From an uncultured Clostridia bacterium (GTDB lineage: Bacteria; Bacillota; Clostridia; Oscillospirales; Ruminococcaceae): a stretch of 60,278 nt of DNA. The stretch spans positions 1 through 60,278 of the forward strand of contig CANRJB010000015.1 of assembly GCA_947630845.1 (NCBI GenBank). Reading direction: 5' to 3'. The position numbers and the translations under genes were made by a program. Positions 1 through 60,278 of this stretch are shown one piece after another. The notes below the pieces were generated by a model. That model did not search any database and was not told the DNA's origin. It was given only the letters and a program-made list of their open reading frames with translations. Position 1 is the first letter of the stretch; the number at the start of each line of letters is the position of its first letter.

Positions 1-75
1 CACGGCAGTTAAGCTCCCTTACGTCCAAAATACTTGGTTGGCGACGACCTGGGAAGTTAGATAGGTGCCGACACG
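1..75 (+). rRNA. rrf: 5S rRNA, 3' part only
   Basis: The first ~75 bases match the conserved 3' half of bacterial 5S rRNA: the AGTTAAGCTCCC block, then TACTTGG..GACGACCTGGGAAGTTAGATAGGTGCC. The 5' part lies outside the window, so this is the tail of an rRNA operon entering from the left. The 3' end is estimated from the closing stem and could be off by several bases. Confidence 0.9.
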
Positions 76-140
76 TTGATCACCGCAGAAGAGTTGATTC
101 CTTTTGAATTTCCTCTTTTGCTTCCTTTAATTTTGCTTTG

Positions 141-170
141 ACAGCAGATTTTTTTCTGCTGTCTTTTTTT
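141..170 (+). terminator. rRNA operon intrinsic terminator
   Basis: ACAGCAGA (141-148) pairs with TCTGCTGT (155-162) around a T-rich loop and is followed by a C and a run of seven T. It lies about 65 bp after the 5S end and fits a Rho-independent terminator for the rRNA operon. Confidence 0.85.
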
Positions 171-255
171 GTCTATGCGCATGCTGTGACTGGTTGTGCA
201 ATTGTCGTATTATGCAATTCACTACGCCGCAGACGGCGTAGTGATTGATTATCAT

Positions 256-450
256 TTAGCTTTTCTCACTGAGCAAGATCTCAACCCGACTCTGAATATT
301 ATCCGCCGTATCCTCTCCAGATTGATTGCCGACGAGGCAAGCCTTAATTTCCTCGTCAACAATTGTCTGCAAGGCGCCGTCGAACGGTGCATTCATCTTA
401 GAAAGACTGCCGATAAAATCAGTAATGTGATCGCATTCCGCATGTGTGAG
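256..450 (-). pseudogene. Remnant of an extracellular solute-binding protein, C-terminal end
   Basis: The minus strand reads about 64 codons ending at a stop at 256-258 that resemble the C-terminus of family 1 sugar-binding lipoproteins of ABC importers: a serine/methionine helix (SLSKMNAPFD), then IVDEEIKACLVGNQSGEDTA and a final IQSRVEILLSEK helix. No N-terminal part is present. Near 450 the sequence changes to coding on the other strand. A 10-bp hairpin (219-242) follows the stop. Family assignment is from recalled motif similarity. It is a fragment, not a working gene. Confidence 0.55.
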
Positions 451-594
451 ATGATGCGGAAATCCAATCAGGAGCTGAACCAGACCATGCTTATCATTAC
501 GCATGATGAAAACATTGCCCTGCAATGCGATAGGATACTGACACTTGCGGACGGTAGGATCGTCAATGATGTGATGACTGGACGGGGGAGGTGA
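451..594 (+). pseudogene. Remnant of an ABC transporter ATPase, C-terminal end
   Basis: About 48 codons match the end of MacB/LolD-type ABC ATPases: a helix RKSNQELNQT, the switch region TMLIITHDENIALQCDR with the conserved H-loop histidine, then a strand ending LADGRIV. Walker A, signature motif and Walker B are absent. The open frame runs back to 196, but that upstream part overlaps the minus-strand binding-protein remnant and does not look like an ATPase. The stop lies 6 bp before the FtsX start, the usual order for a MacB-like exporter. Truncated by rearrangement. Confidence 0.7.
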
Positions 595-599
595 GCAGC

Positions 600-1868
600 A
601 TGTTTGAGGGGAGACTTGCATGGCGGTATATCCGCAAGCAGAAACGTCATTCCATTCTGACGATGTACAGCATTGCTGTGGCACTGACAATGATGACCTT
701 TCTGTTCACCCTGTTTACCAATATCGTCGGATGCTGCCGGAGTGTGGCTATGTTACAGGGAAATTATCACTACACCATCGGGAATTAGGTTACAGAGAGG
801 GACTTGCAAAAGTGAAGAGCTGTCCATATCTGGATGATTTTGATTATTGTATACTGAAAATTGCGCATATTGATGCTGAAAGTCCAACCGTATTGTTTTA
901 CTACTTTGAGGGGGGAAAGTTATGCGGCATTTTTTGAAGGTGAGCCGCCTGTGTCCTATGAGGAATTGTCCGCATCCGGCAGTTATCTTTTGTATCATGG
1001 AGAGGGACTGCCTTCGCTGGAAACAGAACAGGTCGAGCTGAAAGTCGATAAGACCAGTTTCCTGACCGATGAGGAATACGAAGCACTGCCGGAGAAGGAA
1101 AAGGAACATGCAAATCTCAATAGTCTCTATGATGGGAATATGGGAGAGCTAACAATTTTTTGCTATACCTATAATGAGGAACATTCCATTACACTTCCCG
1201 TTACAGCATCAGTGGACATTCCGGATAGTGAGAAAGATCTGTATAGCGGGAGCTACTGTCTGTTCGTAACGCTGGATGAAAACGAAAAAACAGCAGTAGA
1301 CTATTACGGCGAAGCATCCAGTTATGATCACTTTGTCTGTTGCAGCATGACGGATACAGTGCATTATCAGGAAATCCAGGGTTTTTTGAAAGATAACGGA
1401 CTGGAAAAAGTCGGTGATTTAGCCTCACATCGGATGGGGATGCAGGCGTTGTTTCTGATCATACGCATCTGCGGATGGCTTGTGACAGGACTGATTACGC
1501 TCATTGCCATTGTGAATATGGTGAATATCATCTCTACCGGAATGCTGAACCGAAAGCGGGAATTTGCTGTCCTGCAATGTCTTGGTATGACAGAAAGACA
1601 GTTGACCGCCGAATGCCTTCAGTATGTGATGACGGCAGGAATTGCATCATTTTTGCTTTGTGAGGGGCTGATATGGGGGACAGACTTATTTCTGCAATAT
1701 GTCATGCAACTTGACGAAATGACGGTATTTCTCTCCTACACCGAACCGCTGCCGGATCTGGTGCTTGCCATCATCGGAGCTATGGTGACAGCCCTGCTCT
1801 CCTCGTTCCTGCCTCTGCACCGGATGCGCAAGACTTCTCTGACAGAGCAATTACGGACAGCATACTGA
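600..1868 (+). pseudogene. FtsX-family permease of a MacB-like ABC exporter, frameshifted
   Basis: Begins at ATG 600 behind GGGAGGTGAGCAGC. The N-terminus (AWRYIRKQKRHSILTMYSIA) and first membrane helix are typical of FtsX permeases. The main frame then hits a stop at 786-788. Coding continues in another frame from about 788 to 905 (..KVKSCPYLDDFDY..) and returns to the first frame (AAFFEGEPPVSYEEL) through to 1868. The C-terminus carries the expected three helices with the MLNRKREFAVLQCLGMTERQ loop between them. Total length (~423 codons) suits the family. Two compensating indels plus a truncated partner ATPase argue for a decayed gene; assembly error at both sites is the alternative. Confidence 0.8.
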
Positions 1869-1920
1869 TACGGATCACATCTGACAGAGATCAGATGAGA
1901 ACCGACTTTCTGTTTTCAAG

Positions 1921-1957
1921 AAAAAGGACTGTGAGCATCATGCGGCACAGTCCTTTT
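1921..1957. terminator. Bidirectional terminator
   Basis: AAAAGGACTGTG (1922-1933) pairs perfectly with CACAGTCCTTTT (1946-1957), giving T runs on both strands. It separates the rightward FtsX remnant from the leftward DUF3169 gene. Confidence 0.8.
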
Positions 1958-1965
1958 ATATGTTA

Positions 1966-2697
1966 CTATGTCAGGCGGATGGATTCTCTCATGCTTGCGA
2001 TCGTCATGATGAGCCAGATGGTGCAGACGCAGAACGCAGGCAGTATGCCCGTATGGAAAATGAACTGTCCGAGAAAACTCAGTGTCCACATCACAAGACA
2101 TGCGCTGTTTCCGGCAACATAGCCGGCATACCCGGAACGCCATACCAGCACCTTTTCCATTTCATCGCAGGAATCCATCCATTCCTTCCGGAAACGAATG
2201 CTCAGGGGAGAGCCTTGCTTTTCAGGATTGAGCTGCTTTTCGAGGGTGACAGTTTTCTGGATAGTGATTGTGAAGACGATCATATTGATGATGCTGAAAA
2301 CACACGGCAGTAAACCATAAATCCATGTTTCCGGCAGCAGATAATAACAGGAACAGGAAAACAGAAAATAGTTGAAGATCATGATGACAGAGGAGGCAGC
2401 CATAGGAAAATTGAGTTTCTGTTCTATGTGTTGTATTTCCTCTTCATCCTCACCATTCCAGCCGGAAACCATGCGTTTCAGCTTGCCACAGGAAATCGCC
2501 ATGACCGCTGCACTGGATGCTGTGAACAGCGCATACAGCCCCGTCAGGACTGCGCCGATCATTTCACGTGGAACAGACTGCATCAACACATCCCAGTCAA
2601 CATACTTGATCCCCTTGCCGACACAAAAGCCGATCGCACACAGCAACAGGCAGATGATGACAAATTGTACCGCAAGTTTTCTTTCCTTTTGTTTCAT
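1966..2697 (-). CDS. DUF3169-like integral membrane protein
   Basis: 243 residues with about six hydrophobic segments: residues 10-27, two near 45-75, two at about 100-150, and a closing pair at 200-235. The charged loop KLKRMVSGWNGEDEEEIQHI and the closing helices resemble DUF3169 proteins, which in Firmicutes commonly sit beside a small XRE regulator, as here. The start ATG overlaps the XRE stop (ATGA), so the two are translationally coupled. Function unknown; it may be the envelope target or sensor of the XRE switch. Family call is from memory of family features and context. Confidence 0.65.
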   Translation of the reverse strand: MKQKERKLAVQFVIICLLLCAIGFCVGKGIKYVDWDVLMQSVPREMIGAVLTGLYALFTASSAAVMAISCGKLKRMVSGWNGEDEEEIQHIEQKLNFPMAASSVIMIFNYFLFSCSCYYLLPETWIYGLLPCVFSIINMIVFTITIQKTVTLEKQLNPEKQGSPLSIRFRKEWMDSCDEMEKVLVWRSGYAGYVAGNSACLVMWTLSFLGQFIFHTGILPAFCVCTIWLIMTIASMRESIRLT

Positions 2698-2903
2698 TCT
2701 GTATCCTCCTCATATTCAAAGATATTTTCAACACTGACACCGCAGACCTTTGCAATTTTGAGTGCCAGAGTCACGGAAGGGGAATAGTCGCCACGTTCGA
2801 TCTGACTGATGGTCTGTCGGGATGTGCCAACCAATTTGCCCATTTCCTGCTGATTGACACCAAGACGGGCACGCATTTCCTTCAGATGATTGTGAAGCGG
2901 CAT
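2694..2903 (-). CDS. Small XRE-family transcriptional regulator
   Basis: 69 residues starting MPLHNHLKEMRARLG at 2903; GGAGA sits just upstream on the minus strand, better placed than the in-frame start at 2927. It is almost only a helix-turn-helix: RARLGVNQQEMGKLVGTSRQ, then TISQIERGDYSPSVTLALKIAKVCG, ending VENIFEYEED. This is the compact YgzD-like class often paired with a membrane protein. It lies between a frameshifted membrane gene and the DUF3169 gene in one leftward operon. The 6-6-6 palindrome at the operon promoter is a plausible operator, suggesting autoregulation (inference). Confidence 0.9.
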   Translation of the reverse strand: MPLHNHLKEMRARLGVNQQEMGKLVGTSRQTISQIERGDYSPSVTLALKIAKVCGVSVENIFEYEEDTE

Positions 2904-2904
2904 A

Positions 2905-3467
2905 TTATTTCTCCTTTTTTTTCCCATTGCCGATCATATAATTTCCGGCACAGCCTGCCACTGCGAACAGGAATCCACAGCAGATGCCCACCAGAACATT
3001 GTCCAGCGCAATGCCGATCGGAATGCCCAACAACAGGTATGCGATCCATCTTTCCGGATGTGTCCAAAAGTGATGCTCCATTTTCTCCGGTGTGATGCAT
3101 TTTCGCCCCATTGCAGGGCTGCGGTATCCGTATAGAACAGTAATTCCATGAGTTCTGCACTGACTGCCTTTTCAAATTCCTCCGCATCCACATCCGGCAG
3201 GACGGAGCAATATTCCATCATGAGTGCTTTTTTATCCGTGATATGGTGTTCCTCCGATGTGAAATGTTCTTCCATCCGCAGAATACAGCAGCCCTTTACC
3301 TGTCTGGCATCATCATGCAGCACATAGACCCTGCCCTTGTGCTGCAAGACAGCCAATGCCTGTGAACGGACTGTTTCTCCTATCGCTGTAAAATCATATT
3401 TCTTTGCATTCTTATCAGTAATACTGCTGATTTTGTTGCCTTTGCCGATACTCACCGTGACAATCAT
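2905..3467 (-). pseudogene. Unknown membrane protein gene with a frameshift
   Basis: Reading starts at ATG 3467 (MIVTVSIGKGNK) behind GGAAAGGAT. About 120 codons encode a soluble domain rich in acidic residues (..DAEEFEKAVSAELMELLF..TAALQWG). Around 3105-3112 the sensible reading moves to another frame (RKCITPEKMEHHFWTHPERW, a hydrophobic helix, end at 2905). The second piece has no ribosome site of its own, while joined they give one ~188-residue protein with a C-terminal membrane anchor ending two bases before the XRE start. I read this as one gene with a single indel, real or from assembly. No family recognised. Confidence 0.55.
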
Positions 3468-3499
3468 CCTTTCCTTTTTGACATGGATTCTTTTCAAAA

Positions 3500-3551
3500 T
3501 GACAACTTTACTTGTCAAGTTAAGTATAGCATACCCTATTCTGTCTGTCAA
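3500..3551 (-). promoter_or_regulatory. Promoter and palindromic operator of the XRE/DUF3169 operon
   Basis: On the minus strand TTGACA (3546-3551) and TATACT (3523-3528) are separated by 17 bp. Just downstream, across the expected start of transcription, lies the palindrome TGACAA-6 bp-TTGTCA (3500-3517). Its position suits a repressor site for the operon's own XRE protein; that link is inference. Confidence 0.75.
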
Positions 3552-3679
3552 GAGAGATCGTCGTTTTCTATGTTTCTTACAAAAAACAGCGCCTTTCCTC
3601 TCCGGATCCAGGTGATTTTGACAAAGAAAGAAAATCTTCTCTGAAATGATGGGTTTGTATAGGAAATTGAAAAAAACAC

Positions 3680-3708
3680 TTGCATTTTGTGAAAAAATCA
3701 TGTATAAT
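3680..3708 (+). promoter_or_regulatory. glyA promoter
   Basis: TTGCAT (3680-3685), 17 bp, TATAAT (3703-3708), with TG directly before the -10 (extended -10). It lies about 60 bp upstream of the glyA start. Confidence 0.8.
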
Positions 3709-3766
3709 AGTAATGTATGGTTTCGGAGGAGCCCGGAACAGAATCTATCACAAAGGAGTTTTACCC

Positions 3767-5023
3767 ATGTTCAGAGATGTAATGGATACCATTGGCTATG
3801 TGGAGCAGGCTGACCCTGAGGTCGGCGCAGCAATGCAGAAAGAGCTTGCCCGTCAGCGCAGAAATCTGGAGCTGATCGCTTCAGAAAATATTGTTTCACC
3901 GGCAGTTATGGCTGCTATGGGCAGCGTTCTCACCAACAAGTACGCAGAAGGTTACCCCGGCAAGCGTTACTATGGCGGATGTGAGTGTGTTGATGTTGTG
4001 GAGCAGCTCGCTATTGACCGTGCGTGCAAGCTGTTTGGTGCGAAATATGCCAATGTACAGCCCCATTCCGGCGCACAGGCAAATACGGCTGTCTATGTTG
4101 CGACCCTCCAGCCGGGCGATACAGTACTTGGCATGAGCCTTGCGGATGGCGGACATCTGACACATGGTTCTCCTGCAAATTTGTCTGGTAAATATTTCCA
4201 TTTTGTTTCCTATGGTCTGGATGATGAGACTGAAACTATCAACTACGATGATGTACAGAAACTTGCAGAGGAGTCTCAGCCAAAGCTGATCGTTGCAGGT
4301 GCATCGGCATATCCGAGAGCCATTGACTTCAAACGACTGTCCGAGATCGCAAAATCCGTCGGCGCATTGCTGATGGTGGATATGGCGCACATTGCAGGAC
4401 TGGTTGCCGCAGGGCAGCACGAATCTCCTGTTCCCTATGCTGACATCGTAACGACTACCACCCACAAGACCCTCAGAGGACCGAGAGGCGGTCTTATCCT
4501 CACGAATGACGAGACTCTGGCAAAGAAAATCAATTCTGCCATCTTCCCCGGTACACAGGGCGGTCCGCTCATGCATATCATTGCAGCAAAGGCAGTTTGT
4601 TTCGGCGAGGCACTCAAGCCTGAATTCAAGGACTACCAGAGACGTATCGTGGAAAATGCCGAGGCACTTGCAGAAGGGCTTGTCAAGAGAGGATTCAACC
4701 TTGTTTCCGGCGGTACGGACAATCACCTGATGCTTGTTGATCTGCGTCCGTTCGGCATCACGGGTAAAGAGCTGGAACATCGCCTTGATGAGGTCTACAT
4801 TACCGTCAACAAGAATGCCATTCACAATGATCCCGAAAAGCCCTTTGTCACCAGTGGTATCCGCATTGGTACACCGGCTGTTACTACCAGAGGACTGGGT
4901 GTTGAGGAAATGGATAAGATCGCTGAATACATTTATCTGTGTGCAACAGACTTTGAGAATAAGGCAGAAGAGATCCGTGCCGGTGTGACAGAGATCTGCA
5001 AGAAGTATCCGCTGTACGAATGA
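3767..5023 (+). CDS. glyA: Serine hydroxymethyltransferase
   Basis: PLP enzyme converting serine and tetrahydrofolate to glycine and 5,10-methylene-THF, in the cytosol. The start [14 protein letters not shown] at 3767 follows AAAGGAG; the frame is open upstream but crosses the promoter. 418 residues, normal for bacterial GlyA. Visible motifs: [13 protein letters not shown], the tetrahydrofolate/PLP region [24 protein letters not shown], and the PLP lysine in [14 protein letters not shown]. The C-terminal [16 protein letters not shown] is also typical. Transcribed alone from a strong promoter; the fhs gene for one-carbon metabolism lies about 8 kb further on. Confidence 0.98.
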
Positions 5024-5076
5024 TTCCGGAAAGATGGGAGCTGCTGCCGGCAGCTCCCTTGTGAGAGGGCAGTTCC

Positions 5077-5628
5077 ATGAGATCAGATGTGAGAATTGAA
5101 ACGGAGAGACTGTTGCTGCGCCGGTTTCTGTCGTCGGACGGTGTCGATTTGGCAGAGATCCTGACGGATGCAGAGGTCTGCTATTATGAGCCGTATGAGG
5201 TGTTTACGCAGGAAAGTGCGATTGAAGAAGCCGGGAAGCTTGCGGCATCCGACAGCTTTTTTGCCGTCATCCTGAAGCGGGAGCGCAAGTGCATCGGCAA
5301 ACTCTATTTTCATGATGAAAAGCATTTCGATACATGGGAACTGGGATATACCTTTCATCGCCATTATTGGGGACGTGGCTATGCATCGGAAGCGGTACAG
5401 GCACTGATGCGGTATGCATTTATTGAACTGCGAGTGCGGCGGATTTTTGCAGAAGCGGATGTGCAGAATGTGCATTCGTGCCGTCTGTTGGAAAGGCTGG
5501 GATTCCGGAAAGAGGGGATCTTTCTGCAAAGTGCAGCATATCAGAGCAGCCCTGATGGAGAACCGATATTCAGTGATTATTGCAGTTATGCCATGCTTCG
5601 GGAAGAATATAAAGGAGGGCAGCTATGA
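5077..5628 (+). CDS. GNAT-family N-acetyltransferase (RimJ/RimL-like)
   Basis: 183 residues starting MRSDVRIETERLLLRRF, the usual opening of RimJ/RimL-type acetyltransferases. The acetyl-CoA binding region is visible: WELGYTFHRHYWGRGYASEA, then VQALMRYAFIELRVRRIFAEADVQNVHSCRLLERLGFRKEG, in which the R/Q-x-x-G-x-G/A loop appears as YWGRGYA. Substrate unknown; relatives act on ribosomal protein N-termini or small molecules. It follows glyA by 53 bp and its stop overlaps the next start (ATGA), so it is coupled to the phosphatase-like gene. Confidence 0.9.
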   Translation: MRSDVRIETERLLLRRFLSSDGVDLAEILTDAEVCYYEPYEVFTQESAIEEAGKLAASDSFFAVILKRERKCIGKLYFHDEKHFDTWELGYTFHRHYWGRGYASEAVQALMRYAFIELRVRRIFAEADVQNVHSCRLLERLGFRKEGIFLQSAAYQSSPDGEPIFSDYCSYAMLREEYKGGQL

Positions 5629-6113
5629 AGATCACAATACATTCCCGTAAATCTATTGAAAAATTGATGCGCACCAGTTTTCCGGAAAAAACTGTTGTTA
5701 TCAGTTTCTATGACCCTCCGAAGAATGATGAAGTGCCAAGGAAAATCAATTATTCCCGATGGACGGATCAGGTGTTCCAGATTCCTCTTGACGACATCAG
5801 CTATGATGCAGTAGCGGAGCATAAGTTGAATTATGGTTCCTATTTTATGGAAGCAGAGGATCTTGCCAGATTTATACTGAATGCTGCAAAAGAAGGAATG
5901 AATATCATTTGTCAGTGTGAGGATGGGCAGAGTCTGAGTGCTGGCTGTGCAGCAGCAATTCATGAATACTTGTTCGGGGATGGTGTATTTGTCTTTGCGG
6001 ACTATCGTTATACGCCCAATCAGATGGTGTTCCATAAGGTCTACAATGCGCTCTGGTTATTTGAAAAGGGCAGGATGGAACCATATGAGCAGCAGAAAAT
6101 AAACGAACTATGA
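5625..6113 (+). CDS. Phosphatase-like protein with an altered catalytic loop
   Basis: 162 residues, start MKITIHSRKSIEKL behind AAAGGAGGGCAGCT, overlapping the GNAT stop. A segment around residues 96-105 reads ICQCEDGQSLSAGCAAAI after a hydrophobic strand. It resembles the C-x5-R-S/T phosphate loop of dual-specificity phosphatases (usually CEAGxSRS), but the arginine is replaced by leucine. Downstream FADYRYTPNQMVFHKVYNAL could be the conserved helix. I infer a pseudo-phosphatase or phosphate-binding protein; the cysteine is kept. Not a confidently recognised family. Confidence 0.6.
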   Translation: MKITIHSRKSIEKLMRTSFPEKTVVISFYDPPKNDEVPRKINYSRWTDQVFQIPLDDISYDAVAEHKLNYGSYFMEAEDLARFILNAAKEGMNIICQCEDGQSLSAGCAAAIHEYLFGDGVFVFADYRYTPNQMVFHKVYNALWLFEKGRMEPYEQQKINEL

Positions 6114-6176
6114 AAGACGTGGAAACAGCTCCTGCTGTTTCCGCCTTTTCATTCCCTTTGTCCGGAGGTGGACAGG

Positions 6177-6968
6177 ATGCAATTGGACGAGATCGCAGCA
6201 GCATTTACGGTTGACCCGGAAAAGGAGAAGCTGTTTGCAAAGCAGGTATGCAGCTCACTGCATGGAAAGGTACGTTTTGGAGCAGGGCATCTGCTGTTGA
6301 CATGCATTAAGGTGCTGCTCCTGATCGCAATACTGTACTGGCTGACATCTGATTCCGGAATTTTGTTGATGCTGACCATGGTACCGGCGGTGGTAGGGGG
6401 GATATTCTGGCTTTGGTATCAGATGAGCTGGGAGCTGGCCTTTGACGGAGAGACAGGTTTCATGAGCTTTCGTACCTTGCTTGACGGGATGATACGGTTT
6501 CATGTTTCGGAGATCGGTCTCATCGGGCAGGATACGTTGATTTTCGACAAAAGCCTCTGGCACAAGGATGTTTTGTTTCTTACCGTGGGGGAAAAGAAAA
6601 TCGTAGTGGAACTGAGCCGTTATCTGCTGAAAATGGGTGAGATCAGGATCGGCACTGTCGGTGGTCATACCAATGCGGAGAAGCTGCAGCAGTATCTGGA
6701 TCTGTACCAGAAATTTCTGGCTGCACCGGATTTCGGGTTGCAGCCGGATATCAGTCCGGCGGTAGCTGCGGCAATTGCGGCACAGAAAAAGGAAGCTGCG
6801 GAAACTGTCCGAAAAGCGACACCGGATGAAGAGATACAGGAGAGGACAGAGCCGCATTTTGAACCGGACACAGCAGCCCCCACCTCGAAAATGCCCTCAC
6901 GCAAGAGCGATATGGACGTGAATGCCCTGTTTGATTCTGTTTTGCGTGAATATGGAAAAAAGAAGTGA
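6177..6968 (+). CDS. Unknown membrane protein
   Basis: 263 residues from ATG 6177 (MQLDEIAAAFTV) with GGAGG 8 bp upstream; an in-frame GTG at 6168 overlaps that site and is less likely. A cytoplasmic N-terminus of ~40 residues precedes two adjacent hydrophobic helices (about residues 40-80: LLLIAILYWL and GILLMLTMVPAVVGGIFWLW). A PH-like or beta-rich segment follows (FDGETGFMSFRTLLDGMIRF). The tail is Ala/Glu-rich and low complexity, ending with a conserved-looking DVNALFDSVLREYGKKK helix. No family recognised. A GGAAACAG hairpin precedes it; rarA follows 13 bp after the stop. Confidence 0.8.
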   Translation: MQLDEIAAAFTVDPEKEKLFAKQVCSSLHGKVRFGAGHLLLTCIKVLLLIAILYWLTSDSGILLMLTMVPAVVGGIFWLWYQMSWELAFDGETGFMSFRTLLDGMIRFHVSEIGLIGQDTLIFDKSLWHKDVLFLTVGEKKIVVELSRYLLKMGEIRIGTVGGHTNAEKLQQYLDLYQKFLAAPDFGLQPDISPAVAAAIAAQKKEAAETVRKATPDEEIQERTEPHFEPDTAAPTSKMPSRKSDMDVNALFDSVLREYGKKK

Positions 6969-6981
6969 AAGGAGTATCATT

Positions 6982-8253
6982 ATGCCATCTCCCCTTGCTG
7001 ATCGTATTCGTCCGAAAACACTTGATGATGTGGTCGGACAGCAGCATATCCTTGCGCCGGGAAAACCGCTTCGGCGTATCATAGAGAGCGGTACGATCCC
7101 GAACATGATTTTTTATGGTCCATCTGGCATCGGCAAAACAACTGTTGCCAGCATCATTGCCGCACGCACCAACATGACGCTGCATATCCTCAATGGCACA
7201 CAGGCAGGTGTTGCCGACATCAAATCCGTTATTGCGGACGTTGGGACGTTTGCTGGAATGAATGGGATCTTGCTGTATCTGGATGAGATCCAGTACCTGA
7301 ACAAAAAGCAGCAGCAGTCTTTGCTTTCCTATATCGAAAACGGCGATATTACATTGATTGCATCCACAACGGAGAATCCCTATTTTGCGGTCTACAATGC
7401 TGTTATCAGCCGGAGTACGGTCTTTGAATTCAAGCCTGTGGAGGCATCTGAGATGGAACGTGCAGTCAGAAGGGCATTTGAGCTGTTGGGGGAGAGGAAC
7501 GGGGCACCGTTTGTGATCGAGGACGGCGTGATGGCACATATCGCCATGGGCAGCGGCGGTGATGTCCGGAAGGCAATGAATGCCGCAGAGCTTTGTGCCC
7601 TCTCTGCCGAACCGACGGAGCAGGGAATGGTGATCTCACTGGAGCTTGCGGCATCGCTGACACAGCGCAGCAATATGCGCTATGACCGTGACGGCGATGC
7701 ACATTATGACATTTTGTCGGCATTGCAGAAATCCATCCGGGGGAGCGATGAAAATGCGGCACTGCATTATGCAGCAAGGCTGATGGAGGCAGGCGACCTG
7801 ATCTCGCTGACAAGGCGGCTGTTGGTGATCGCATCAGAGGATGTAGGGCTTGCCTATCCACAGACGGCGATGATCGTAAAGGCATGTGTGGACAATGCGC
7901 TTGCCCTCGGAATGCCAGAAGCGCAGATCCCTATTTCTGAAGCCATTATCCTGATGTGTACCGCTCCGAAGTCCAACAGTGCTAAAAATGCCATCAAAGC
8001 AGCATTTGATGATCTGCATAAATATGGTGCGCTGGATTTTCCACGGCATTTGCAGAATGTACACTGTGACGGGGAAGGAGCAGCGGTCAAGGGGCAGCAT
8101 TATCTGTACCCCCATGATTTTCGGAATCACTATGTCCGCCAGCAATATCTTCCGGATGAGATCGCCGACCATGTGTATTATGAATTTGGTGATAACAAGC
8201 AGGAACAGGCAGCAGCATTGTACCGGAAGAAGATTTTAGAGGAAAGCGAATGA
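6982..8253 (+). CDS. rarA: Replication-associated recombination protein A (AAA+ ATPase)
   Basis: RarA/MgsA acts at stalled replication forks, related to clamp-loader ATPases. Start MPSPLADRIRPKTLDDVVGQ at 6982 follows AAAGGAG; 423 residues. Motifs: Walker A GPSGIGKTT, Walker B LYLDEIQYLN, sensor 1 LIASTTENPYF, arginine-containing VISRSTVFEF, sensor 2 GSGGDVRKAMNAAEL. The C-terminal helical domain matches MgsA: RLMEAGDLISLTRRLLVIASEDVGLAYP and HYLYPHDFRNHYVRQQYLPDE. Its stop overlaps the next start by four bases (ATGA), so it heads a small operon with the HAD gene. Confidence 0.97.
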   Translation: MPSPLADRIRPKTLDDVVGQQHILAPGKPLRRIIESGTIPNMIFYGPSGIGKTTVASIIAARTNMTLHILNGTQAGVADIKSVIADVGTFAGMNGILLYLDEIQYLNKKQQQSLLSYIENGDITLIASTTENPYFAVYNAVISRSTVFEFKPVEASEMERAVRRAFELLGERNGAPFVIEDGVMAHIAMGSGGDVRKAMNAAELCALSAEPTEQGMVISLELAASLTQRSNMRYDRDGDAHYDILSALQKSIRGSDENAALHYAARLMEAGDLISLTRRLLVIASEDVGLAYPQTAMIVKACVDNALALGMPEAQIPISEAIILMCTAPKSNSAKNAIKAAFDDLHKYGALDFPRHLQNVHCDGEGAAVKGQHYLYPHDFRNHYVRQQYLPDEIADHVYYEFGDNKQEQAAALYRKKILEESE

Positions 8254-8717
8254 TTATTTCCTTTGATCTGGATGACACGCTGTTCATTTCGCCACGACGC
8301 TGTCCGGCAGAACCACAGAGCTTCTATAGCCGGGTGTCGGGGGTATATTTGCGGAAGGGGACGGTAGGACTGCTGCACCGGTTGCAGGAGCAGGGGGCAC
8401 AGGTGTGGGTGTATACGACCTCTTTCCGGAGTGAGGGTCATATCCGGACGTTGTTCCGGAGCTATGGTATCCGGCTGGATGGTGTTGTGAACGGCATACG
8501 CCATGCAAGGGAAGTGCAGGCAAAACGAGCTGAACCGATGCCATCCAAATATCCGGGAAAGTATCGCATTGCGCTGCATGTGGATGATGATGTATCCGTC
8601 CGGCAGAATGGGGAACTGTATGGGTTTCGGGTGTATCTGATTCATGAGAATGATGAAGAATGGGCAGAAAATATTCTTGCTATTGTAGAGAGGATGAGGG
8701 AAAATGGGAGTGTTTGA
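8250..8717 (+). CDS. HAD-superfamily hydrolase-like protein
   Basis: 155 residues beginning MIISFDLDDTLF, the DxDxT nucleophile motif of HAD phosphatases. Motif II is VYTTSFRS, and HVDDDVSV near residue 110 gives the acidic motif IV. There is no large cap domain, so it is a small C0/C1-type protein that may act on a large or phosphorylated substrate; substrate unknown. It overlaps rarA by 4 bp and the DUF4253 gene by 14 bp, so the three genes probably share an mRNA. Confidence 0.8.
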   Translation: MIISFDLDDTLFISPRRCPAEPQSFYSRVSGVYLRKGTVGLLHRLQEQGAQVWVYTTSFRSEGHIRTLFRSYGIRLDGVVNGIRHAREVQAKRAEPMPSKYPGKYRIALHVDDDVSVRQNGELYGFRVYLIHENDEEWAENILAIVERMRENGSV

Positions 8718-9447
8718 TAAATTCAGGAAAAAAGAAGTGCAGGAAGAAGTACAAAAACCGCATTGTACCGAAAAACTTGGCTATCCATTCCGTCTGCTCC
8801 CTTCGGACATCACAGACAGCGAGCTGATGGAAGTGTATCGTGTGGCGGCGGAACGAGGAAAACAAGAGGGCTTTACACCGGTGCTTGTGCCGGATGATGA
8901 TATTCTGGACGAATATTTTGACATCCTGCATGACGGGGATTATCACATTCCGGAAGTACTTGCGGCGATGGAGAAACTTGACGGCAAGAGCATATTGCAG
9001 GAACGGCTGCAAATGACGGAAGAGGAATGGCGGCAGAGTAAGGAATTCCGGGGCTGCCTGACTGGACAGCCCGGCATACAACGCATTTCACTGTCAGAAA
9101 GTACGGAGAAAAAATCACGCATTGCATTGGTGGAAGTGCCGACAGCTCAGCCGTGGGAAGCAGTCGTTTATGTGCCGTTCGGCGGATGGAATGACTGTCC
9201 TGTGCCAGAGGAGATGGCTGCGATCCTGAAATATTGGTATGAGGAATGGGGCGCAGTGCCGGCGGTGATTACCCATGACGAACTACAAATGGTGCTGCCA
9301 AGACCGATACCAGAGAAAGCAATATGGGATGTGGCAGAGGAACAGTATGCCTTCACAGTGGACTGTGTTGATCAGGGAACGGAGACACTTGGGGCATTGG
9401 CATCCTTGCTCCTGCGCTCTGTGGTATGGTATTTTTGGTGGGATTGA
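8704..9447 (+). CDS. DUF4253 domain protein
   Basis: 247 residues from ATG 8704 (MGVFDKFRKKEVQEEV). The C-terminal ~100 residues match the DUF4253 pattern as I recall it: AILKYWYEEWGAVPAVITHDEL, then EEQYAFTVDCVDQGTETLGALASLL, ending VVWYFWWD exactly at the stop. Members occur in many bacteria without a known role, sometimes near toxin-immunity genes. The last gene of the rarA set; the stop is followed by the hairpin that also ends the opposing RNA unit. Confidence 0.85.
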   Translation: MGVFDKFRKKEVQEEVQKPHCTEKLGYPFRLLPSDITDSELMEVYRVAAERGKQEGFTPVLVPDDDILDEYFDILHDGDYHIPEVLAAMEKLDGKSILQERLQMTEEEWRQSKEFRGCLTGQPGIQRISLSESTEKKSRIALVEVPTAQPWEAVVYVPFGGWNDCPVPEEMAAILKYWYEEWGAVPAVITHDELQMVLPRPIPEKAIWDVAEEQYAFTVDCVDQGTETLGALASLLLRSVVWYFWWD

Positions 9448-9460
9448 TACATACAGAAAA

Positions 9461-9985
9461 CAAAAACTCCCGGAAACCGAATCCGGGAGCAATTTGTTCT
9501 ATTCAATTTTCAGTCAGTTGGAAATCATCCTCTGCATTGGTCATACACGCCTTTCTGCTAAGGTTTTTTCAGAACATGCATAGCAAATTTCATATAGCAT
9601 CACATCTTTCATCAAAGATTATCTCAAAACAAACCTTCTCATTGGAGCGTACCTCCATTCATGAATTCTGAATGCCTGCTATGTAAAGTTTCCTTGCCTT
9701 AGTGAAAGTCTCAGCACATCCGGTACACCGGCACTGAAACGAAAAAGTGTACCCGAACCAAACGAGCATCCGACGCATATCGCAGAATTGAAACGGTTCA
9801 GAAACCGAGGGAACGGACGGGGAAACCATCCCGTCAACCGATTACCCTGTCACTTACCTGCGACCGACGAAACCGTCTGCTGCTGTGATGATTCAATTGT
9901 TTCCATGGGTTTCGCCTCCTGACTTTGAAATTGTTTCCCTTGAGGGAAGCAATGCGAGAATAAAGCCTGTACAGTTCTTTATCTT
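9461..9985 (-). ncRNA. Candidate long structured RNA (or decayed gene) with own promoter and terminator
   Basis: A near-consensus leftward promoter (9992-10020) and a leftward intrinsic terminator (CTCCCGGA 9467-9474 with TCCGGGAG 9482-9489, then TTTTTG on the minus strand) bound ~525 nt without a long reading frame. Inside are a 10-bp hairpin near the 5' end (about 9928-9952), AGGAGG before an 18-codon frame (9850-9906, METIESSQQQ..), a TGGAG/CTCCA hairpin near 9650, and several tiny overlapping frames (23 codons at 9541-9612; 13 codons at 9503-9544). A large noncoding RNA of OLE/ROOL-like size is possible. A frameshifted small-protein gene is the alternative. Confidence 0.5.
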
Positions 9986-9991
9986 GATTAT

Positions 9992-10020
9992 AGTATACCA
10001 CAGCATTTGGCAAATGTCAA
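9992..10020 (-). promoter_or_regulatory. Promoter of the leftward RNA unit
   Basis: On the minus strand TTGACA (10015-10020), 17 bp, TATACT (9992-9997): one of the best promoters in the window. The -10 and following bases (GTATACTATAATCAAG, 9983-9998) are repeated exactly at the rightward promoter of the cysteine-rich protein gene (10368-10383). Confidence 0.85.
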
Positions 10021-10106
10021 TAGATTTTTTCAACTTTTTTTAATTTTTCTTGTATTTGTATACATGCACAATTGATATGCGGGTAGATTGTTAAATTTGA
10101 ACAAAA

Positions 10107-10150
10107 ACAACTTCCCGTCATCCTGTCCCGACTGGATGACGGGAAGTTGT
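10107..10150. terminator. 17-bp perfect hairpin, probable leftward terminator/insulator
   Basis: Arms 10107-10123 and 10134-10150 are perfectly complementary with a 10-base loop. On the minus strand the stem runs into TTTTTGTT, so it can end leftward transcription. No gene lies immediately upstream in that direction; it may insulate the RNA promoter. Its core (GTCATCC..GGATGAC) resembles the hairpins at 24411-24435 and 48588-48614. The rest of 10151-10340 shows nothing I can identify. Confidence 0.6.
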
Positions 10151-10345
10151 ATTTCGATTTACATCCTGCATTCCGCAATGCCAATATCGATACAGAAAAT
10201 TCATAGCCTTTTCATATACTTTGCCTTTGTATTGCCTTTTCATCGGAAAAATGGGACTATTTGGTATATTTGAAAACGATTGTAGACTATGCTTTTCCGG
10301 AAATGGAAGAAGCAGTAAATAGTTTGTGAACTTTTATAAAATCGC

Positions 10346-10374
10346 TTGCTTTTTTGGGATAATTGCTGTATACT
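10346..10374 (+). promoter_or_regulatory. Promoter of the cysteine-rich secreted protein gene
   Basis: TTGCTT (10346-10351), 17 bp, TATACT (10369-10374), followed by ATAATCAAG. Shares a 16-base block with the divergent RNA promoter. The leader to the start codon is ~85 nt. Confidence 0.7.
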
Positions 10375-10467
10375 ATAATCAAGTTGAACACGAGGAATAA
10401 AAAATGGAAACGGAAGAACAGCTCTTCTGATTTCTGGAGACTTTGAATTTGATAAGGAGGCATTACT

Positions 10468-12807
10468 ATGAAAAAGACTATGAAGAAGATGTTTGCTGGT
10501 TTATTGAGCGGTGCAATGGTACTGAGCCTGACAACGTTCAGCGTTTCCGGCAGCGAAGGTACTGGTCAGGCAGAGGAAAACGCTATCGAGATCGTAAATG
10601 ATGCCTTTTCAGGTGATGGACATGTCCATACCGCAAGGGACTTTGTACGTATCGAAACACAGGATGCTACTTGTGAATGGGGTCAGATGGATGCTTATAT
10701 CTATACATGTGCAACATGCGGTCAGGAGTTTGCGCTGATCTACCGTGCTGCCAATGTCGAGAACCGCCAGCCGGCACTCGGTCATGATCTGGAAAATCCG
10801 GAAACGATCGAAAGTGGGTGTGGCACCTATCAGATCGGCACATGCAAACGCTGCGGCAAGACCGATGCCATCAACGGCAATGCAAATCATAAATGGGACG
10901 TTTGGCATATTTCAAAGCAGCCGACGTGCAAAGAAGGCGGCATTGTTGAAAAAACCTGCTCTACTTGCGGCTTGACCATCACGGAAGAAATGCCATGCAA
11001 TACTTCACACAACATCACAGAGTGGGATCGCCACGAACCAACCTGCACAGAAGCAGGCTATGAGATCGGACGATGCAAGGATTGCGGATATGAGGAGAAG
11101 GTTGAACTCCCTGCCAAGGGACACAGATATTCCTACACTTGGACTGTTGAACAGCCGACATGCACCGAGGAAGGCAGACAGTACCGCATGTGTCTGGATT
11201 GCGAAGCAATTGATACAAGCACTATGGTAACGATTCCTGCAAAGGGTCACTGCGTTGTTCCGACTAACGACTGCACGAAGGATCAGATTTGCGCAAGATG
11301 TGGCGAGATCGTCAAAGAGGGTGAAACAGAGCATCAGTTCAGCACAGAATGGTCACATGATGCTTCCGGTCACTATCATGCATGTCTGAATGAGGGCTGC
11401 AAGGTACGTGTGGATGAAGCAGCACATACCGGCAGTGTCAAGGACGGCGACTGCACAAAGGGTATCGACTGCACCATCTGCGGTGGTGTTGGTGCAGGTA
11501 ATGCACAGCACGACTTTGAGAATGGCACGATCAAACGCTACACTTATGATACTCATATTACGACTTGTGCGACTCCCGGCTGCACAGTTACCAAGGTATT
11601 CCGCTGCACCGAAGGAGAACACACGGACTGCACAAAGCCAACTTATTGCAAGTACTGCAACAATATCTTAAAGGATGGACAGAAAAGACACAATTTGACA
11701 AGCTGGACCTGCACAGAAGAGTATCATGAGCGTCACTGTCGTAATCTCAATTGTCAGTATGAAGAAAAGGTCGCACATGTCGCAGCAGCAGATGACGGCG
11801 ACTGCACCACAGCAATACGCTGCACGGAATGCCGGACAGTATTGACACCAGCATGTGCAGAACACAACTATTCTGATAATTGGACAGGTGATTATCAGGA
11901 ATGCCAGAACCCGGGATGCACAGTCAGAAACTATAAGGATCATGATGGATTTGATGCAGCGTCTCACAACTATGTGAACGGCAAATGCACCGTCTGTGGT
12001 CAGGTAGGCGAACAGCTTGGTGGTCACAGTCTCACTCTGGATGGCAATATCGGTGTTAATTTTTACCTCCAGCTCAATGATACTGTATTCGACGATGAAG
12101 GCGCTTATATCCTCTTTGATACTACGGATACAGAAAGCCGTGTTCCTGTAAGCGAAGGAGTAGAGAAGGAGATCGCCGGCAATACCTACTATGTATATAC
12201 TTTCCTGCTTGCTCCCAAGCAAGTCAATACCGAGATCACGACACGTCTGGTACTCAGCGACGGCTCTATGGGTCAGGAATATACCTATTCCGTTCAACAG
12301 TATGCACAGTCTATTGAGAGAACCGAACAACCCGATAATGTACAGCAGCTTGTAAATGCAATGATGGAATATGGCAACAGGGCAGAATCCTACTTCACCA
12401 ACGGCACAGCATCTGCACCGAGTGAATCTGTCAGTGCAGAGGAACTGAAAGATTACCAGAGCAGCACGACCAATGCACTGCCCGAGGGCGTGACCTACAG
12501 CGGATCTACCCTTCTGCTCAAAGATACCATCACTGTCCGCCATTACTTCAATGTAGATGATACTGTTGAGAATCCATCGGCATACAACTTGATGATGAAC
12601 GGCGATGGCAGATACTACGTTGAACAATCAGGTATCGCAGCAAAGGATATGGACAGTTATGTGGAATGCAGTGTGGGAGATTATATCATCTCTTACAGCC
12701 CGATGAACTATATCCGCTCCGTTCTGAACAGCAGTAATGCTGATGAGAACCTGAAAAATCTTGTGACTTCGCTCTATCTCTACAACAGAGCAGCCACTGC
12801 AAACTAA
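10468..12807 (+). CDS. Secreted cysteine-rich repeat protein
   Basis: 779 residues, RBS AAGGAGG, signal peptide at ~1-30 (KKMFAGLLSGAMVLSLTTF..). Residues ~70-510 hold about a dozen paired-cysteine units of C-x2-C type (CATCGQEF, CKRCGKTD, CSTCGLTI, CKDCGYEE, CARCGEIV, CTICGG, CTVCGQ), often with nearby GH or AH histidines, like strings of small zinc-ribbon knuckles. From ~515 a beta-rich domain begins SLTLDGNIGVNFYLQL, a type I recall from secreted proteins of Clostridia, and runs to the C-terminus. No sortase motif, dockerin or S-layer domain is seen. Probably a secreted or surface protein; metal binding and function are inference. Transcribed alone from its own promoter. Confidence 0.85.
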   Translation: MKKTMKKMFAGLLSGAMVLSLTTFSVSGSEGTGQAEENAIEIVNDAFSGDGHVHTARDFVRIETQDATCEWGQMDAYIYTCATCGQEFALIYRAANVENRQPALGHDLENPETIESGCGTYQIGTCKRCGKTDAINGNANHKWDVWHISKQPTCKEGGIVEKTCSTCGLTITEEMPCNTSHNITEWDRHEPTCTEAGYEIGRCKDCGYEEKVELPAKGHRYSYTWTVEQPTCTEEGRQYRMCLDCEAIDTSTMVTIPAKGHCVVPTNDCTKDQICARCGEIVKEGETEHQFSTEWSHDASGHYHACLNEGCKVRVDEAAHTGSVKDGDCTKGIDCTICGGVGAGNAQHDFENGTIKRYTYDTHITTCATPGCTVTKVFRCTEGEHTDCTKPTYCKYCNNILKDGQKRHNLTSWTCTEEYHERHCRNLNCQYEEKVAHVAAADDGDCTTAIRCTECRTVLTPACAEHNYSDNWTGDYQECQNPGCTVRNYKDHDGFDAASHNYVNGKCTVCGQVGEQLGGHSLTLDGNIGVNFYLQLNDTVFDDEGAYILFDTTDTESRVPVSEGVEKEIAGNTYYVYTFLLAPKQVNTEITTRLVLSDGSMGQEYTYSVQQYAQSIERTEQPDNVQQLVNAMMEYGNRAESYFTNGTASAPSESVSAEELKDYQSSTTNALPEGVTYSGSTLLLKDTITVRHYFNVDDTVENPSAYNLMMNGDGRYYVEQSGIAAKDMDSYVECSVGDYIISYSPMNYIRSVLNSSNADENLKNLVTSLYLYNRAATAN

Positions 12808-12868
12808 GTCAAGTACTGGAAAGCTCCTCTCTCCATGGGAGGGGCTTACCTATCACAGGAGGGACGAT

Positions 12869-13303
12869 ATGAAAAAAATGATGATATGCACGCTGATGCT
12901 GATGCTGATGCTGACAGGCTGCGGAGGCTCGGATGACAGCAGCAGTACAGCAGAGACTACAGCAACTGTGCCGCTCACTGAAGTCAGCACGGACACAGCC
13001 GATGAGACATCCAGTGAGACGAGTGAAGCAGAAACGACTGCCGTCAAGAGTGAGCCGGAAACAGTGCCAGTGATGGAGGAAACCGAAGAGGGACTGCCGA
13101 TACAGACGGGTGTCATTTCTGAAAGTACCAAGACACCATCCGGCACAAAGAAAACCTCTGGTAAGAATTCGTCTGGCAGCAAGGAGACACAGCCGCCTGT
13201 GCCGGAGGAACAGGGAGAGGAGAAACCGGAAGAAACAGATGCCGGAGCAGAAGCACCGGGTGAGGATTCTGCGATTGAACTGCCGTATATCCCGATCGAG
13301 TAA
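12869..13303 (+). CDS. Ser/Thr/Glu-rich lipoprotein
   Basis: 144 residues, RBS GGAGGG. The signal MKKMMICTLMLMLMLTGCGG ends in a clear lipobox (LTGC), so it is predicted to be anchored in the outer face of the membrane. The remainder is low-complexity Thr/Ser/Glu/Pro sequence with no folded domain, ending AIELPYIPIE. It resembles a spacer or wall-spanning tether. It follows the cysteine-rich protein by 61 bp across an imperfect hairpin (12821-12847), so the two may be co-transcribed. Confidence 0.8.
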   Translation: MKKMMICTLMLMLMLTGCGGSDDSSSTAETTATVPLTEVSTDTADETSSETSEAETTAVKSEPETVPVMEETEEGLPIQTGVISESTKTPSGTKKTSGKNSSGSKETQPPVPEEQGEEKPEETDAGAEAPGEDSAIELPYIPIE

Positions 13304-13336
13304 AAAAGGGAGAGCTTTTGAAAGGCTCTCCTTTTC
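13304..13336 (+). terminator. Intrinsic terminator after the lipoprotein gene
   Basis: GGAGAGC (13309-13315) pairs with GCTCTCC (13325-13331), followed by TTTT. A runs before the stem also make it usable on the other strand. Confidence 0.75.
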
Positions 13337-13375
13337 GATTTATGAGGAAGTTTCCGATATGACCTCAAAAAACTC

Positions 13376-13404
13376 TTTACAAATCTGTCAGGGTATGGTA
13401 TAAT
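13376..13404 (+). promoter_or_regulatory. Promoter of the fhs-tsaE-tsaB group
   Basis: TTTACA (13376-13381), 17 bp, TATAAT (13399-13404), 40 bp before the fhs start. No THF or ZTP riboswitch is recognisable in the short leader. Confidence 0.75.
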
Positions 13405-13443
13405 AGAATCAGCACTTTTATGTCATGGAACGGAGGAAAATAT

Positions 13444-15117
13444 ATGTTATCAGATATTGAGATCGCACAAGCTGCTGAAATGCGCCCCATCGGAGAGATC
13501 GCCGCAGCACTCGGCATCACCGAAGAGGAACTGGAGCCTTATGGCAGATATAAGGCAAAAGTCACGGAATCCCTTATCACCCGTACTGCAAACGATCCCG
13601 ATGGTAAGCTCATTCTCGTCACTGCCATCAACCCCACCCCTGCCGGCGAAGGAAAGACGACTGTCAGTGTCGGACTGGGTCAGGCTATGGCAAAAATCGG
13701 CAAGAAGGCTGTCCTTGCCCTGCGTGAACCATCCCTCGGTCCTGTGTTCGGCATCAAGGGCGGTGCAGCAGGCGGCGGTTATTCACAGGTCATTCCCATG
13801 GAGGATATCAACCTGCATTTTACTGGTGACATCCATGCCATCACTGCCGCCAACAATCTGCTCTGTGCGCTGCTCGATAACCATATCCAGCAGGGAAATG
13901 AACTGCACATCGACACACGCCGTATCCTTTTCAAACGCTGTATGGATATGAATGACCGTGCGCTGCGGCATATTGTTGTCGGCATGGGCGGCAGGGCAAA
14001 TGGTGTGCCAAGAGAGGATGGCTTCCAGATCACGGTGGCATCGGAGGTCATGGCAATTCTCTGTCTGGCATCTGATCTGGACGACCTCAAACGCCGTCTG
14101 GGGAGCATCCTTGTTGCCTATGACATGGATGGAAAGCCTGTCTTTGCCCGTGATCTTCATGCAGAGGGAGCTATGACGGCATTGCTGAAAGATGCACTCA
14201 AACCCAATCTTGTCCAGACGCTGGAGCATACCCCCGTTCTGATGCATGGCGGTCCGTTCGCCAATATTGCACATGGCTGCAATTCTGTGCGTGCAACAAA
14301 ACTGGCATTGAAACTGGGAGATTACTGCGTCACGGAGGCAGGATTCGGATCTGATCTGGGTGCAGAGAAATTCCTTGACATCAAGTGTCGCTTTGCCGGG
14401 CTAAAGCCATCCTGTGTGGTGCTGGTTGCAACCGTGCGTGCCCTGAAATATAACGGCGGCATGGACAGAGCAGAGCTGACTATGCCCGACATCAATGCCC
14501 TGAAACATGGCATCATCAACCTGCGCACCCATATCGAGAACCTTTTCAAATACCATGTACCGGTCGTTGTTGCCATCAACCGTTTCCACACGGACAGCGA
14601 TGAGGAATTGCAGTATATCGCTGATTATTGCAAGGCAATGGGCGTGGAGACATCTGTCTGTGAGATCTTTGCCAAGGGAGGCGCAGGCGGCACAGACCTT
14701 GCACAGAAGGTCTGCGAGACAATCGAGATGTGTCAGGAGAACACCTTCGCACCGCTCTATCCGGATGAAATGAGTATTGCACAGAAGGTAAACACCATTG
14801 CAAAGGAAATTTATCGTGCGGACGGAGTGAAATTTCTGCCTGCTGCGGCAAAGGCACTTGCCGAGATCGAAGCAATGGGCTTTGGTTCACTGCCGGTCTG
14901 CATTGCCAAGACACAGTATTCGCTCTCTGACGACCCCAAGGCACTTGGCAAGCCGGAAAATTTCACCATCACTGTGCGTGATGTGCGGCTGTCGGCAGGA
15001 GCAGGATTTGTGGTTGTGCTGACGGGTGACATCATGACCATGCCCGGACTGCCGAAGAAACCGGCAGCTTTCGGCATTGACTGTGACAACGAAGGCAATA
15101 TCAAGGGGTTGTTCTGA
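13444..15117 (+). CDS. fhs: Formate-tetrahydrofolate ligase
   Basis: ATP-dependent synthesis of 10-formyl-THF from formate and THF, feeding purine synthesis and initiator tRNA formylation, and the Wood-Ljungdahl methyl branch where present. 557 residues from [16 protein letters not shown] at 13444 behind GGAGG. The Walker A-like ATP site is visible as [31 protein letters not shown] and [14 protein letters not shown] are family signatures. With glyA upstream it covers folate one-carbon supply. The stop TGA overlaps the tsaE ATG (TGATG), showing coupling. Confidence 0.98.
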
Positions 15118-15563
15118 TGCAGTTCATCTGGAACACCAAAAGCCCGGAGGAAACCATTGCCCTTGCCCAGAAAATCGGACACTGTCTCCATGCCGGAGAT
15201 GTGCTGGCTTATTTTGGCGATTTAGGCGCAGGCAAGACAACATTCACCCGAGGGCTTGCCATGGGACTCGGACTGCCGGACACGGTAACTTCGCCGACAT
15301 TCAATCTGGTGCATGTCTATGGAGAGCCGCCCTTGCAATTGGTACATTTTGACATGTATCGCATCGGCTCGGAGGAGGAGCTGGAGACGACGGGTTATTT
15401 TGACTATCCGCCGGAGGAAAGCATTTTTGCGGTCGAGTGGTCGGAGAATATCGTAGGTGCGCTCCCTGCTCACACCATACGTCTGACGATCGAGCGGTTG
15501 GATGATACAGTGCGGCGGCTGACACTGGAGGGAGATGATCGCTTTGCGGATATTGGGACTTGA
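15117..15563 (+). CDS. tsaE: tRNA threonylcarbamoyladenosine biosynthesis ATPase TsaE
   Basis: 148 residues. TsaE is the ATPase that works with TsaB and TsaD to make t6A at position 37 of ANN-decoding tRNAs. P-loop GDLGAGKTTFTRG at ~residue 38, the TSPTFNLVHVY block, then VHFDMYRIGSEEELETTGYFDY and VEWSENI are all standard. The start overlaps the fhs stop, and the end overlaps tsaB by 29 bp, as often seen for tsaE-tsaB pairs. Confidence 0.96.
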   Translation: MQFIWNTKSPEETIALAQKIGHCLHAGDVLAYFGDLGAGKTTFTRGLAMGLGLPDTVTSPTFNLVHVYGEPPLQLVHFDMYRIGSEEELETTGYFDYPPEESIFAVEWSENIVGALPAHTIRLTIERLDDTVRRLTLEGDDRFADIGT

Positions 15564-16212
15564 CACCTCTGGCAAGACGGCAGCAGCAGCTATCCTTGAC
15601 ACGGCACAGGGATTGTTGCTTGCAGAACATACAGTGAGTACGAGTCGCACCCATTCGCAGGTCATCCTGCCGATGTGCAAGGCATTGTTGGAGGAGTGCG
15701 GCATGACGGCAGCGGATGTGGACTGCTATGCAGTGGCTGTGGGACCCGGTTCGTACACAGGGCTGCGCATTGGCATTGCAGCGGTACAGGGCATGGCAAT
15801 GGTGCGGAACACGCCATGTGTGGGTGTTTCGACACTGGAGGGCTTTGCAGCACGGCTGCCATATGCGCCATTGGTGTTGTCGGTCATGCATGCAAGGGAA
15901 CAATTCTATTATGCGGCAGCTTACCGGCAGCAGGGTGTTGTGAGGGAATGCATTCTTCCGGATGGGCTGTATGAAGCGACTGCTCTGGAGGAGATCGTGC
16001 GGCAAAGACCCGTTGTGACAGGAGAGGGTGCTGCGAAGCTTGCAGAAGCATATGACATCACACTGTCTCCGTCCATGCTGCGGATGCAGTCGGCAGCGGC
16101 GGTATGCAGTGTGGCAGCAGAGAAAACACCGGATACGCCTGCGGCACTGACGGCATCGTATCTGCAAATGGTGCAGATTCAGAAGGCAGCGGCACATTCC
16201 CCAGTAAAGTAA
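15535..16212 (+). CDS. tsaB: tRNA threonylcarbamoyladenosine biosynthesis protein TsaB
   Basis: 225 residues. TsaB is an ASKHA-fold scaffold that dimerises with TsaD in t6A synthesis. The start MIALRILGLDTSGK lies inside tsaE. The family motifs are LGLDTSGKTAAAAIL, HSQVILPM, VAVGPGSYTGLRIGIAAVQG, and a central VLSVMHAREQFYYA. The C-terminal half is divergent, as usual. No rimI or tsaD follows here; rpiB is next after 28 bp. Confidence 0.95.
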   Translation: MIALRILGLDTSGKTAAAAILDTAQGLLLAEHTVSTSRTHSQVILPMCKALLEECGMTAADVDCYAVAVGPGSYTGLRIGIAAVQGMAMVRNTPCVGVSTLEGFAARLPYAPLVLSVMHAREQFYYAAAYRQQGVVRECILPDGLYEATALEEIVRQRPVVTGEGAAKLAEAYDITLSPSMLRMQSAAAVCSVAAEKTPDTPAALTASYLQMVQIQKAAAHSPVK

Positions 16213-16240
16213 GAATCGTGAAAAGAAAGGATTCAGGATT

Positions 16241-16678
16241 ATGATGGTAATCATTGGCAGTGACCATGCTGCTGTGGAGCTGAAAAAGGCAGTGATAGCG
16301 CATCTTGACGAGAAGGGCATCTCTTATCGGGACATGGGTACGGATGGTGAACCGTGCGACTATCCGGTCGTTGCGAAGGCTGTGTGCAGGGAAGTGCTGT
16401 CGGAGAATACGATGGGGATTCTTCTCTGTGGCACGGGCATCGGCATGAGCATGGCGGCGAACAAGATAGATGGCATTCGTGCAGCGGCATGCAGCGATGG
16501 CTATTCTGCACGCTACACCCGGCTGCACAACAATGCCAATGTCCTCTGCATGGGGCAGAGGGTCATCGGCACGGGACTGGCACTGGAGCTGGTGGATATT
16601 TTTCTGGAAACATCATTTGAGGGGGGGAGACACCAGCGGCGTGTTGACCTCATTACAGCACTTGAAAGTGAGGAGTAA
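16241..16678 (+). CDS. rpiB: Ribose 5-phosphate isomerase B
   Basis: 145 residues, RBS AAAGGA. RpiB interconverts ribulose 5-phosphate and ribose 5-phosphate in the pentose phosphate pathway. Signatures: [17 protein letters not shown], the active-site loop [22 protein letters not shown], and [15 protein letters not shown]. Related LacA/LacB or allose isomerases share these, but length and context with upp favour RpiB. The stop is 2 bp before upp, so PRPP supply and use are in one transcript. Start could be 16244, as two ATGs are adjacent. Confidence 0.95.
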
Positions 16679-16680
16679 AA

Positions 16681-17310
16681 ATGGCTAATTTACATGTAAT
16701 TGACCATCCGCTGATACAGCACAAGATTTCGTTGATGCGTGATAAGAACACCGGTACAAAGGAATTTCGTGAGTTGGTGTCGGAGACGGCAATGCTTATA
16801 TGCTATGAGGCGACCCGTGATCTGCCGCTCAAGGAAATTGAGATGGAGACGCCCCTGTGTATGGCACGGACAAAGATCGTTTCCGGTCACAAGCTTGCAT
16901 TTGTACCGATCCTGCGTGCAGGGCTGGGCATGATCGAGGGTGTGACCTCGCTTGTGCCGGCAGCGAAGATCGGACATATGGGACTGTTCCGTGACCCGGA
17001 AACGCATGAATCTGTGAAGTATTACTGCAAGCTGCCGGACGACATTGCAGAACGTGATGTGATCCTGATCGACCCGATGCTGGCGACCGGCAACACGGCA
17101 TGTGCTGCTATCACACAGCTCAAAGAGATAGGTGTGAAGAACATAAAGTTTATGTGCATCATCAGTGCGCCGGAGGGTGCATCCAAACTCATCAAGACTC
17201 ATCCGGATGTGGATATTTACTGTGGGACAATGGACGAAGGTCTGAATGAGGATAAATTCATCATACCGGGTCTGGGCGATGCCGGGGACAGAATTTTCGG
17301 AACGAAGTGA
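16681..17310 (+). CDS. upp: Uracil phosphoribosyltransferase
   Basis: Salvages uracil with PRPP to give UMP. 209 residues, the usual length. Motifs: [31 protein letters not shown], the PRPP site [14 protein letters not shown], and the uracil-binding C-terminus [28 protein letters not shown]. Two bases after rpiB; the fhs-tsaE-tsaB-rpiB-upp set lies in one direction with small gaps. A long hairpin follows 80 bp downstream. Confidence 0.98.
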
Positions 17311-17387
17311 TACAGGAGAAAAATAGCGATCCTGTCAAAACCAGATGAAATGTCTGACAAACGAGAAAGTTTGGGATGTGAAAATGC

Positions 17388-17429
17388 TGATCTCCCATCA
17401 TTCGCATGAGATCGGATGATGGGAGATCA
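17388..17429. terminator. 14-bp hairpin after upp
   Basis: TGATCTCCCATCAT (17388-17401) pairs with ATGATGGGAGATCA (17416-17429). There is no T run, so it may be an mRNA 3'-end/processing hairpin rather than a true intrinsic terminator. Confidence 0.5.
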
Positions 17430-17467
17430 ACTGTTGCGTTTGGGGGAACATTTTTTCAAAATCACTA

Positions 17468-17496
17468 TTGACAAGCCTGTCGGAATGTGATATAAT
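17468..17496 (+). promoter_or_regulatory. metK promoter
   Basis: TTGACA (17468-17473), 17 bp, TATAAT (17491-17496): exact consensus. Transcript start about 17503, giving a ~105-nt leader before the riboswitch aptamer. Confidence 0.9.
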
Positions 17497-17604
17497 AAAC
17501 AAGGATTCGATTTCGTGTATCAGTCTGTGGAGATCGAAGTGTTGCAGATGCACGGAATGTCGTAAAACAGCAAACGCTGTAATAAAAAGCAATAACAACT
17601 GAAT

Positions 17605-17738
17605 ACCTTATCAAGAGTGGCTGAGGAACAGGTCCTGTGAAGCCCGGCAACCCGGTGAGAACCGAAGGTGCCAAATCCTGCGGTGTAACCGAGAGATGAG
17701 GAGATCATTCTGACATCCGGGAAACCGGATGTTTTTTT
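17605..17738 (+). promoter_or_regulatory. SAM-I (S-box) riboswitch with terminator platform
   Basis: The aptamer core is plain: TTATCAAGAGTGGCTGAGG, then GAAGCCCGGCAACC, GGTGCCAAATCC and the closing GAGAGATGAGGAG. A short expression platform follows: ACATCCGG (17713-17720), GAAA, CCGGATGT (17725-17732) and T7, a terminator ending ~10 bp before the metK ribosome site. High SAM should therefore shut down SAM synthetase synthesis (established for this class). The aptamer 3' end is approximate. Confidence 0.97.
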
Positions 17739-17754
17739 ATGGAGGAGAATAATT

Positions 17755-18924
17755 ATGAAACATTTGTTTACATCAGAATCTGTAACAGAAGGACATCCGG
17801 ACAAGATCTGTGACCAGATCTCTGATGCGGTACTGGATGCCTATTTAGCACAGGATCCTATGGCAAGAGTTGCATGTGAGACGGCTGTCACAACAGGCAT
17901 GATCCTCTGCATGGGGGAGATTTCCTCGAAGGCAAAAATCGACATTGCCAGAGTCGCACGGCAGGTAGTTGTAAATATTGGCTATGACCGTGCAAAATTC
18001 GGATTTGACGGACAGACCTGCAATGTGCTGACTGCCATTGATGAACAATCGCCGGACATTGCGATGGGTGTCAACGAGTCATATGACAGCACAGCTTCGC
18101 CAGAGACGGGCGCAGGCGATCAGGGGCTGATGTTTGGTTACGCATGCAGGGAGACACCGGAGCTGATGCCGCTGCCTATCTCACTTGCCCATAAGCTTGC
18201 CATCCGTTTGACAGAGGTGCGTAAGAATGGCATACTGCGTTATCTTCGCCCTGACGGCAAAACACAGGTCACAATCGAATATGACGACCAGAACAAGCCT
18301 GTCCGTGTGGATACGGTCGTCGTATCTACACAGCATGCCCCTGATATCCCCACACAGCAGATCCGGGAGGATATCAAGGAACTGGTTATCGAAGCTGTGA
18401 TTCCGAAGGAGCTGATGGATGCGCAGACAAAGTGTTTTATCAACCCGACCGGACGATTTGTTGTTGGCGGACCGCAGGGTGACTCCGGTCTGACGGGACG
18501 GAAGATCATTGTGGACACTTATGGCGGTTATGCACGGCATGGCGGCGGTGCTTTTTCTGGTAAAGACCCGACAAAAGTGGACAGAAGTGCAGCTTATGCA
18601 GCACGTTATATTGCCAAAAATGTCGTGGCAGCCGGGCTTGCGGATAGATGTGAGATACAGCTTGCATATGCGATCGGTGTGGCAAAGCCGGTATCAGTGC
18701 GTGTGGATACATTCGGTACCGGGACAGTGGCAGAGGACAAGCTGTCAGACGCTGTGCAGACGCTGTTCGACCTGACGCCTGACGGCATTATCAAAATGCT
18801 TGATCTGCGTCGCCCACAGTATCAGAAGGTCGCAGCTTATGGACATTTCGGTCGTGAGAATCTGAATGTGGCATGGGAAAAGACGGATATGGTCGATGCC
18901 CTGAAGAAAGCTGTGGAAGAATAA
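17755..18924 (+). CDS. metK: S-adenosylmethionine synthase
   Basis: Makes SAM from methionine and ATP. 389 residues; RBS GGAGG. Start [29 protein letters not shown] is the classic MetK N-terminus. [12 protein letters not shown] is the methionine/ATP signature hexapeptide region and [23 protein letters not shown] the P-loop-like region. Full length with no oddities. Controlled by the SAM-I riboswitch directly upstream. A long hairpin follows (18939-18980). Confidence 0.99.
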
Positions 18925-18938
18925 AACAAAGAAAAGAA

Positions 18939-18980
18939 TATGCCGTCCAGTGACAGATGATCTGTCGCAGGACGGCATAT
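18939..18980 (+). terminator. Hairpin after metK
   Basis: ATATGCCGTCC (18939-18949) pairs with GGACGGCATAT (18970-18980), with an inner GACAGATGATCTGTC stem. No strong T run. The next 290 bp up to spoVAD hold one more imperfect hairpin (about 18999-19027) but no gene or clear sigma-A promoter; a forespore promoter would be expected there and I could not identify it. Confidence 0.6.
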
Positions 18981-19275
18981 AGTTATGCCTATGCAACAAA
19001 ATGACTCGCCGGAGCGAGCCATTTTGCCATGATATAGGGGATGTCATAAACGTTTGGTGATACGTTTATGATACTTTTATTTTATTCCAATAATGTGATG
19101 AGGCAGTGAGAGAATCTTGAAAATTTAGTGCGAATCGTTTAGATTTGGAGTGTATTGGTTATGTGCTGTGTATAAATTACAAGCTTGTGGGGAAAATGTG
19201 AGCGTACAGAGCAGCAGTATACAGAACCGTCTGCAAAACTACTGTTTCTCATAATCCAAGAACAGGAGGTACACT

Positions 19276-20274
19276 ATGCCAGAGCAACAGATCATCCGTT
19301 TAGGGCATCAACCTCGTATCGAAAGTTATGCCAGCATTGTCGGTCAGAAGGAAGGGGAAGGTCCGATGGGCGGTTGTTTCGATTCCGTCCAGACTGACCC
19401 CTATTTCGGAGAAAAGACATGGGAACAAGCCGAAAGCCGCTTGCAGTCGGATACCCTTGAACTTGCCCTGCAAAAGGGACAGATACGTTCCGGGGAGCTT
19501 GACTGCATCGTCGCCGGTGACCTCATCAACCAATGCACCGCATCCGCATTCGCCATGCGTTCGTCAGAAGTGCCATATCTTGGTGTCTTCGGAGCTTGCT
19601 CCACGATGGCAGAATCACTTCTGCTTGCCGGTATCCTCACCGATGGCGGCTATTGCCATAAGGTCGCAGCCGTCACCTCGTCCCATTTCTCCACAGCAGA
19701 GCGGCAGTTTCGCTTTCCTCTCTCCTATGGCGGACAGCGTCCACCCTCTGCACAATGGACATGTACAGCATCCGGTGCCGTGGTGGTGTCCGCCACGGGC
19801 AATGCCCCACGACTTACAGGCGGCTGCATTGGACGGATTCAGGATCTGGGTGTGACCGATGCCAACAATATGGGTACAGCCATGGCACCGGCGGCGGCAG
19901 ACACTATTCTTCGCTACCTTACTGAAACTGGAACAAAACCGGAAGACTACGATGCCATCGTTACCGGTGATCTCGGACATGTTGGTTCACCTCTGCTTGT
20001 TGACCTGCTTCTGAAGCAGGGTGTGGACATTGCAAAGGTACACTGTGACTGCGGGGCAATGATGTTTGACGATAAGCAGCAGGACACGCATGCCGGCGGT
20101 TCGGGGTGCGGCTGTTCGGGAAGCATTCTCTGCGGTTATTTTCTGCCGAAGCTCCAGAAGGGCGAATTCCGGCGTATTCTGTTTGCAGCGACCGGTGCGC
20201 TTTTGTCAGCGATGTCGCCGCAACAGGGCGAAAGCATCCCGGGTATTTCTCATCTTGTTGAAATCAGTGCTTAG
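19276..20274 (+). CDS. spoVAD: Stage V sporulation protein AD
   Basis: 332 residues, RBS AACAGGAGG. SpoVAD is a thiolase-fold subunit of the SpoVA channel that moves dipicolinic acid into the forespore and out on germination; it binds DPA. The sequence shows the family's features: ESYASIVGQKEGEGPMGGCFD, GDLINQCTASAFAMRSSEVPYLGVFGACSTMAESL, YGGQRPPSAQWTCTASGAVVV, GDLGHVGSPLLVDLL and HAGGSGCGCSGSILCGY. Length close to the B. subtilis protein. Followed 9 bp later by spoVAE. Presence implies a sporulating ancestry. Confidence 0.97.
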   Translation: MPEQQIIRLGHQPRIESYASIVGQKEGEGPMGGCFDSVQTDPYFGEKTWEQAESRLQSDTLELALQKGQIRSGELDCIVAGDLINQCTASAFAMRSSEVPYLGVFGACSTMAESLLLAGILTDGGYCHKVAAVTSSHFSTAERQFRFPLSYGGQRPPSAQWTCTASGAVVVSATGNAPRLTGGCIGRIQDLGVTDANNMGTAMAPAAADTILRYLTETGTKPEDYDAIVTGDLGHVGSPLLVDLLLKQGVDIAKVHCDCGAMMFDDKQQDTHAGGSGCGCSGSILCGYFLPKLQKGEFRRILFAATGALLSAMSPQQGESIPGISHLVEISA

Positions 20275-20283
20275 GAGGGTATT

Positions 20284-20646
20284 ATGTTACTGGATCTATG
20301 GAAAGCATTTCTTGTAGGCGGTGCGATCTGTGCCATCGGACAGATCCTCATCGACCACACAAAACTCACTCCTGCCCGTATCCTGACAGCATTTGTGGTG
20401 AGCGGAGTCATCCTGTCAGCAGTGGGGCTCTATCAGCCGCTCTTGGATTTTGCCGGAGCAGGGGCATCCGTACCGTTGACGGGATTCGGGCATCTGCTTG
20501 CAGAGGGGGTGCGCAAAGCCATCACGGATGATGGCATGATCGGCATCCTGACAGGCGGCATGACAGCAGCATCCGCAGGTATCACGGCTGCCCTCGGTGC
20601 AGGACTGGTGGCAGCAATTGTATTCAAGAAACGAGCAAAAGCATAG
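20284..20646 (+). CDS. spoVAE: Stage V sporulation protein AE
   Basis: 120 residues, RBS AGGAGG. Short, very hydrophobic membrane protein with about four helices (FLVGGAICAIGQILI, ILTAFVVSGVILSAVGLY, and two C-terminal stretches with GFGHLLAEGVRKAI and GGMTAASAGITAALGAGLVAAIVFKKRAKA). Matches SpoVAEb/SpoVAE, a channel subunit needed for DPA transport. spoVAC is not adjacent; here the order is only D-E. A bidirectional hairpin follows. Confidence 0.95.
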   Translation: MLLDLWKAFLVGGAICAIGQILIDHTKLTPARILTAFVVSGVILSAVGLYQPLLDFAGAGASVPLTGFGHLLAEGVRKAITDDGMIGILTGGMTAASAGITAALGAGLVAAIVFKKRAKA

Positions 20647-20733
20647 CGGCAGAGTTTCAGCAAACCATGATCTTCGTCCGCCGTTATGCGGGAAACGAAG
20701 GAATTATCATATTATACAGATCGCAACAGACGT

Positions 20734-20769
20734 TCCCTGACAATCTGATATCTGTCAGATCGTCAGGGA
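20734..20769. terminator. Terminator between convergent spoVAE and aminotransferase genes
   Basis: TCCCTGAC (20734-20741) pairs with GTCAGGGA (20762-20769); inner bases can extend the stem (ATCTGATATCTGTCAGAT). Lies between convergent genes. Confidence 0.65.
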
Positions 20770-20785
20770 TTTGTATCAGAAGTAA

Positions 20786-22066
20786 TCAGCGGTGACTATG
20801 CCGCAGGTTTTCTGCTGCTGCTATCTTAGCACAGAGCACGAACAGCTCCATTGCCTTTTCAAGCTCCGGCACGTCCGGATAGCTTGGTGCAATACGGATA
20901 TTTTTGTCGTCCGGGTCAATGCCATACGGGAAGGCTGCGCCTGCGCCTGTCAGCACAACACCTGCCTCTTTGCAGAGACGGACAATACGCTTTGCACAGC
21001 CTGCCGGTGCGTTGAAGGAGACGAAATAACCGCCCTTCGGCTCTGTCCATTCCCCGATACCAAGCGGTTTCAACTCCCTGTCCAGAATGCCTGTCACTGT
21101 CCGGAATTTAGGTTCAAGAATGGCTCTGTGCTTTTCCATATGTTTCACAATGTTCTCAAACTTGCCGTCAAAGAACTTGACATGCCGCATCTGGTTGGTT
21201 TTGTCAAAGCAGATGGTGAAGCAGGACAGACCCTTTGTCAGGTCGGCAAGCGTTGCCTCCGATGCTGCCATCATGCAGACACCGGCACCGGCAAATGTCA
21301 CCTTTGCTGTGGATGCAAATTCGATCACCATGTCCTCCGTGCCGTATTTCTTACATTCTTCCAGAATCGGAGGAATGGACTTCGGCTCGTCACACAGATG
21401 ATGGATCGCATAGGCATTGTCCCAGAAAATGCGGAAGTCCTTTGCAGCCGGTTTCAGCGAAGCAAAGCGTCTTACCGTTTCGTCGCTGTAGACGATGCCT
21501 GTCGGGTTGGAATACTGCGGTACACACCATATGCCCTTGACAGCAGCATCATTGGAGACAAGATTTTCGATCATGTCCATATCCGGACCATCCTCTGTCA
21601 TGGGGATATTGATCATCTCTGCGCCGAAGAATTCGGTGATCTTGAAATGTCTGTCATACCCCGGCACAGGGCAGAGAAACTTCACCTTCTCCAGTCTGCC
21701 CCACGGTGTATTGCCCATCAGACCGTGGGAATAGGCATAGCTGATGGTCATGAACATTGCCTGCAAGGATGCATTTCCCAGCAGAAACAGCTCCTCCGGT
21801 CTGACACCAAGCATTGGGGCAAACAGCCGCTTTGCCTCCGGTATGCCGTCAAGGATGCCATAGTTTCGGTAATCGCCTGCCTCACCATGCATATCCTCGT
21901 TGCTTGCACAGTCGAGCAGCCCTGCACTCAGGTCAAGCTGTGCCGGAGAGGGCTTACCTCTTGACATATCAAGTTTCAGCCCCTGTGCCTGAAAGTCCAC
22001 ATAGGCTTTTTTGCATGCATCATAGAAGGCAGACAATTCTTCGGCTGTATAGTCCTTCAGTTCCAT
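20786..22066 (-). CDS. Aspartate aminotransferase-like PLP enzyme
   Basis: 426 residues. N-terminus MELKDYTAEELSAFYDACKKAY, then GLKLDMSRGKPSPAQLDLS and DYRNYGILDGIPEAKRLFAPMLGV, marks the subgroup of fold-type I aminotransferases that Pfam calls Asp_aminotransf (PF12897). VPQYSNPTGIVYSDE is the substrate/PLP region, IFWDNAYAIHHL holds the PLP-ring aspartate, and the PLP lysine is in FASTAKVTFAGAG. NIRIAPSYPDVPEL carries the carboxylate-binding arginine. Probably an aspartate or related amino-acid transaminase; exact substrate unknown. Transcribed alone leftward from its own promoter. Confidence 0.92.
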   Translation of the reverse strand: MELKDYTAEELSAFYDACKKAYVDFQAQGLKLDMSRGKPSPAQLDLSAGLLDCASNEDMHGEAGDYRNYGILDGIPEAKRLFAPMLGVRPEELFLLGNASLQAMFMTISYAYSHGLMGNTPWGRLEKVKFLCPVPGYDRHFKITEFFGAEMINIPMTEDGPDMDMIENLVSNDAAVKGIWCVPQYSNPTGIVYSDETVRRFASLKPAAKDFRIFWDNAYAIHHLCDEPKSIPPILEECKKYGTEDMVIEFASTAKVTFAGAGVCMMAASEATLADLTKGLSCFTICFDKTNQMRHVKFFDGKFENIVKHMEKHRAILEPKFRTVTGILDRELKPLGIGEWTEPKGGYFVSFNAPAGCAKRIVRLCKEAGVVLTGAGAAFPYGIDPDDKNIRIAPSYPDVPELEKAMELFVLCAKIAAAENLRHSHR

Positions 22067-22123
22067 CTATTCATCCACTCCTTGTTTCTGTATCTCTGAA
22101 AGCAAGCTTTCATACCGTTACTT

Positions 22124-22152
22124 ATTATAGCGCAAACTATTTTTACTTGCAA
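22124..22152 (-). promoter_or_regulatory. Aminotransferase gene promoter
   Basis: On the minus strand TTGCAA (22147-22152), 17 bp, TATAAT (22124-22129), ~55 bp upstream of the start codon. Confidence 0.8.
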
Positions 22153-22329
22153 GAGATTCCGGGCATTATGAAACTATTTTTGTAGGGTTATACGGAATCT
22201 GCTGTGGAAAAGCCAGAGAGAATGTGAATTTTGACGTGACAAATGTCCGCCGGACAAGTTCAGGTGTATTTTACAGGGAAACAAAGACACCTGCTCCGGA
22301 AAGTTTTTTTTGTTTTTTAGGATACCCCC

Positions 22330-22654
22330 TTGACAGAATACGAAAAATCGTTTACAATATATATGTTGTATGATATTTGAGTGATTCCCCGTACCGCATT
22401 CAGCGGTTGCAGGGTTTTGCATCCGGCTCGACCGGACTGCGCAGCAGTATTTGCAGCTTTGGCATGATTATGCCGTACTTTATATCATTAACACTTCTTT
22501 TTGAGACCGCCGTTTGATCCGGCGGCTGCTATATTGCCGGGTCTGTACCCCGGATGAAGTTTGAAAAATGAATAAAGAAGCAGCATTTACCGCCTGCGTA
22601 GAGCTTTCCATGCAATAGAGCTTTACATTTTGTTAAGAAGGAGGTAATGCAGAC
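22330..22654 (+). promoter_or_regulatory. rny promoter and long structured leader
   Basis: TTGACA (22330-22335), 17 bp, TACAAT (22353-22358). The leader of ~290 nt holds several GC-rich hairpins (GGCATGATTATGCC near 22462; CCGCC..GGCGG near 22508-22526; CCGGG..CCCGG near 22537-22553). A 16-codon frame (22568-22618, MNKEAAFTACVELSMQ) precedes the rny ribosome site AAGGAGG. No known riboswitch class recognised. A leader this long on an RNase gene suggests self-control by RNA cleavage (inference). Confidence 0.65.
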
Positions 22655-24316
22655 GTGAATGAAACGATGATTCTGATCGCCGTGATCGCTGTTCTGGTGG
22701 TGATACTTGTGATCGTCATTGCGATCGCTGTTTCGAGGATCGCTGTGGCAGAGAACAAGGGCGTCGAAAAAGGAATCGAGCAGAATCGCCGGGAGTCTGA
22801 GTCCGCCGTCCGTGCTGCTGAGGAAAAGGCACAGAAGAAGCTTGATGAGGCGGAGGAAAAGATCCGTGAGGCGGCTGATAAGATCGCAAAGGCAGATCAC
22901 TTGATTGAAAATGTCAGCAAGGAAGCCGAGGCAAAAAAGAAGGAAGCCCTTCTTGAAGCGAAGGATGAGATCTTCAAGCTTCGTCAGGATGCCGAGAAGG
23001 AGATTCGTGACCGCCGGAGTGAAGTGACAAAGCAGGAGCGCCGTATTCACCAGAAGGAAGAGACACTTGATAAGAAAATTGACAGTCTGGAAAAGAAAGA
23101 GGAGGCTCTCCAGAACAAGCTGAATGAGGCAGAAGATCTGCGTGATAAGGCAGAGGAGATCCGCCAGCAGCAGCTTGAGACCCTTGAACGCATCTCTGGT
23201 CTGACAAAGGAACAGGCGAAGGAGTATATCTTACAGACTCTTGAGGATGATCTGGTACACGAAAAGGCAGTCAAAGTCACATCCTATGAGCAGCAGATCA
23301 AGGAGGATTGTGAGGAAAAGGCAAGAAGCTATATTTCTCTTGCCATTGCCAAGTGTGCAGCCGATCAGGTCTCTGAGGCAGCAGTTTCCGTTGTGGCTCT
23401 GCCAAGTGATGAAATGAAGGGACGCATTATCGGACGAGAGGGACGGAATATTCGTACACTTGAAACATTGACGGGTGTTGATCTCATTATTGATGATACC
23501 CCGGAAGCCATCACTTTGTCTTGTTTCGATCAGGTGCGCCGTGAGATCGCAAGGATCGCTCTCGAACGGCTGATCGCTGACGGGCGTATCCATCCGACCC
23601 GCATCGAGGAAATGGTTGAGAAGGCTAAGCGTGAGGTTGAGCATAAAATCAAACAGGAGGGCGAACGTGCTGTTCTGGAGACCAATGTCCATAATATCAA
23701 CCATGAGCTTGTCAAGCTGTTGGGACGTCTGCGGTTCAGAACCAGCTACCGTCAGAATGTCCTGACGCATTCTATCGAGGTCGCTCAGCTCTGCGGCGTG
23801 CTGGCAGCAGAGTTGGGAGTGGATGTGAATCTGGCAAAGCGTGCCGGACTGCTCCACGATATCGGCAAGGCACTGACATCGGAGGTCGAAGGTTCACATG
23901 TCCAGATCGGTGTGGATGTCTGCCGCAAGGCACATGAGAACCCGGAAGTCATCCATGCTATCGAGGCGCATCACAACGATGTTGAGCCGAGGACGGCGAT
24001 CGCCTGTATCGTACAGGCTGCCGATGCCATTTCTGCCGCAAGACCGGCAGCACGCTCGGAAAACTATGAGAGCTATATCAAGCGTCTGGAGAAGCTTGAG
24101 GAGATTTGTAAGTCTTATAAGGGCGTTGAGAAATGCTATGCCGTACAGGCAGGCAGAGAGATCCGGGTCATGGTGCAGCCTGATGTCATCAATGATGAGC
24201 GTATGGTACTCGTTGCTCGCCAGATCGCACAGCAGATCGAGAGCGAGATGGAGTATCCTGGTCAGATCAAGGTCAACCTGATCCGTGAGAGCCGGGCAGT
24301 GGATTATGCCAAGTAA
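22655..24316 (+). CDS. rny: Ribonuclease Y
   Basis: 553 residues from GTG 22655. RNase Y is the membrane-bound endonuclease that starts mRNA decay in Firmicutes. Order: N-terminal membrane helix ([20 protein letters not shown]), long charged coiled coil at ~30-200, KH domain with [15 protein letters not shown] at ~260, HD domain with [26 protein letters not shown] at ~370-415, and the C-terminal [15 protein letters not shown] domain. Length slightly above the B. subtilis enzyme. A hairpin follows the stop at 24323-24348. Confidence 0.98.
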
Positions 24317-24322
24317 GGAGAT

Positions 24323-24348
24323 AGGGGACGGCACTTGTGCTGTCCCCT
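24323..24348 (+). terminator. Hairpin after rny
   Basis: AGGGGACGGCA pairs with TGCTGTCCCCT around a short loop (with one G-T pair), followed by TCTT. A weak intrinsic terminator. Confidence 0.6.
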
Positions 24349-24370
24349 TCTTAAAAGCAAGAGACAGGAT

Positions 24371-24497
24371 GCATGAGACGGAATATCCTTGTCTCTGATA
24401 CTTATTTTCTGTCATCCTATCCGGACAGGATGATGGAAAACGCCTGTTTCACAGGTATGATTGGCTGTGCCAATCGCCGTCTCATGCGATTCTCCGT
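24371..24497. repeat. Dispersed hairpin repeat, copy A
   Basis: An 11-bp inverted repeat (GCATGAGACGG 24371-24381; CCGTCTCATGC 24477-24487) encloses a second hairpin (TCATCCTATCCGGACAGGATGA, near 24411-24433). The hairpin plus flanking GGAAAACGCCTG and ATCGCCGTCTCATG recur at 48582-48656, without genes at either place. Copy A carries about 20 extra bases in the middle. Looks like a small intergenic repeat family, perhaps MITE-like. Confidence 0.6.
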
Positions 24498-24574
24498 GCC
24501 GTCTGCGGCGGTTATCATTTTTATTGACTTTGTCAATGGACAGAATGAGAATCAGTATGAAAGGGGTCGATCGT

Positions 24575-26011
24575 ATGCCAAAGACGATTTTTCATACAAC
24601 TGAAAAATCCAACTTTATTCTGAATATGAAAACGGAGGAATATCACCGCTTCAATCTCCGTATTCTGATCTTATTTCTTATCCTGATGCCGGTATTCAGC
24701 CTGCCGCTTGAGTTTGCGAAGGTCTACAGCGTGCCGGGCATGGCACTGGCGATCACGGGTGTATTTGCGATCGTGTTCGTGTTTATCGGGTTCATGAAAA
24801 AGGCTACACCAAAGCAGCTTTTTATTCCGGCAGGGATATTGGGGGCGATGGTGGTCTGGAGTATTGTGAGTCTGTACAATTCTTATGATTACTCCGTGTC
24901 GCTTTTTGGTGCAGACGGTCGCAGTGAGGGTATGTTGTCAGTGTTGTTCTACGGATGTTTTTTCTTGTTGGGCGCACAGCTTGGCACGGATGACAATCGA
25001 CGGAAACTTCTCGATGCCATGCTCTGGATGGGACTGGCAGAGTGCTTCTGGGGACTGCTTCAGGCACTGCCGCTCGGGCTGCCGTCTTATTATAAGAATT
25101 TAGAGCCTCTGCTGTTGTTCAATATCTGTCTGCCGTCAGGGCTGACGGGAAGTCCCATTTTCTTTGCAACACTGTTGGTGATGCTTGCATTTCCTGCGGC
25201 ATTGGGGGCAATGTTCACAGAGGAGAAAAAACAGCGTGTTTTCTATCTGGTATGTGCAGCTGTATTTTCTCTGTTTGCAGTCAGAACACAGTGCGTGATC
25301 GGTCTTGCAGGGCTTGCACTCTGTATTCTGGCAGCAGTGATATATGGCGTTGTCCGTAAGGGAAAAACGCTTTTTGTGGTCATTATGATGCTGCTAACAT
25401 TGGGCGTCGGTTTTGGATGGAGCTGGATCGCACCGTCAGTCAATGGAACAATGACGAGCATGAGTGATGATTCTTCCCATGCAGAGAACGGCTACCAGTT
25501 CTATGACGGTGGGATCATCTGGGATGACAGCTCTTATCGTCTTGCGGTCAGCGGCTATTATGTGGCAAACAATTCAATGAATCCGAACGGGCACTTTGCC
25601 ATCAGTAGTCTGACAGAGAGCTATGGGTATCTCTGGAAGGGTGCGGCAAAGATCGTGAAGAGCTATCCGCTTGCAGGGAGCGGACCGGATAATCTGGTCT
25701 ATCCGCAGCTTTATCAGAGCCTGAATATCGGGAGCAACCCGAATGTGTTTGACCGTACCTATAATTATTATCTTCATCTTGCTGCGACCATGGGTATCCC
25801 GATGGCAGTGCTGTTTGTGGGGCTGATGGTGCTGACACTTGTGAAGGGTGCAAAGGGCTGCAAGGGCAGCGGATGGCTGCGTGCCGGTATGTTCGGAAGT
25901 GTGGTACTGTATCTGGTGATGATGGTGATCGGTTCAAGCTGTATCACAGTTGCACCGCTGTTCTGGATGCTTGCCGGATGTGCCGTAGGCTGGAAGAAGG
26001 ATGAAACATAA
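24575..26011 (+). CDS. O-antigen ligase/polymerase-like membrane protein
   Basis: 479 residues from ATG 24575 (MPKTIFHTTEKSNF) with AAGGGG upstream; longer in-frame starts run into the intergenic repeat. About ten or more membrane helices. A large external loop at ~300-400 precedes the motif YPLAGSGPDNLVYPQL, then YNYYLHLAATMGIPMAVLF, the arrangement of the Wzy_C / WaaL ligase family that joins or polymerises glycan on lipid carriers. Probably involved in a cell-surface polysaccharide. No other polysaccharide genes are adjacent. Its stop overlaps the AEC gene start (TAATG). Confidence 0.8.
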   Translation: MPKTIFHTTEKSNFILNMKTEEYHRFNLRILILFLILMPVFSLPLEFAKVYSVPGMALAITGVFAIVFVFIGFMKKATPKQLFIPAGILGAMVVWSIVSLYNSYDYSVSLFGADGRSEGMLSVLFYGCFFLLGAQLGTDDNRRKLLDAMLWMGLAECFWGLLQALPLGLPSYYKNLEPLLLFNICLPSGLTGSPIFFATLLVMLAFPAALGAMFTEEKKQRVFYLVCAAVFSLFAVRTQCVIGLAGLALCILAAVIYGVVRKGKTLFVVIMMLLTLGVGFGWSWIAPSVNGTMTSMSDDSSHAENGYQFYDGGIIWDDSSYRLAVSGYYVANNSMNPNGHFAISSLTESYGYLWKGAAKIVKSYPLAGSGPDNLVYPQLYQSLNIGSNPNVFDRTYNYYLHLAATMGIPMAVLFVGLMVLTLVKGAKGCKGSGWLRAGMFGSVVLYLVMMVIGSSCITVAPLFWMLAGCAVGWKKDET

Positions 26012-26931
26012 TGGCTGGTATCATCCTGAAGCAGGCAGTCATCATGCTGATCCTGATTCTCATCGGGGCAGGATGTTATCAATTCCGGCTCTTGTCAAAG
26101 GACACAGTCGGTCAGATCTCATCACTGGTACTCAAGGTCGTCAACCCGGTCGTCATTCTGCTTGCCTACCAGAGAGAGCTGAAAAAAGAGCTGGTGGCGA
26201 ATTTAGGGTGGACATTCCTGCTGACAGCGATGTCATTTGTGATTGCCTACCTGATTGCGTATCTTGCCATTCCGAAGAAAGAGGGCAGGGAGTATGTGAT
26301 CGAACGCTTCTCAACGATTTTCTCGAATTGCGGCTTTATGGGGATTCCGCTTGTACAGGCGATGTTCGGGTATGAGGGCGTGTTCTATATCACAGCATTC
26401 CTGACAGGGTTCAATGCCATCGTCTGGTCACACGGCGTGATGATGATGTCCGGGGAGCGGTCGCTGAAATCTATGGTGAAGGTACTGACCTCACCGGCGA
26501 TCATTGCGATCGTATTGGGAATGATCTTGTTTTTTGCCCAGATCACGCTCCCATCCATCCTGACGGAAGCACTCGAAATGGTCGGTAATCTGAATACACC
26601 GCTTGCCATGTTTGTGGCAGGGGCGACCATTGCGCAGACCGACTTGCCGAAGGTCATTCGGAAACCGAGGGTATTCTATGTATCCTTCCTGAAACTCCTG
26701 TTGATTCCGTTGCTGACCATTGTGCTGTTCCGGTTCTTGCCGGCGACTGAGACAGTGGAGATGACGGTCACAGCCGCAGCGGCTGCACCAAGTGCGGCGA
26801 TCTGTACGATGATGTGCCTGACATACAAGCGTAATGCTGCCTATGCATCGGAGTTGTTCGGAATGACGACGCTGCTGTCAGTGGTAACGATGCCACTGAT
26901 GATGGCGATGTATGAATGGATCTGCAAATAA
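26011..26931 (+). CDS. AEC-family (auxin efflux carrier-type) transporter
   Basis: 306 residues with ten predicted helices in two halves: KQAVIMLILILIGAGCYQ.., VVNPVVILLAYQ, FSTIFSNCGFMGIPLVQAMFG in the first half; NTPLAMFVAGATIAQTDL, LKLLLIPLLTIVLF and AAAAAPSAAICTMMCLTYKRNAAYASEL in the second. NCGFMGIPL and the Pro/Asn breaks are typical of AEC carriers, which move malate, other organic acids or amino acids. Substrate here unknown. Starts in the overlap with the polymerase gene. Confidence 0.92.
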   Translation: MAGIILKQAVIMLILILIGAGCYQFRLLSKDTVGQISSLVLKVVNPVVILLAYQRELKKELVANLGWTFLLTAMSFVIAYLIAYLAIPKKEGREYVIERFSTIFSNCGFMGIPLVQAMFGYEGVFYITAFLTGFNAIVWSHGVMMMSGERSLKSMVKVLTSPAIIAIVLGMILFFAQITLPSILTEALEMVGNLNTPLAMFVAGATIAQTDLPKVIRKPRVFYVSFLKLLLIPLLTIVLFRFLPATETVEMTVTAAAAAPSAAICTMMCLTYKRNAAYASELFGMTTLLSVVTMPLMMAMYEWICK

Positions 26932-26990
26932 AGAAAATTGAACAGAAAGTAGAAGTCAGATAGATTATGAGAGCAAAGGTCAGAGAGAAC

Positions 26991-27752
26991 ATGAAACAAA
27001 TCGCTGCGGCACTGATGATGGGTGTATTGTTGCTTCCTTTGCCGGTGAAGGCAGAGGAAGAATGGCAGATCGCCTATCGGGAGCTGCTTGAGGAATACCG
27101 CACATCTGACGGTTATCTGCCGGAGACGACCGGTGAGGTCAGCTTCGGCAGCCGTTGGGATCTGTGCGATGTGGACGGGAACGGCATTCCGGAGCTGTTC
27201 ATTTCCCCGGATACGTCCCATGCCTTTGGATGCAGAGTGTATAGCTTTGTGGACGGAGAAACGGTGGCACTGGAAACCAGAGAAGGACAGACCTTCGGGG
27301 AATACGGTGTAACAAAGGTGTGTGAGGAGGAACAGCTCATCCGTGCATACCATTTCGGGATGGGTTCAGAGATTGTGGGCTATTATCATTATGACGGAAT
27401 GACCTTGACAGAGTTGGACAGATTTGTCGGTACGAGTGTCTATCTTAACGAGGAGGAAGGCACAAAGGACACCTACGAGCGTAATGGTGAGGAGATCACA
27501 GAACAGGAATATCTTGACGGCATCGCTGCTTATGAAGCGTATATGTGGAAGGATAGTGTCGGACGAGCATATTCGTTTGGTGACCTGACACCCATAGAGC
27601 TTGCAGCCACAGAACCGCCTGTGGAGTATGCACCGGAAGAAATGCCTGATATGACTGTGGCGTGGATTGGCGGTATACTCGGTGCGGTGGTGCTTGCTGC
27701 GCTTGCGGTTGCAGGCTCAGTAGCATTGCGAAAAAAAACGCCAAAAACGTAA
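26991..27752 (+). CDS. Exported membrane-anchored protein with an EF-hand-like loop
   Basis: 253 residues from ATG 26991 (MKQIAAALMMGVLLLPLPVKAEE), preferred because AGGTCAGAGAG precedes it; ATG 26967 is an alternative. Signal peptide cleaved near residue 22. The sequence WDLCDVDGNGIPELFIS near residue 55 is a DxDxNG calcium-binding-type loop as in FG-GAP or dockerin-like repeats. The ectodomain ends with a Pro/Glu spacer, followed by one membrane helix (TVAWIGGILGAVVLAALAVAGSVAL) and a basic tail. So it is a type I surface protein. Function unknown; probably in the same transcript as the AEC gene. Confidence 0.8.
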   Translation: MKQIAAALMMGVLLLPLPVKAEEEWQIAYRELLEEYRTSDGYLPETTGEVSFGSRWDLCDVDGNGIPELFISPDTSHAFGCRVYSFVDGETVALETREGQTFGEYGVTKVCEEEQLIRAYHFGMGSEIVGYYHYDGMTLTELDRFVGTSVYLNEEEGTKDTYERNGEEITEQEYLDGIAAYEAYMWKDSVGRAYSFGDLTPIELAATEPPVEYAPEEMPDMTVAWIGGILGAVVLAALAVAGSVALRKKTPKT

Positions 27753-27801
27753 GTTTTCTGTACATTCACAGATTTCTCAAACGGCGTTCATAAATTGGCA
27801 C

Positions 27802-27830
27802 TTGCCTTTTTTGCCGGAATGTGCTATAAT
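27802..27830 (+). promoter_or_regulatory. ROK regulator promoter
   Basis: TTGCCT (27802-27807), 17 bp, TATAAT (27825-27830), 34 bp before the start codon. Confidence 0.75.
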
Positions 27831-27863
27831 AAAATTGAGAATTTCTGGCAGGAGGGATGTAGG

Positions 27864-29090
27864 ATGCGGAATGGGATCAGCAAGCTTGATCTGAAAAGAA
27901 TCAATCGGATGCAGGTACTCCGGACGATCTGGGAGGCAGGTCCTGTCTCAAGGATCGATCTTTCAAGAATGCTCCAGATCACCCGTGCATCTGTCACCCA
28001 GATCACCAATTCTATGATCAGCGAGGGGATTCTGACAGAGATCGGTGAAGCCCCGTATCAACAGAACCAGCAGGACAAGCTCCCCAAGGGACGTCGCAAG
28101 ATTCTGCTTGATATTAACGCCAATTATCATTTCGTCCTTGGTGCGCTTATCGGGGAGCAGGAGATCACAGTCGGGCTTTGCACCATGCATCTTGAGATTC
28201 TGGACAAGGTGAGCATGCCCTGTACAGACCACACCAGCCGCAAGGAGATCCAGCAGTTCATTATCGTTTCGGTAGAACGGATGTTGGCAAATGCCTGTTT
28301 GTCAAAGGAGGATGTGCTGGGGATCGGTGTCGGTGTGATGCCGGTCATGATCGGACGGATGCGTGTGTACTACAAGAACGGTATGCTCGATTTTAGTGAG
28401 CTAATAAAATCCCTCTCTCAGCCGCAGATGCCACCCGTATTCTGCGGCAATGCAGTGTGGCTGCTGTCTCTGGCAAATGCTGACCTGCTGCGCAGCGGTG
28501 TGCAGACGGCTAATGAGGTCTACCTGCATCTGGGCAGCCATATCCACATTGCCGTCCTCAGACCGGAGAAAGAGGAAAGCGGTTATCTCACTTACAGTTA
28601 TATGACGGAGCGATGTATCGTCCGTCCGGGCGGCAGGCAGCAGGACGGCTATCCGGCAGGTTCTGTCCGGGCACAGCTTTCTGTACAGGCAATGCAGGCA
28701 CGCATTGCTGAGGTCTACAGCAAGGAGCGCACCCCCTTTCTCTACAGTGCCACGGACGGATATATTGAACATGTCACGCTTGAACAGATGTATCAGGCGG
28801 TGTCCGCCGGGGATGCAAGGTGCGGTGAGGTGGTGCGTGAGATCATGCAGGACTGGAGTGTGCTGCTGCACAATCTGGTCTGCTGCTACCAGTCGGGCAA
28901 GGTCGTGCTGCACAGTTTCGGACTGAGTGAACGGGGGTTCAGGGTGTTCCAGAATTACATCCGGGAATTTGTGGGGGATGACATCGCTGAACGCATCGTG
29001 TGCAGCACAGTGGAAGGCAAGACAGATTTTCTTGCCGGGTGTTCTTTGGTGCTGCTGCGGAATTTCTATCTGACCGGCGGAGCAGCATGA
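27864..29090 (+). CDS. ROK-family transcriptional regulator
   Basis: 408 residues from ATG 27864 (MRNGISKLDLKRINRMQVLR) behind GGAGGGATGTAGG. The N-terminal winged helix is clear: IWEAGPVSRIDLSRMLQITRASVTQITNSMISEGILTEIG, as in NagC/XylR repressors. A ribonuclease-H-fold ROK domain follows (FVLGALIGEQEITVGLCTM.., VLGIGVGVMPVMIGR). The usual ROK zinc motif (CxCGxxGCxE) is missing and the phosphate loops are weak, so it is probably a sugar-sensing regulator without kinase activity. Target unknown; no sugar genes adjoin it. Confidence 0.88.
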   Translation: MRNGISKLDLKRINRMQVLRTIWEAGPVSRIDLSRMLQITRASVTQITNSMISEGILTEIGEAPYQQNQQDKLPKGRRKILLDINANYHFVLGALIGEQEITVGLCTMHLEILDKVSMPCTDHTSRKEIQQFIIVSVERMLANACLSKEDVLGIGVGVMPVMIGRMRVYYKNGMLDFSELIKSLSQPQMPPVFCGNAVWLLSLANADLLRSGVQTANEVYLHLGSHIHIAVLRPEKEESGYLTYSYMTERCIVRPGGRQQDGYPAGSVRAQLSVQAMQARIAEVYSKERTPFLYSATDGYIEHVTLEQMYQAVSAGDARCGEVVREIMQDWSVLLHNLVCCYQSGKVVLHSFGLSERGFRVFQNYIREFVGDDIAERIVCSTVEGKTDFLAGCSLVLLRNFYLTGGAA

Positions 29091-29114
29091 CACGGTTCTG
29101 CACCTTTCCCTGCG

Positions 29115-29194
29115 TTGTAACGGCAGACAGTGTTTTGTAATATTTTTGGGTAAAGGTGCTCCGCTCACCCCATACTCAGTGGGGTGGGTGGAGC
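29115..29194 (+). promoter_or_regulatory. pyrG promoter and attenuator-like hairpin
   Basis: TTGTAA (29115-29120), 17 bp, TAATAT (29138-29143), with a likely transcript start at GGG 29148-29150. Immediately after is a 15-bp stem (GCTCCGCTCACCCCA 29158-29172 with TGGGGTGGGTGGAGC 29180-29194), then TTACACATTTTT. In B. subtilis pyrG is controlled by an attenuator at a transcript starting GGGC; this leader looks similar in layout but starts GGGT. Confidence 0.6.
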
Positions 29195-29218
29195 TTACAC
29201 ATTTTTACATGGAGGTAA

Positions 29219-30829
<1,611 letters not shown>

Positions 30830-30872
30830 AAGAAGCGGATCATACCGATTCTTTATCAACAGACCAATATCC

Positions 30873-30905
30873 GCAAAGCCCTGATATGCAGTATCAGGGC
30901 TTTGC
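30873..30905 (+). terminator. Hairpin after pyrG
   Basis: GCAAAGCCCTGATA (30873-30886) pairs perfectly with TATCAGGGCTTTGC (30892-30905). The T run is weak in the rightward direction. Confidence 0.65.
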
Positions 30906-30910
30906 TCATG

Positions 30911-30952
30911 AAAAAACACAAGCATCCTCTGCGGAAACAGAGGATGCTTGTG
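30911..30952 (-). terminator. Leftward terminator of the two-component operon
   Basis: CACAAGCATCCTCTG (30917-30931) and CAGAGGATGCTTGTG (30938-30952) form a perfect 15-bp stem; six A before it become a T run on the minus strand. The ~140 bp between it and the kinase gene hold AT-rich DNA with repeated ATAACGT blocks (e.g. 30984-31012). Confidence 0.75.
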
Positions 30953-31093
30953 CATGATATAGGGATTATTGGGGATTTATATAATAACGTCGGGGTAAGA
31001 ACGTTATTACCTTATTTTGATTGTATTATTTATTATAACGGCATATTGTGAAAATAACGTGATAACTTTATGAGATTTTCGTGATATCAAAAT

Positions 31094-32524
31094 CTATTTT
31101 TTAATGACAAACCAGAACACAGAGCCTGCATTCAGTTTGGAATGCACACCGAATGTGAAACCGTGCAGACGGAGAATGGCTTTCACGATCGAAAGCCCCA
31201 GCCCCGTACCAACGACCTCACGGCTGTGATTTTCACTGCGGTAGTACTTGTCAAAAATCAGATGGATCTTATCTTCTTCGATGCCATCGCCGGTGTCACA
31301 GACTTCCACACGTACTCCTTCCTCTGTATTGACTTGGTTGACGTAGATGTTTTTGTCCTTGCCGGTGTAGTTGATGGCGTTATTGATGAGGTTGCAGACC
31401 ACACGCTCCATTTTGCCGGGATCGCATGTGACCTCACAGGGGGCATCCGGCGTAAAGTGGATGTGGTAGCCCAGCTTCTCCGAAACGCCCTTGTAGCGAT
31501 CAATAATGTCTGTCAGCCATGAGCAGGCTTCGATCGTCTGCAATTCCGGTTTTTGCGTGCCGTTTTCAAGTTTGGAGAGGTCGAGAATGTCGTTCACCAG
31601 TGCTGTCAGACGGTCAGTCTCGTCAATGATGACCTGCAAATGAGCGTTGCGCTTGACAGGATTGTCACCGGAAAGATCACGGATCATTTCCGCATAGGCT
31701 TTGAGCATGGTCAGAGGTGTGCGCAGGTCATGAGATGCGTTGGCGATGAGGTCACGCTGCATGGCATCCGCCTTGGAAATCTCCTGTTCCGCATAGGTCA
31801 GAGCCCTTGCCAGCTCATCCACCTCCAGACAACTGCCCCCTTCAAAATGGGTGTTATAGTCACCCCTTGCCATACGCTTGGCAGAGTTGGTGAGGCGCAC
31901 GAGGGAATCTGACAGCCAGCTTGACAGCACCACAGCGATCAGTATGCCGATCAACAGCAGAATGACACTGAATATCAGGATGATGCGTTTCTGGATGCGC
32001 ACTGTTGAGCCGACGGGTTCTAAGATCGTGTTCAGGAAGATGCACCCTTGCACATCGTCTTTCGATCCGAGTACATAGCCCACCACCAGTGTTTCCATGC
32101 CGATCTGTTCGTCGAAGATCCTGAGCGTGATGTTTCCGTCCTCGCTTTCATCGAGCTTCTCCACAAGGAGGTAGACATAGTTGTGGTATCCGTGCAGCAG
32201 ACATTTATTATCCATGACATCCCGGTGATAGGGAAGTCCTGTACGGCTGTCATAGAGGGAGATGCAGATCTGGTCATTGACAGCAGCATTGGTCAAGGTC
32301 TGCTTGAATTCATCAATGGACTGGGAACTGTATGCGGAAATCAGAGAAAGGGCAAGCGCACGGGTTTCCCGTATCTTGGAATTGGTATAGAGACGTTCGA
32401 GCAGGACGGTTTCAGTCATCCACAGCAGTCCCGAAATGATAGCAGTGAACAGGACAAAGCTGATGCAGATATTGAGTCGCAGCGGAATGCGGCTGCTCAG
32501 GGGACGCTTATGTGGCTTCGGCAT
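31094..32524 (-). CDS. Sensor histidine kinase
   Basis: 476 residues. A membrane helix at ~17-38, an extracytoplasmic sensor domain to ~180, a second helix (IILIFSVILLLIGILIAVVLSSWL), HAMP (~210-260, LVRLTNSAKRMARGDYN), HisKA with phospho-histidine in NASHDLRTPLTMLKAYAEMI, and an ATPase domain with N box NLINNAINYTG, G1 VCDTGDGIEEDKIHLIFDKYYR and GTGLGLSIVKAI. A standard class I kinase. Its start overlaps the end of the response regulator gene by 17 bp. Stimulus unknown. Confidence 0.95.
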   Translation of the reverse strand: MPKPHKRPLSSRIPLRLNICISFVLFTAIISGLLWMTETVLLERLYTNSKIRETRALALSLISAYSSQSIDEFKQTLTNAAVNDQICISLYDSRTGLPYHRDVMDNKCLLHGYHNYVYLLVEKLDESEDGNITLRIFDEQIGMETLVVGYVLGSKDDVQGCIFLNTILEPVGSTVRIQKRIILIFSVILLLIGILIAVVLSSWLSDSLVRLTNSAKRMARGDYNTHFEGGSCLEVDELARALTYAEQEISKADAMQRDLIANASHDLRTPLTMLKAYAEMIRDLSGDNPVKRNAHLQVIIDETDRLTALVNDILDLSKLENGTQKPELQTIEACSWLTDIIDRYKGVSEKLGYHIHFTPDAPCEVTCDPGKMERVVCNLINNAINYTGKDKNIYVNQVNTEEGVRVEVCDTGDGIEEDKIHLIFDKYYRSENHSREVVGTGLGLSIVKAILRLHGFTFGVHSKLNAGSVFWFVIKK

Positions 32525-33203
32525 CGAATTTATACCCGATACTGCGGAGTGTCACAATATAGGAGCGGTACTTGCCAAGGCTGCCACGGAGCATTTTAAT
32601 GTGGGTATCGACCGTGCGGTCGTCTCCGAAGAAGTCATAGCCCCAGACAGCCTCAAGGAGCTGCTCCCGGGACAGGGCACGTCCTTTATTGCGCACCAGA
32701 TAGAACAGCAGATCATATTCCTTGGGTGTCATGGACACCTTGCTGCCGTCCACAAAGACCTCACGCCCTGCCATATCAATTTCCAGTCCGCCGAACATCA
32801 TCCGTTCCTCTATCGGCGGAAGTGCTGCATTCTGCCTGCTGCGGCTCAGAACTGCCTTCACACGAGCCATCAGCTCTTTGGGGGAGAAGGGCTTGACGAC
32901 GTAGTCGTCTGCTCCGATTTCGAAACCGAAAAGCTTGTCATACTCCTCGCTGCGTGCGGACAGCATAATGATGGGGATGTTTTTGTGCTTTTTGATCTCC
33001 TTGCTTGCGGAGTAGCCGTCAAGCTTGGGCATCATGACATCCATGATGATGAGGTCGTAGTCCTCATTCCGGCATTTTTCAACAGCCTCCATACCATTGG
33101 CAGCCTCATCCACCTCATACTCTTCAAACTCTGCATATTCCTTTACGACGTTGCGGATATTCGCCTCATCGTCCACAATCAGCAATCTGCTCATAGGAAT
33201 CAT
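32508..33203 (-). CDS. OmpR/PhoB-family response regulator
   Basis: 231 residues, RBS GAAGGGATG. Receiver domain with acidic pair VDDEANI, phospho-aspartate in YDLIIMDVMMPKLDG, then MLSARSEEYDKL and DDYVVKPFSPKELMARVKA. The C-terminal winged helix reads MTPKEYDLLFYLVRNKGRALSREQLLEAVWGYDFFGDDRTVDTHIKMLRGSLG. First gene of the leftward operon with the kinase. Alternative start 3 codons downstream (MSRLLIVDDE). Confidence 0.97.
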   Translation of the reverse strand: MIPMSRLLIVDDEANIRNVVKEYAEFEEYEVDEAANGMEAVEKCRNEDYDLIIMDVMMPKLDGYSASKEIKKHKNIPIIMLSARSEEYDKLFGFEIGADDYVVKPFSPKELMARVKAVLSRSRQNAALPPIEERMMFGGLEIDMAGREVFVDGSKVSMTPKEYDLLFYLVRNKGRALSREQLLEAVWGYDFFGDDRTVDTHIKMLRGSLGKYRSYIVTLRSIGYKFDAEAT

Positions 33204-33229
33204 CCCTTCTATTATGTATTGATACTTCT

Positions 33230-33258
33230 ATTATAACAGCTTTTTCATGATTATACAA
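33230..33258 (-). promoter_or_regulatory. Two-component operon promoter
   Basis: Minus strand TTGTAT (33253-33258), 17 bp, TATAAT (33230-33235), 27 bp before the start codon. It is back-to-back with the capA-like gene promoter about 60 bp away. Confidence 0.7.
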
Positions 33259-33320
33259 GAGATTCTTGAAAATTTTGTGATAGTATGTAAAAAATCAGGG
33301 AAGAAAAATGCGAAAACCCA

Positions 33321-33349
33321 TTGCAATCCGGATCAAAATATGTTATACT
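33321..33349 (+). promoter_or_regulatory. capA-like gene promoter
   Basis: TTGCAA (33321-33326), 17 bp, TATACT (33344-33349), 36 bp before the start codon at 33386. Confidence 0.75.
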
Positions 33350-33385
33350 ATATGCGAAAGAACTATTGCAGAAAGAAGGATTGGT

Positions 33386-34624
33386 ATGCGTTCCAGAATT
33401 ACAGCCGCTGTGTTGGCGGTATGGGTGATGATGGCGGCAGGGTGCGGCAGCATCAGCAGGACAGACCCGGAGTATGTTGTTACAGGAATGGCAGATCCTG
33501 TACCTGTTGAGACGATCCCGGCAGAGACAGAAACGGAAACTGCTTCCGTACAGAACAGCACGGCAAGCTTTCTTGCTGTGGGTGATGATCTGATCCATAG
33601 CCGTGTTTATATGACTGCCGCAGAGCATGCAGAAGAGGGGGAGGAGTATAATTTTGGCTACTGCTACCAGTATGTAGCAGATGAGGTTGCTGCGGCGGAT
33701 ATTGCATTTGTCAATCAGGAGACGGTCATCTGTGGCGATGACTATGAGATCACCGGTTCTAACCTTAACTTCAATTCCCCCACAGAGTTGGGGGATGCGC
33801 TCATTGACACGGGATTTGATATCATCTGCATGGCGAATAATCATGTGCTGGACAAGGGTGAATCCGGCATGAGTGCCTGTCTGGACTACTGGGACAGTCA
33901 GGTCGCAAAGCATCCTGACCTGACAGTGCTGGGAGCATACCGTGATTATCAGGACATGTATGATTACCGTATCCGGGAGGTCAATGGCATCAAGGTGGGG
34001 ATCCTTGCTTACACGGAGCATACGAACGGTTACTCGCTGCCGGGAGATTCCGAAATGGAGATTCCCTACACGACCGATACGGAGCTGATGCAGAAGCAGA
34101 TCACGGAGCTGAAGGAGCAGGTGGATTGCGTGGTGGTATCGGCACACTGGGGCGTGGAGGATACGCATGTGGTGACGGATGCAGTCAAGGCATTGGCACA
34201 GGATCTGATCGACTGGGGTGCAGATGTTGTCATCGGCACGGGACCGCATACACTCCAGACGATGGAATATCTCACCCGTCCGGACGGAACGCAGGGCTTT
34301 GTGTATTATTCATTGGGCAACTTCATTTCCGGGCAGACGGATAACTTCAATATGGTCGGCGGGATGGCGAAGTTTGACATTACCATGACGGACGGCACAG
34401 TGACCATCGAAAACCCGACCTGTACCCCCATCATCACACAGTATGAGACAGGCGGTCTGAAGGATGTCCGGGTCATTCCGTACTACCTTTATACGGATGA
34501 ACTTGTTGAAAATCATGGTGTGCCCTATTCTCCCGTCGGGACGCAGAAAAGCTGGAGCTGGGACATCATCAACACCATCATTGAGGAAAATGTGCCTGAG
34601 GCGTACCGGAGACTGGAGAAATAA
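33386..34624 (+). CDS. CapA-family lipoprotein
   Basis: 412 residues from ATG 33386 (MRSRITAAVLAVWVMMAAGC) behind AGAAAGGA; the lipobox MAAGC predicts an outer-membrane-face lipoprotein. The mature part is a calcineurin-like/CapA domain (PGA_cap): FLAVGDDLIHSRVY, VNQETVICGD, TGFDIICMANNHVLDKGESG, VKVGILAYTEHTNGY, VVVSAHWGVED and GTGPHTLQTMEYL, with metal-binding Asp/His/Asn residues. Relatives take part in poly-gamma-glutamate capsule making, but other capsule genes are absent, so the role is open. Confidence 0.92.
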   Translation: MRSRITAAVLAVWVMMAAGCGSISRTDPEYVVTGMADPVPVETIPAETETETASVQNSTASFLAVGDDLIHSRVYMTAAEHAEEGEEYNFGYCYQYVADEVAAADIAFVNQETVICGDDYEITGSNLNFNSPTELGDALIDTGFDIICMANNHVLDKGESGMSACLDYWDSQVAKHPDLTVLGAYRDYQDMYDYRIREVNGIKVGILAYTEHTNGYSLPGDSEMEIPYTTDTELMQKQITELKEQVDCVVVSAHWGVEDTHVVTDAVKALAQDLIDWGADVVIGTGPHTLQTMEYLTRPDGTQGFVYYSLGNFISGQTDNFNMVGGMAKFDITMTDGTVTIENPTCTPIITQYETGGLKDVRVIPYYLYTDELVENHGVPYSPVGTQKSWSWDIINTIIEENVPEAYRRLEK

Positions 34625-34693
34625 TTGACTTTGTGAAAAGGCAATAAAAAACACTGCGATATTTGTATAAATTGATGAAAAATTGAAAAACTA

Positions 34694-34898
34694 TTTACTT
34701 TTTTTCGTGAATGAGATATAATAAGTTATGTTAGGCAAGTTTGTGTCATGTGTACAGCGTGAAAAAAATAATTTTGTGAGTTTTGGACAAAATTGATCGT
34801 CAAATTGTGCAGAATGCATAAAGGAGAAAATGCATTTTTTACAGATTACACAAAATGTTGGAATTTCTCTTGACTTATGTGCTGTTTTGTCCTATAAT
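34694..34898 (+). promoter_or_regulatory. Two candidate promoters before the scaffoldin operon
   Basis: P1: TTTACT (34694-34699), 17 bp, TATAAT (34717-34722). P2: TTGACT (34870-34875), 17 bp, TATAAT (34893-34898), leaving a ~140-nt leader to scaC. Between them the DNA is very AT-rich, with ATGCAT-10 bp-ATGCAT followed by T6 (34814-34840), a weak hairpin that could end P1 transcripts. Nothing else is identifiable in 34625-35043. Confidence 0.6.
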
Positions 34899-35043
34899 AA
34901 CAGTAAGTACATGTGTGGTCGGAGGCTGTGCATATACTGATATGATATGAGGATATAATTTGAGGAAGTGCGGCTTCTTCTGGTTATATGGCTTTGTATT
35001 ACTTTCTACGAAAAACCAATATTTTATGAAGGAGGAAAGACGA

Positions 35044-35889
35044 ATGAGGGTAAGGAAAATGATTGCCGCTCTCGCAGCAGTAAGCATGCTGACGGCGTTT
35101 TCAGCACAGGCTGTAATGGCAGCGGATGCAATCACAATCTCAGCGGAAAAAGTCAAGGCAAAGGCAGGTGCAGAGTTCACGCTCAATATTGATATGAGTG
35201 GTGTTCCTGCGGAGGGCATTTCTGTATGTGAATTTGCTGTGACGTATGATCCGAGTGTTGTGACAGTATCAGGCGTGACAGCAGGTGGGATCGTTGGGAC
35301 TCCGGATGATTCCGGAATGGATGGCGCACCTACGTTCGGCAGCGATACTGCAACTGAAGGCATGGTGACGTTTACTTATGCCGTCGTACAGGATGATGCA
35401 GCTTATTACATCACTAAGGATGGTACGTTTGCAACGATCACTGGTAAAGTAGCTGAGGGTGCTGAAGCTGGTATGGAATCTCCGATCAAGATCGTGGCAA
35501 TCGAACGTCCGGTGACAGAGGGATCGACTGAAATGAATGATTCGATCTATGCCGGCAGAATTGACGGCAATGATCCATCAACTGCTGTTGTGACTACCTA
35601 TGATGTAACTGTGGCAGATGGCTCAGTGACAGTAGTCGGTGAGGGCGAAACACAGGCGACAGATGATACTTCTGGCGACGGTGATACGCTCTATGGTGAC
35701 GTTGACGAAGATGGTGCTGTAAAGATGGTCGACATGATTCTTCTGAACAAGTACCTCATGATTGGCGAACCGGTCACACCGCAGGGTCTGAAAAATGCGG
35801 ATGTAAACTGCGATGGCGAACCAGATCAGGGTGATGCGCTCAACATTCTGAGATCTGTGATCGGCCTCGTAGAACTTCCCATAAAGTAA
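35044..35889 (+). CDS. scaC: ScaC-like adaptor scaffoldin: one cohesin plus dockerin
   Basis: 281 residues from ATG 35044 (MRVRKMIAALAAVSMLTAF) behind GGAGG. Signal peptide to ~27. Cohesin at ~28-200: ITISAEKVKAKAGAEFTLNI, then CEFAVTYDPSVVTVSGVTAG. Threonine-rich linker, then a dockerin at ~215-281 with two calcium loops: YGDVDEDGAVKMVDMILLNKYL and NADVNCDGEPDQGDALNILRS. In R. flavefaciens ScaC has this make-up and swaps enzyme specificity on ScaA; I infer the same role. First gene of a three-gene cellulosome operon; the next start is 125 bp on. Confidence 0.85.
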   Translation: MRVRKMIAALAAVSMLTAFSAQAVMAADAITISAEKVKAKAGAEFTLNIDMSGVPAEGISVCEFAVTYDPSVVTVSGVTAGGIVGTPDDSGMDGAPTFGSDTATEGMVTFTYAVVQDDAAYYITKDGTFATITGKVAEGAEAGMESPIKIVAIERPVTEGSTEMNDSIYAGRIDGNDPSTAVVTTYDVTVADGSVTVVGEGETQATDDTSGDGDTLYGDVDEDGAVKMVDMILLNKYLMIGEPVTPQGLKNADVNCDGEPDQGDALNILRSVIGLVELPIK

Positions 35890-36014
35890 GTCGGGCTGCG
35901 TCTGTCTGACTGCTTGGTGGCAGTGCTGACATCATGTCAAGACGAAATGCAAAAGATGGTGCAGGCAGCGACAAATGTCTGTAAAACTTCAAGTTGAGAA
36001 AGGAAAAAACTATT

Positions 36015-37694
36015 ATGAAGAAGGTATTTTCTGCACTGACTGCCGCTGCGATGTGTGCAAGTCTGGCTTCAAGTGTCATGACGGCATTTGCAGTTTATGA
36101 TGAGAACACCGATATCACCTATGATCTGCGGATTGCTTCGTCAACTGCCGGCACGATCAGTGCGGACAAGAAGACAATTACTTTTGCAGATGCAGAATCT
36201 GCAAAGAACGCTGTTGTTACACTTCAGCAGTACATCGTGACCGATGATATCGAGTCGAGTAATATAGGACAGATCAATACAGGTTACACTGCAAGCAGCA
36301 GCAAGATCACATTCGGCAATGGTGCTGACTACAATGCACAAACTTACACGGAGCAGGAGATCACAGGCAGCAATGGCAAGACTGCTACCACGAAGAACTT
36401 TGTATCCTGTTTTGCTTATGTTAATGCTCTGGGACGCTTTAATTCTGGAACAAAGGTCTTTGGATGGAATTCAAAATCGGATTGGAAGGGCGACGGCTGG
36501 ACGTTTGAAAATCTGACGAAAGGTGATCCGACTGAGCTTGCAGCGGCTGACTGCTACTTCCTGATGTGGGCATACAGTGCGGACGATACTACCCGTCCTG
36601 ATGGCACTGATTCCCCTGCTTATCTTGGAGGAAAGTCTGATGCCTATCCGTTTACACAGTTTGATGCTACACTTGGCGATCTGACAGACGGCACATATGA
36701 GATCGGTTTTGTGGATTCTTACTACAATCCGACGTCTGACAGGACTATGCTTGCAAACAGTTTCATTGTTGTTAATGGACCAACAGTTAAGGTTACGTCT
36801 TTGAGTGGAGTCAATGTGGTTGTTGGTGATGCAACAACTCCGACAGAAGACCAGCCTGCAACAGACGATCAGCCCGCAACAGACGATCAGCCTGCAACAG
36901 ACGATCAGCCCGCAACAGGTGACCCACAGGGCGGCAACAAGGGAGATTATGACGATTTCACATGGTATGTGGATGATGCAACTTTTGACCCGTCAAAGGA
37001 CGATTTTGTAGTTGTTTCCATTCGTGTAGCCAAGGATCCCGGCATTGCTACTTATAATGTACAGTTGCTGATCGACGGTGTGACACCGCCTGAAGCAGGT
37101 TGGGTTGTTGCAGATACTGCACAGGGTGATGCATATTCATTCGGTGCATTCGACAAGAATCCGGATAAAGGTAAGGCAGCAGCCGGAGCAATGGGCAGCC
37201 AGTTGGATAACCTTGTTGCAGCAGATAAGGCAAGCGTCGTAGACTTCTATCTGCAGCCGGTCGATGCAACAAATTTGAAAGAGACGTATGCACTCTCCAT
37301 CAACGATGAACATGGTTCGTTGGAAGTTGCCAATTCTGATAGAGAGCAGTTGTCTCCGAATCTTGTAGGCGGTACGCTGACAGTTAAGGGCGGCGAGCCT
37401 ACCTCGGAAGATCCTTCACAGGGTGAGTCCACCACTCCGTCTGGCGATTACCTCATCGGTGATGTCAATGACAATGGTAAGGTTGAACTGGTTGACGTTG
37501 TTATGCTCAACAGATACCTCACAAAGTATGAAGATCAGGATCTGAATGCAAAGCAGATCGTTCAGGCAAATGCAATGCGTGGTGCTGGTGAGACTGATGA
37601 AAGCTCAACGGCTGCAAATCTGGATGGTACAGACTCCGTTGAGATTCTGAGATACCTCATCGGTAAGGTGACATCCCTGCCGACAGTGCAGTAA
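36015..37694 (+). CDS. scaA: ScaA-like primary scaffoldin: unknown N-terminal domain, one cohesin, dockerin
   Basis: 559 residues from ATG 36015 (MKKVFSALTAAAMCASLASS). Signal to ~27; N-terminal beta-rich domain of unknown kind (~28-270, containing two GF/SF-rich halves ending GTYEIGFVDSYYNP); four-fold P-A-T-D-D-Q linker (~275-305); cohesin (~311-457, DDFTWYVDDATFDPSKDDFV.. VQLLIDGVTPPEAGW); C-terminal dockerin (~477-558) with IGDVNDNGKVELVDVVMLNRY and a weaker second loop AANLDGTDSVEILRYLIG. R. flavefaciens ScaA has two or three cohesins; here only one plain one is seen. The cohesin is almost identical to cohesin 2 of scaB. Confidence 0.82.
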   Translation: MKKVFSALTAAAMCASLASSVMTAFAVYDENTDITYDLRIASSTAGTISADKKTITFADAESAKNAVVTLQQYIVTDDIESSNIGQINTGYTASSSKITFGNGADYNAQTYTEQEITGSNGKTATTKNFVSCFAYVNALGRFNSGTKVFGWNSKSDWKGDGWTFENLTKGDPTELAAADCYFLMWAYSADDTTRPDGTDSPAYLGGKSDAYPFTQFDATLGDLTDGTYEIGFVDSYYNPTSDRTMLANSFIVVNGPTVKVTSLSGVNVVVGDATTPTEDQPATDDQPATDDQPATDDQPATGDPQGGNKGDYDDFTWYVDDATFDPSKDDFVVVSIRVAKDPGIATYNVQLLIDGVTPPEAGWVVADTAQGDAYSFGAFDKNPDKGKAAAGAMGSQLDNLVAADKASVVDFYLQPVDATNLKETYALSINDEHGSLEVANSDREQLSPNLVGGTLTVKGGEPTSEDPSQGESTTPSGDYLIGDVNDNGKVELVDVVMLNRYLTKYEDQDLNAKQIVQANAMRGAGETDESSTAANLDGTDSVEILRYLIGKVTSLPTVQ

Positions 37695-37725
37695 GTTGGA
37701 TGCAGTTTGAAAAGCGCCTATAGCT

Positions 37726-37756
37726 CTATGTTCAGCCGGATTCCGGCTGAACATAG
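37726..37756. other. Perfect 14-bp hairpin between scaA and scaB
   Basis: CTATGTTCAGCCGG and CCGGCTGAACATAG flank a 3-base loop. No T run follows, so it is more likely an mRNA stability or processing element, or a partial terminator that tunes scaB relative to scaA. Confidence 0.65.
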
Positions 37757-37795
37757 TCATAAAGGTATGAAAAAATACAGAAAGGACTATGCACA

Positions 37796-40700
37796 ATGAA
37801 GAGATTTCTATCTGCATTGACTGCATTCTGCTTGTGTGCATCGACTATGGTATCGACTGTCCCTGCATCTGCACTGTATCTGGGTGATACAACTGCAGTG
37901 ATGGAGCAGGCGGATGGCGATTTTACATGGTATGTAGATGATGCGACCTATAACCCGGAAACTGATGACTTTGTAGTTGTTTCGGTAAAGGTAAAGGGTG
38001 ATCCCGGTATTTCTACTTACAATGTACAACTGCTGATCGATGGTATGACACCACTTGAGGCAGGTTGGGTCATTGCAGACACTGCACAGGGTGATGCATA
38101 TTCATTTGGTGCGTTTGACAAGAATCCGGATCTTGGTAAGGCAGCAGCCGGAGCCATGGGCAACCAGTTGGATAACCTTGTTGCAACAGATGGTGCAAGC
38201 GTTGTAGATTTCTATCTGCAGCCGGTCGATGCATCAAAGCTGAAAGGAGAGTATGCACTTTCCATCAACGATGAAGAGGGTTCGTTGGAAGTTGCCAATA
38301 CTGATAGAGTACAATTGTCTCCGACACTGGAGGGTGGTACGCTGACTGTAGTAGGCGGTGAAACACCTTCTGAGACTGAAAAACCGACTGATGCGCCAAC
38401 ACCTTCTGAGGCAGCTACGGATGCACCAGAACCGTCAGTAGCAGCGACAGAAGACCAGCCTGTAACAGGGGACACACAGGGCAGCAACAAGGGAGATTAT
38501 GACGATTTTACATGGTATGTGGATGATGCAACTTTTAACCCGAAAAAGGACGATTTTGTAGTTGTTTCCATTCGTGTAGCCAAGGATCCCGGCATTGCTA
38601 CTTATAATGTACAGTTGCTGATCGACGGTGTGACACCGCCTGAAGCAGGTTGGGTTGTTGCAGATACTGCACAGGGTGATGCATATTCATTCGGTGCATT
38701 CGACAAGAATCCGGATAAAGGTAAGGCAGCAGCCGGAGCAATGGGCAGCCAGTTGGATAACCTTGTTGCAGCAGATAAGGCAAGCGTTGTAGACTTCTAT
38801 CTGCAGCCGGTCGATGCAGCAAATCTGAAGAAGACGTATGAGCTTTCCATCAATGATGAACATGGTTCGTTGGAAGTTGCGAATACTGATAGAGAGCAGT
38901 TGTCTCCGAATCTTGTAGGCGGTATATTGACAGTTGTGACCGACGAAGACCCCACAGAGGAGCCTACGGAGGAACCCACTGACGAGCCTACGGAAGAACC
39001 TACTGAAGAACCCACAGTGGAGCCGAGCCATGCAGATTCCGCTGCAACGTGGGATATTGCTGACGAGGTTGAGGGTGCTGCCGGCAAGACTGTTCCTGTA
39101 CCGGTTACAGTTACAGATAATGACGGATTTAACAGCTTTATTGCACACTTCGAGGCAAAAGAAGGTCTGACGCTCGAAAGCGTTGAGAATGGTGCGTTTG
39201 CGAATCTGACACTGACCGATAATCTTGATAAGATGGCAGTTGCCGGTGCAGACTATACCACAGGTGCAGACCTGACAAGCGACGGCGATGTAATGATTCT
39301 GAACTTCAAGGTTCCGGATGATGCACAGCCGGGTGATGTTTATCCGATCAGCTTTGCTGATATGGAGCTGTACGACATTGACATGACAGAACTGACTCCG
39401 ACGCTTGAACCCGGTTCTATTATCATCCCTGACGTGGAGGATAGCACCACTCATGAACCTGATGATGCAGGCACATGGATTATCGGCGAGGTAGAAGCAG
39501 AGGCAGGCGAGACAGTCGTTGTACCTGTAACAATCGAAGGCGATAAGAATGGTCTGAACAGCTACATCATGAAGATGGGCATTGCAGAGGTTGACGGCGC
39601 AGCTCCGACGGTTGCATCGGCAGAGATCGGTGATGCACTGACAAACTTCACATTTGAATACAATGACGCAGTATTTGCAGGAACAGACTTTGAAGATGGA
39701 AAGAACATCGTAGCAAAGGATGGCGGCGCAGTATTCTATGTAACGTTTAATGTTCCGGCAGATGCACAGCCGGGTACACAGTATGATCTGACCTTTGACG
39801 AGCTGTCTGTGTATGACATTGATATGAATGCACTGACACCTGAAAAGGATCCGGGTTGGATCAAGATCAAGGAGCCTGAAACCACAGAAGAACCTACCGA
39901 AGAACCAACCGAAGAGCCTACAGAGGAACCCACTGAAGAGCCTACGGAAGAACCTACCGAGGAGCCTACGGAAACAAAGGCTGAACCTGATGATGCAGGC
40001 ACATGGATTATCGGTGAGGTAGAAGCAGAGGCAGGCGAGACAGTCGTTGTACCTGTAACAATCGAAGGCGATAAGAATGGTCTGAACAGCTACATCATGA
40101 AGATGGGCATTGCAGAGGTTGACGGCGCAGCTCCGACGGTTGCATCGGCAGAGATCGGTGATGCACTGACAAACTTCACATTTGAATACAATGACGCAGT
40201 ATTTGCAGGAACAGACTTTGAAGATGGAAAGAACATCGTAGCAAAGGATGGCGGCGCAGTATTCTATGTAACGTTTAATGTTCCGGCAGATGCACAGCCG
40301 GGTACACAGTATGATCTGACCTTTGATGAGCTGTCTGTGTATGACATTGATATGAATGCACTGACACCTGAAAAGGATCCGGGTTGGATCAAGATCAAGG
40401 AGTCTGAAACCACAGAAGAACCAACCGAAGAGCCTACAGAGGAATCCACTGAAGAGCCCACAGAGGAGCCTACGGAAGAACCCACTGAAGAGCCTACAGA
40501 AGAACCCACTGAAGAGCCTACAGAAGTACCTCCAGAGAAAACATATCAGGCAACATGGACGATTGGAAACAAGACTGTAAAGGCTGGCGAAGAAGCAGAG
40601 GTTGCTCTGAATGTTACAGTTGATGCGGATGAAGTAGAAGCTTTGACTTTGAATAGCTTTATCTTCACTGCTGGATTCAAGTCTGTGACAGGTATCACTT

Positions 40701-41722
40701 ATGAAGGCTATGATATTGGTGATGCTTATGCAATGGCAATTGAGGATAATGACAATGATGCTCATGATGTCATCTATGGAGACGGCTTGAAATTTGGCGG
40801 TACATCTACTGACGAAACTGGCGTAGCTGCTGAAAGCGGCAGTGTTGTAGTGACTTTGAAATTCAAGGTTTCTGCTGAAACAGCTGTTGGAAAGTATCCG
40901 GTTACATTCATCGGTGATGTTGAGGCAATTCGTCCTTCTATGAATTCCGTAGATGTAACAGAGGTCAATGGTTATATTGAAGTTGTTGAGGGAGACACCA
41001 AGACAGAATATGTTTATACTGCTGAGGGTCTGACCGATTGCTTCTTCTCACATGACGACAGACCGTTCCTGGATCAGGATTTCATTGGGAATATTCTCAC
41101 ATCTGTAAAGCGTCAAGAAGTTGTTAAGAACATATCTGATGGTACTGTAGTATCTGAGGGTGAGCTTGAAGATGTGGATCTCTCCAAGGTAGTTTCCATT
41201 GTAATTGATGGTACAGAGTGCGTAAGTGCTGCTGATGCCTATACGAAGCTGGCAGCTGGTTTGTATGTAGCTTCGCCATTCTCCGTAAAGATTGAGGATG
41301 ATGTGCTTACAGAACCTGAGATTGTTGAGGTTACTGGTGGCAATATCTATATTGGTCTGAAGGGTGATGCAAATCTGAATGGTGTAGTAGAGACAGCCGA
41401 TGCTGCAGCTGTACTGGTTTGGATTGCACAGAACGGCGCAGGTGTTGAGAATCCTTCTCTTCAGGAAAATGCTGATCTTGAGAATCTGGCATACTTCTTG
41501 GCAAATGTAGGAGGAGAATCCAAGGATCATGGTGCAACAATGGCTGGTTCTGATGTAGAATCCCCGCTGTACACCAATGATGCAAGCAATATTCTGGTTT
41601 ATATTGCAAGGCAGGGTGCCGGTGAAACGGTTGATTGGGTACCAACAATTTATGAACCCGGTGAGACTCCTGCAATTTCTCAGGCAATCTATGCTTGGGA
41701 TCAGGCACATAATGCAGGATAA
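37796..41722 (+). CDS. scaB: ScaB-like large scaffoldin: six cohesins, X-module and dockerin-like C-terminus
   Basis: 1308 residues, RBS AGAAAGGA. Signal peptide ~1-28. Cohesins 1 and 2 (~39-187, ~234-381) share the DDFTWYVDDAT..VQLLIDG type with ScaA. Cohesins 3-5 (~411-547, 554-693, 732-868) are of another type (TWDIADEVEGAAGKTVPVPV; GTWIIGEVEAEAGETVVVPV), and 4 and 5 are near copies. Cohesin 6 (~915-1068, ATWTIGNKTVKAGEEAEVAL) is a third variant. Acidic EEPT-repeat linkers separate them. The end has an X-module-like part (~1069-1187), then dockerin loops GDANLNGVVETADAAAVLVW and YTNDASNILVYIARQ. In R. flavefaciens, such ScaB holds ScaA and enzymes and docks to cell-wall ScaE (inference here). 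Confidence 0.85.
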   Translation: MKRFLSALTAFCLCASTMVSTVPASALYLGDTTAVMEQADGDFTWYVDDATYNPETDDFVVVSVKVKGDPGISTYNVQLLIDGMTPLEAGWVIADTAQGDAYSFGAFDKNPDLGKAAAGAMGNQLDNLVATDGASVVDFYLQPVDASKLKGEYALSINDEEGSLEVANTDRVQLSPTLEGGTLTVVGGETPSETEKPTDAPTPSEAATDAPEPSVAATEDQPVTGDTQGSNKGDYDDFTWYVDDATFNPKKDDFVVVSIRVAKDPGIATYNVQLLIDGVTPPEAGWVVADTAQGDAYSFGAFDKNPDKGKAAAGAMGSQLDNLVAADKASVVDFYLQPVDAANLKKTYELSINDEHGSLEVANTDREQLSPNLVGGILTVVTDEDPTEEPTEEPTDEPTEEPTEEPTVEPSHADSAATWDIADEVEGAAGKTVPVPVTVTDNDGFNSFIAHFEAKEGLTLESVENGAFANLTLTDNLDKMAVAGADYTTGADLTSDGDVMILNFKVPDDAQPGDVYPISFADMELYDIDMTELTPTLEPGSIIIPDVEDSTTHEPDDAGTWIIGEVEAEAGETVVVPVTIEGDKNGLNSYIMKMGIAEVDGAAPTVASAEIGDALTNFTFEYNDAVFAGTDFEDGKNIVAKDGGAVFYVTFNVPADAQPGTQYDLTFDELSVYDIDMNALTPEKDPGWIKIKEPETTEEPTEEPTEEPTEEPTEEPTEEPTEEPTETKAEPDDAGTWIIGEVEAEAGETVVVPVTIEGDKNGLNSYIMKMGIAEVDGAAPTVASAEIGDALTNFTFEYNDAVFAGTDFEDGKNIVAKDGGAVFYVTFNVPADAQPGTQYDLTFDELSVYDIDMNALTPEKDPGWIKIKESETTEEPTEEPTEESTEEPTEEPTEEPTEEPTEEPTEEPTEVPPEKTYQATWTIGNKTVKAGEEAEVALNVTVDADEVEALTLNSFIFTAGFKSVTGITYEGYDIGDAYAMAIEDNDNDAHDVIYGDGLKFGGTSTDETGVAAESGSVVVTLKFKVSAETAVGKYPVTFIGDVEAIRPSMNSVDVTEVNGYIEVVEGDTKTEYVYTAEGLTDCFFSHDDRPFLDQDFIGNILTSVKRQEVVKNISDGTVVSEGELEDVDLSKVVSIVIDGTECVSAADAYTKLAAGLYVASPFSVKIEDDVLTEPEIVEVTGGNIYIGLKGDANLNGVVETADAAAVLVWIAQNGAGVENPSLQENADLENLAYFLANVGGESKDHGATMAGSDVESPLYTNDASNILVYIARQGAGETVDWVPTIYEPGETPAISQAIYAWDQAHNAG
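39457..40402 (+). repeat. Tandem duplication of a cohesin module in scaB
   Basis: Segments of ~415 bp starting near 39457 and 39989 are almost identical at base level (from the GATGATGCAGGCACATGG start to GGGTTGGATCAAGATCAAGG), separated by an EEPT linker. Silent differences are few, which points to recent duplication or gene conversion. Confidence 0.92.
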
Positions 41723-41743
41723 TTGCGACAATTTATCATGTGT

Positions 41744-41779
41744 AATACCGCTCAGGCATGGTCTGAGCGGTATTTTTTT
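41744..41779 (+). terminator. Terminator of the scaffoldin operon
   Basis: AATACCGCTCAG pairs with CTGAGCGGTATT around a 7-base loop, followed by TTTTTT. A strong Rho-independent terminator directly after scaB, so cttA/scaE are not downstream in this operon. Confidence 0.92.
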
Positions 41780-41841
41780 AATTCCAACTTACGAAGAATT
41801 ATAAATTGAGTAAGTGTTAACAAATTCAGTGTACATAAAAA

Positions 41842-41865
41842 TGAGCCGAGATCAATCTCGGCTCA
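41842..41865 (-). terminator. Leftward terminator
   Basis: TGAGCCGAGA pairs with TCTCGGCTCA; the A run before it gives a T run on the minus strand. It would end leftward transcription through the kinase relic and small frame at 41876-42055. Confidence 0.7.
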
Positions 41866-41875
41866 AATGCTGTAT

Positions 41876-42055
41876 TCAATTTATTTCTTTGAAGTGCTTT
41901 GCTCTCTGTTCTTCTATCTCAAAAAATAAATACTGTTGCCCGGGCATTACTTCGCCGATGAATTCGTCGAGGTTTTTATTTTTTGTTGGTATGAGACATA
42001 TTACGATTTTCCACACAGCATCAGAACGTCCACTATAAACCAGCCATCCTTTCAT
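41876..42055 (-). CDS. Small unknown protein or gene fragment
   Basis: 59 codons on the minus strand from ATG 42055 (MKGWLVYSGRSDAVWKIVIC.. IGEVMPGQQYLFFEIEEQ..). The segment GQQYLFFEIEEQRAKHFKEI is helix-like and looks coding, but no ribosome site precedes the start and the frame lies directly against a kinase relic. It may be the 3' end of a lost gene. No family recognised. Confidence 0.35.
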   Translation of the reverse strand: MKGWLVYSGRSDAVWKIVICLIPTKNKNLDEFIGEVMPGQQYLFFEIEEQRAKHFKEIN

Positions 42056-42156
42056 AAATGTTGATCGCACCATTGTTTTGCACAACAGTTTCAGTTACGC
42101 TGTACATTCCAAGCCCATGATTATGCTTGTCTGTAGCTAAGGAGCATTTGCTTTGT
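42033..42156 (-). pseudogene. Relic of a GHKL-type histidine kinase ATPase domain
   Basis: About 40 codons on the minus strand read TSKCSLATDKHNHGLGMYSV then TETVVQNNGAINIYER. This matches the G2-box end of AgrC-like GHKL kinases (KxxHGxGLxSV..VVxKxxG). Stops bound it on both sides, with no other kinase parts. It is a decayed fragment; a peptide-sensing two-component system was probably lost here. Confidence 0.6.
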
Positions 42157-42187
42157 CTATTCTTTTTTTGCATTTATAGCTGAAAAA

Positions 42188-42218
42188 ATCCGCATTGAGA
42201 TTTCTGCTCAATGCGGAT
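42188..42218 (-). terminator. Terminator of the unknown leftward gene
   Basis: ATCCGCATTGAG (42188-42199) pairs with CTCAATGCGGAT (42207-42218); six A before it read as a T run on the minus strand. It lies ~40 bp past the stop at 42261. Confidence 0.85.
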
Positions 42219-42260
42219 AGCGGGTATTCAATCATGCAGGTTACTAAGGAAAATCACAAT

Positions 42261-42638
42261 TCAGGCAGATGTTCCCCATTGATAGAAAATGTATTCTGAC
42301 TTTGTTTCAATTCCTAAAGTAATATCATTCCATTCCGGAGCAATAATATGAACCGCACTAATCACAGGTTCATAGGCAATGCTTATACGTTGATTCATGT
42401 CTTCTAATCTTGATTTCATCCATTTCTTTTCTTCTTCATCAATGGGTGAATATATACGGTTTTTGTACATCTCATTCCATGCATCACAAAACTCTGGATT
42501 TGATTCCAGATAGTTCAATGCGTGGGTTACAAAATCATCCATTGATGAATAGTCCTTTTTGGGAGCTAACACAATCAGGATACTTTGCTCACCTGATGGA
42601 CGATTAAAACAAAGATGTCCGAAATGGATCGCAACCAT
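42261..42638 (-). CDS. Unknown small protein, possibly immunity-like
   Basis: 125 residues from ATG 42638 (MVAIHFGHLCFNRPSGEQSI) with GAGGAGG placed well upstream on the minus strand; an earlier in-frame start at 42692 is less likely. It is acidic and soluble, with alternating strands and helices (ILIVLAPKKDYSSMDDFVTHALNYLESNPEF..) and ends YEFFYQWG-like YIFYQWGTSA. No family recognised; size, isolation and own terminator suggest an accessory gene such as an immunity protein, but this is a guess. Confidence 0.7.
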   Translation of the reverse strand: MVAIHFGHLCFNRPSGEQSILIVLAPKKDYSSMDDFVTHALNYLESNPEFCDAWNEMYKNRIYSPIDEEEKKWMKSRLEDMNQRISIAYEPVISAVHIIAPEWNDITLGIETKSEYIFYQWGTSA

Positions 42639-42832
42639 ACCATTTCCTCCTCTATTATATTGCAAATTCCGATTTATACTGATCTCTTTCATCCGATAGG
42701 CAAAGTCTACCGGAATTCAGCTGCTGAAAGCAGTGTTAAGGAGGATTCGTATTACATGAAAATACCGATACCTCCCTTATACTAATATTATACATAACCC
42801 AAATGAAAATGTCAACTGCCTTCTGAAAGAAA

Positions 42833-42870
42833 AAGGGCAAGCACTCTCCAAAAGAGAAGTGTCTGCCCTT
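42833..42870. terminator. Bidirectional-looking hairpin before spoIIAA
   Basis: AAGGGCA-GCACTCTC pairs with GAGAAGTGT-CTGCCCTT with one bulge. A run of A before it favours leftward use. The 42871-43060 stretch has a low-complexity CTATTTCTAT region and no clear promoter; a sigma-H promoter for spoIIA would be expected but I cannot identify it with confidence. Confidence 0.55.
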
Positions 42871-43060
42871 ATTGCTTGTTGTATGTTTCTATCAGCGATT
42901 CTATTTCTATGATTCAATTTCTATTTCTATATGATTCTGCTATCGCTGCCTGATTTCCAACCGCACAGGCAGAAAAAAATTTCCACCCCCCGTTTCTGAC
43001 AGATTACGACACAGGTCATATGTTACAATAGAGAAAACAGATAAGAAAGGATGCAACCCC

Positions 43061-43393
43061 ATGCAAATTCATTACAACACAGAGACTGGTCAGCTCTTAG
43101 TCCAGCTCGATGGTGAAATTGACCATCACAGCAGCAATGCCCTCCGTGCAGAGGTCGATGCTGCCATCTATGCCCATCTGCCGCAGAGACTTATTCTGGA
43201 TTTCCGGAATGTCAGCTTTATGGACAGCTCCGGTATCGGGCTGATCATGGGTCGGTACAAAATTCTTCAGCCCCTCGGCAGCGAGATCATCCTCCAGAAT
43301 CCAGCCCCCCATATCAGCCGTATTCTCCGGCTCGCAGGTATGGAAAGACTTGCAAAAATACGCAGTGAAGTACAGAAGGAGGCGGTCAAATGA
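43061..43393 (+). CDS. spoIIAA: Anti-sigma F factor antagonist SpoIIAA
   Basis: 110 residues, RBS AAAGGATG. STAS-domain protein that, when dephosphorylated, frees sigma F from SpoIIAB in the forespore. The phospho-serine site is in VSFMDSSGIGLIMGRYK, and LVQLDGEIDHHSSNALRAEVD is the conserved N-terminal part. Its stop overlaps the spoIIAB start by 4 bp (ATGA), the standard operon order. Confidence 0.97.
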   Translation: MQIHYNTETGQLLVQLDGEIDHHSSNALRAEVDAAIYAHLPQRLILDFRNVSFMDSSGIGLIMGRYKILQPLGSEIILQNPAPHISRILRLAGMERLAKIRSEVQKEAVK

Positions 43394-43830
43394 AAATCAA
43401 CAACGAATTTCGATGCAGCTTTCCGGCAGTATCTGCCAATGAAGGGCTCGCAAGAGCAGCAGTGTCGGCATTTCTCATCCCGGCTGACCCCACTGCACAG
43501 GAACTTGCCGATCTGAGGACGGTCATCTCGGAGGCTGTCACGAATGCTATCGTCCATGGCTACCGGGAAACAGAGGGGGATGTATACGTGACGCTCCGCA
43601 TGCTCCCGGAACGAACGATCTACATACGTGTTGCCGACAAGGGTCGTGGCATCCCTGATGTGCAGAAAGCAATGGAACCCCTCTATACCACTGCACCTGA
43701 AGAAGATCGTGCAGGACTGGGGTTTGCCATCATGCAGACATTTACCGATACGCTCCATGTCCGCAGTACGCCCGGCAAAGGTACTGTCCTCATCATGCGG
43801 CGGCGGTTAGGGAAAACGGATGAAGCGTGA
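43390..43830 (+). CDS. spoIIAB: Anti-sigma F factor SpoIIAB
   Basis: 146 residues. GHKL-type serine kinase that binds sigma F and phosphorylates SpoIIAA. N box VISEAVTNAIVHGYRETEG, the G box VADKGRGIPDVQKAMEPLYTT and RAGLGFAIMQTFTDTLHVRSTPGKGT are all present. Overlaps spoIIAA by 4 bp and sigF by 11 bp. Confidence 0.97.
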   Translation: MKINNEFRCSFPAVSANEGLARAAVSAFLIPADPTAQELADLRTVISEAVTNAIVHGYRETEGDVYVTLRMLPERTIYIRVADKGRGIPDVQKAMEPLYTTAPEEDRAGLGFAIMQTFTDTLHVRSTPGKGTVLIMRRRLGKTDEA

Positions 43831-44473
43831 CCGTCCGGCAGCGGAAGAGCATCTCGGTCTGGTACATATGTGTGCCGGACGATTCCGGAACAGAGGCATT
43901 CCCTATGAAGACTTATACTCCGCCGGATGTGAGGGACTTGTCAAGGCGGCAAATGCCTTCGATGCTGCCCGTGGAGTGCAATTCTCGACCTATGCCGTCC
44001 CGGTCATTTTAGGGGAGATCAAGCGGCTGTTCCGGGAGGGCGGCACAGTGCATGTTTCCCGGAGTCTCCGGGAGCTTTCCATGAAGGTGCAGCAGATCCG
44101 GGAGAAGATCCTGAAAGAGACAGGCAATGACCCACCTCTTAGTATTCTCTCTGAGAAAACAGGAGCATCCCCGGAAGAAATCACCACAGCATTATGTGCA
44201 TGCAGCCCGGTGATGTCACTGACTGCTCCGGATGAGGAGGATGGTCAGATCGATATTGCCGTTGAAGCACCTGATGAGAAAATCAGCGACAGCATTGCCT
44301 TGCAGCAGGTCATGGCAACTCTTGCTCCTGCTGACCGACAGTTGCTGGAACTGCGTTATTATCAGGAACTGACACAGGTAAAAACCGCACAGCTCCTCGG
44401 CATGACACAGGTACAAGTCTCACGCAGGGAGAAAAAACTATTATTATATCTGCGGCAGGAGCTGCTGCGTTAA
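43820..44473 (+). CDS. sigF: RNA polymerase sporulation sigma factor F
   Basis: 217 residues (MKRDRPAAEEHLGLVHMCAG). Region 2: RFRNRGIPYEDLYSAGCEGLVKAANAFDAARGVQFSTYAVPVILGEIKRLFREGG. Region 3 around REKILKETGNDPPLSILSEKTG and region 4 ADRQLLELRYYQELTQVKTAQLLGMTQVQVSRREKKLL. The slightly short N-terminus lacks the usual leader residues. Third gene of the spoIIA operon; forespore-specific early transcription. Confidence 0.96.
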   Translation: MKRDRPAAEEHLGLVHMCAGRFRNRGIPYEDLYSAGCEGLVKAANAFDAARGVQFSTYAVPVILGEIKRLFREGGTVHVSRSLRELSMKVQQIREKILKETGNDPPLSILSEKTGASPEEITTALCACSPVMSLTAPDEEDGQIDIAVEAPDEKISDSIALQQVMATLAPADRQLLELRYYQELTQVKTAQLLGMTQVQVSRREKKLLLYLRQELLR

Positions 44474-44499
44474 TTTTTATAAAAAATGTGTAAAAGTAC

Positions 44500-44528
44500 T
44501 GGACAATCTGGTGCAGATGTGCTATAAT
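44500..44528 (+). promoter_or_regulatory. Promoter of the first small RHH gene
   Basis: TGGACA (44500-44505), 17 bp, TATAAT (44523-44528), about 30 bp downstream of the sigF stop. Confidence 0.75.
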
Positions 44529-44564
44529 ATAAGAGTCGGAGAATATTCTCTTTCGGAGGTGACA

Positions 44565-44603
44565 ATGCAGCCTGATGCGGAGGACTTCTCCGGCTTGCAA
44601 TAG
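44565..44603 (+). CDS. 12-residue leader peptide frame
   Basis: ATG 44565 follows a good site (TCGGAGGTGACA) and encodes MQPDAEDFSGLQ before a TAG. The following gene's own start has no good ribosome site, so the peptide may act as a translated leader that couples or controls it. Inference from spacing only. Confidence 0.4.
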   Translation: MQPDAEDFSGLQ

Positions 44604-44630
44604 TACCGTCTGATGTATCAGGCGAAAATC

Positions 44631-44810
44631 ATGTTCAGAATTGCAAAAGGGTACGATCAGGTCACAAAGACCATTCGTCTCCCGGAACCTGTAGCGGACG
44701 AGCTTGATAAGCTTGCCGCAGAAAACAACATTTCTTTCAACCAGCTTGTGAACCAATGCATTCATTTTGCTTTGGAATCACAGTTGGAATCTGAGACAAC
44801 CGTGAAGTAA
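44631..44810 (+). CDS. Small ribbon-helix-helix-like protein, copy 1
   Basis: 59 residues from ATG 44631 (MFRIAKGYDQVTKTIRLPEP), chosen because the paralog at 45053 starts at the same point; ATG 44613 is in frame upstream. A short strand (QVTKTIRLPEPVADELDKLA) followed by two helices (AENNISFNQLVNQCIHFALES) is the MetJ/Arc fold seen in small DNA-binding proteins and antitoxins. No toxin gene is adjacent. Target unknown. Confidence 0.75.
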   Translation: MFRIAKGYDQVTKTIRLPEPVADELDKLAAENNISFNQLVNQCIHFALESQLESETTVK

Positions 44811-44909
44811 TACGGATTCACGTTTTTTTGTATAAGGGGGTGTGGTTATGTACAAGCGTTGATACAAATATGGCTTTCTGAACAGAATTTTCGTGCATAT
44901 TGTCACCAC

Positions 44910-44940
44910 AAGCCTGCTTCCGCCGTCTGAAAGCAGGCTT
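44910..44940 (+). terminator. Terminator between the two RHH genes
   Basis: AAGCCTGCTT (44910-44919) pairs with AAGCAGGCTT (44931-44940), followed by ATTT. The two paralogs are probably separate transcripts. Confidence 0.65.
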
Positions 44941-45052
44941 ATTTGCATACATTTTGCAAGCAGGATTGCCATCAGAAATAAGGCTATCTTTTTTCACACG
45001 GTTATGCTATAATTATAAACAGAACAGAAATTCTATGATAGTGGTGATTCTC

Positions 45053-45247
45053 ATGTTTGTCATAGCAAAAGGGTTTTCACAGGTCACAAAGACCATCCGT
45101 ATCCCGGAACCCATTGCAGAAAAACTCGAACAGCTTGCAGCGGATAATAATATATCCTTCAATCAGCTTGTCAACCAGTGTATCATATTTGCGCTGGAAT
45201 CCCGTGAATGTGCGGACTCCTCCACGCCGTCAACCTCCTTAACATAG
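45053..45247 (+). CDS. Small ribbon-helix-helix-like protein, copy 2
   Basis: 64 residues (MFVIAKGFSQVTKTIRIPEP..), closely similar to copy 1 over its whole length: the core ISFNQLVNQCI-FALES is identical except one residue. It has a short Ser/Thr tail in addition. A TATAAT box at 45008-45013 may be its -10, but no good -35 is seen. The pair arose by local duplication. ATG 45035 is a possible longer start. It ends 28 bp before the convergent mutY gene. Confidence 0.75.
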   Translation: MFVIAKGFSQVTKTIRIPEPIAEKLEQLAADNNISFNQLVNQCIIFALESRECADSSTPSTSLT

Positions 45248-45275
45248 AGATGCTGCCCATTCATGGGCAGCTCTC

Positions 45276-46871
45276 TCAATCCAGAACACATCGGAATGCC
45301 GTCGGCAGCGAATAGACCGTTTTTAACTCACTCTCATCTGCCCATACAAAGCCGCTGCACATCGTCCGGCAGGTCAGAAAGATACCTTGCATCTCCCATG
45401 TAATGTGAGTGAAGACATGGCTTCGCTGCACAGTTTTTTCTATAGATGCCGGAGCTGCGCCCCATGCGCTGCATTGTGCAGCAGCTTCTTCCTCCGTGAG
45501 AATTCCTTCCACATTCGGCAGTTCCCAGAGTGATGCAAGCAGCCCCTTCCCCGGTCGCTTGCGGATAGCGATTTTCCCCTCACAGTGCAGTACGAACACC
45601 GTTCTCGTTTCAGTACGGCGTTTTGTTTTTTTTACTCGGATGGGAAGTGCCTGCGTTGTTCCGGATGCATACGCCATACAGATCTGCCGCAGCGGACATT
45701 CACTGCAACGGGGTATTCCGTTTGGAATACAGACCGTTGCACCGATCTCCATAAGTGCCTGCGTGAGCATGCCGCTGTCGGCATGGGGATAGACCGCTGC
45801 AAGTGCTGCGGTAATGTCAGATTTTACGGCATTGTCCAGAATATTCCGGTAATTCTCCTGCAACCTTGCCATTACACGAAGGACATTGCCGTCCACTGCT
45901 GGGGTCGGCAGTCCGCAGCAGACAGAAGCAATCGCTCCGGCAGTATAGTCCCCGATGCCCGGAAGTGACCGTATCTCTGCATAGGTCTTGGGAAAGCTGC
46001 CGCCATGTGTCTGCATGATTTGTTTTGCCGCCTTCTGCATGTTGCGCACACGATTGTAATATCCAAGCCCTTCCCACAGTTTCAGCAGTGCATCTTCCGG
46101 ACATGACGCTAAAGACTGCACATCCGGCAATGCATCAAGAAAACGGTCATAATAGCCTTTGACTGCCTCTACCCTTGTCTGTTGCAGCATGATTTCCGAC
46201 ACCCAGACATGGTAGGGGTCTTTGTCTCTCCGCCACGGCAGGTCACGGTGGTGGAGAGGATACCATTCCATGAGCGGCAGGAGCATCTGCTCCGGAATTG
46301 CCGCTTTTTGTTCTGCAATTTTATGCATACGGGAGACAAGTTTTGCATAGATTGGTAACATATGAGATTCCGTACACTGTAACGCAATATCTTCTGTCCG
46401 CAGCCAACGGACATTGCGGTTTTCATCAGGCTTGTCGGCAATCGGCTGATTCTCCGGCGCAAGCAGTCCATACGTCACATTATAGTGCAGATGCGCCGCA
46501 ACTGCCTTCCCATGTTTATCATGCGGCGGCACTGGCAGGATGTCAATGGACAGGATGCGCCCTGTCAGCGGATATAGCTTTGTGACAGAGGTTTCCTCCC
46601 GTGCTTCACGCATGGCGACCCCCATGAGGTCACTGTCGCCGTCCGCATGTCCGCCTGTCCAGCCAACTGACTGGTAGATGAGATGATATGCCATCAAAGT
46701 CTTTGTCATATCTGGCGACAGAATGAAGCCGGAACAGGTGATGTGCCCTGCCGCACAATCCCGGTCAAGCATGGCATTGCCATATTTTTCCAACAGATGC
46801 AGCAAAGTTTCCTTGGCATTTCTTTCCTCATCCGTCTCCGGCTGAAAGCATGCGATCGTTTCATACAGCAT
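45276..46871 (-). CDS. mutY: NUDIX domain fused to adenine DNA glycosylase MutY
   Basis: 531 residues from ATG 46871 (MLYETIACFQPETDEERNAK) behind AAAGGAGG. Residues ~1-180 are a NUDIX hydrolase with a recognisable box GGHADGDSDLMGVAMREAREETS. Residues ~190-410 are MutY: HHRDLPWRRDKDPYHVWVSEIMLQQTRV, HhH motif LPGIGDYTAGAIAS, VDGNVLRVMARL with the catalytic aspartate, and the Fe-S cluster C-x6-C-x2-C-x5-C (CIPNGIPRCSECPLRQIC). The C-terminal ~130 residues are MutY's own NUDIX-like recognition domain (LWELPNVEG). So one chain joins a pool-cleaning type domain to A:8-oxoG repair. Activity of the first domain is inference. Confidence 0.93.
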   Translation of the reverse strand: MLYETIACFQPETDEERNAKETLLHLLEKYGNAMLDRDCAAGHITCSGFILSPDMTKTLMAYHLIYQSVGWTGGHADGDSDLMGVAMREAREETSVTKLYPLTGRILSIDILPVPPHDKHGKAVAAHLHYNVTYGLLAPENQPIADKPDENRNVRWLRTEDIALQCTESHMLPIYAKLVSRMHKIAEQKAAIPEQMLLPLMEWYPLHHRDLPWRRDKDPYHVWVSEIMLQQTRVEAVKGYYDRFLDALPDVQSLASCPEDALLKLWEGLGYYNRVRNMQKAAKQIMQTHGGSFPKTYAEIRSLPGIGDYTAGAIASVCCGLPTPAVDGNVLRVMARLQENYRNILDNAVKSDITAALAAVYPHADSGMLTQALMEIGATVCIPNGIPRCSECPLRQICMAYASGTTQALPIRVKKTKRRTETRTVFVLHCEGKIAIRKRPGKGLLASLWELPNVEGILTEEEAAAQCSAWGAAPASIEKTVQRSHVFTHITWEMQGIFLTCRTMCSGFVWADESELKTVYSLPTAFRCVLD

Positions 46872-47013
46872 CCGGATCCCTCCTTTTCTCCATGATACCA
46901 TAATTTCATCAAAAATGCAAGAGCCGTTTTTCGTCCGGGGGATGTATACTCTTTCCTGTTCGGGGCATACTTCTATTGTCCGGATGGACGAAAACATTCA
47001 GGAGGTAAGGTTT

Positions 47014-47187
47014 ATGAGCGATATGAAGAAAAATCCCAACATCAAGTGCAGTGTTTCCCAGTGCCGCTATAATCTGGTATCAGAGGATTTCTGCGGACTC
47101 AACTGCATCCATGTCGGCACACACGAAGCCAACCCCACTGTCCCGGAATGTGTGGACTGCAACTCCTTCGTCAGAAGAGCAGAATAA
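47014..47187 (+). CDS. DUF1540 small cysteine-rich protein
   Basis: 57 residues from ATG 47014 (MSDMKKNPNIKC) behind AGGAGGTAAGG. Cysteine pattern C-x4-C-x9-C-x3-C-x15-C-x2-C (KCSVSQCRYNL.. FCGLNCIHV.. ECVDCNSF) fits DUF1540, a small metal-binding-type family common in spore formers. Role unknown. Transcribed rightward, divergent from mutY; the ~200 bp to ireB hold its hairpin-like 3' end and the ireB promoter. Confidence 0.88.
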   Translation: MSDMKKNPNIKCSVSQCRYNLVSEDFCGLNCIHVGTHEANPTVPECVDCNSFVRRAE

Positions 47188-47324
47188 CTTCCACACAGCA
47201 GCCCCACCCGATGCATAGAATGCGGAGGGTGGGATCGCTACCCATACATCAAGCATATTGCACAATTTTCAACATCCGGAATTCCACAAAACAGAGAATC
47301 ATAATGCAAATCTTCTGCAAACTA

Positions 47325-47353
47325 TTGAGATATCCGACAAAATCAGTTATAAT
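47325..47353 (+). promoter_or_regulatory. ireB promoter
   Basis: TTGAGA (47325-47330), 17 bp, TATAAT (47348-47353), 39 bp before the start codon. Confidence 0.8.
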
Positions 47354-47391
47354 AAAAGTAGCAAAATATTATTAGTAAGGGGGAAAGCATC

Positions 47392-47637
47392 ATGTTTGAT
47401 AAAACGATGACATTTTCCATGAATGAAGAACGGGAGATCGAGCTTAAGCGGACTCTGACCATCATCTATGATGCCCTCGTTCAGAAAGGTTATAATCCCA
47501 TCAATCAGATCGTTGGTTATATTCTGTCGGAGGATCCGACCTACATAACCACGCACAATAACGCCCGCAACCTCATTCGTCATATCGATCGGGATGAGCT
47601 GTTACAGGTGCTTGTGCGGTCGTACCTCAAGCATTGA
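47392..47637 (+). CDS. ireB: IreB-family regulatory phosphoprotein
   Basis: 81 residues, RBS AAGGGGG. UPF0297/IreB: small protein phosphorylated on N-terminal threonines by the PASTA kinase IreK in Enterococcus, affecting envelope stress tolerance. The sequence keeps the threonines (MFDKTMTFSM) and the conserved body TLTIIYDALVQKGYNPINQIVGYILSEDPTYITTHNNARNLI..RDELLQVLVRSYL. Here it is alone; in other Firmicutes it adjoins ruvX and a DUF1292 gene. Confidence 0.96.
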   Translation: MFDKTMTFSMNEEREIELKRTLTIIYDALVQKGYNPINQIVGYILSEDPTYITTHNNARNLIRHIDRDELLQVLVRSYLKH

Positions 47638-47644
47638 CATTATG

Positions 47645-47671
47645 CGCCCTGCATTTCGCAGGGCGTTTTTT
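47645..47671 (+). terminator. ireB terminator
   Basis: CGCCCTGC pairs with GCAGGGCG around TTTC-like loop bases, then TTTTTT. Confidence 0.9.
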
Positions 47672-47724
47672 GTATAGTCTGACTTTGTCTGCATACAATA
47701 GATCTGCGGCTGCTTGCCGCAGAA

Positions 47725-48462
47725 ATGAGGGATTTCATGAAACAAATCATTTCCGTCCTGCTCGGACTGACCATGCTTACAAGCCTTCCGGTGCATGCAG
47801 GGAATGCCATCGGCTACGGACAGGGCACACAGGTCGATGCAGACAATGTACCGCTTGGTGCGCTGGACTTTGATAACCAGTACAGACAATATGATGCCTA
47901 TGCAACGACTCCAGACCGGAGCAGAATCATCCTGACCTTCGATCAGGGCTATGAAAATGGCTACACGTCACAAATTCTCGATACACTCAAAGAGAAGAAT
48001 GTCACTGCTGTTTTCTTTCTGACCGGTGACTATGCCAAAAGTGAACCGGAGCTTGTCCGGCGCATGATCGCAGAGGGTCACATGCTTGGTAATCACGGTA
48101 TGACACATGCATCGCTGCCCATATTGAGTCACGATGCCGCCGTAGAAGAACTGAAATCACTGCATGACTATGTGATACAGACGTATAGCTATACAATGCA
48201 GTATTTCCGGTGTCCATGCGGTGAATATTCGGAAGAAGCTTTACAGACGGCACAGGAGCTGGGATATAAGACAATCTTCTGGAGTGGGGCACATGTAGAC
48301 TGGCTGACGGACGATCAGCCTGATCCTGCCGCTGCACTTGAAAAACTCACATCACAGGCACATGGCGGTGAAATATTGCTGCTCCACTCTGTATCCTCCA
48401 CCAATGCACAAATACTGGGTGACCTGATCGACAATTTCAGGGCATTAGGATATACGGTATAA
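47725..48462 (+). CDS. PdaA-like polysaccharide deacetylase
   Basis: 245 residues; ATG 47725 or 47737 (MKQIISVLLGLTMLTSLPVHA, signal peptide). Catalytic family 4 esterase of the delta-lactam-biosynthetic de-N-acetylase group: IILTFDQGYENGYTSQILDTL (catalytic Asp in TFDxGYENGYT), HMLGNHGMTHASLP (metal His pair), and a substrate-groove motif YFRCPCGEYSEEAL where most have RPPMG. LLLHSVSSTNAQIL holds the final catalytic His. PdaA makes muramic delta-lactam in spore cortex, consistent with the spo genes nearby. Sporulation role is inference. Confidence 0.88.
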   Translation: MRDFMKQIISVLLGLTMLTSLPVHAGNAIGYGQGTQVDADNVPLGALDFDNQYRQYDAYATTPDRSRIILTFDQGYENGYTSQILDTLKEKNVTAVFFLTGDYAKSEPELVRRMIAEGHMLGNHGMTHASLPILSHDAAVEELKSLHDYVIQTYSYTMQYFRCPCGEYSEEALQTAQELGYKTIFWSGAHVDWLTDDQPDPAAALEKLTSQAHGGEILLLHSVSSTNAQILGDLIDNFRALGYTV

Positions 48463-48581
48463 CCAAACCTGTTTTACACCACGTCACATCAGATGCTATG
48501 AAAAGGTCAATATTTCGCAGCCTTTTAGTGGGAAACCGGTAAATGACAAAACTGCGTTGCTTTGGAAGGATAAATGAAACT

Positions 48582-48656
48582 GTTTTCCTATCATCCTGCC
48601 CCGATAGGATGATAGGAAAACACCTGCTGCGCCGATTGCCGTCTCATGTGATGCTC
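48582..48656. repeat. Dispersed hairpin repeat, copy B
   Basis: TTTTCCTATCATCCTG..CAGG-type hairpin: CCTATCATCC pairs with GGATGATAGG, followed by AAAACACCTGCTGCGCCGATTGCCGTCTCATG, which matches copy A at 24405-24497 apart from an insertion there. It sits in the 390-bp gap after the deacetylase gene, in which no gene, promoter or other element is evident. Confidence 0.6.
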
Positions 48657-48854
48657 TGCATCTTCTGCATTGACTGCCATTCTATCGCAATCCCACTTGG
48701 CAAATCAATTAGAGCGTAGTAAAATAGGAGTGTGAGTAAAAATAAAGATTTGAGGGAAGCAGCAAAATGTATAATAAGCGTATGGAAGAAATGAAAAAGC
48801 AGGGAATCTGAATAACAAACCATTGTCAATCAATTGATAAAGAATCGGTATGAT

Positions 48855-50639
48855 TCAATCCGCATTCACCCTCAGATAATCCGCCGGATTTGTCGGGATG
48901 TTGTTCACACGCACTTCGAAATGGCAATGATTGCCCGTGGAATCACCCGTTGAACCAACGTAAGCGATGAGTTGTCCCTTTTCTACCTCCTGCCCCTCAT
49001 AGCAGACCACTTTGCTTGCGTGAGCGTAGAGCGTCCGATAGCCGTCGGGATGGTCGATGATGACATAATTCCCATAGCCGCCCGAGTTCCAGCCGGCACG
49101 GTAGACTGTTCCTGCTTCTGCGGCATAGATCTCCGTTCCGCCCGGTGCGGCAATGTCCAGACCCTTGTGGTTGCGGTTGCTGATAAAAACGTCACTGATG
49201 TAGCCGCCGTTCACGGGCCATCCGTATTTGCCGCTGCCTGTCAGCACAGTTGATGTGGAGGCAGGCTGTGCGCTGTATGTCCCCACGCCGATCTGCTCCG
49301 GTATTGGCTCTTTTGTCACAAATGTACTCAGCACCTCTCTGCTCTGTTCTTCACCGTCAACATATGTCACTTCCACTTCACTGCGGCGTTCTCCCTTCAC
49401 ACCCTTTGACAGCACTTTTTCCACGCCCAGATTCAGTGAGGAAGTTTCCACTTTCACACTATTATAATCTATGTACCCTGTGACGGTCATTTTTTTCGTA
49501 TAGGCAATCGGGATGTATCGGCTTACGACCGGCACTTTTACAAACATTCCCTTCCGAAATCGTGTTTCAAGCTGCGGATTCATCTCATTCAGCTCTTCCT
49601 CTGTGATGCCATACATCGCAGCAATCAGCGCAGGAGAATCATTCTCTGCTACCTGATAAGTATGCTCCTCCCTCGTCTCTGAAGACAGGATGCTGATCAG
49701 TTCCTCCGGTGTCGAAAGACTTGCCGCCAGAAAAATACCTTCCTGATAGGTGATCTCCTTTGTATAGTAGATATTGGTCGCATTGTCCTTCAGGCTGACA
49801 GCATAGTTGTTGAGGGCATCCGACATGTATTCGCTGATCGGACTTCTGTCGGTCACAGCACCGATAAACTCTCCATCCACATAGACACCATATGCCTCTT
49901 CCAGATCTGTATGCGTTCCGGCAAGAAGTTTATCGGCGATAGAGCTTGTCGGAATATAGCTATCCCCGGCAGAGACGATGCGCAGAGTATAGACCGGATG
50001 GAAGGTGATATCCGCATCCTCTCCTGCCATTGAGATGCGCTGCCGCACCTCATCTTCTGCCTTTTCAAATTCACTTTCTGATGCGATAATGCCGATTTCC
50101 TCTCCGTTTACTGTCACGCTCAGTGCATAGTTCAGCCCCGACCCATAACGGATGATCGCCACCAGAAAGCCTACTGCCAGCACAGGCAGTACATAGTTGA
50201 ACCCTGTCCGCAGCACTCCACGCTCACCGAGCAGATATGTTCCCACGAACCGAGCGAGTTCTCTGCGGAAGGTGTGGCTATCCCTCTTCCGGGCATGCTT
50301 CACATCCCGGAGCAGCTCCTGTGCCGGACGGTTGTACTCCGCATAGGTATACCGGAGATTCTGCCACAACATCCTGAAAAAACGTCTGCACTGGTGCAGC
50401 ATGTATCTCAGCAGCCTCAGCAGCCCCCTCACAAAAAACCACAGGAAACTGCCCACTGCTATCAGGCTGTGCAGCACCATCATACCGAGACGGACAAGTG
50501 CCTCGATGAGATTGCGCTGATCAGTTCGTGGGTCAGGCAGTGGCCCATGCCCTCTGCTGCCAGATGGCATGGGGCGGCTGAACCGCTCCTCTTCCGGCAC
50601 AGAACGACTGCTATCGCCGTAATCTTTCAAATTGCGCAT
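48855..50639 (-). CDS. Membrane-anchored LysM-G5-M23 peptidoglycan peptidase
   Basis: 594 residues from ATG 50639 (MRNLKDYGDSSRSVPEEERF), with AAGGAG 10 bp upstream; a TTG at 50675 is in frame. Order: charged N-terminus, hydrophobic helix near 75-95, a basic stretch, second helix (NYVLPVLAVGFLVAIIRYGSG), a repeat-like domain to ~320, LysM (TYQVAENDSPALIAAMYGITEEELNEMNP), G5 domain (EVEVTYVDGEEQSREVLSTFVTKEPIPEQIGVGT) and M23 metallopeptidase (HKGLDIAAPGGTEIYAAEAGTV.., HCHFEVRVN). M23 zinc ligands H-x3-D and HxH are present. A cell-wall endopeptidase or its regulator. Confidence 0.92.
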   Translation of the reverse strand: MRNLKDYGDSSRSVPEEERFSRPMPSGSRGHGPLPDPRTDQRNLIEALVRLGMMVLHSLIAVGSFLWFFVRGLLRLLRYMLHQCRRFFRMLWQNLRYTYAEYNRPAQELLRDVKHARKRDSHTFRRELARFVGTYLLGERGVLRTGFNYVLPVLAVGFLVAIIRYGSGLNYALSVTVNGEEIGIIASESEFEKAEDEVRQRISMAGEDADITFHPVYTLRIVSAGDSYIPTSSIADKLLAGTHTDLEEAYGVYVDGEFIGAVTDRSPISEYMSDALNNYAVSLKDNATNIYYTKEITYQEGIFLAASLSTPEELISILSSETREEHTYQVAENDSPALIAAMYGITEEELNEMNPQLETRFRKGMFVKVPVVSRYIPIAYTKKMTVTGYIDYNSVKVETSSLNLGVEKVLSKGVKGERRSEVEVTYVDGEEQSREVLSTFVTKEPIPEQIGVGTYSAQPASTSTVLTGSGKYGWPVNGGYISDVFISNRNHKGLDIAAPGGTEIYAAEAGTVYRAGWNSGGYGNYVIIDHPDGYRTLYAHASKVVCYEGQEVEKGQLIAYVGSTGDSTGNHCHFEVRVNNIPTNPADYLRVNAD

Positions 50640-50664
50640 AGTTCCAATGCACTCCTTGATCTGC

Positions 50665-51411
50665 TTAATCTGCAATATGCGTCAGAATGAGGTCGCCGAT
50701 GGTCTGATAGAGCGTCTTCTCATCTGAATAGGCTGTGTTGAGCAGCCCGTCATTGCTTTTGAGGGTCGTGCTGATATCGACATAGTGCAGCCCCAGTTTA
50801 TCGGACATCGCAAACAATGCTGCATTCCATGTATCCACTTTCTGGTTATCTGCCGCATCCGATGCAGGGAGTGCCGTCAGAACATAGACAGGTGTATTCT
50901 CATTCTGGTCAATGAGATTGTCCACAAGCGATTCATACGATGCTGCTCCCTTCTCTAAATCCGCCGGGCATTGATACCAGAGATAAATTGCCTTCGGCGA
51001 TGCGCTGCGGATGCTGCGCCCGATGCTGCGCATCCGGGATTCGGACATGTCTGTCACTGCATCCGTAAAGACCAGTCCGGATGTCAGCTCATAGTAATTT
51101 CCCAGTACACTCACATCCCCCACAAAGGCACACTCCCCCATCCGGCTTGCATCCGCACGGGCAGAGGACGGCACGGGGTTTGTGACCTTGACCGCTTTCC
51201 GGGCGTTCTTATCTTCATCGCTTCTTCGCATCGTAGACAGTATCTCTTGCTCCCAATAATCCTTCCGGGTCACGGCAGAAACCATATACATTACAAAGAA
51301 GAAAACAAAAGTTGCAATTATGATCACTATCGGTACCGCCAGTCGAAACCGCAGCAGTGGTCTGGACTTCCGGTATTCCACTTTCCCGTGTTTTTTTTTC
51401 TTCTGTGCCAT
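50665..51411 (-). CDS. SGNH-hydrolase-like membrane protein with altered nucleophile block
   Basis: 248 residues. A basic N-terminus precedes one membrane helix (FRLAVPIVIIIATFVFFFVMYMVSAV), leaving the rest outside. The start of the SGNH-like domain reads CAFVGDVSVLGNYYELTSG; normal members have GDSxxxG, so an extra residue splits the block and the serine is displaced. Later motifs LVDNLIDQNENTPVYVLTALPAS and LGLHYVDISTTL fit the fold. Probably involved in wall glycan or O-acetyl binding rather than normal esterase action (inference). Ends 26 bp before the M23 gene start, same operon. Confidence 0.75.
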   Translation of the reverse strand: MAQKKKKHGKVEYRKSRPLLRFRLAVPIVIIIATFVFFFVMYMVSAVTRKDYWEQEILSTMRRSDEDKNARKAVKVTNPVPSSARADASRMGECAFVGDVSVLGNYYELTSGLVFTDAVTDMSESRMRSIGRSIRSASPKAIYLWYQCPADLEKGAASYESLVDNLIDQNENTPVYVLTALPASDAADNQKVDTWNAALFAMSDKLGLHYVDISTTLKSNDGLLNTAYSDEKTLYQTIGDLILTHIAD

Positions 51412-51446
51412 TTGTCATACCTCCAACTCATTGCATACCTACTATT

Positions 51447-51475
51447 ATTATAACCGAAAGTTTATATCTTTGCAA
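51447..51475 (-). promoter_or_regulatory. Promoter of the SGNH-M23 operon
   Basis: Minus strand TTGCAA (51470-51475), 17 bp, TATAAT (51447-51452), 36 bp before the start. Confidence 0.8.
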
Positions 51476-51514
51476 GACTTTTTACAATGAAAAATAAAAT
51501 TTCCAAAATTTTTG

Positions 51515-51543
51515 TTGCATTTTACGAGAAACTATAGTATAAT
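51515..51543 (+). promoter_or_regulatory. asnB promoter
   Basis: TTGCAT (51515-51520), 17 bp, TATAAT (51538-51543), 42 bp before the start. Same sequence class as the glyA promoter. Confidence 0.85.
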
Positions 51544-51585
51544 AAATAGAGTATAGCGTATCAGAAAACAAGGAGGCTTTCTATT

Positions 51586-53454
51586 ATGTGTGGGTTTGTC
51601 GGCTTTACCAACCAGATCAACAATGCAAATCAGGTCGTTGAGAATATGATGGATGCCATCCGCCACAGAGGTCCGGATGCAGGCGGCAAATATGTGGATG
51701 CGGACATTGCACTCGGACACAGACGACTGTCCATCATCGACGTGTCCGAACAGGGTAATCAGCCGCTTTACAGTGCAGACGGACAGCTTGTGCTCGTCTT
51801 TAACGGCGAGATCTACAACTATCAGGAGATCCGGGATGAGCTTATCGCCAAAGGGCACTGTTTTGCCACCAATACCGATTCCGAAGTACTCATCTACGGC
51901 TACCGGGAATATGGGACAGCACTGCTTGATAAGCTCCGGGGAATGTTTGCGTTTGTCATCTGGGACAAGGAGACGAAAACGCTCTTCGGCGCAAGGGATT
52001 TCTTCGGCATCAAGCCTCTCTATTATGCACAGATGAACGGGACGTTTCTCTTTGGTTCAGAGATCAAGGCATTCCTGAAACATCCTGCTTTCGTCAAGGA
52101 GCTGAACACTGCGGCTTTGGAAGAATATCTCACCTTCCAGTACTCCGCTATGGATGAGACTTTCTTCAAAGGTGTCTACAAGCTGCCGCCAGCGCATTAC
52201 TTCATTTATAAGGACGGCAGGATGGACATCCGGCGTTACTGGGATGTCCATTTCAAGGCGGATGAAACACCGTCACTGGAGAACTGGGTGAAACGCATCT
52301 CGGAGACATTCCATGATTCTGTACGTGCGCACAAGATCGCAGATGTAGAGGTCGGTTCGTTCCTGTCATCGGGTGTGGATTCGAGTTATGTGGCAGCAGT
52401 AGCAGATGTGGATAAGACATTCACGGTCGGGTTCGGAAAGGATGAAAAGTATAACGAAATTGGCTGGGCGAAGGGATTTTCTCAGGCAATTGGGAAGAAA
52501 AATTACTCCAAGGTCATTGAACCTGAAGAATACTGGGCAGAGCTGAAGCACATTCAGTACCAGATGGATGAACCGCTTGCTGACCCGGCTGCGATCGCAT
52601 TGTACTTTGTTTGTCAGTTGGCGGCAAAACAGGTGAAAGTCGTACTTTCCGGCGAAGGAGCAGATGAGATATTCGGCGGTTATAATGTCTACAGTGAGCC
52701 CAATGCGACTGCTTATGACAAGCTTCCCCGCAGCATCCGGCGTGCTGTTGGGCATGCGGCTGAACATCTTCCGGCACATAGGGGTGTCAATTTCTTCGTG
52801 CGAAAGGGAAAGGACTTGGAAGAACGGTTCATCGGCAATGCTTACATGTTCACCCCCGAACAGCGCAAAGCTCTCCTGAAAATCGAAACCGATGCCCCGG
52901 ATCCGGAAACCATCACGGCACATTATTATAAGCGTGTGGAGGGACTGGACGATGTGACAAGGATGCAGTACCTTGATTTGCATATGTGGATGGCAGGGGA
53001 TATACTCCTGAAAGCCGATAAGATGAGCATGGCGCATTCGCTGGAGCTGCGTGTGCCTTTTCTGGACAAGGAGATCATGAAGCTTGCGGAGCAGATCCCG
53101 GTACGCTACCGTGTCACACGGGATGAAGTCACTGACGAACATACTCCCTATATTACGAAATATGCCATGCGGCTTGCGGCAAAGCAGGACACCCCACAGG
53201 AAACTGCCAAAACTGCCGCAAAGAAGAAACTCGGTTTTCCTGTCCCCATCAGGGTATGGCTGAAAGAGGATGCCTATTATAACATCGTGAAGAAGAGCTT
53301 CGAGAGCAAGGAATCGCAGCAGTTTTTCCATACTGAACAGCTTGTAAAACTGCTCGATGACCACAGAGACGGCAAGGCGGACAACAGCCGGAAAATCTGG
53401 ACTGTGTTTATGTTCTTGACGTGGTACCAAGTATATTTTGTGGAACAGATGTAA
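51586..53454 (+). CDS. asnB: Asparagine synthase (glutamine-hydrolysing)
   Basis: 622 residues, RBS AAGGAGG. Amidates aspartate to asparagine using glutamine and ATP. Class II glutaminase domain with Cys2 (MCGFVGFTNQ), RHRGPDAGG, HRRLSIIDVSEQGNQP; synthetase domain with PPi loop VGSFLSSGVDSSYVAA, SGEGADEIFGGYNVY, and DKMSMAHSLELRVPFLD. The length matches the Clostridial AsnB group. Monocistronic from its own promoter. Confidence 0.98.
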   Translation: MCGFVGFTNQINNANQVVENMMDAIRHRGPDAGGKYVDADIALGHRRLSIIDVSEQGNQPLYSADGQLVLVFNGEIYNYQEIRDELIAKGHCFATNTDSEVLIYGYREYGTALLDKLRGMFAFVIWDKETKTLFGARDFFGIKPLYYAQMNGTFLFGSEIKAFLKHPAFVKELNTAALEEYLTFQYSAMDETFFKGVYKLPPAHYFIYKDGRMDIRRYWDVHFKADETPSLENWVKRISETFHDSVRAHKIADVEVGSFLSSGVDSSYVAAVADVDKTFTVGFGKDEKYNEIGWAKGFSQAIGKKNYSKVIEPEEYWAELKHIQYQMDEPLADPAAIALYFVCQLAAKQVKVVLSGEGADEIFGGYNVYSEPNATAYDKLPRSIRRAVGHAAEHLPAHRGVNFFVRKGKDLEERFIGNAYMFTPEQRKALLKIETDAPDPETITAHYYKRVEGLDDVTRMQYLDLHMWMAGDILLKADKMSMAHSLELRVPFLDKEIMKLAEQIPVRYRVTRDEVTDEHTPYITKYAMRLAAKQDTPQETAKTAAKKKLGFPVPIRVWLKEDAYYNIVKKSFESKESQQFFHTEQLVKLLDDHRDGKADNSRKIWTVFMFLTWYQVYFVEQM

Positions 53455-53491
53455 ACCTGTCATCGTGTCAGTAAATCAAGGAGCGGAATAC

Positions 53492-53524
53492 ATGGACGAT
53501 GTATACAAGTCTTGTACGATCTGA
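53492..53524 (+). CDS. 10-residue leader frame
   Basis: ATG 53492 behind AAGGAGCGGAATAC gives MDDVYKSCTI. The stop TGA (53522-53524) overlaps the ATG of the next small frame (TGATG). This forms a chain of coupled short frames leading to pyrB. Confidence 0.35.
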   Translation: MDDVYKSCTI

Positions 53525-53694
53525 TGATGATTTCCACAGTTACGATTGTGACCGCATTTTGCACTATCCTTGGGGTAACACTGCCATTTGTGCCGAAAAA
53601 CAGCCCCGGTGCAACAGATGTTCTTTGTCTGCCTGTTGTGGTCATAACAAGTTTCAGATTTTTTCAAGAAGAAAATAAAGGAGGGCGAACATGA
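53524..53694 (+). CDS. Small hydrophobic protein coupled to pyrB
   Basis: 56 residues (MMISTVTIVTAFCTILGVTL..). The first ~21 residues form a membrane helix and a second hydrophobic stretch follows (VLCLPVVVITSF), with a charged tail. Its stop overlaps the pyrB start exactly (ATGA), supporting translation. It has no ribosome site of its own and would depend on the 10-residue frame. A TTG at 53512 is an alternative start. Could instead be a frameshifted remnant. No family recognised. Confidence 0.4.
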   Translation: MMISTVTIVTAFCTILGVTLPFVPKNSPGATDVLCLPVVVITSFRFFQEENKGGRT

Positions 53695-54773
53695 TTTCAA
53701 ATTATCCGCATCTGATTGACCTGAATGACCATCCGGTAAGCTGGTGGAACGGTCTGTTGGATTTAGGGCAGGAAATACGCAGCAATCCCATGCTCTATGC
53801 CAATAGCTGTAGGGGGAAAATCATGGGGACACTCTTCTATGAGCCATCTACACGGACGCAGATGTCCTTCCAGACGGCAATGCTCCGGCTGGGAGGGACG
53901 ATCATCGGCTTTGACAACCCACAGACTTCTTCCGTTGCAAAGGGGGAAAATCTGAAGGATACGACCAAAATTGTCAGCGGTTATTCGGATGTACTCGTCA
54001 TCCGGCATCCTACCGTCGGGGCTGCCAAGGCGGCTGCCCTTACGGCAGACTGCCCCGTTATCAATGCAGGAGATGGCGGTCATCTGCATCCGACACAGAC
54101 GCTGACGGACATGCTCACCCTGAAATGTGAAAAGGGAACGCTGTCGGGGCTGACCATCGGGGTCTGCGGCGATCTGCTTAATGGCAGGACGGTGCATTCT
54201 CTCTGCAAAGCAATGAGCTGCTATCCGGGCAACCGTTTCATCATGATCTCAACAAAAGCACTCGCCATGCCGTCCTATATCAAAGATATCATACGTGCGC
54301 ACGGCTGCGAATATGAGGAGCATACCAGTCTGGAGGAAGCACTTCCGAAGTTGGACATGCTCTATATGACACGCATTCAGAGGGAACGTTTTGCATCGGA
54401 GGAGGACTATGCTGCACAGAAGGACACCTACATCCTCACACCGAAAAAGATGAAGCTTGCCCGTCGGGATATGATCGTCCTGCATCCACTGCCTCGTGTG
54501 GATGAGATTTCAGTTTCTGTGGATGATGACCCGAGGGCTCTGTACTTCAAACAGGCAAAGTATGGGATGTATGTGCGGATGGCACTCATCCTCACCATGC
54601 TCCAGAGTACCAAAAAGACGGAGCTGCTCTCTGGTCAGGTACATCCGGGCATCATCTGCCGCAACCCGAAATGTATCACACATGCCGAACCCTATCTGCC
54701 AAAAAGTTTTTCTGGTAATGGGACGACACTGGTATGTGAATACTGTGATGAAAGATTGTTATTGGAACACTAA
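53691..54773 (+). CDS. pyrB: Aspartate carbamoyltransferase with C-terminal PyrI-type zinc domain
   Basis: 360 residues, RBS AAAGGAGG. Second step of pyrimidine synthesis. Carbamoyl-phosphate site [11 protein letters not shown] (usually STRTR), [46 protein letters not shown] and HPLPRVDEI. ATCase usually ends near residue 305-310. Here about 45 more residues follow: [41 protein letters not shown], which matches the zinc domain of PyrI (C-x4-C..C-x2-C), without PyrI's nucleotide-binding domain. So it is a catalytic chain fused to the contact domain of the regulatory chain. Confidence 0.95.
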
Positions 54774-54790
54774 AGGAAAGGAATGGAATT

Positions 54791-56329
54791 ATGAAGCATC
54801 AACTTGTGATCGTGTTGGATTTCGGAGGACAGTATAATCAGCTTATTGCACGGCGTGTACGGGAATGCGGCGTGTACTGTGAGGTGAAGAGCTATCAGAC
54901 TCCCCTTGAAGAAATTAAGGCACTTGCACCAGTCGGCATTATTTTTACGGGCGGTCCGAACAGTGTGTATGATGAGAATTCGCCCCACATCGGTAAAGAA
55001 ATTTTTGAGCTTGGTATTCCGATTCTTGGCATCTGCTATGGGTGTCAACTGATGGCGTATACCCTTGGCGGCAAGGTGACGACCTGTATCAATTCCGAAT
55101 ATGGCAAGACGGAAACGCATTATGACCGTTCAAGCGTGCTGTTCGGCGGCATCCATCTGCCCGAAACGGCGATAAGCTGGATGAGTCATACGGATTATGT
55201 GTCAGAGCTGCCGGATGGATTTACGGCAACGGCACATACGGCTGATTGCCCGGCAGCAGCCTTTGAGGATCCGAAGCGGAAGCTGTATGCGGTGCAGTTT
55301 CATCCGGAAGTCAACCACACCTTTGCCGGACAGGGCATGATCGACAGCTTTCTGAAAAATGTCTGTGGGTGTGTCGGCGACTGGACGATGGCAGGCTATG
55401 CACAAACTGCCATTGCTCAGATACGTGAAAAAGTTGGAGACGGCAAGGTGTTGCTGGCATTGTCCGGCGGTGTGGACAGCTCCGTTGCAGCAGCATTACT
55501 GGCAAAGGCAGTCGGGGAACAGTTGACCTGCATTTTTGTTGACCATGGCTTTATGCGCAAAAATGAGGGTGACGAGGTAGAGGCAGCTTTCAAGGATAGT
55601 GGAATGCATTTCATCCGTGTCAATGCAAAAGAACAATTCATGGCAAAGCTGCGTGGTGTCTCCGACCCGGAAACCAAACGTAAGAGCATCGGCGAGGAGT
55701 TTATCAGGGTATTTGAACAGGAAGCGAAAAAGCTCGGTCAAGTCGATTACCTCGTTCAGGGCACGATTTACCCGGATGTCATTGAGAGCGGTCTTGGCGA
55801 TGCTGCCGTCATCAAAAGCCATCACAATGTCGGCGGTCTGCCTGACTATGTGGATTTTAAGGAAATAATTGAGCCGCTGCGGATGCTTTTTAAGGATGAA
55901 GTGCGTAAGCTCGGCATAGAGCTTGGGTTAAATCCCGTACTTGTCTGGCGGCAGCCGTTTCCGGGTCCGGGTCTTGCCATCCGTATCATAGGTGAGATCA
56001 CGGATGAAAAACTTGACATTTTACAGGATGCGGATCTCATCTTCCGGCAGGAGATTGCCAGAGCCGGACTGGACAAGGATATTAACCAATACTTCGCAGT
56101 CCTCACAAATATGCGCTCTGTCGGTGTTATGGGTGACAGCCGCACTTATGACTATACCATTGCCCTGCGTGCTGTCACGACAAATGATTTCATGACTGCC
56201 GATTTTGCGCAGATTCCCTATGAAGTGCTTGCCGTTGCTGCATCACGGATTGTCGGAGAGGTAAATTCCGTCAATCGGGTGGTGTATGATGTTACGACGA
56301 AACCGCCGGCAACGATTGAGTGGGAATAA
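54791..56329 (+). CDS. guaA: GMP synthase (glutamine-hydrolysing)
   Basis: 512 residues, RBS AAAGGAATGG. Class I glutaminase: GGPNSVYDE, nucleophile in [28 protein letters not shown] pyrophosphatase: [20 protein letters not shown], then [14 protein letters not shown] and dimerisation domain [25 protein letters not shown] to [11 protein letters not shown]. Complete. Follows pyrB by 17 bp. The 3' end (GATTGAGTGGGAATAA) is the proposed insertion site of the element that follows. Confidence 0.99.
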
Positions 56330-56369
56330 TAAACAGCCCCTTGAAAATCCCTGATTACAGGGGTTTTCA
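56310..56369 (+). mobile_element. Probable left attachment end of an integrative element at the guaA 3' end
   Basis: Directly after the guaA stop (56329) begins an unrelated block: a hairpin (TGAAAATCCCT 56342-56352 with AGGGGTTTTCA 56359-56369), then a phage-type repressor, excisionase-like gene and tyrosine integrase. The guaA 3' end is a known integration hotspot. The attL core is expected within the last ~20 bp of guaA; the matching attR lies outside the window, so exact limits are unseen. Confidence 0.6.
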
Positions 56370-56421
56370 GGGTACTGCACAAGCCCGTGATAACAAATTG
56401 ATAACAGGAAGTTTTGAAGAA

Positions 56422-56934
56422 TTATTCTCCGTCAACAGTGGTTGTGAAGTCCCGCCATTCTTTCTTGGGAGGGTGCTTTCCGCAATCATCAGTTGTCTGA
56501 GGGTGATTCAACTTCCATTCTGTATATTCTGCCTTGCTGATGATACCGTCAGCAAGGTCTTTTTTTCGCCTTTGCCATTCAGCAAGCAAATCTGTCATCA
56601 GGATAGAGTTGAAAACAATGCCTTTACGTTTGTTGCCGTCCTCGTCTGTGCAGTCCTGTATGCTGATTGGATAGTGTTCATCAAGTTCAAAGAGCAGAAG
56701 CAGAATATCTTCTGCACCGAGAATTTCAGGGTTGCTGATGAACAGAGGATTTACATCAAGTACTTCAGCAAATTTTTCCACAAGGTCTTGCTTGGGCGTT
56801 CTCGTTCCTGTTTCGTACTGGGCAATGCGTACATCGGCTGATTTTTCATCAAAACCAACAGCAATCCCCAGTTCTTTCTGCGTAATTCCCCGTAATTTTC
56901 GGATTCGCCGGATTTTATCGCCAATTATGGACAT
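56422..56934 (-). CDS. XRE-family repressor of the integrative element
   Basis: 170 residues. N-terminal helix-turn-helix MSIIGDKIRRIRKLRGITQK, then ELGIAVGFDEKSADVRIAQYETGTRTPKQDLVEKFAEVLDV, followed by an acidic C-terminal domain of ~100 residues (EDILLLLFELDEHYPI..). A Cro/CI-like regulator, divergent from the excisionase-integrase genes. The intervening DNA holds repeated TTAARCAAA-type sites, including one over its own -10, so it likely represses both directions. Confidence 0.92.
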   Translation of the reverse strand: MSIIGDKIRRIRKLRGITQKELGIAVGFDEKSADVRIAQYETGTRTPKQDLVEKFAEVLDVNPLFISNPEILGAEDILLLLFELDEHYPISIQDCTDEDGNKRKGIVFNSILMTDLLAEWQRRKKDLADGIISKAEYTEWKLNHPQTTDDCGKHPPKKEWRDFTTTVDGE

Positions 56935-56974
56935 AGCGGTTCACTCCTTATCAAATTTTCTGTGTTTTTCACCA

Positions 56975-57100
56975 TTATAACATATTTGCTTAACTGCCGT
57001 CAAGTAGGTTAAACAAAAAAATTTAGAAAAATTTTCAAAAACCTCTTGACAAAAACAAATTTGTTTAGTATAATAGAATTAAGCAAAAATGTTTAGTACA
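56975..57100. promoter_or_regulatory. Divergent promoters and repressor operator array
   Basis: Rightward: TTGACA (57046-57051), 17 bp, TATAAT (57069-57074). Leftward: TTGACG, 18 bp, TATAAT at about 56973-57008. A shared sequence TTAAGCAAA-T-ATGTT / TTAAGCAAAAATGTTTAGTA and palindrome AAACAAATTTGTTT (57053-57066) occurs at least three times: over the leftward -10 region, within the rightward spacer, and at 57079-57099 just after the rightward start. Typical of a lysogeny-type switch; the repressor link is inference. Confidence 0.75.
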
Positions 57101-57146
57101 AATGGTAAAGAAAAAAATACACAGAATAAAGAAAGGACTGATAAGT

Positions 57147-57347
57147 ATGTCTGAAAAATTTATCAAGGCTGAAGAAGTCGCACAACTGCTGGAAGTTTCC
57201 GTTCCGTATGCGTACAAGGTGATTCGCAAACTCAATCAGGAACTTGCCGACAAAGGCTATCTCACAGTATCCGGCAGAGTGAGCCGTCAGTATTTCAACG
57301 AAAGAATGTACAACGGTTCCGCACAAAAGAAAGAGGTGAATGCATAA
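57147..57347 (+). CDS. Excisionase-like helix-turn-helix protein
   Basis: 66 residues from ATG 57147 (MSEKFIKAEEVAQLLEVSVP) behind AAAGGACTG. A MerR/Xis-type winged helix: KFIKAEEVAQLLEVSVPYAYKVIRKLNQEL, then KGYLTVSGRVSRQYFNERMY. It is basic enough for DNA binding. Its stop overlaps the integrase start (TAATG). Small proteins like this beside a tyrosine integrase usually act as directionality factors; function inferred from context. Confidence 0.82.
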   Translation: MSEKFIKAEEVAQLLEVSVPYAYKVIRKLNQELADKGYLTVSGRVSRQYFNERMYNGSAQKKEVNA

Positions 57348-58444
57348 TGCCTGTATACAAGGACAAAAACGGCACTTGGTTTGCGATGATACGCTATACG
57401 GAATGGGACGGGAAAACCAAACAGAAATGTAAGCGTGGATTCTCCACCAAAAGAGAGGCACAGGAGTGGGAACGGAAATTTTTGCTTTGCAGCAATGCTG
57501 ACATGAATATGGCATTTGTGGATTTCTTCGGGATTTACAAAAGAGATATGCAAAGCCGGCTTAAACAGAACACTTGGGAAAGTAAGGAGTTTATCATTAA
57601 GTCGAAAATTCTGCCATATTTCGCTGATAAGCCGATTTGTGAGATTCAGCCGAAAGATGTTCTTGCGTGGCAGAACACATTGCTCCGTCACCGTGACAGC
57701 AGAGGTAATCCATATTCCGAAACCTATCTGAAAAGCGTACATAATCAGCTTTCAGCAATATTCAACCACGCTGTTCGGTTTTATAACCTTAGTTCAAATC
57801 CTGCTGCCAAAGCCGGAAGCATCGGTGTGAAAAATGCGGACGAAATGCAATTCTGGACAAAAGATGAGTACCTGAAATTTTCAGAAGTAATGATGGACAA
57901 GCCCGTTTCATTCTATGCCTTTGAAATGCTGTATTGGTGCGGTATCCGTCTGGGAGAATTGCTTGCCCTCACTCCTGCGGATTTCAATTTTCAAAGCCAT
58001 AAACTGCGAATCAATAAGTCCTATCAGCGTATCAAAAAACAGGATGTCATCACAGAACCGAAAACGAAAAAGAGTATCCGCACAATAGAAATGCCTGATT
58101 TTCTTTGTGAGGAAATGCAGGATTATCTTGGAATGCTGTACGATGTTCAGCCTGATGAGCGTATCTTCACAATCACAAAAAGCTATCTGCACCACGAAAT
58201 GGACAGAGGAGCGAAAAAATCAGGCGTGAAACGTATCCGCATTCACGATTTGAGGCATAGCCATGTTTCATTGCTGATTGAAATGGGTTTTTCTGCCGTG
58301 GCAATTGCAGATAGAGTTGGTCATGAAAGCATTGATATTACTTATCGCTATGCTCACCTTTTCCCGTCGAAACAGAAAGAAATGGCAAACAAACTGGACA
58401 ACTTACGGAAAGGAGGTGATGCAGATGTCAGCGAAGAATCTTGA
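57347..58444 (+). CDS. Tyrosine site-specific integrase
   Basis: 365 residues. N-terminal arm-binding domain (MPVYKDKNGTWFAMIRYTEWDGKTKQKCKRGFSTKREAQEWE, as in Tn916-type integrases), SAM-like core-binding domain (~60-165), catalytic domain with Arg in YWCGIRLGELLAL, Lys near KTKKSIRTIEMP, HxxR in RIHDLRHSHVSLLIEMG, His in VGHESIDITYRYAHLFP and the Tyr in the same segment. All five catalytic residues are visible, so it looks active. Overlaps the excisionase-like gene and the next gene. Confidence 0.96.
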   Translation: MPVYKDKNGTWFAMIRYTEWDGKTKQKCKRGFSTKREAQEWERKFLLCSNADMNMAFVDFFGIYKRDMQSRLKQNTWESKEFIIKSKILPYFADKPICEIQPKDVLAWQNTLLRHRDSRGNPYSETYLKSVHNQLSAIFNHAVRFYNLSSNPAAKAGSIGVKNADEMQFWTKDEYLKFSEVMMDKPVSFYAFEMLYWCGIRLGELLALTPADFNFQSHKLRINKSYQRIKKQDVITEPKTKKSIRTIEMPDFLCEEMQDYLGMLYDVQPDERIFTITKSYLHHEMDRGAKKSGVKRIRIHDLRHSHVSLLIEMGFSAVAIADRVGHESIDITYRYAHLFPSKQKEMANKLDNLRKGGDADVSEES

Positions 58445-58751
58445 CAGCAAGGGCAGATTCAGGGCGAGGACAGTCGGTTTCCGTGTTTCGCCTGAAGAAG
58501 AAAAGCTGCTCAACTCAGCAGTGGCTCTTTCGGGACTGACCAAACAGGACTACATTGTGAAACGCTTGCTGTGCCGTGATGTGGTGGTGCAGGGTAATCC
58601 GAAAGTTTACAAGGCTCTGAAAAATCAACTTGCGGAAGTCCTCGGTGAATTGAAACGAATTGAAAACAGCTCTGTTGTGAATGACGAACTGTTGTCTACA
58701 ATTCAGCTTATCACAGCAACGCTGAATGGCTTGAAAGGAGATAAAGAATGA
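58425..58751 (+). CDS. Ribbon-helix-helix mobilisation-type protein
   Basis: 108 residues from ATG 58425 (MSAKNLDSKGRFRARTVGFR), 8 bp after GGAGG; the ATG at 58419 is too close to that site. The RFRARTVGFRVSPEEEKLLNSAVALSGLTKQDYIVKRLL segment is the ribbon-helix-helix of MobC-like proteins or plasmid copy regulators, followed by a coiled helix (LKNQLAEVLGELKRIENSS). Overlaps the integrase end by 20 bp and the next gene by 4 bp (ATGA). Probably DNA-binding at a transfer origin, or a partner of the RepA-like ATPase. Confidence 0.82.
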   Translation: MSAKNLDSKGRFRARTVGFRVSPEEEKLLNSAVALSGLTKQDYIVKRLLCRDVVVQGNPKVYKALKNQLAEVLGELKRIENSSVVNDELLSTIQLITATLNGLKGDKE

Positions 58752-59970
58752 CCGAAGAAAGAAAAGTGACCGCCCCTATGACCTCTGTTGGCGCAGAGGT
58801 CGGGCAGTCACCTGATTTAACACCTACTATTATACCAGATTACGGGGAGAATTTCAACCCCTCAAAAGAAGAAATTTTCCTTGCACAACAGGAGTACGAA
58901 CAGGAAATGCAGGCACAAGCAAAGACGGAGTATGAAAACTCTCCCGGATTTATGCAGACGGTTTCAATGCCGGAACTGTATGAAATGGTTTATTCCGGTA
59001 AACCGCCAATCATTGAGCATTTTCTCTATCCGGGAACATATCTGTTCGTTGGTGCGCCGAAAGTCGGAAAAAGTTTCATGATGGCTCAGATTGCCTATCA
59101 TGTCAGTTCCGGAACGCCGATGTGGAACTATTCCGTCCGCAAGGGTACGGTGCTGTACCTCGCTTTAGAGGACGATTACCGCCGATTGCAGGAGCGTCTT
59201 TACAGAATGTTTGGCACGGAAACAGTGTCAAATCTTTTCTTTTCAGTTGCTTCAAAATCTCTGAACGACGGTTTGATTGAACAGCTTGGTGCATTTCTCG
59301 AAAATCACCCTGATACCAGTCTGGTGATTATTGATACATTACAGAAAGTGCGTGAAACTGAGGGCGATACTTATAGTTATGCAAGAGATTATGACATTAT
59401 CGCCGGACTGAAAGCATTTGCAGACAGAACAGGTATCTGTTTGTTATTGGTTCACCACACCCGAAAACAGAAGTCTGATGACAATTCGACAGGATTTCGG
59501 GGACAAATGGTCTGCTTGGTGCAGCTGACGGAGCTTTCATTATGTACAAATCAAAACGCACCGACGGTGATGCAACAATTGAAGTTTCAGGCAGAGATCA
59601 GCCGGACAGGAAATTCACGATTTCCCGAAACAAGGAAACTCTCTGCTGGGATTTCAAAGGAGAACAGTCGCCAAATTACGCTGAACCGCCTGAACCCGTG
59701 CTTGAAACAATCGGCAATTTCATCAATGCTGACAATCCGGCTTGGGAGGGAACGGCTACCGAACTGATTGAAAAATTGGAGCTTGACATCAAGCCGAATA
59801 CGCTGTCATTGAAACTGAATGTCAATGCCGGAAAGCTGTACAATCTTTATTTTGTGCAGTACAGCAATTCCAGAAGTCACAAAGGAAGAAAAATTGCACT
59901 CCGCTATGATGCCAATCATCCTATCATTGTTGAACCTGAATCGGATACTGGTGAAGCAGAAAAGCATTGA
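58748..59970 (+). pseudogene. RepA-like AAA ATPase gene with a frameshift
   Basis: The first frame (ATG 58748) encodes ~248 residues of an AAA_25/RepA-type ATPase: Walker A LFVGAPKVGKSFMM, YLALEDDYRRLQERL, Walker B SLVIIDTLQKVRET, VHHTRKQKSDDN. Near 59480-59495 the sense passes to another frame: ISGTNGLLGAADGAFIMYKS and on to 59970 (IALRYDANHPIIVEPESDTGEAEKH). The first frame ends in meaningless sequence at 59767. Rejoined it is ~407 residues, right for the family. One indel, either a true mutation or an assembly error. Likely replication role for the element. Confidence 0.85.
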
Positions 59971-59974
59971 GCGT

Positions 59975-60055
59975 GACGATGTGTGACGGTCGTGACGATG
60001 TTTGTGAGGGCTCAAAAAGACCGTCACCATCGACACGGATCGTCACGGGAAGAAT
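59975..60055. repeat. GTGACG/CGTCAC repeat cluster
   Basis: Within ~80 bp after the RepA-like gene, GTGACG-type units occur at about 59974, 59985 and 59993 and their complements at about 60034 and 60050, forming an imperfect inverted repeat (CGTGACGAT..GTGACGGTC against GACCGTCAC..ATCGTCACG). Its place next to a replication ATPase suggests protein-binding sites or an origin; not proven. Confidence 0.5.
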
Positions 60056-60159
60056 TTTATGGAAAGAATGTTGATTTTTCAAAAATGTAATGCGGATTTT
60101 CAGCATTTTTTGAATGGTGATTTTGAAATTTTTTCGGCTGCTCCGTCAGCCGTCAATGC

Positions 60160-60278
60160 CCCGCAGGGCGCCATGTACTTGTGATGTGGGATTTATTCCC
60201 CGTCACAAGTACTATGGCGTTACAAGCGACACTTCGCTTGTAATTTGCTGCTCCGCAGCTTTGTTTCCGTGATGCTCC
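60160..60278. other. Hairpin-rich region, candidate oriT or origin
   Basis: GTACTTGTGA and TCACAAGTAC form 10-bp arms around an AT/GC-mixed loop (about 60176-60213). TTACAAGCG..CGCTTGTAA (about 60218-60241) and GCTGCTCCGCAGC (about 60248-60260) follow at once. Three stems in 100 bp without coding sequence resemble an oriT lying before a relaxase gene, which would be just outside the window. Confidence 0.45.

Follow-up and report, generated by a model that had tools for sequence, protein, structure and literature searches.

This genome of a gut Ruminococcus relative encodes what is very probably a cellulosome of the Ruminococcus flavefaciens type with its sca cluster split in two, scaC-scaA-scaB lying in the window (the whole stretch of DNA analysed, bases 1-60278 of contig C15) and cttA-scaE on contig C6. 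We put the probability of this reading at about 0.87. What was observed is the gene content, the order of the modules, the homology of the components to those of R. flavefaciens, and a like separation of the two blocks in related genomes. The coordinates of the features are collected in Table 1.

Table 1. Features of the two sca blocks and their flanks. Positions without a contig name refer to the window.
Feature	Position	Strand	Description
capA-like gene	33308..34624	+	Syntenic marker upstream of scaC; outside the cellulosome
Promoter-like site upstream of scaC	34870..34898	+	Consensus match only, 11/12 positions
scaC, adaptor scaffoldin	35044..35889	+	Signal peptide, type I-like cohesin 35134-35499, dockerin 35692-35847
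scaA	36015..37694	+	Signal peptide, N-terminal module ~36096-36833, cohesin 36951-37382, ScaA-like dockerin ~37458-37691
scaB	37796..41722	+	Signal peptide, six cohesins, C-terminal X-dockerin 40979-41713
ScaB cohesins 1-2, ScaA-like	37916-38353, 38498-38932	+	
ScaB cohesins 3-6, other subtype	39038-39427, 39464-39868, 39992-40396, 40541-40984	+	
Intrinsic terminator after scaB	41744..41774	+	14 pairs, 7 G-C, then TTTTTAATTC
cttA orthologue	C6:93045-95699		884 residues from MKKSF start; signal peptide, coiled-coil-like stretch in long N-terminal region, X-dockerin
scaE	C6:95789-96757		322 residues; signal peptide, one cohesin, SPETG/hydrophobic/KKK tail

Three genes for secreted proteins stand in a row on the forward strand, at the coordinates given in the original prediction, with spacers of 125 bases (scaC-scaA) and 101 bases (scaA-scaB). 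A signal-peptide-like N-terminus was recognized by eye in each product, and each start is preceded by a purine-rich stretch. The gene upstream of scaC is one that we take to be capA-like. The names scaC, scaA and scaB, assigned before any database search, are supported by Pfam, solved-structure and profile matches. ScaC has the single type I-like cohesin and the dockerin of a ScaC protein (75.9 and 41.1 bits in Pfam), and its best solved match is Scaffoldin C (5lxv_A, E 2e-25).

The cohesin and dockerin profile search that had been proposed as a check matched ScaC and ScaB, but the ScaA dockerin fell below the cut-off (20.9 vs 22.9 bits, the sole Pfam match in ScaA) and three cohesins were unseen. 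PF00963 did not match the single cohesin of ScaA or the first two of ScaB (cohesins 1 and 2). Ruminococcal cohesins have been reported to escape profile libraries (PMC11557425). The three share 82-95% mutual identity. A profile built from them and 18 ScaA cohesins of relatives matched 5m2o_A (E 3e-8) and 5n5p_A (E 1e-6) in the solved set, the 5n5p structure being a R. flavefaciens complex of ScaB cohesin 5 with the ScaA dockerin (PMC5934362). The same profile recovered 6/7 ScaA and ScaB cohesins in the genome, missing ScaB cohesin 6. In ScaB, Pfam detected four cohesin stretches (89.3 bits for the whole protein) and the genome-wide PF00963 search three places. Cohesin 5 matched 5n5p_A at E 3e-5. 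It shares 417/420 bases with cohesin 4, so that the two stem from a recent duplication. Cohesin 6 stands further apart, with 28.8% identity to cohesin 4 (E 6e-7). The predicted counts (ScaA one cohesin, ScaB six) therefore stand by Pfam, mutual identity and family profile. Many cohesins followed by a C-terminal X-dockerin, here with conserved motifs FSHD and G(V/L)KGD, make up the ScaB of a sca system.

ScaA pairs its cohesin with a dockerin of its own type, in which the second calcium loop is enlarged. The motif VELVD(I/V)V.LNR is kept in 18/18 aligned rows (the window and 17 relatives) and the second loop is longer in 14 of them, the window included. Against the solved set ScaA gave six matches, all of them weak dockerin ones; the best was 4fl4_A (E 0.0024), and the longest stretch (481-553) was covered by 5n5p_B, the R. 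flavefaciens ScaA dockerin (E 0.012). The N-terminal module of ScaA was considered as a hidden cohesin. This was not supported by hhalign: the probability was 39%, over 26 columns, for a match with ScaA cohesins, 3% with those of ScaE and 1% with those of ScaB, compared with 70% when ScaA and ScaE cohesins were aligned as a positive control.

In R. flavefaciens the cohesin subtype is said to be set by one column, with Ala-811 for the ScaA dockerin and Lys for group 1 dockerins. Here the residue assigned to that column varies with alignment method, the ScaA-like cohesins being without Lys in any run. Because the column is alignment-dependent, the putative division of ScaB into enzyme-binding and ScaA-binding cohesins is drawn from overall similarity.

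A strong terminator had been predicted after scaB at 41744-41779 and was seen at 41744-41774, with the longest stem of seven terminator-like sites in the region (4.8 expected by chance). Promoter-like sites number 16 in the region, where shuffled sequence would give 13.2. scaC, scaA and scaB are probably one operon ending at the terminator; a 13-pair hairpin in the scaA-scaB spacer counts against a single transcription unit.

Neither cttA nor scaE follows scaB. Between scaB and the end of the contig, a distance of 18.5 kb, the X-dockerin and ScaE profiles found neither gene, as had been claimed; within the window they matched ScaC and ScaB only. That result on its own would be compatible with a true loss of the anchor and CttA, the cellulosome being attached some other way, and the original prediction had named different attachment as the alternative to an anchor encoded elsewhere. 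The C-terminus of ScaB was searched against its own genome and a second X-dockerin gene was found on C6 (E 2e-37). Thus the proposed search for ScaE and CttA recovered both, adjacent on C6 with a gap of 89 bases, and at the level of sequence the anchor is indeed encoded elsewhere. The downstream gene encodes a ScaE, a single cohesin with a sortase signal, whose motif is SPETG and not LPXTG. The tail of S-P-x-T-G, a hydrophobic stretch and KKK occurs in 21/21 ScaE proteins fetched from the genus, and the genome itself has eight sortase places above the Pfam cut-off. The X-dockerin protein beside scaE occupies the position of CttA. With a pair bearing the matching modules on C6 and sortases in the same genome, loss of the anchor is highly improbable and was rejected; a different mode of attachment has no support.

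In Pfam, ScaE alone gave no cohesin and the CttA-like protein alone no dockerin, CBM or CttA_N, the last being matched by the proteins of two relatives below the cut-off. Their assignment consequently rests on family profiles. A genus-only X-dockerin profile matched solved CttA (4wkz_A, E 5e-13; 4iu2_B, E 1e-12; positions 13-209 of 238), and a genus-only ScaE profile matched the solved ScaE cohesin 2zf9_A (E 1.4e-6). Profiles with rows from the sister genus were stronger (4e-28 for the X-dockerin, 7e-23 for ScaE) but were discounted, as the added rows may drive these values. The N-terminus of the C6 CttA-like protein (11 sequences) was compared by hhalign with that of sister-genus CttA (three sequences), giving 99.9% from shallow alignments; the value was still 99.7% once the first 40 residues had been cut off, and fell to 0.5% in a control with one side reversed. 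In the R. flavefaciens type of system CttA binds cellulose through two CBMs; in the CttA-like protein of this genome Pfam matched no CBM, and what can be set beside that trait is the N-terminal homology to sister-genus CttA.

Gene order was then compared across the genus, taken as the database grouping of this genome and 37 others. The ScaA search covered 100 genomes (this one and 99 relatives), and 22 ScaA loci of the genus were fetched (18 + 4). scaC precedes scaA in all 22, scaB follows scaA in 21, the remaining locus stopping at a contig end, and a capA-like homologue lies upstream of scaC in 21/22. In 12 loci the sequence could be read through the end of scaB and for 2.1 kb or more past it; the other ten end earlier. 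In 12/12 of these readable relatives cttA-scaE does not directly follow scaB. In 11 of the 12 the profiles detected neither an X-dockerin gene nor a ScaE gene in the 2.2 to 10.6 kb visible after scaB, and the twelfth (L092) has a ScaE gene about 9.2 kb from scaB on the opposite strand. At least six of the 12 have what are presumably aro genes (shikimate pathway) after scaB. The contiguous order scaC-scaA-scaB-cttA-scaE was thus seen neither in the window nor in the readable relatives.

The anchoring pair is itself conserved. This ScaE has matches at E <= 0.001 in 32/38 genus genomes, its own included, though the weaker matches may represent different cohesin proteins. The ScaE profile matched 20/20 ScaE loci fetched. 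In 19 of them the gene immediately before scaE, in the same orientation, encodes an X-dockerin protein; in the twentieth just 363 bases of contig precede scaE. Some of these proteins (15 and 11) had served to train the two profiles, but the 19 X-dockerin genes had been found earlier by BLAST with this genome's own proteins.

Could the split be an artefact of assembly or binning, either a five-gene cluster that was broken or a C6 contig derived from another organism? The 2.03 Mb assembly, in 43 contigs, is 91.8% complete, and about 4.5 kb of sequence separates the C6 pair from the edge of its contig, as such an artefact would have it. Against this, other sequence continues on the same contig for 18.5 kb past scaB and its terminator, and contamination is given as 0.14%. 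The separation recurs in every readable relative, and four relatives carry both blocks on a single contig. In G031 about 9 kb lies between scaB and scaE, and in G022, G017 and G018 the distance from scaA to scaE is about 43, 56 and 82 kb, respectively. An artefact is hardly credible given the pattern in relatives, and was rejected. With the pair on C6 and the same separation in the relatives examined, the split is a lineage trait of gene order, not a loss, and this replaces the earlier notion of a cluster shortened in this strain.

A search of 396 genomes of the family led to a sister genus (g20) with the undivided arrangement. scaC-scaA-scaB-cttA-scaE is contiguous in 3/3 readable loci (L199, L201 and L203, the scaB of L203 being broken by a run of unknown bases), and in L200 and L204 the contig ends inside scaB. 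For the scaE genes of the three the ScaE profile gave E values of 4e-4 (the weak match of L199), 1.5e-8 and 6e-12; for their cttA genes the X-dockerin profile gave 6e-14, 8e-22 and 6e-14. CttA of L201 matches solved R. flavefaciens 4iu2_B at E 9e-46, which indicates that the sister-genus system is of the R. flavefaciens type. Its ScaA carries the same N-terminal module as ours, more weakly matched (E 4e-14 to 2e-9). A capA-like gene again lies upstream of scaC in L199, L200, L201 and L204, the L203 stretch stopping too soon. That capA-scaC-scaA-scaB is common to both genera suggests a single ancestral site. In another genus (g141, L207) a gene between scaB and aroC encodes a protein whose tail is hydrophobic and basic; no separate cttA was seen in that locus, and the tailed protein was unmatched by the ScaE profile and its tail is without a clear x-P-x-T-G.

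In R. flavefaciens, ScaA and the ScaA-like cohesins of ScaB receive the dockerins of enzymes, and the remaining ScaB cohesins receive that of ScaA. ScaC acts as an adaptor, and sortase-anchored ScaE is bound by the X-dockerins of both ScaB and CttA (PMC5934362, PMC5301203). By analogy, enzyme dockerins here would bind the ScaA cohesin and ScaB cohesins 1-2, and the ScaA dockerin would bind ScaB cohesins 3-6, so that each ScaB would offer about six enzyme sites (2 + 4 x 1). ScaC would dock through an enzyme-like dockerin and then recruit a second set of dockerins. Dockerins were found at 72 places in the genome at E <= 1, some weak. Among the best 30 of these, ten have a MVDM/LNKYLMI signature, the dockerin of ScaC included, 12 have (F/Y/L)DL(A/S), four have another and four could not be parsed. 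The two signatures would fit one set for ScaA and ScaB and one for ScaC. The X-dockerins of ScaB and CttA would both bind the single ScaE cohesin, and sortase would tie ScaE to the cell wall.

We wondered whether ScaE on C6 might serve mainly CttA, with ScaB held by another cohesin protein (C2:95608-96198 or C5:66088-66960). The C2 product, small and predicted to be a lipoprotein, has a single ScaE-like cohesin (profile 74 bits), and ELISA evidence from R. flavefaciens has the ScaB X-dockerin also binding cohesins G and H (PMC5301203). C5:66088-66960 is a lipoprotein piece. The cohesin match at C5:66100 had been a candidate anchor and was dropped: its open reading frame (L036:8089-8961) encodes a predicted lipoprotein in which two incomplete cohesin pieces were recognized by eye, and ScaE had turned up next to the second X-dockerin gene. 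Conversely, ScaE is recognized by the ScaB X-dockerin in R. flavefaciens (PMC5301203), and the X-dockerins of ScaB and CttA are alike here (43% identity in alignment). Such a division of labour is therefore unlikely, and ScaE remains the favoured anchor for both proteins. The other cohesin proteins on C2 and C5 might also hold ScaB.

The genome also encodes an adaptor with one cohesin and one dockerin (C5:109335-110753) and a third X-dockerin protein (C1:64252-65706; profile 92 bits) whose N-terminal region matches the N-terminal module of ScaA (E 3.5e-18). A more speculative idea, which we regard as possible but doubtful, is that assembly and anchoring are uncoupled, forming separately regulable units with wider anchor clients. 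The third X-dockerin protein, with ScaA's N-terminal module, would be among these clients, and one, perhaps two, lipoprotein cohesins would be extra surface docks. Cells could then switch between free, membrane-held and wall-held cellulosomes.

scaC serves as a signature of ruminococcal cellulosomes (PMC11557425), and the layout described for R. flavefaciens is a five-gene cluster (PMC4081043). No description of a split sca cluster was found among the titles and abstract openings listed by the literature searches; it may already be published. Genomes of this kind should be annotated with a two-piece system in mind, some of whose cohesins escape Pfam, and knowing the split prevents the false reading of a lost anchor. 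It also makes separate regulation of assembly and anchoring a testable question. The conserved N-terminal module of ScaA, which recurs in an X-dockerin protein, offers a definite object for further study.

As reported for R. flavefaciens, the same five kinds of protein are present and the order within each block is the same (PMC4081043, PMC5301203, PMC5934362). X-dockerins occur on ScaB and CttA, ScaE has a sortase signal, and one ScaB bears two cohesin subtypes, as in strain FD-1. In contrast to R. flavefaciens, cttA-scaE is at a separate locus and CttA has a long coiled-coil-like stretch. ScaA has one cohesin, compared with two in FD-1, and ScaB has six (2 + 4), compared with nine (4 + 5) in FD-1 and seven in strain 17. 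Our ScaB resembles a scaffoldin listed as 6x cohesin_I-CttA in the proteome of Ruminococcus sp. ERACg_42 from a rumen consortium, whose scaffoldins are without confident classification in the source paper (PMC7480376). The human-gut species Ruminococcus champanellensis 18P13 likewise has ScaA, ScaB, ScaC and ScaE, with ScaE as anchor; its ScaA and ScaB have two and seven cohesins, respectively, and it has 64 dockerins, compared with 72 places here at E <= 1, some weak (PMC8865330). The gene order of R. champanellensis may show the same split.

Cohesins 4 and 5 of ScaB differ at only 3/420 bases (window 39464-40411), which points to tandem duplication or to gene conversion, very recent in either case. 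In the relative G003, scaB (L080:5014-10205) reads as a pair of ORFs, one of 510 and one of 1241 residues, that overlap but differ in frame, reflecting a frame break or sequencing error. The spacer between scaA and scaB contains a 13-pair perfect hairpin without a T run (window 37727-37755), a possible site of mRNA processing or of partial termination between the two genes.

Cohesins are also found in predicted lipoproteins encoded elsewhere in the genome. The protein on contig C2 has 196 residues, LTGC and a single ScaE-like cohesin, and is possibly a membrane dock for cellulosome parts. The adjoining genes are presumably nadC/nadB-like. The protein on contig C5 is perhaps a decayed or permuted scaffoldin. 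Its abrupt end was also observed.

Features of the window and of other contigs of the same genome
Feature	Position	Fetched locus	Strand	Detail
Small predicted lipoprotein with cohesin	C2:95608-96198	L251:3609-4199	-	
Predicted lipoprotein	C5:66088-66960	L036:8089-8961	-	two incomplete cohesin pieces
Third X-dockerin protein	C1:64252-65706	L076:8253-9707	-	
ScaA N-terminal module	window 36096-36833			~235 residues, in scaA
SAM riboswitch	window 17605-17702			RF00162, 86.7 bits

Outside the cellulosome block, the SAM riboswitch is followed by an ORF of 389 residues (17755-18924). Downstream of the block lies a three-gene run (43061-44473) that we take to resemble spoIIAA-spoIIAB-sigF, a sporulation locus.

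The third X-dockerin protein of the genome is possibly a further client of ScaE, the predicted wall anchor. Its N-terminal region resembles the ScaA N-terminal module (E 3.5e-18), which is kept across the genus and is also present in R. flavefaciens-type ScaA.
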